Source of the DNA: Gammaproteobacteria bacterium
Lineage (GTDB): Bacteria; Pseudomonadota; Gammaproteobacteria; Pseudomonadales; Pseudohongiellaceae
Direction: 5' to 3'
Length of the DNA: 16,990 nt
NCBI GenBank assembly: GCA_016762995.1
Contig: JAESUT010000011.1
Span: 1,597 to 18,586 of the forward strand
In this document: in pieces, positions 1 through 16,990 of the stretch
Position numbering within the stretch: the first letter of the stretch is position 1
Layout: the number at the start of each line of letters is the position of its first letter
The notes under the pieces: generated by a model
Seen by the model: only the letters and a program-made list of their open reading frames with translations
Databases searched by the model: none
What the model was told of the DNA's origin: nothing
Translations under genes and position numbers: made by a program

Positions 1-1296
1 GATTACCGGCACTGAGACTTCTAGCGCCCCTTCAATCGCTGCCTCTTCTTTCGAATAGCCCTTCCGTTCGTACGCGTGGATGCGTTCGCCAACAACGATC
101 GCATCGTCCACGATAATACCGAGCACGAGGATAAACCCCATTACTGTCAACGAGCTAATGGTAAGCCCCGCTGTAGGAAACAAGGCCAAGGCACCCGCTA
201 TCGCGATGGGAATACCTGCTGCAACCCAGATGGCCAATTTAAAACGGAGAAACAAGGCCAAAATCACCAACACCAACATCAAGCCCGTGTACGCATTCTG
301 GGCCACGGTGAGAATACGTTCCTGCGTCGCTATCGCCGAATCGGTAACTACATCTAGTGTCATACCCTCGGGTAAGTTGAAATCTGTAGACGCCATCCAT
401 TCCCGCACTTGCCTAGCCGAAGCAACAATGTCTTCGTCACCGACGCGCAACACGTTGATAATGACCGCGTTCACGCCATTGACTCGAGCGTCCAGATAGC
501 CTTCTTCGAAACCATCTTTGACAGTGGCAATTTCACCGAGACGCAGCTGCGTACCATCGGGAAACGACTGCACTACTATGTTCGCGTATTCATCACCGTT
601 GTAAACCTGCCCCTTAGTACGCAATAGGATTTCACCCGAGGCAGTTCGTATTGTCCCACCCGGTAAATCCAGCGACGCTCGATCGATAGCGCGAGAGATC
701 TGATCCAAGGTAAGGCCATACTGGCGAAGCGTAAATTCGGAAACCTCGATAGAGATCTCGAAGGGTCGAATGTATTCAATGTTTACTGTGGAAACACCGT
801 CGAGATCCAACAGGTCGTTGCGGATATTTTCCGCCACCACTTTTAGATTTCTGTCATCGGTATCGGACGCCAATGACAGGGTCATCACATTCCCGCTAGT
901 GCTGAATGCACGTACAACTGGTTTTTCTGTTTCAGTTGGGAAGGTAGTAATTGCATCTACCTTGCCCTTGATGTCATTGAGTGCGCGATTTATGTCGGCA
1001 CTGCTGGTGAGCTCTAGAGTGACATCACAACCGCCCTCTCTAGCTGTACTGGTTAGCCGCTCTATGTCTTCGGCGCCATCTAGCGCCTCTTCAATTCGCA
1101 GACAAACCGCCGACTCGGATTCGGCCGGAGTCGCACCTAGATAAGCAACACTAACCTGAACAATCCCAAAATCTATGTCGGGAAATTCTTCCTGATTAAG
1201 ATTGAAATAGGAAATGACCCCTCCCGCCAAAAAGATCATCATCATCAGATTGGTGGCGACTGGATTCTTAACAAACCATGTGATTGGAGTTCTCAA
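1..1296 (-). CDS. RND efflux transporter permease, AcrB/HAE1 type (N-terminal 432 residues, cut by window edge)
   Basis: Inner-membrane proton-driven pump subunit, expected to export drugs or other amphiphilic compounds with the adaptor encoded just upstream. Translating the minus strand from 1296 gives 432 codons open to base 1. Visible parts are a first membrane helix (about residues 12-32, after the WFVKNPVATN stretch typical of this family), two porter subdomains (about 40-325), then helices from about 335. Helix 4 carries VDDAIVVGERIH with the adjacent aspartates D397-D398 that carry protons in AcrB-type pumps. The start is TTG: an in-frame stop (TAG) lies four codons upstream, no ATG lies between, and GAGGT sits 5 bases before the TTG. 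It starts 51 bases after the adaptor gene, so the two are surely one operon. The C-terminal 600 or so residues lie outside the window. Substrate cannot be told from the sequence. Confidence 0.93.
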   Translation of the reverse strand, partial: MRTPITWFVKNPVATNLMMMIFLAGGVISYFNLNQEEFPDIDFGIVQVSVAYLGATPAESESAVCLRIEEALDGAEDIERLTSTAREGGCDVTLELTSSADINRALNDIKGKVDAITTFPTETEKPVVRAFSTSGNVMTLSLASDTDDRNLKVVAENIRNDLLDLDGVSTVNIEYIRPFEISIEVSEFTLRQYGLTLDQISRAIDRASLDLPGGTIRTASGEILLRTKGQVYNGDEYANIVVQSFPDGTQLRLGEIATVKDGFEEGYLDARVNGVNAVIINVLRVGDEDIVASARQVREWMASTDFNLPEGMTLDVVTDSAIATQERILTVAQNAYTGLMLVLVILALFLRFKLAIWVAAGIPIAIAGALALFPTAGLTISSLTVMGFILVLGIIVDDAIVVGERIHAYERKGYSKEEAAIEGALEVSVPVI

Positions 1297-1347
1297 AGTT
1301 GACCTCTACCTCAATAATTTTGCTGCCGAATACTACGGACTCGCCAC

Positions 1348-2526
1348 TTAAATAACTTCTATGATCGGCTGCACAGACATGCCGTTAACTACCGCCTGAA
1401 TCGGCGAGGTGCAAATAAATTCCCCTGGCAGCAACCCACCACTTATCAGCACGCGATCTTCCTCTAATCGATAGATCTCAACATCGCGGTAGTACATCTT
1501 ATTTTCCGCGTCTACTACCAGCACTTGGTTGTTATTGCGAATAACTGATCTAGGTAGCGAAATAAGGTCGTGAACGAGCTTGCCTTCGATGTTTGCCTTT
1601 ACATATAAACCTATAGGCAAGGGTATCTGGGCATTCTTACTGGAAGAAGCCCCTGTAAAAGGAGCGCCTGTATCAGGCTGCCTCACGCGGATAATTGTTT
1701 GGACGGTGTTGCTGTTGGCATCGATGACGGCTTCAGTACGCACGAGCTTGCCGGACCAACTGTATTCATCACCACCATAGAAGCCCTTCAATGTAACATC
1801 AGGTGCGAGTTCGTCTGCCAACTCACCACGCATGCCTAGCGGCACATCAAGAAACTCTAATTGACGTATAGCGAGGGGCACACGCACTTCAACCTCATCG
1901 GCACCAAGCAATACCGCTACTGATTGTGCCCGGCTAACGTACTGGCCCAATTCGACATCCCGCGATTGAATAATCGCATCGAAAGGAGCACGAATATTTG
2001 TTCGTTCCAGATCAAGTTCCGCCTGTCTAAAGCTTGCTTGAGCATCTGCGAGTCGTGCTGTATTTACATCTGCGGTTCTCTTCGCGCCTTGCAATTGCGC
2101 GTCGCTCGCGAGACGCTTATCTGCCAATTCGCCAAGCCGGTCCAATTCATTGCTGGCAAAGATTGCCTCGGCCTGAGCCTGCTGCATTGCTGCATTGCTG
2201 CGCGCTTTAGCAATCTCGTAGTCACTGCTCTGTAAACGCAGCAATGTCTCGCCTTGTGCAACAAAGCCACCAGCCTCCATCGCAGACGATATCCATTCTA
2301 CCGGGCCCGCTACGGGAGCGGACAAGCTCGCAACTCGAGATGCCTGAACCTTGCCTTGTGATTCCACATATAGCCGCACAGAACCGGCTCGAACTTGTGC
2401 TACCCGAACACTGACAGCGACGATTTCAGCTGCCACCTCTTCCACCACCGTAGGGGTTCGTAGCAATAGTGCCGCGAAGAGAATGCTGCCCACCATAATA
2501 CCAATGGGAATTAATACTCGCTTCAT
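1348..2526 (-). CDS. RND periplasmic adaptor (membrane fusion protein, HlyD/AcrA type)
   Basis: Links the inner-membrane pump to an outer-membrane channel. The 392-residue product has an N-terminal anchor helix (about 3-23, no lipobox cysteine), a first lipoyl half (YVESQGKVQ region, about 53-95), a long helical hairpin rich in Ala, Gln and Glu (about 100-170), the second lipoyl half (TNIRAPFDAII, about 176-186), and beta-barrel and membrane-proximal domains to the end. Length is normal for the family. I place the start at ATG 2526, not TTG 2532: AGGAG lies 7 bases before the ATG but only 1 base before the TTG. It is the first gene of the pump pair and follows the FadR-type regulator by 191 bases on the same strand. 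No outer-membrane channel gene is visible in the window. Confidence 0.92.
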   Translation of the reverse strand: MKRVLIPIGIMVGSILFAALLLRTPTVVEEVAAEIVAVSVRVAQVRAGSVRLYVESQGKVQASRVASLSAPVAGPVEWISSAMEAGGFVAQGETLLRLQSSDYEIAKARSNAAMQQAQAEAIFASNELDRLGELADKRLASDAQLQGAKRTADVNTARLADAQASFRQAELDLERTNIRAPFDAIIQSRDVELGQYVSRAQSVAVLLGADEVEVRVPLAIRQLEFLDVPLGMRGELADELAPDVTLKGFYGGDEYSWSGKLVRTEAVIDANSNTVQTIIRVRQPDTGAPFTGASSSKNAQIPLPIGLYVKANIEGKLVHDLISLPRSVIRNNNQVLVVDAENKMYYRDVEIYRLEEDRVLISGGLLPGEFICTSPIQAVVNGMSVQPIIEVI

Positions 2527-2605
2527 GCGCAAGCTCCTGTGTGTAACTTCCGTGTACTTAACTTTCGTGCTTTCAATTTTGTCTTCATTTGTCTATTCGC
2601 ATTTA

Positions 2606-2635
2606 TTTACACTTCTACTATTTGCACTTCTACTT
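2606..2635. repeat. Two tandem 15-bp repeats upstream of the efflux adaptor gene
   Basis: TTTACACTTCTACTA (2606-2620) is directly followed by TTTGCACTTCTACTT (2621-2635), with 13 of 15 positions identical. The copies lie 80-110 bases before the adaptor start, in the leader or promoter of the pump genes. A weaker repeat with the same 15-base step (AACTTCCGTG at 2545, AACTTTCGTG at 2560) lies nearer the gene. They could be direct-repeat sites for a regulator, or chance duplication. Confidence 0.6.
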
Positions 2636-2717
2636 AGTTAGTACGTAAGAACCGAATAATCCTTGCGCTCTACCTGTCTCGAATCCAGCTCCCCTCGGCG
2701 CTTTACTTGTATCTTGC

Positions 2718-3446
2718 TCAGTTAGCCACACGGATTGATAGCTCATCAGCCCTAAACCTGAGCGCCTCGCCAACCGCCTCACGAAGCTCTACAAAATGAT
2801 CTTGCATAGCTTGACTCGCTAACTCGCCATCCTGCTTATTCAGGCTCACCCTGAGTGAGCTCAGAAGCTTATCTATCGAGCCTGCCCGTAGATCTGGGCG
2901 AATTCCAAGCTCTATCATTTGATCCACAAACTGCGCCTTTAGGTCATTGCCTATAAGCCTAACCACTAAGTTATCCGCAATTGCCGACATCGCCTCCAGC
3001 AATGCCCGCCAATGGGGCTGCATCGCTTCAAAATCCTCTGCTTCGGCTGCTAACTCTGCGACTAGTTTCTTCAGCTGGATGAGTTGCTCAGGTGACGCCG
3101 CGACAACGGCATTCTTCGCAGTCATGGCGGTCAATACACTAAATGCCTGCAGGAATTGATCGACAAGAAGCGGGTCTGGATAGTCACCAAGCGCCATAAG
3201 GGGGCCCAGGACCGCCAAACTGGCGGATTTCACACTCTGCACTCGTGCCCCGCCTGGCTGGGTACGAATAAGCCCTAGCTGCTCCAACTGCGACAGCGCT
3301 TCGCGCACAGCCCCACGGCTGGCATCAAATCTTGCCGCAAGATCTCGCTCCGAGGGAAATCGTTCACCACTTCGATAGCGTTGTTGAAGTATTTCGTCAC
3401 GCAGAATGGCAGCGATTTCATGGCTAATTGTGTTGCTTGAGGACAT
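2718..3446 (-). CDS. GntR-family transcriptional regulator, FadR subfamily
   Basis: A DNA-binding regulator of 242 residues. The N-terminal winged helix (about 5-70) shows the GntR signature: RSGERFPSERDLAARF, then SRGAVREALSQLEQLGLI and a GGARVQ wing. The rest (about 85-235) is helical and fits the FCD effector domain, with H145 and H217 where FCD proteins often place metal or ligand-binding histidines; the full metal set is not obvious. The ATG at 3446 has AGGT 5 bases upstream. Two TTGGTCnGACCAA palindromes lie 46-76 bases before the start, so it probably controls its own promoter. The efflux genes follow on the same strand after 191 bases and may be co-transcribed with it. No such palindrome occurs between the regulator and the pump. 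The effector is unknown; related FadR-type proteins sense organic acids or acyl compounds. Confidence 0.92.
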   Translation of the reverse strand: MSSSNTISHEIAAILRDEILQQRYRSGERFPSERDLAARFDASRGAVREALSQLEQLGLIRTQPGGARVQSVKSASLAVLGPLMALGDYPDPLLVDQFLQAFSVLTAMTAKNAVVAASPEQLIQLKKLVAELAAEAEDFEAMQPHWRALLEAMSAIADNLVVRLIGNDLKAQFVDQMIELGIRPDLRAGSIDKLLSSLRVSLNKQDGELASQAMQDHFVELREAVGEALRFRADELSIRVAN

Positions 3447-3491
3447 CGATTACCTATTAATTGGAACGCTTGATAGCAGAATCTACACATT

Positions 3492-3522
3492 ATTTGGTCA
3501 GACCAAATTGGTCCGACCAAAT
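3492..3522. promoter_or_regulatory. Double palindromic operator for the FadR-type regulator
   Basis: Two palindromes TTGGTC-n-GACCAA lie at 3494-3506 (centre A) and 3508-3520 (centre C), with one base between them and centres 14 bases apart. The first extends to a 17-base perfect palindrome (3492-3508). The TGGTCnGACCA core matches the known operator style of FadR-subfamily GntR regulators. The site overlaps the place expected for the -35 element of a minus-strand promoter with a weak -10 TAGATT at 3485-3480. That fits autorepression. Confidence 0.85.
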
Positions 3523-3888
3523 ATAGGGCCAAAATCATATAGTGCAAGTCGCAGTCGACGAACCGAGCTAAATATTTGCTGACTAGATGATTCAGGCCTA
3601 GAAGTTTGCTGGTTCACAGAATCGCTTAGTAAAATAACGAAGGCGCTACCAATGTTGACTCAATCCGATGCCCTGGGAGCATGATTGGAACCGAGGCTGC
3701 CTATGAATTCAGGGATCAAGGCGCTCACTGGTATCTCACTAATATTGCTGCATCTACACTCCCACAGACAATGGCCGCCACCCGCGTTTTCTCGATCGCA
3801 GAAAAGATGTAGAAAACCGCGCCACTTGTGGGCGAAGCGGTTGTTCACCTGAAGCAAATCTGCTTAAATCTTACACTCTTTCGCTCAA

Positions 3889-3943
3889 TTGACCTCAATT
3901 TTCCCGTAAAACCAATATCAATAGATTCTCACAGGGTTATAAT
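3889..3943 (+). promoter_or_regulatory. Candidate promoter elements for the adenylate cyclase gene
   Basis: TTGACC (3889-3894) and CAATAT (3913-3918) are 18 bases apart, a plausible sigma-70 pair. A perfect TATAAT lies at 3938-3943 but has no good -35 partner at 16-18 bases. Either would give a leader of about 50-80 bases before the ATG at 4003. This is pattern matching only. Confidence 0.35.
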
Positions 3944-4002
3944 TCGGCCGACGTTACAAACAGCCCCCTCTCACGCGCAGCTAGACAGAAGAAAATTATC
4001 CT

Positions 4003-6000
4003 ATGGAACCGATAAAAAAGTATTTGATCGATAACTTCGAAGGGGTGTTCGTCCTCGTCATTTTAGTATTCGTGAGCGCTATCGTGTGGTTTGTGGAGTC
4101 GAAGCTGTCTTTCCTGAATTTCTTCTATCTGCCGGTCTTGTTGAGCTCCTACTACTTGGGTATCCGCTCAGGTGTGTTAGGCGCATTTTTATGCTTCCTG
4201 ATTATCGGCATATTCGCCGGCATTTACCCAGATCGCTTCACTGCCCCCATGGACAATTTTGGCCTTGCGGCTTCAGTACTAACTTGGGCTGGTTTCTTAA
4301 TCCTAACCGCCGTCATCGTAGGTTTTACCCACCGCGAGCTACAAGACAAGATTACCGAGGCGCTGCGTTCGAAAGCCGAAGCGAGTGGTAATGCTGAACT
4401 GCTTGAACAGACTATGACCACCATTCGAGAATTCGAATCCGAACTAGACTATAAGGTGGAAGAAAGAACCCGCGTACTCGAAGAGAAGACAAAATCCATT
4501 AGGGCACATAAAGAAAAGGTTGAAGAAACACTTTATTCAACCATGGATCCAGCTGTTGTTAAGCTGATGATCGAGGGTCGCATCCGCACTGAGAATCGCC
4601 GCATTAGCGTGATGTTCTCCGACCTTAAGGGCTTCACCAAATACTCTGAAGAGCACTCGGCAGAGGTTGTGATTACCGAGTTAAATAAATATCTAGGAGA
4701 CATGGAAACCATCTTGCTCAACTACAACGCCCATATCGACAAATATATGGGTGATGGCATCATGTCCGAATTCGGCGCACCCATTCGCTATGAGAAGCAC
4801 TCTCTTCTCGCCGTGGCCTGTGCTTGGAAGATGCAGGAGAAAATGCAGCAGGCCAAACACCCTTTCGAGCTAAGAGTGGGCATAGCGACTGGTGTCGCCA
4901 CTACCGGCATCATCGGTGCGAAGCGTCAGTCATTTACAGCATTCGGCGACACTGTGAACCTAGCCTCACGCATTGAGGGCATGTGCGAACCAGGCCATGT
5001 CACAGTCGATGAAGCAACATTTAATGAATGCAAAGATGTATTCGATTTCAAGCCTGTCTCTGGCCTTGCGTCCTATACACAATCGGGCAACCCCGCGCTA
5101 GTTGATGAAATTACAGCCCTGATCAAAGCGGTAGACGCCAACGACAAAAACGTCTCAATGCGCGTCGAGCTAGCTAGCCTACTAAAAGAAGCGAACGATC
5201 CAGAGCAGGCGCATCTGCACTTAAAACTCGCCATGGGGCTCGCGCCCGATAACAAAGACGTAAAAGTTGCCTATGCAGAGAACTCTGTAATTATGGAACA
5301 ACAGCGGGACCTTACAGTTCGTGGTCGCCGCAGCACTGTCCACCTCTACGAAATTGTCGCATTCAAGAACCCTCTTGATAGGGCAAAACAGCTTCCTTCT
5401 CACCTACTAACAGATTTACAAGAGAAACTGGACAAGCTCGTTACCTATCCGGAAGATTTCATCTTACCGGTTGAATGTATTGATGGCTCCGTTGGCTTCG
5501 CTAGACTCACGGGTATCACAGCATTCCTGATAGCAGATCGAATGAACCTTGTCGACCAAGAGAAGCACGACATCCTCGAAGCCGGCTATTTGGCTGAAAT
5601 AGGCAAGACCATCGTGCCGGAAAACATATTGAACCGTAATGGCGGCCTAACCGAAGACGACTTCACTCATATTCATATGCACCCACGAGAGGGTGTGCGT
5701 AAGCTACGCAATGCCGGCTACGAAAATGAAAAAATGCTAGAACTCATTGAGTGCCATCACGAGAACTATGATGGCTCTGGCTATCCCGCAGGTATTCAAG
5801 GCGAAAATATACCAATCGGCGCTCGAATTCTGGCAGTAGCCGAGGCCTATATCAGCCTAACCTCAAACCGACCTTACCGCGACCCATGGGATGGTCGGGC
5901 AGCACTGACTGAAATCACCAAGTATATCCGCACAGGAAAATTCGACCCCATGATAGTAAACACATTATCCGAGATCGTTGGCGAGCTCGACAAAAAATAG
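4003..6000 (+). CDS. Membrane-anchored class III adenylate cyclase fused to a degenerate HD-GYP domain
   Basis: Predicted to make cAMP from ATP at the inner membrane. The 665 residues run in this order: about four membrane helices (residues 14-108); a charged coiled coil (about 110-180); a class III cyclase domain (about 198-330); a helical TPR-like stretch (about 380-435); and an HD-GYP-like domain (about 500-650). Cyclase residues are all present with class IIIb spacing: metal aspartates D207 (FSDLKGFT) and D251 (DKYMGDG), adenine-selecting K247 and T312, and N319 and R323 (GDTVNLASR). The Lys/Thr pair favours ATP over GTP. In the HD-GYP part, HHEN (585-588), GYP (593-595), H560 and RPYR remain. 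However, the HD pair is A531-E532 and the later metal aspartate of the VAD motif is E614, so c-di-GMP hydrolysis is unlikely. The ATG follows a weak AGAAG. It is the first gene of an operon with the rhodanese lipoprotein 31 bases downstream. Confidence 0.93.
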   Translation: MEPIKKYLIDNFEGVFVLVILVFVSAIVWFVESKLSFLNFFYLPVLLSSYYLGIRSGVLGAFLCFLIIGIFAGIYPDRFTAPMDNFGLAASVLTWAGFLILTAVIVGFTHRELQDKITEALRSKAEASGNAELLEQTMTTIREFESELDYKVEERTRVLEEKTKSIRAHKEKVEETLYSTMDPAVVKLMIEGRIRTENRRISVMFSDLKGFTKYSEEHSAEVVITELNKYLGDMETILLNYNAHIDKYMGDGIMSEFGAPIRYEKHSLLAVACAWKMQEKMQQAKHPFELRVGIATGVATTGIIGAKRQSFTAFGDTVNLASRIEGMCEPGHVTVDEATFNECKDVFDFKPVSGLASYTQSGNPALVDEITALIKAVDANDKNVSMRVELASLLKEANDPEQAHLHLKLAMGLAPDNKDVKVAYAENSVIMEQQRDLTVRGRRSTVHLYEIVAFKNPLDRAKQLPSHLLTDLQEKLDKLVTYPEDFILPVECIDGSVGFARLTGITAFLIADRMNLVDQEKHDILEAGYLAEIGKTIVPENILNRNGGLTEDDFTHIHMHPREGVRKLRNAGYENEKMLELIECHHENYDGSGYPAGIQGENIPIGARILAVAEAYISLTSNRPYRDPWDGRAALTEITKYIRTGKFDPMIVNTLSEIVGELDKK

Positions 6001-6031
6001 TCCAATACATTTTATTTAAGGAATCACAGTA

Positions 6032-6361
6032 ATGAAAAACGCTAGCCGAATTACAACAATCGCCGTACTGGCAATCCTGCTTTCAGCCTGCGGTATGTTC
6101 GCCCCCAAGACTGTTTGGATCGACGTCCGCTCACTCGATGAATACGCAGAAGACCATATCTCGAATACGGAAAATATCCCACATACTGAGATCGCTGCAC
6201 AGATAAGCGATCTTAATCTAGACAAAGACACACCGATCAAGTTGTTCTGCCGCAGCGGCGTTAGAGCAGGCCTTGCGCAAACAGCCTTGCAAGATCTCGG
6301 CTACACGAATGTAGAGAACGTCGGCGGCATTGCAGATGCCAGGATAGTCTTAAACCAATAG
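6032..6361 (+). CDS. Rhodanese-like lipoprotein
   Basis: A small single-domain rhodanese of 109 residues, likely lipid-anchored and facing the periplasm. The signal peptide ends in a lipobox LLSAC with acylated Cys20. The mature part has WIDVRSLDEYAEDHI (DVR element, 29-43) and the active loop C73-R-S-G-V-R, the six-residue loop of sulfurtransferase rhodaneses of PspE/GlpE size. It would carry sulfur as a persulfide on C73. The donor and acceptor are unknown. AAGGA lies 9 bases before the ATG. The gene follows the adenylate cyclase after 31 bases and is followed by a strong terminator, so the two form a closed operon. Confidence in the family is high; its link with cAMP signalling is unexplained. 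Confidence 0.9.
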   Translation: MKNASRITTIAVLAILLSACGMFAPKTVWIDVRSLDEYAEDHISNTENIPHTEIAAQISDLNLDKDTPIKLFCRSGVRAGLAQTALQDLGYTNVENVGGIADARIVLNQ

Positions 6362-6372
6362 TCCTGCTGTAT

Positions 6373-6394
6373 GTAGTGCGATAGGTAGTGCGAT
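6373..6394. repeat. Short direct repeat after the rhodanese gene
   Basis: GTAGTGCGAT occurs at 6373-6382 and again at 6385-6394, separated by two bases, between the rhodanese stop codon and the terminator. No function is apparent. Confidence 0.5.
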
Positions 6395-6404
6395 TGACAC
6401 GCAT

Positions 6405-6445
6405 AAGGTCGTAGGGATTAATTAAAATCCCTACGGCCTTTTTTA
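6405..6445 (+). terminator. Rho-independent terminator of the cyclase-rhodanese operon
   Basis: A 15-base arm (6405-6419, AAGGTCGTAGGGATT) pairs with 6426-6440 (AATCCCTACGGCCTT) with a single G-T wobble. The loop is AATTAA, and the right arm ends in a run of six T (6439-6444). It lies 43 bases after the rhodanese stop. Confidence 0.93.
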
Positions 6446-6622
6446 TTGTCTGACTAGGCATGTCTAGCTTCGGATTTTGGCTGAGTACCTTGCATTGAAA
6501 TAGGTCACTCTAAACTCAAGTAAGTCGCCCGTTACTATGCACTTTGCGTGTAGTTTCGCGCTAGACATGGCAAACTCAGGAAAAATGACACAATAGACGC
6601 CGCCACGCGGCAGGAGCGATTC

Positions 6623-7381
6623 ATGACCCTTTCCAAGAAACTGCTTATCAATTTACTTGCCGGCTGCACGCTGGTATTGGCGGGAGGTATCGCTAATGCA
6701 GCCGATGCCGATATTGCGGCCGCATTGTCCCATACCGATCGCCTCAGCGGCGATGCAGAGGCAGACGATAAACGCATGCCGGCCCAGGTCCTCGCATTCG
6801 CAGGGCTTGAGACTGGAATGGATGTTCTTGAGCTTGAAGCCGGCGGCGGTTACTACACAGAAATCCTAAGTCGCTCCGTAGGCGCAAGTGGCAGTGTCAT
6901 CTTGCAACACGCGCCGGGCCTAATGGGATTCGTTGGTGATGGCATCGATCTGCGCACTGCGAACAACCGACTTCCGAATGTTACAGTAAGCATTACTCAG
7001 TTCGATGATCTGGACGCTGCCGACAATTCAATCGACATGGTGACCTGGATTCAGGGGCCACATGAACTTGGCTTCGCACCGGATGGAAATAGCCTCGGTG
7101 ATGCAGCCGGCGCCTTTCGTGAAATCGCTAGAGTATTGAAGCCAGGTGGCGTATTCGTTGCATCCGATCATCAAGCCCCTGACGGCACAGGACTCGAAGC
7201 TGGCGGCACGTTACACCGTATTGAGCAGAGCTGGGTTACTGAAATGGCTGAAGCGGCAGGACTTAGCATTGCCGCGACCTCAGATCTATTAAAGAACTCA
7301 GACGACCCTCTAACTGATGGTGTCTTCGCACCCGCTATTCGTGGCAAGACCAGTCAGTTCTTAGTTTTATACAGAAAGTAA
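6623..7381 (+). CDS. Exported class I SAM-methyltransferase-like protein (predicted methyltransferase, COG4798 type)
   Basis: The 252-residue product has a signal peptide (about 1-26, ending IANA before ADAD). A Rossmann-type methyltransferase fold follows: motif I VLELEAGGGYYTE (68-80), a strand with the acidic DDLDA region, and an IARVLKPGGVFVASDH segment typical of the motif after the fifth helix. AGGAG lies 6 bases before the ATG. LAGC at 12-15 could be read as a lipobox, but the hydrophobic stretch continues past it to a better type I cleavage site. The family is known from bacterial genomes, usually with signal peptides, and its substrate is not known to me. Export is puzzling because S-adenosylmethionine is made in the cytoplasm. 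The gene stands alone between a terminator and a convergent transporter operon. Confidence 0.85.
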   Translation: MTLSKKLLINLLAGCTLVLAGGIANAADADIAAALSHTDRLSGDAEADDKRMPAQVLAFAGLETGMDVLELEAGGGYYTEILSRSVGASGSVILQHAPGLMGFVGDGIDLRTANNRLPNVTVSITQFDDLDAADNSIDMVTWIQGPHELGFAPDGNSLGDAAGAFREIARVLKPGGVFVASDHQAPDGTGLEAGGTLHRIEQSWVTEMAEAAGLSIAATSDLLKNSDDPLTDGVFAPAIRGKTSQFLVLYRK

Positions 7382-7715
7382 ACTACCAGAGGGCTTTTAA
7401 GCTACTAACTAGGAGGTATTAAGGTACCCAACTAATTCTAGTCGACAATCAATGATGGCAATTAACAGCACCGACTCTCGAAGAGTCGGTGCTGTGCATC
7501 ACGAAGAAGATATCCTGCAACGCAAAATCACCTACCTGCTAGAGAATACTAAAGCCAAGCTAGTCACCAATCTGTATCGTCTTTGCCTCTGGGCTGATCT
7601 GTGCATTGTCACCAAGATGGATCGCTTTCTGTGGGCCATGGCGCACCCTTGCATCGACGAAATGTCTCTATGGGTTGATTGCAAAGTTTAGGTCATGCAG
7701 AGATGGATGCTGATG
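7382..7715. other. 334-base convergent intergenic region with a hairpin and no convincing gene
   Basis: It lies between the methyltransferase-like gene and the end of the ABC importer operon. A perfect AGGAGGT (7411-7417) is not followed by any ATG, GTG or TTG at a usable distance. An open frame of 79 codons from ATG 7452 to 7691 has no ribosome binding site, runs through the perfect hairpin at 7465-7495, and resembles no family I recognise, so I do not call it a gene. It could be decayed sequence. Confidence 0.6.
7465..7495. repeat. Perfect 14-bp inverted repeat (hairpin)
   Basis: ACAGCACCGACTCT (7465-7478) and AGAGTCGGTGCTGT (7482-7495) are exact reverse complements around CGA. The hairpin lies between two convergent transcription units, where a shared terminator is expected. 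Neither side has a T-run: GCATCACG follows on the plus strand and TAATTGCC on the minus strand, so it is not a standard intrinsic terminator. It may still stop or process both messages. Confidence 0.8.
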
Positions 7716-9239
7716 CTAGTTCTTCGTCATTTCGCCGCGCAGATACTCGATAGCGACATTGATCGACTCGCCATCAACGTCTACCAGACGGTTTGCCTGA
7801 CGCATCGCCGCATCGGGAATGCTATCGATGAAGGCATTAATAGCCTGCATAAATTCTGGCTGCGCCGCCGCATTGGCAGAGGCCAAAAACATACCATCGT
7901 AGGCTAGTAGCGCATTGCGCGGATCATCCAACAGCAGCAAATCGAAGGCGGCCACGCGACCATCTGTCGTATAGGCGCTGATGACATCGACCTGCCTTTC
8001 TGCCACAGCGGTATACATAAGCGACACATCGAAGGTAAGTTTATTCGCAAAGTCCATGTTATAAAGATCGCGAAGCCGAAACCATTCCGTTCGACCAAAA
8101 AATTCCAGATCGGAACCTGCGGTAAGCTCAGCGGCTATAGGTATCAAGTCCTCTATCGATGTTACTCCTAGCTCGAGAGCACGATCGCGGCGCATGGCGA
8201 GTGCATAACGATTCTGAAACCCAGTAAAGCCTATCGTCGTTACGTTTTGTTCTTCGAGAAATTCGATAACACCGTTTCTAATTCCTTCTCTACCAGGATT
8301 GCTCTCACGGCTCATGAAGTTAGCCCAGACTGTGCCAGTATACTCAACATAAAGGTCTACGGTGCCGTTACGAATCGCTTCAAACACCACCGCCGAACCC
8401 ATACCTAAACGTTGCTCTACACTGAAGCCCGCCTCTTCCAATTCTGCCGCAAGCAAGCCAGCCATGATGTACTGTTCGGTGAATGGCTTTCCGGCCACGA
8501 CAAAATCAGCGCGGGGCTGAGGCATTAGCCCGTACAATACAACGGAAATAATAATTGCGATGGCGCCATAGACACTCATTCGAATGCGCCTCAGTCTAGC
8601 TGAATCCACCGCCTCATTGCGTTTCTCTAGAAGCCATTGGATAGAGGCAACCAAACCATCCAGGCTCACCGCTAAACCAGCCGATGCGAAACTGCCTACC
8701 GTGACTGCGACTAAGTTACGTGTCTGTATGCCAGTGAATATATAGTTTCCGAAACTAGTCGCGCCAACCAGTGTCGACAGCGTAGCCAAGCCAACAGTCC
8801 ATACCACCGCTGTGCGAATGCCCGCTACGATTACCGGCATCGCTAGCGGCAGCTTCACCTCGCGCAGTATCTGATTCGGCGACATACCGATACCTTTCGC
8901 AGCCTCGATCACAGAGCCAGATACCGACTCCAAGCCGGTGACCGTATTGCGTACGATAGGCAACATCGAATACAGAGTCAGGGCGATGAATGCAGGTAGA
9001 AAGCCTATGCGGCCACCTAATAGCGCAACTACCAGAGCTAGTATCGCGAGGCTTGGAAAGGTTTGAATAATGCTGACAATCGCCAGCAGTGGCCGTTTAA
9101 CACGTGCCGATTGCTCCGCCCAAACACCTAAGGGGACAGAGATAAGAATACCCATGGTGATGGCTGCGAGAGTCAGCAGCAGGTGACCCTGGAAATAGGC
9201 CGGCAGCAATGATAGTTGTTCGCGTAAATTCTCACTCAC
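7716..9239 (-). CDS. ABC importer permease fused to its substrate-binding domain (OpuC/ProWX/EgtU type)
   Basis: Inner-membrane half of a quaternary-amine-type importer, 507 residues. Residues 1-205 form a five-helix permease with the ATPase-contacting loop EAAKGIGMS (112-120) followed by KLPLAMP (129-135). A further helix (about 221-238) tethers a periplasmic binding domain (about 243-507) that starts ADFVVAGKPFTEQYIMAGLL and holds VDLYVEYTGTV (294-304), both hallmarks of the glycine betaine/choline/ergothioneine binding family. Translation starts at GTG 9239, which overlaps the end of the ATPase gene by 8 bases (GTGAGTGA), indicating coupled translation. The fused layout is the same as in EgtUBC and Helicobacter ProWX. 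Ligand choice (betaine, choline, carnitine, ergothioneine or other) depends on pocket residues I cannot assign by eye. Confidence 0.93.
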   Translation of the reverse strand: MSENLREQLSLLPAYFQGHLLLTLAAITMGILISVPLGVWAEQSARVKRPLLAIVSIIQTFPSLAILALVVALLGGRIGFLPAFIALTLYSMLPIVRNTVTGLESVSGSVIEAAKGIGMSPNQILREVKLPLAMPVIVAGIRTAVVWTVGLATLSTLVGATSFGNYIFTGIQTRNLVAVTVGSFASAGLAVSLDGLVASIQWLLEKRNEAVDSARLRRIRMSVYGAIAIIISVVLYGLMPQPRADFVVAGKPFTEQYIMAGLLAAELEEAGFSVEQRLGMGSAVVFEAIRNGTVDLYVEYTGTVWANFMSRESNPGREGIRNGVIEFLEEQNVTTIGFTGFQNRYALAMRRDRALELGVTSIEDLIPIAAELTAGSDLEFFGRTEWFRLRDLYNMDFANKLTFDVSLMYTAVAERQVDVISAYTTDGRVAAFDLLLLDDPRNALLAYDGMFLASANAAAQPEFMQAINAFIDSIPDAAMRQANRLVDVDGESINVAIEYLRGEMTKN

Positions 9240-10011
9240 CGCGCATCAACTCCTCGAGGCGCTGAGCTCGCTGTCGCGGCATGGCGACGATATCGCGTAC
9301 GTAGTCGTGCGATGGATTGTTTAACAATTCCCTCGGTGTGCCAATCTGTAGGACTACCCCTTCACGCATCACCGCGATACGGTCAGCTAACAGCAAGGCC
9401 TCGGTCATGTCATGAGTAACCATGACTACCGTTAGCCCCATGTCCTGTTGGATACTCTTGAATTCTTCCTGCAATTCGCTACGCGTGATCGGATCGAGAG
9501 CACCAAACGGTTCATCCATCAACACCACTTCCGGTCTCGCCGCGAGAGCTCGCGCCACGCCTATGCGCTGTTGCTGCCCACCAGAAAGCTGCAATGGACT
9601 GCGATCGCCGTATTCGTCAAAGGGTAGCCCCACCATCGCCATGCACTCTACACAGCGAGCGCGGACATCCTTCGCAGACCACTGCAATAACCGTGGGACG
9701 GCTTCCACATTCTCGGCTACTGTTCGATGTGGGAACAAACCTATTCCCTGAAATACATAGCCAATATTACGACGCAGTTGCTCAGGATTCTGATCCAGCA
9801 CATTGCGTCCATTGACCAGTATCTCGCCACTAGTCGGCTCTTCCAAACGATTGATCATCTTCAGAGTTGTGGTCTTACCACAGCCTGAGGCACCGATAAG
9901 ACCGAGGAATTCGCCGCGTTCTATGGTGAGAGATGTATCTGCCACAGCAAGCGTTTTTCCGCCGTCATATGACTTTTGTACGTTTTTTAGTTCGATCATG
10001 GAAGGAGACAT
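9232..10011 (-). CDS. ABC importer ATPase, OpuCA/ProV family without CBS domains
   Basis: Energises uptake by the fused permease. The 259 residues contain Walker A GASGCGKTT (40-48), Q-loop Gln88 (VFQGIG), signature LSGGQQQR (142-149), Walker B VVLMDEP (162-168) with catalytic Glu167, and His200 (THDMTEA). The protein ends about 35 residues after the core fold, so the C-terminal CBS pair that gives OpuA/ProV-type ATPases their osmotic control is absent. The first ATG (10011) has no clear Shine-Dalgarno; an in-frame ATG at 9999 would drop four residues and is no better placed. It is the first gene of a two-gene operon transcribed away from the epoxide-hydrolase-like gene. Confidence 0.93.
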   Translation of the reverse strand: MSPSMIELKNVQKSYDGGKTLAVADTSLTIERGEFLGLIGASGCGKTTTLKMINRLEEPTSGEILVNGRNVLDQNPEQLRRNIGYVFQGIGLFPHRTVAENVEAVPRLLQWSAKDVRARCVECMAMVGLPFDEYGDRSPLQLSGGQQQRIGVARALAARPEVVLMDEPFGALDPITRSELQEEFKSIQQDMGLTVVMVTHDMTEALLLADRIAVMREGVVLQIGTPRELLNNPSHDYVRDIVAMPRQRAQRLEELMRGE

Positions 10012-10190
10012 ACTAGCAAATTAAAACAAGATAGGGGTATTCAACGTACAGGGAAAGCTGCTTAGACTCCCTGCTGCAAAACTTTCCAAAAGCTCAAGTT
10101 CTAACATTATTGTTCCATTTCGAGAGACTACACAATAGACTAAATTTCAATGACCATTAATGACCCCTCACTCATCAACTGAGAAATACC

Positions 10191-10661
10191 ATGAAAAAAC
10201 TGCCTTATAAGTGCTTAGCGCTGCTAATGTGCATTACAGCCAACCTGAATTCGATTGCTCAAGTAAACCCAACAATGCCCGAAAATGAAAAAATCATCAG
10301 AGAGTTTATTGCTTCTTGGTCACGGCTCGATGCCGACGAACTTGCCAGCTATTTCACTGAAGACGGCACTTATCACAATATCCCTTCATCAGCAGTACAA
10401 GGCCGCGACAATATCCAACAATTTATTACCGGCTTCATCCGCCCATGGGACAGCACCGACTGGGAAATAGTTAGCCTATTGGCCGAAGGTGACATAGTCA
10501 TGGTGGAGAGGCTAGACAAGACTGTTGTCGCTGGCAGTGCCGTGAACCTTCCCTGTTTTGGCTACTTCGAACTAGAAAATGGGAAAATTAAAATATGGCG
10601 CGATTATTTTGATCTACCGACCTACACGAATGCACTAACCCAGGCTCTGCAGAGCAACTAA
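10191..10661 (+). CDS. Secreted limonene-1,2-epoxide-hydrolase-like protein (SnoaL/NTF2 fold)
   Basis: A 156-residue protein with a signal peptide (about 1-23, cleavage after SIA) and a compact NTF2-like domain. The catalytic residues known from limonene-1,2-epoxide hydrolase can be matched: Tyr61 and Asn63 (GTYHN) for water binding, Arg107 and Asp109 (ERLDK), and Asp138 in WRDYFD (136-141). The LPCFGYFELENGKI stretch before WRDYFD is also typical. The Asn-to-Arg spacing is the same as I recall for the Rhodococcus enzyme. The protein may open an epoxide or a related small ring, but most family members are cytoplasmic, so export is unusual. Substrate is unknown. The ATG has only a weak GAGA upstream. 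It is transcribed divergently from the ABC importer with 179 bases between. Confidence 0.85.
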   Translation: MKKLPYKCLALLMCITANLNSIAQVNPTMPENEKIIREFIASWSRLDADELASYFTEDGTYHNIPSSAVQGRDNIQQFITGFIRPWDSTDWEIVSLLAEGDIVMVERLDKTVVAGSAVNLPCFGYFELENGKIKIWRDYFDLPTYTNALTQALQSN

Positions 10662-10819
10662 CTAAGAAAGAAATTAGAGCTAACACGCTGTTGAGAATGA
10701 CTGTATAAAAAGAGTATCTCTAACAATTAACAGTAGTCATTGTACGATCAAGACTGGCACACTATCAGCACCCGAAAGAAGAACAATCTTCCAACATCAA
10801 GAACGCCCGAGGAATTGCT

Positions 10820-11779
10820 ATGAACCTGCGCCTACATGCTCTAACCCTCACAGCCTGCCTATTCAGCACTGCAAGTTTCGCTCAATCAACAGAGCCCTAT
10901 CAAGTACCTAGAACAGAATTTGGGCAGCCTGACTTTCAAGGTGCTTGGAGCACTGTGTTTAACACCATGCTGGAACGCCCTGGAGGGCTTCCTTTGATAC
11001 TCTCGCCGGAACAGGCCGCAGGATTTGCTGCAGCCGTGTCGGACAATCTAGGTGACAATAACGACCCCGATGTCGATAGATTTGGCACACCAACACTCGC
11101 CAAGGTGAATGGAGAGTTTAGAAGCTCTGTCGTTGTATATCCCGAAAACGGCGTGCTGCCCTACAATGAACTTGGCACACAGATGTCTAGTTATGACTAC
11201 TTTAAAGGCGACTCTGGATTCGATCATCCCGAGGAAAGGCCAGGAGTCGAGCGTTGCATCGAGGCCTGGGGATCACCCCCCATGCGCGCATTCATGTATC
11301 AGTTATTTCATGGCTTCGTGCAGACCAAAGACACTATCGCCATCATAAGCGAAGAAGCTGTAGCACTGCGCGTCATTCACATGGATGGCTATATCCGGCC
11401 CGATGCCATCCGAAGTATGGAGGGACACTCTATCGGCCAGTGGGAGGGCGATACATTGGTTGTTGAAACCACTCATTACAGCGATGTAAACCCGGCCCGC
11501 GCAACAATTGGACGACCCATGTTGATCAGCAGCGCGGCCCGCGTGACTGAACGTTTCACACGAACCTCCGAGAATGAGCTGAACTACCAATACACGGTAG
11601 ATGATCCCACTTATTACACCGAGCCTTGGAAAGGTGAATTCTCATTCACTCGTGACGCGAGCGGCCACATCTATGAATTTGCCTGTCACGAGGGCAACTA
11701 CAGCATGGTAGGTGCGCTGCGCGGCGCTAGGGCACAAGAGGCGCAAGCAGCGGAGAAAGAAGCAGCAACTACTCAGTAG
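10820..11779 (+). CDS. Secreted protein of unknown function (319-residue family)
   Basis: I recognise this as a widespread exported family of unknown role in Gammaproteobacteria and Acidobacteria but know no activity for it. A signal peptide (about 1-21, SFAQS) precedes the PDFQGAW segment near the mature N-terminus. Other conserved-looking blocks are MEGHSIGQWEGDTLVVETTHYSD (residues 201-223), ARVTERFTRTSENELNYQYTV (about 240-260) and FACHEGNYSM near the C-terminus, followed by an Ala/Glu/Gln-rich tail (about 300-319). The repeated strand pattern suggests a beta-rich fold. GAGGA lies 6 bases before the ATG. It lies 158 bases after the epoxide-hydrolase-like gene on the same strand; co-transcription is possible but not shown. 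Confidence 0.85.
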   Translation: MNLRLHALTLTACLFSTASFAQSTEPYQVPRTEFGQPDFQGAWSTVFNTMLERPGGLPLILSPEQAAGFAAAVSDNLGDNNDPDVDRFGTPTLAKVNGEFRSSVVVYPENGVLPYNELGTQMSSYDYFKGDSGFDHPEERPGVERCIEAWGSPPMRAFMYQLFHGFVQTKDTIAIISEEAVALRVIHMDGYIRPDAIRSMEGHSIGQWEGDTLVVETTHYSDVNPARATIGRPMLISSAARVTERFTRTSENELNYQYTVDDPTYYTEPWKGEFSFTRDASGHIYEFACHEGNYSMVGALRGARAQEAQAAEKEAATTQ

Positions 11780-11925
11780 TGATGGCACTGGCAGGTTCAA
11801 GTTGGCAATCAGGAAAACATTCGAATAAGCACTTTAGATGCAACCCTTACCTGCGTTCGCCGAAACTAGTCATCTTCTAAATGCGTTCCCTTGTAGATTT
11901 TGACACGACACTCTGGAGGTTTTCC

Positions 11926-12219
11926 GTGATCATCGACAGTAAAGATATTTCGAAGAAGTCTCTTTTTATCCTTCTTCTCGCCGGTATAGCGATGGGTAGC
12001 TTATTTTTATGGTTGTTGCTTAGCATCATATCTATCTTCGTATCCGGAAGTGTGGACATAAGCTTCGAATCCGCATCAGGACTAGCCGGATTCACAACAA
12101 GCCTCCTTATCTGGCCATTCTTTGCTCTGATCTGGGCCTGCCTTACTTGGCTCTTCTTGACCCTCGGTTTGTCGACAATCAATCGATTTACATCGCTCAC
12201 TCTGAAGACTAAAAACTAA
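11926..12219 (+). CDS. Small two-helix membrane protein, unknown function
   Basis: A 97-residue product with two hydrophobic stretches (about residues 12-38 and 54-80), a short basic N-terminus with SKDISKKS, and a polar C-terminal tail. I chose GTG 11926 because GGAGG (11915-11919) lies 6 bases before it. The in-frame ATG at 11881 would add 15 residues but has no ribosome binding site. It resembles no named family I can identify. Its stop codon lies 8 bases from the stop of the convergent cyclase-family gene, with no terminator between, so the two messages must overlap. Confidence 0.65.
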   Translation: MIIDSKDISKKSLFILLLAGIAMGSLFLWLLLSIISIFVSGSVDISFESASGLAGFTTSLLIWPFFALIWACLTWLFLTLGLSTINRFTSLTLKTKN

Positions 12220-12227
12220 GAGCATGG

Positions 12228-13244
12228 CTAAAATACCGCCAATGGATTCACCGGCGAGCCCATACCCATCTCTATTCGCAGCGGAGCAGCTGTAAACATA
12301 AAACTATAGCGACCTAAGTCTTTCGCAATTTCTGCCGCACGGCCAAAATCGAGATTATCGAAGATAGATACGCCGAGTGAGACCAGTGCTAGGCTATGAA
12401 GTGGCAGGAACACGTTGGGAATGCCGCTGGGTGCTACATCGTTCCACATGTCGTGACCAATCATGGCAACGCCTCGCTCCTTCAGAAAATAGGCTACGTC
12501 GGCATGGTAACCAGCAACACCTTCTGAGGTTGGCCAAGCACCTAGTGCCTCGCGACGCTTCCAGCGACCGGTATAAAGAAGAATCACATCACCCGGTTCG
12601 ACGCGAACACCCTGAATTTCTTCCAGCAACAGCAGATCATCGTAGTTGATCGCCGTTCCCGGCTCTAGCCAACCATCCTCCGTTGCCCTACCCGGCAATA
12701 GCGTTGCGTCGAACAGAACTCCACGGGTCACGATGCCATCTTTGTGTGCATTGATATCGCCACGCGGACAACCCCCTGCAGCCTCGACTTCCTGATAGGT
12801 AACGCCGTTATAACCACTGCCCTCGTACATGATGTGACAATCCAGCGCATCGAGATGACTGTGTATAGTCCCGTGGTAGCTGCCGCTGTACTGGTAACGG
12901 TCTGCGGCACCTGTCGGGCTAACCCGCAGCACCTCGCGCGTTAACACGGTGGAGGCATCAACAGCCGGCTCTTGATTCACATCGTGAGCTAGCGATACAG
13001 CGATGCCTTCTTGCACAAGAGACGCGGCTTCTTTGCGCTTTTTAGGTGTAATCAGGTTCGCAGCTCCTAGTTCATCACTGTCCCCCCATCGGCCCCAATT
13101 GGATAATTCATCCATCGCTCGATGAAAATCCGCCTCTGTTTCTATAGTCGGGTGAGACTGAGCTAGAGCGAATTGAGCGGTCACAGCAACCAACAACAGT
13201 GAAAGCTTCCTACAACAACCTGAGACTCTGTTAAATGTCCTCAT
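12228..13244 (-). CDS. Secreted cyclase-family metal hydrolase (kynurenine formamidase-like, PF04199)
   Basis: A 338-residue protein with a signal peptide (about 1-28, FALAQS). It belongs to the metal-dependent cyclase family that includes kynurenine formamidase and isatin hydrolase. The metal-binding region reads YHGTIHSHLDALDCHIMY (123-140), with His124, His128, His130, Asp132 and His137 as candidate ligands, followed by the GSGYNG element of the longer bacterial subgroup. Later blocks VILLYTGRW and MIGHDMWNDV fit the same fold. Members hydrolyse amide or cyclic amide bonds, usually in the cytoplasm, so export is notable. Substrate is unknown. The start ATG is directly preceded by three copies of TAATAGGT; the AGG of the second copy gives a spacing of 9 bases. 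It may share a promoter with the NHL gene 62 bases upstream. Confidence 0.87.
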   Translation of the reverse strand: MRTFNRVSGCCRKLSLLLVAVTAQFALAQSHPTIETEADFHRAMDELSNWGRWGDSDELGAANLITPKKRKEAASLVQEGIAVSLAHDVNQEPAVDASTVLTREVLRVSPTGAADRYQYSGSYHGTIHSHLDALDCHIMYEGSGYNGVTYQEVEAAGGCPRGDINAHKDGIVTRGVLFDATLLPGRATEDGWLEPGTAINYDDLLLLEEIQGVRVEPGDVILLYTGRWKRREALGAWPTSEGVAGYHADVAYFLKERGVAMIGHDMWNDVAPSGIPNVFLPLHSLALVSLGVSIFDNLDFGRAAEIAKDLGRYSFMFTAAPLRIEMGMGSPVNPLAVF

Positions 13245-13268
13245 ACCTATTAACCTATTAACCTATTA
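13245..13268. repeat. Three perfect 8-bp tandem repeats abutting a start codon
   Basis: ACCTATTA is repeated exactly at 13245-13252, 13253-13260 and 13261-13268. On the coding strand this is TAATAGGT three times, ending at the ATG of the cyclase-family gene. Each unit contains a weak Shine-Dalgarno (AGGT), so copy number would change how many ribosome sites stand before the start. Confidence 0.9.
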
Positions 13269-13306
13269 GCCCTACAATCTATTATTCAACCAACATATAT
13301 AATTTG

Positions 13307-14359
13307 TTATGGACGAACACGAACATATTTCTGTAACTTTCTCGGCGCAGGCTCTCCACCAAACAAGTTTCCAGCTGCATCGGCGGCAACAAATTCGGCG
13401 CCGTTTCCAACTGTGCTTCTAGGGTCGCCCGTCGGGAGTTGAATGAAGTAATTCACCCAACCAAGATTCGCATCACCGATACGAATACCCATCTCCCAAC
13501 CTGGATTCTGCACATCGTCGGATTCGGAATCCGCCACATAGATATTGTCATGCTGATCAAAGAAAATGCCGCTCGGTCGACCGAACTGAGTCCACTGTGC
13601 GAGAAACTCACCTTCTTGTGTAAACAATTGAAGGCGGTTATTGGAACGGTCGCCAACAAATAGTCGTCCGCGCTGATCGATCGCGATGGTATGCAGTGTT
13701 CTGAATTCGCCTGGCGCGTAGCCTGGTTTGCCCCAGGCCATGATGAAATTACCATCACTATCGAACTTAACTACCCGTCCGTTGCCGTCGTTCTGGTGTC
13801 CGTCGGCAATGAACACATCACCGTTGTCGCCTACAACCACGTCTGCCGGGGCATTGAAGTGGTTTGGGCCACTACCGGCTTCACCCGGCGTGCCAAGCCT
13901 TAACAATACCTCTCCTGTGGGCGAGAACTTAATTACCTGATGCCCACGCGCGTCGCCATCGGGAATGCGCGCATCGCTTACCGCATCGGTTACCCAGACA
14001 TTGCCATCCGCATCCACATCAATGCCGTGAGGCCAGATGAACATGCCACCGCCGAAGCTCTCAACCACTTCCCCTTCGCTGTTAAACTTCAACACTGGGT
14101 CTAGGTTTGAATCCACGCACTCATTGCCAAAGCGATTTGGCGCTGTTGCATCGCAGCGCACAACTGCCCAGATATGTTCGCCGTCTGGATCAACATCGAG
14201 ATCACCAACCGCGCCCTGAATGCGGCCATTAGGCAACTGCGTCCAGCCTTCGATGGTGGCATAGGGATTGGAATAGGCCTGCGACAGAGCCGCACTGGAT
14301 AACATAAAAAACGGTAGGGCTAGTATAAGCCTTGAAAGTTGAGACTTGGCTTGCATCAT
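13307..14359 (-). CDS. Secreted NHL-repeat beta-propeller, peptidyl-alpha-hydroxyglycine lyase-like
   Basis: A 350-residue protein starting at ATG 14359, with GGAG 7 bases upstream; the open frame extends 49 codons further but only this start places a signal peptide (1-27, ALSQA) at the N-terminus. The mature part is a run of NHL blades: WPHGIDVDADGNVWVTD (109-125), NHFNAPADVVV (166-176), FIADGHQN (183-190), TLHTIAIDQRGRLFVGDRSNNR (221-242), SGIFFDQHDNIYVADS (263-278). The order and spacing match the lyase half of peptidylglycine amidating monooxygenase. His111 and His223 align with two zinc ligands, and Arg68 and Arg238 with active-site arginines. The third zinc histidine appears replaced (around 319-322, NGAE), and the catalytic tyrosine position reads His188. 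It may bind ligands rather than act as a lyase. Confidence 0.86.
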   Translation of the reverse strand: MMQAKSQLSRLILALPFFMLSSAALSQAYSNPYATIEGWTQLPNGRIQGAVGDLDVDPDGEHIWAVVRCDATAPNRFGNECVDSNLDPVLKFNSEGEVVESFGGGMFIWPHGIDVDADGNVWVTDAVSDARIPDGDARGHQVIKFSPTGEVLLRLGTPGEAGSGPNHFNAPADVVVGDNGDVFIADGHQNDGNGRVVKFDSDGNFIMAWGKPGYAPGEFRTLHTIAIDQRGRLFVGDRSNNRLQLFTQEGEFLAQWTQFGRPSGIFFDQHDNIYVADSESDDVQNPGWEMGIRIGDANLGWVNYFIQLPTGDPRSTVGNGAEFVAADAAGNLFGGEPAPRKLQKYVRVRP

Positions 14360-14537
14360 AGTATTGCTCCGATAGTTCCGTTTGCGGTTCTTATTTAGTG
14401 AGTTTCTTACTTTTAATTTTCTTCCAAAATGTTGTTGAGCTAAAGCTAATAGCTTCATACACCGAACAAGCTGCCCCTGCATCGAGGCGCGCAAGCCAAG
14501 CTTCAATTAATTCTAAGATTCAGACAATTTTCCGCAG

Positions 14538-15986
14538 CTATTCATCGACAAATTGATAACGCATACGCACACCTTTCACACGCCGTGCCCTGTTATCGAT
14601 GAGGGCAGGTCGAAAATGTATGTCACGCACGGATCGCCAGATACTGCGTTTCGAATCTAGCTCTCCCGGGCCAGTGGCGAGGACATCAACCGAAGAAGCC
14701 TTGCCACGAGAACTCACCGTAAAGCTAACGTCCGCATACTTAAAAGGATGGTCGAGCTGCCAGAATGGATTCTTAGATTGCGGCATCGGCGTCGAATCTA
14801 ACGCCTCAGTCCAGGAGGTAAACATGCCTAGGTGTATCTCATCTCCTGTAGCAGTAGCAACGGATTCGATACTCCCTCTCAATTCAGCGAGGGCGTCAGG
14901 AAAATTTAGATGTAAAACCTCCATCGGAATAACCATAGGCCGCTCGAAGAACCAACGCACTTCTTCTGCAGCGACTCCGGCCTCGAGCAACATGTCTCGC
15001 GCATCCCTATAACCGCGTATCGCTGTGCCTCTATCCGACAGCAGCTGAAAATCGGAACGATAGATCTTTATCATCGCCTGCGCTTCGAGATCAGAACTTT
15101 CTTCGACGACATCCTGAATCTTATTGACCATCGAGTACGCGTCGCGCAGGTATTTATCGCCGACCGGCCTGCCTTTCTCAATAACGGGAATGATCGATGA
15201 ATTTCCGAAGAATGATCTGGAGCTAAAACCATTGCGATTCTGGCTCTCGAGCCCAAAGGTGCCCTCCTGACGAACGAGTCGACTTATCGATTCGGAACCG
15301 AGTCCCTTAGATGCATTTAAGAACCGTACGAGGTGATATTCGTTGTAGGCGACCTTATATAGCCAAGGCGCGGCCTCAATACTGTCTTCGCCGTAACTGT
15401 CTTCAACGATGTCTTCTATTTCTTCGTACAAGTCACGAATCTTAAAGAAGTTGCGCACTTGTTCTCTGCGATCTTCGATTGTAATTCGGCTGAACAACCA
15501 GTCGATCTGATCCTGAATGGCGAAGAGTAGAAGCTCTGCGTCCTCGCCATCGATGGCAGTGCGAAGATGACGTATATGTTCAAGCTGATCAGAGACTTCT
15601 TCCCAGTTACCCAGCGCCAGCTGCGTAGTCATTATCGATTGCAGCAGGGGAATCAAATCAGGATGCTCGAAACCGAGTTCGGTGCGCATCACTTGCAGCT
15701 GCCTGTTCTGCAACGTCCGTACCCGCTCGTAATCTTCGTCCTCAGTAAGCAGTTCGATCATACTCTCGAGGGGCTCAATCAGACTAGGGTGATACGGACC
15801 GAATTCGAACTCCAGATCTTCCATCTGCAACGCGTAGGCCTCCAGGCGCGCGGTGCTGCCTAATGCGCTGCCAATTAGCAGCCTATCTTCGGCGGCATGG
15901 CTGGAAAGAGCCCCAAAACATAGCAGCACAAATAGAGATAAGCCATTGATAATAAATGATATTTTATTTCTACTGTGCATAAGCAT
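14538..15986 (-). CDS. Secreted TPR-like protein with a TonB-C-like C-terminus
   Basis: A 482-residue exported protein, signal peptide about 1-31 (SHAAED). Residues about 50-165 form TPR-like helices of the kinesin-light-chain style, with repeated blocks FGPYHPSLIEPLESMIELL and LGFEHPDLIPLLQSIM. A long helical middle follows. The last 77 residues (406-482) have the beta-alpha-beta pattern of the TonB C-terminal family: ADVSFTVSSRGKASSVDVL, then IHFRPALIDNRARRVKGV and MRYQF. It lacks the membrane anchor and proline-rich spacer of true TonB, so it is not an energy transducer in the usual sense. The start ATG 15986 has no clear Shine-Dalgarno, and an ATG two codons later is possible. It is transcribed divergently from the DUF4159 gene. 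No function is known to me. Confidence 0.8.
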   Translation of the reverse strand: MLMHSRNKISFIINGLSLFVLLCFGALSSHAAEDRLLIGSALGSTARLEAYALQMEDLEFEFGPYHPSLIEPLESMIELLTEDEDYERVRTLQNRQLQVMRTELGFEHPDLIPLLQSIMTTQLALGNWEEVSDQLEHIRHLRTAIDGEDAELLLFAIQDQIDWLFSRITIEDRREQVRNFFKIRDLYEEIEDIVEDSYGEDSIEAAPWLYKVAYNEYHLVRFLNASKGLGSESISRLVRQEGTFGLESQNRNGFSSRSFFGNSSIIPVIEKGRPVGDKYLRDAYSMVNKIQDVVEESSDLEAQAMIKIYRSDFQLLSDRGTAIRGYRDARDMLLEAGVAAEEVRWFFERPMVIPMEVLHLNFPDALAELRGSIESVATATGDEIHLGMFTSWTEALDSTPMPQSKNPFWQLDHPFKYADVSFTVSSRGKASSVDVLATGPGELDSKRSIWRSVRDIHFRPALIDNRARRVKGVRMRYQFVDE

Positions 15987-16096
15987 AGAGATAGCACGAA
16001 ACTCAAAAAGTAGGGACTTCTCACATTAACTTGATCTCTGCCAATTGTCGATACACACTATCGCGTACTCGTCATGGCAGTGAGTCAGTCTCCATC

Positions 16097-16852
16097 ATGA
16101 ATCGCAGCATTCTATTTCTCACCTTCTTAACCACAGTCTCGTCTTTGTGCGCGCACGCGCAGAGTGATCAGCTCGATCTCTATGACATCCGCGGAGAATT
16201 TGCCTTCGTACGCATTCAATACGACAGCTACTACAGTGGCGGTTTCTATGGCGGACCCTGGGCAACTGACTTCCCAGCTGCGGATGAAAACTTCCTGCGC
16301 GGCGTAGCCAGGCTGTCCAATGTGCGAGTGATGGAAAAGCCGATTGTACTGCGCTTCGACGATGATGAGATTTTCAACTACCCTTTCTTGTATGCCTTGG
16401 AGATGGGGCGCAACGGCGGCATATCCTTGTCCCCAGCGGAGATAGAGAACCTCAGAGAATATTTACTGCGTGGCGGCTTCTTGCTAGTCGATGATTTCTG
16501 GGGAGAGCGGCAGTGGGATGCCTTCTATCAAGACTTCTCCAAGTTATTTCCGGACCGCGAAATCATCGAACTGCACTCCAATCACGAAATTTACCGCACC
16601 TTCTACGACATCGATGGCCCGCAGATGATACCAGGACGTGGTGGCCGGAGAGGCTCTGGACAAGCCGGAATCGACAACGCCAGCAATCACGCCATCCTTG
16701 ATGACAACGGCCGCATCATGGTGCTCATCAATTGGAACTCAGACATGGGCGATGGCTGGGAGCACACCTTCGATCAGTGGTATCCTACGCGGTATTCGAA
16801 TTCAGCGTATCAGCTAGGAATTAACTATCTGATTTATTCGCTGACTCATTAA
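16097..16852 (+). CDS. Secreted DUF4159-domain protein
   Basis: A 251-residue protein with a signal peptide (1-22, AHAQS). The DUF4159 pattern is clear: FAFVRIQYDS (35-44), the WATDFPAADENFLRG block (55-69), LRFDDDEIFNYPFLY, then SPAEIENLREYLLRGGFLLVDD with a GGF-x-x-x-DD turn, and FPDREIIEL followed by a short HSNHEIYRTFY stretch. The fold resembles glutamine-amidotransferase-like domains; no catalytic role is established. ATG 16097 is preferred because it starts the signal peptide, although no good Shine-Dalgarno is seen; an upstream in-frame TTG (16031) would give an implausible 22-residue extension. In other bacteria such genes often sit with MoxR-type ATPase and DUF58 genes. Confidence 0.87.
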   Translation: MNRSILFLTFLTTVSSLCAHAQSDQLDLYDIRGEFAFVRIQYDSYYSGGFYGGPWATDFPAADENFLRGVARLSNVRVMEKPIVLRFDDDEIFNYPFLYALEMGRNGGISLSPAEIENLREYLLRGGFLLVDDFWGERQWDAFYQDFSKLFPDREIIELHSNHEIYRTFYDIDGPQMIPGRGGRRGSGQAGIDNASNHAILDDNGRIMVLINWNSDMGDGWEHTFDQWYPTRYSNSAYQLGINYLIYSLTH

Positions 16853-16986
16853 GCTATAGGTCAACTTTCGCATCGACTACGCTGCATTGAAAGATTGGGG
16901 ATAAGTCACCCTAGCATCAACTTTGCGCTAGCATTGCCATTCTGACATCCGTGTACCACATCACTCTAGAATAGAAGGAAGTAGAA

Positions 16987-16990
16987 ATGT
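16987..16990 (+). CDS. Start of a gene cut off by the window edge
   Basis: ATG at 16987-16989 follows AAGGA (16975-16979) by 7 bases, a good ribosome binding site, 134 bases after the DUF4159 gene on the same strand. Only the first codon is visible. From DUF4159 neighbourhoods elsewhere a MoxR-type ATPase would be a reasonable guess, but nothing in this window shows it. Confidence 0.4.

Follow-up and report, generated by a model that had tools for sequence, protein, structure and literature searches.

What does an HD-GYP domain do for the adenylate cyclase to which it is attached once its own metal site is gone? The question is raised by an open reading frame on the forward strand at positions 4003 to 6000 of the window (the whole stretch of DNA analyzed, 16,990 nucleotides). 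On the evidence of the frame itself, Pfam matches, homologs, and a structural model, it is predicted to encode a membrane protein of 665 amino acids in which an adenylate cyclase is joined to an HD-GYP-like domain. The frame opens with an ATG, and the start methionine is unchanged in all 21 rows of its alignment. The parts of the protein described below lie on the same strand.

In the full-length AlphaFold2 model (mean pLDDT, 85.6; pTM, 0.65, a value at which the placement of the domains relative to each other is unreliable), helices at residues 12 to 30, 34 to 51, and 54 to 74 are followed by one helix at residues 85 to 180, a cyclase fold at approximately residues 197 to 351, four linker helices at residues 364 to 435, and an HD-GYP fold at residues 484 to 659. 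In our reading, the N-terminal helices of the model span the membrane, and the part that contains them (residues 1 to 110, positions 4003 to 4332) resembles DUF4118 (PF13493, residues 17 to 119) at a level below the Pfam cutoff (20.8 versus 28.4 bits). Residues 111 to 190 (positions 4333 to 4572) form, in the model, a long signaling helix that leads into the cyclase and has the smallest dN of the five parts of the protein in 12 of 14 pairs. The class III (IIIb-type) adenylate cyclase domain itself (residues 197 to 351, positions 4591 to 5055) is recognized by Pfam (Guanylate_cyc, E value of 4.8e-26, residues 199 to 344) as well as by its residues and fold. The first-pass annotation had placed a TPR-like segment between the two domains, and the link at residues 364 to 440 (positions 5092 to 5322), which has the greatest dN of the five parts, answers to that description: the model gives it four helices, and although Pfam TPR models at about residues 368 to 443 stay below cutoff in this protein, Pfam calls TPR in many relatives (TPR_1 exceeds its cutoff in locus L026). 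Residues 484 to 660 (positions 5452 to 5982) make up the HD-GYP-derived domain, which lacks the metal site but keeps GYP (residues 593 to 595) and RPYR (residues 623 to 626), as seen in alignments and in a Pfam match to HD_5 (PF13487, E value of 6.8e-31, residues 506 to 650). The HD-GYP fold is also found in the model, including one of the C-terminal fragment alone (residues 435 to 665; pLDDT, 94.5; pTM, 0.90).

All six key residues of the cyclase are present, as had been claimed at first: Asp207 and Asp251, which we take to bind metal; Lys247 and Thr312, presumably the adenine pair; and Asn319 and Arg323, presumably the transition-state pair. Class IIIb is the subtype label that we assume for this domain. 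The assignments follow an alignment to the catalytic domain of Pseudomonas aeruginosa CyaB (PDB accession number 3R5G; E value of 3.4e-27), the best cyclase match by both sequence and fold; its 198-residue chain has no HD-GYP part and is matched by residues 192 to 349 only. Judging from these residues, the protein probably synthesizes cAMP. Across 319 aligned rows of the family, the six positions read DKDTNR in 230, DRDTNR in 52, and DKDSNR in 8. Among the 118 rows that share the Phe499 pattern described below, 100 have DKDTNR, 3 have a gap at position 207, and 15 have another residue somewhere, and these 15 are a point against a cyclase gated by c-di-GMP. Three relatives in alignment A1 (P0104, P0109, and P0118) lack the TPR-like segment and keep the HD-GYP-like domain, and their cyclase residues are changed (Asp207 to Ser or Gly, Asn319 to Asp in two of them, and Arg323 to His in P0118), such that they combine a pseudo-cyclase with a pseudo-HD-GYP domain. 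Relatives without Asp207 or Asn319 suggested a heterodimer of complementary paralogs, an idea left unsupported by the single match found in each of 24 carrier genomes (E value of ≤1e-100; up to 8 candidates scored per genome).

The bi- or trinuclear metal site of HD-GYP phosphodiesterases (H, HD, H, HH, D) is broken by Phe499, Ala531, Glu532, and Glu614, and we therefore do not class the protein as a phosphodiesterase. The residue numbering given by the first-pass annotation is correct throughout: Ala531-Glu532 (positions 5593 to 5598) replaces His-Asp, and His585-His586, Gly593-Tyr594-Pro595, Glu614, and Arg623-Pro-Tyr-Arg626 (positions 5869 to 5880) are where it placed them. Overlooked at that stage was Phe499 (positions 5497 to 5499), which replaces the first metal-binding His and is Phe in every row of a 121-row alignment (this protein and the best 120 of 1,154 matches), opposite a His in V-cGAP3, in DvhD, and in HD-intact relatives. 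By our own mapping, this position would correspond to H189 of PmGH, the PmGH alignment shown beginning downstream of that residue. In the same 121 rows, position 531 is A in 70, G in 33, S in 15, C in 2, and a gap in 1; position 532 is E in 82, Q in 37, D in 1, and a gap in 1; and one of A, G, S, or C is thus followed by E, Q, or D in 120 rows and HD occurs in none. His585 is variable (H in 81, S in 33, A in 5, and a gap in 2). Lys535, His560, His585, and His586 are still present in this protein, and Glu614 occupies the position of PmGH D305.

The text of PMC4159591, in excerpt, lists the metal ligands of PmGH as E185, H189, H221, D222, H250, H276, H277, and D305; replacing any of these except E185 or D305 with alanine leaves essentially no activity, and D305A only lowers it. 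In this protein, by contrast with the c-di-GMP phosphodiesterases PmGH and PA4781 (PDB accession numbers 4MCW and 4R8Z), the ligands H189, H221, and D222 are absent. Glu614 had also been counted as a lost metal aspartate; the Glu is indeed there, but it is not diagnostic of inactivity, because 16 of the 44 HD-intact relatives share it and because of the mild effect of D305A. The genome that carries this gene encodes a second HD-less HD-GYP protein (L004:705-2174), which has ADIG for HDxG, GFP for GYP, and no RPYR and is, unlike the protein studied here, a case of fuller decay.

The HD substitution and the domain order, when sought across genomes, proved to be properties of a multiphylum family, and the HD-less state of that family excludes a one-off decay of this gene. 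Relatives came from a genome-collection scan (the best 80 of 581 confirmed loci) and three protein searches (the best 120 matches each). Among the matches listed, the order cyclase, TPR-like part, HD-GYP is common to relatives in metagenome-assembled genomes from several phyla, with titles naming Acidobacteria/Terriglobia, Nitrospirae, Deltaproteobacteria/Syntrophorhabdaceae, and Proteobacteria; the HD-intact form, also among the matches listed, is from Elusimicrobia wherever a name exists. Within the best 80 loci, L019 to L041 match most of the protein, and most of these align from a start at residue 1 to 11 onward, N-terminal helices included (L037 begins at residue 108 and L040 at residue 161). 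By our own grouping, the 319 aligned rows comprise 44 with HD, 131 with AD (126 of them as HADHSHD), 118 with the Phe499 pattern (this protein included), 7 with QD, 6 with CD, 1 with QN, 5 others, and 7 gapped rows that were dropped from the class table. The state tables omit L020, L039, and L041, which have no full frame from the match start, and L044 and L055, whose spacing differs.

For phylogenetic analysis, gapped and short rows (≤480 amino acids) were removed, the remainder was thinned at 70% identity to 62 rows, and trait columns were excluded. The tree contains a branch of 41 rows (SH-aLRT, 96), drawn from Acidobacteriota, Nitrospirota, Thermodesulfobacteriota, and Pseudomonadota, in which the HD histidine occurs in none. 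On the other side are 20 rows, mostly named Elusimicrobiota, of which 15 have HD and 5 have CD, DD, or HH. P0171 retains HD on a branch of its own immediately outside the HD-less branch and was excluded from comparisons between the two clades. On this unrooted tree, we infer that HD was lost rather than gained in the HD-less branch because HD is the canonical state. The HD-intact cyclase-HD-GYP proteins (P0121 to P0165 in part, and L040), from Elusimicrobia where named, have drifting nucleotide contacts; they are possibly bifunctional enzymes, and their substrate may be other than c-di-GMP.

The residues that would contact the nucleotide follow a different course. In PmGH, R314 and K317 bind the first guanine base and K235 binds the second through its main chain (PMC4159591, as excerpted); by our own mapping, these should correspond to Arg623, Arg626, and Arg545, respectively. 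Among 263 HD-less rows (counted after removal of gapped rows, of the 44 rows with HD intact, and of the representatives of the HD clade), Arg545 is present in 260, Arg623 in 262, Tyr625 in 251, and Arg626 in 258, compared with 13, 35, 26, and 21 of the 44 HD-intact rows. Because of these counts, metal site and contacts appear traded between the branches, one keeping the site while its contacts drifted and the other losing the site while keeping its contacts, a contrast that rests on two clades and non-independent samples. RPYR occurs in 34 of 41 rows of the HD-less clade versus 4 of 20 in the HD clade, and exact RPYR in 6 of 21 canonical HD-GYP controls (read by eye; chosen by motif pattern from 53 rows, P0183 to P0235). 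RPYR tightening was rejected as a sharp signature: its four positions rank only 15 to 35 of 167, and the HD clade is gapped in the loop at 544 to 547, where the alignment is less certain. This rank counts against gating by c-di-GMP, as does the Tyr of GYP, which is less strict in the HD-less clade (35 of 41) than in the HD clade (19 of 19 with a letter present).

Selection has nevertheless held the HD-GYP part as firmly as the cyclase. For the seven of 14 relatives whose dS is unsaturated in every part (L114, L100, L110, L021, L118, L120, and L019, among which two pairs are the same gene twice), dN/dS is 0.021 to 0.106 in the HD-GYP part, 0.028 to 0.139 in the cyclase, and a looser 0.049 to 0.220 in the TPR-like part. 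The HD-GYP part is thus under purifying selection as strong as that on the cyclase and is not decaying. The original suggestion of an enzyme domain that lost its metal site and was retained gains from this result, from the main c-di-GMP contacts being kept, and from the fold, which is most like that of DvhD.

DvhD of Desulfovibrio vulgaris (PDB accession numbers 9RBZ and 9RC0), published in 2026, is a metal-free c-di-GMP receptor with a degenerate HD-GYP domain (PMC13090378). It carries SQ and MN motifs, hydrolyzes no c-di-GMP with any ion added by its authors, and also binds 3'3'-cGAMP (effective Kd, 501 nM) but pGpG poorly (PMC13090378). Structure prediction of the HD-GYP part, proposed with the first annotation, returned an HD-GYP fold whose closest solved counterpart is DvhD, and both lack HD (SQ in DvhD). 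DvhD is likewise the nearest HD-GYP sequence in the PDB when the query is the whole protein or residues 435 to 665; with residues 485 to 665, the active enzymes 4R8Z, 4MCW, and 5Z7C (63.1, 62.4, and 62.0 bits) slightly outrank it (60.8 bits), which counts against gating by c-di-GMP. Of 12 DvhD residues at the canonical and bridging sites named in PMC13090378, six are identical (R650, Y652, R653, Y621, L577, and P567, here Arg623, Tyr625, Arg626, Tyr594, Leu549, and Pro539) and one is conservative (M646, here Leu619). The other five (E668, K582, Y523, K520, and R569) are not kept, which also speaks against that reading and makes c-di-GMP no more than a candidate ligand. In a quick tree of 190 columns, the 62 family rows fall on one side (support, 96), and DvhD groups opposite them with 16 canonical rows, on a long branch (1.13). 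Descent from DvhD-type receptors was accordingly rejected; catalysis was apparently lost separately in DvhD and in the cyclase/HD-GYP family, and because of its position the function of DvhD is carried over by analogy only.

The architecture, the intact cyclase residues, the absent metal site, the family-wide conservation, the kept contacts, and the fold lead us to favor, with moderate confidence, a dimeric adenylate cyclase of the class IIIb type that is anchored in the membrane and gated by c-di-GMP through a noncutting HD-GYP domain; the dimer, the ligand, its coupling to the cyclase, and the sign of the effect are inferred. The C-terminal domain would have lost the ability to cut c-di-GMP and retained metal-free binding of c-di-GMP or a close cyclic dinucleotide. 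On binding, the two HD-GYP domains would come together or change their angle; this movement would travel along the TPR-like link and the helices next to the cyclase and shift the cyclase dimer between states of lower and higher activity. Output of cAMP would then be set by c-di-GMP levels alongside whatever the membrane part senses, which could provide a second input.

Several other accounts compete with gating by c-di-GMP. The HD-GYP-like domain could be a protein interaction or dimerization module that keeps the cyclase dimer together or serves as a docking site for GGDEF or another partner, its pocket being a structural relic. The YN-GYP protein PA2572 affects biofilm and virulence traits although its activity is undetectable (PMC3411652, in part), the GYP motif of RpfG is required for GGDEF binding and dispensable for phosphodiesterase activity (PMC4159591, in part), and Gly572, Tyr573, and Gly606, outside the known contacts, are among the most tightened positions in the HD-less clade. 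The conserved set, however, includes Arg545, Arg623, Tyr625, and Arg626, which are c-di-GMP contacts in PmGH or DvhD by position, and we regard this account as unlikely. Less likely again is a sensor of another nucleotide (3'3'-cGAMP, pGpG, cAMP acting as product feedback, or a guanosine nucleotide). Against it, GGDEF domains are present in every one of the 24 carriers found, and the Arg positions that contact guanine are conserved. In its favor, DvhD also takes 3'3'-cGAMP and, poorly, pGpG, and the position of its second-base contact E668, which aligns at about Arg643 of this protein and close to a gap, is variable in the HD-less clade (E in 21, G in 8, and D in 4 of 41).

Residual c-di-GMP hydrolysis through an unusual metal site could draw on Lys535, His560, His586, and Glu614; it is highly improbable, with the equivalents of H189, H221, and D222 gone, each of whose single Ala mutants is essentially inactive in PmGH (PMC4159591, excerpted text), and with DvhD inactive on c-di-GMP under every ion supplied (PMC13090378). 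Scarcely credible is passively decaying baggage beside a cyclase regulated from the membrane. The missing metal ligands do differ among lineages, and in the carrier locus L122 the open frame stops before GYP, but dN/dS in the HD-GYP part is as low as in the cyclase and the contact residues are near-invariant across phyla.

The source genome, a 3.05-Mb draft that is 92% complete, has matches to 5 GGDEF, 5 EAL (one under cutoff), 4 HD_5, 5 class III cyclase, and 6 cNMP-binding domains, which makes both messengers plausible there. Within its taxonomic family, 24 of 137 genomes carry the gene, once in each and always in the source genus (one of eight genera). In a sample of 293 genomes from across the order, it was matched in 2, the source included (E value of ≤1e-60; up to 4 candidates scored per genome). 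In a comparison of 44 of the 137 family genomes (all 24 carriers and 20 listed noncarriers), GGDEF domains are present in 24 of 24 carriers versus 10 of 20 noncarriers, and within a 2.6- to 4.0-Mb size band in 18 of 18 versus 8 of 11 (medians, 5 versus 1). As specific evidence this is weakened by cNMP domains, which give the identical split (24 of 24 versus 10 of 20), and the association may reflect signaling-rich genomes.

A divergent GntR gene lies upstream in all six named close loci (L019 to L023 and L041), with an HlyD-type gene beyond it in five (the contig of the sixth is short), and a rhodanese gene follows downstream in two of the five with enough sequence. At positions 3495 to 3519 of the window, just upstream of the GntR gene, are two TGGTCNGACCA inverted repeats 14 bases apart. 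The repeats recur in all six close loci (two copies in five, one in L023), are absent from the two distant loci checked (L024 and L028), and are probably the GntR operator. Positions 6623 to 7381 encode a methyltransferase-like domain with an apparent signal peptide ahead of it (by eye). Another frame of the source genome (L015:1396-2364; genome G000, contig C177) combines a cNMP-binding domain (PF00027, E value of 2e-15) with a GGDEF domain (PF00990, E value of 7.9e-44; GGEEF motif) and is a candidate diguanylate cyclase that senses cAMP, the converse of the link proposed for the protein studied here. Among the matches listed and read by eye, cNMP and GGDEF share a single open frame in at least 9 of 24 carriers and in 0 of 20 noncarriers; in one further genome (G357), again among the matches listed, they lie side by side.

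We advance tentatively, as a possibility that falls a little short of probable, a multiphylum family of c-di-GMP-gated cyclases, of which this protein is the first example seen. In a fusion of an adenylate cyclase with a c-di-GMP phosphodiesterase, the metal site of the phosphodiesterase would have been lost and its pocket retained for sensing, the mostly Elusimicrobiota-named sister lineage would have kept the metal site while its pocket drifted, and the cNMP-GGDEF protein of L015 would close the loop the other way. If so, the cAMP and c-di-GMP systems would be wired together in a single molecule, and HD-GYP domains would, with DvhD, have become receptors more than once.

Among the papers listed from the open-license PMC literature, none names a cyclase/HD-GYP fusion or a c-di-GMP-binding adenylate cyclase, nor does any treat Pseudohongiella together with adenylate cyclase, and the excerpted texts of PMC1183210, PMC11139211, PMC12943098, PMC9239204, and PMC7063779 describe no such fusion or cyclase. 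Degenerate HD-GYP domains themselves are already known from PA2572 (PMC3411652), NosR (PMC12570481), and DvhD. The best NCBIfam match of this protein is in fact the NosR family (NF053512; E value of 6.3e-32, residues 509 to 663), at 111.1 bits versus a cutoff of 400, and it is therefore not a member. NosR and PA2572 (YN-GYP) also lack HD (PMC12570481 and PMC3411652, both in excerpt), but unlike this protein they are REC linked and have no cyclase; DvhD, a dCache-PAS-HD-GYP protein with a proposed role in controlling a periplasmic protease, has none either. The cNMP-EAL protein Bd1971 joins cAMP and c-di-GMP in one protein, as proposed here, but runs the opposite way, sensing cAMP and cutting c-di-GMP (PMC6717892, as excerpted); direct reading of c-di-GMP by a cyclase would reverse that link within one polypeptide.
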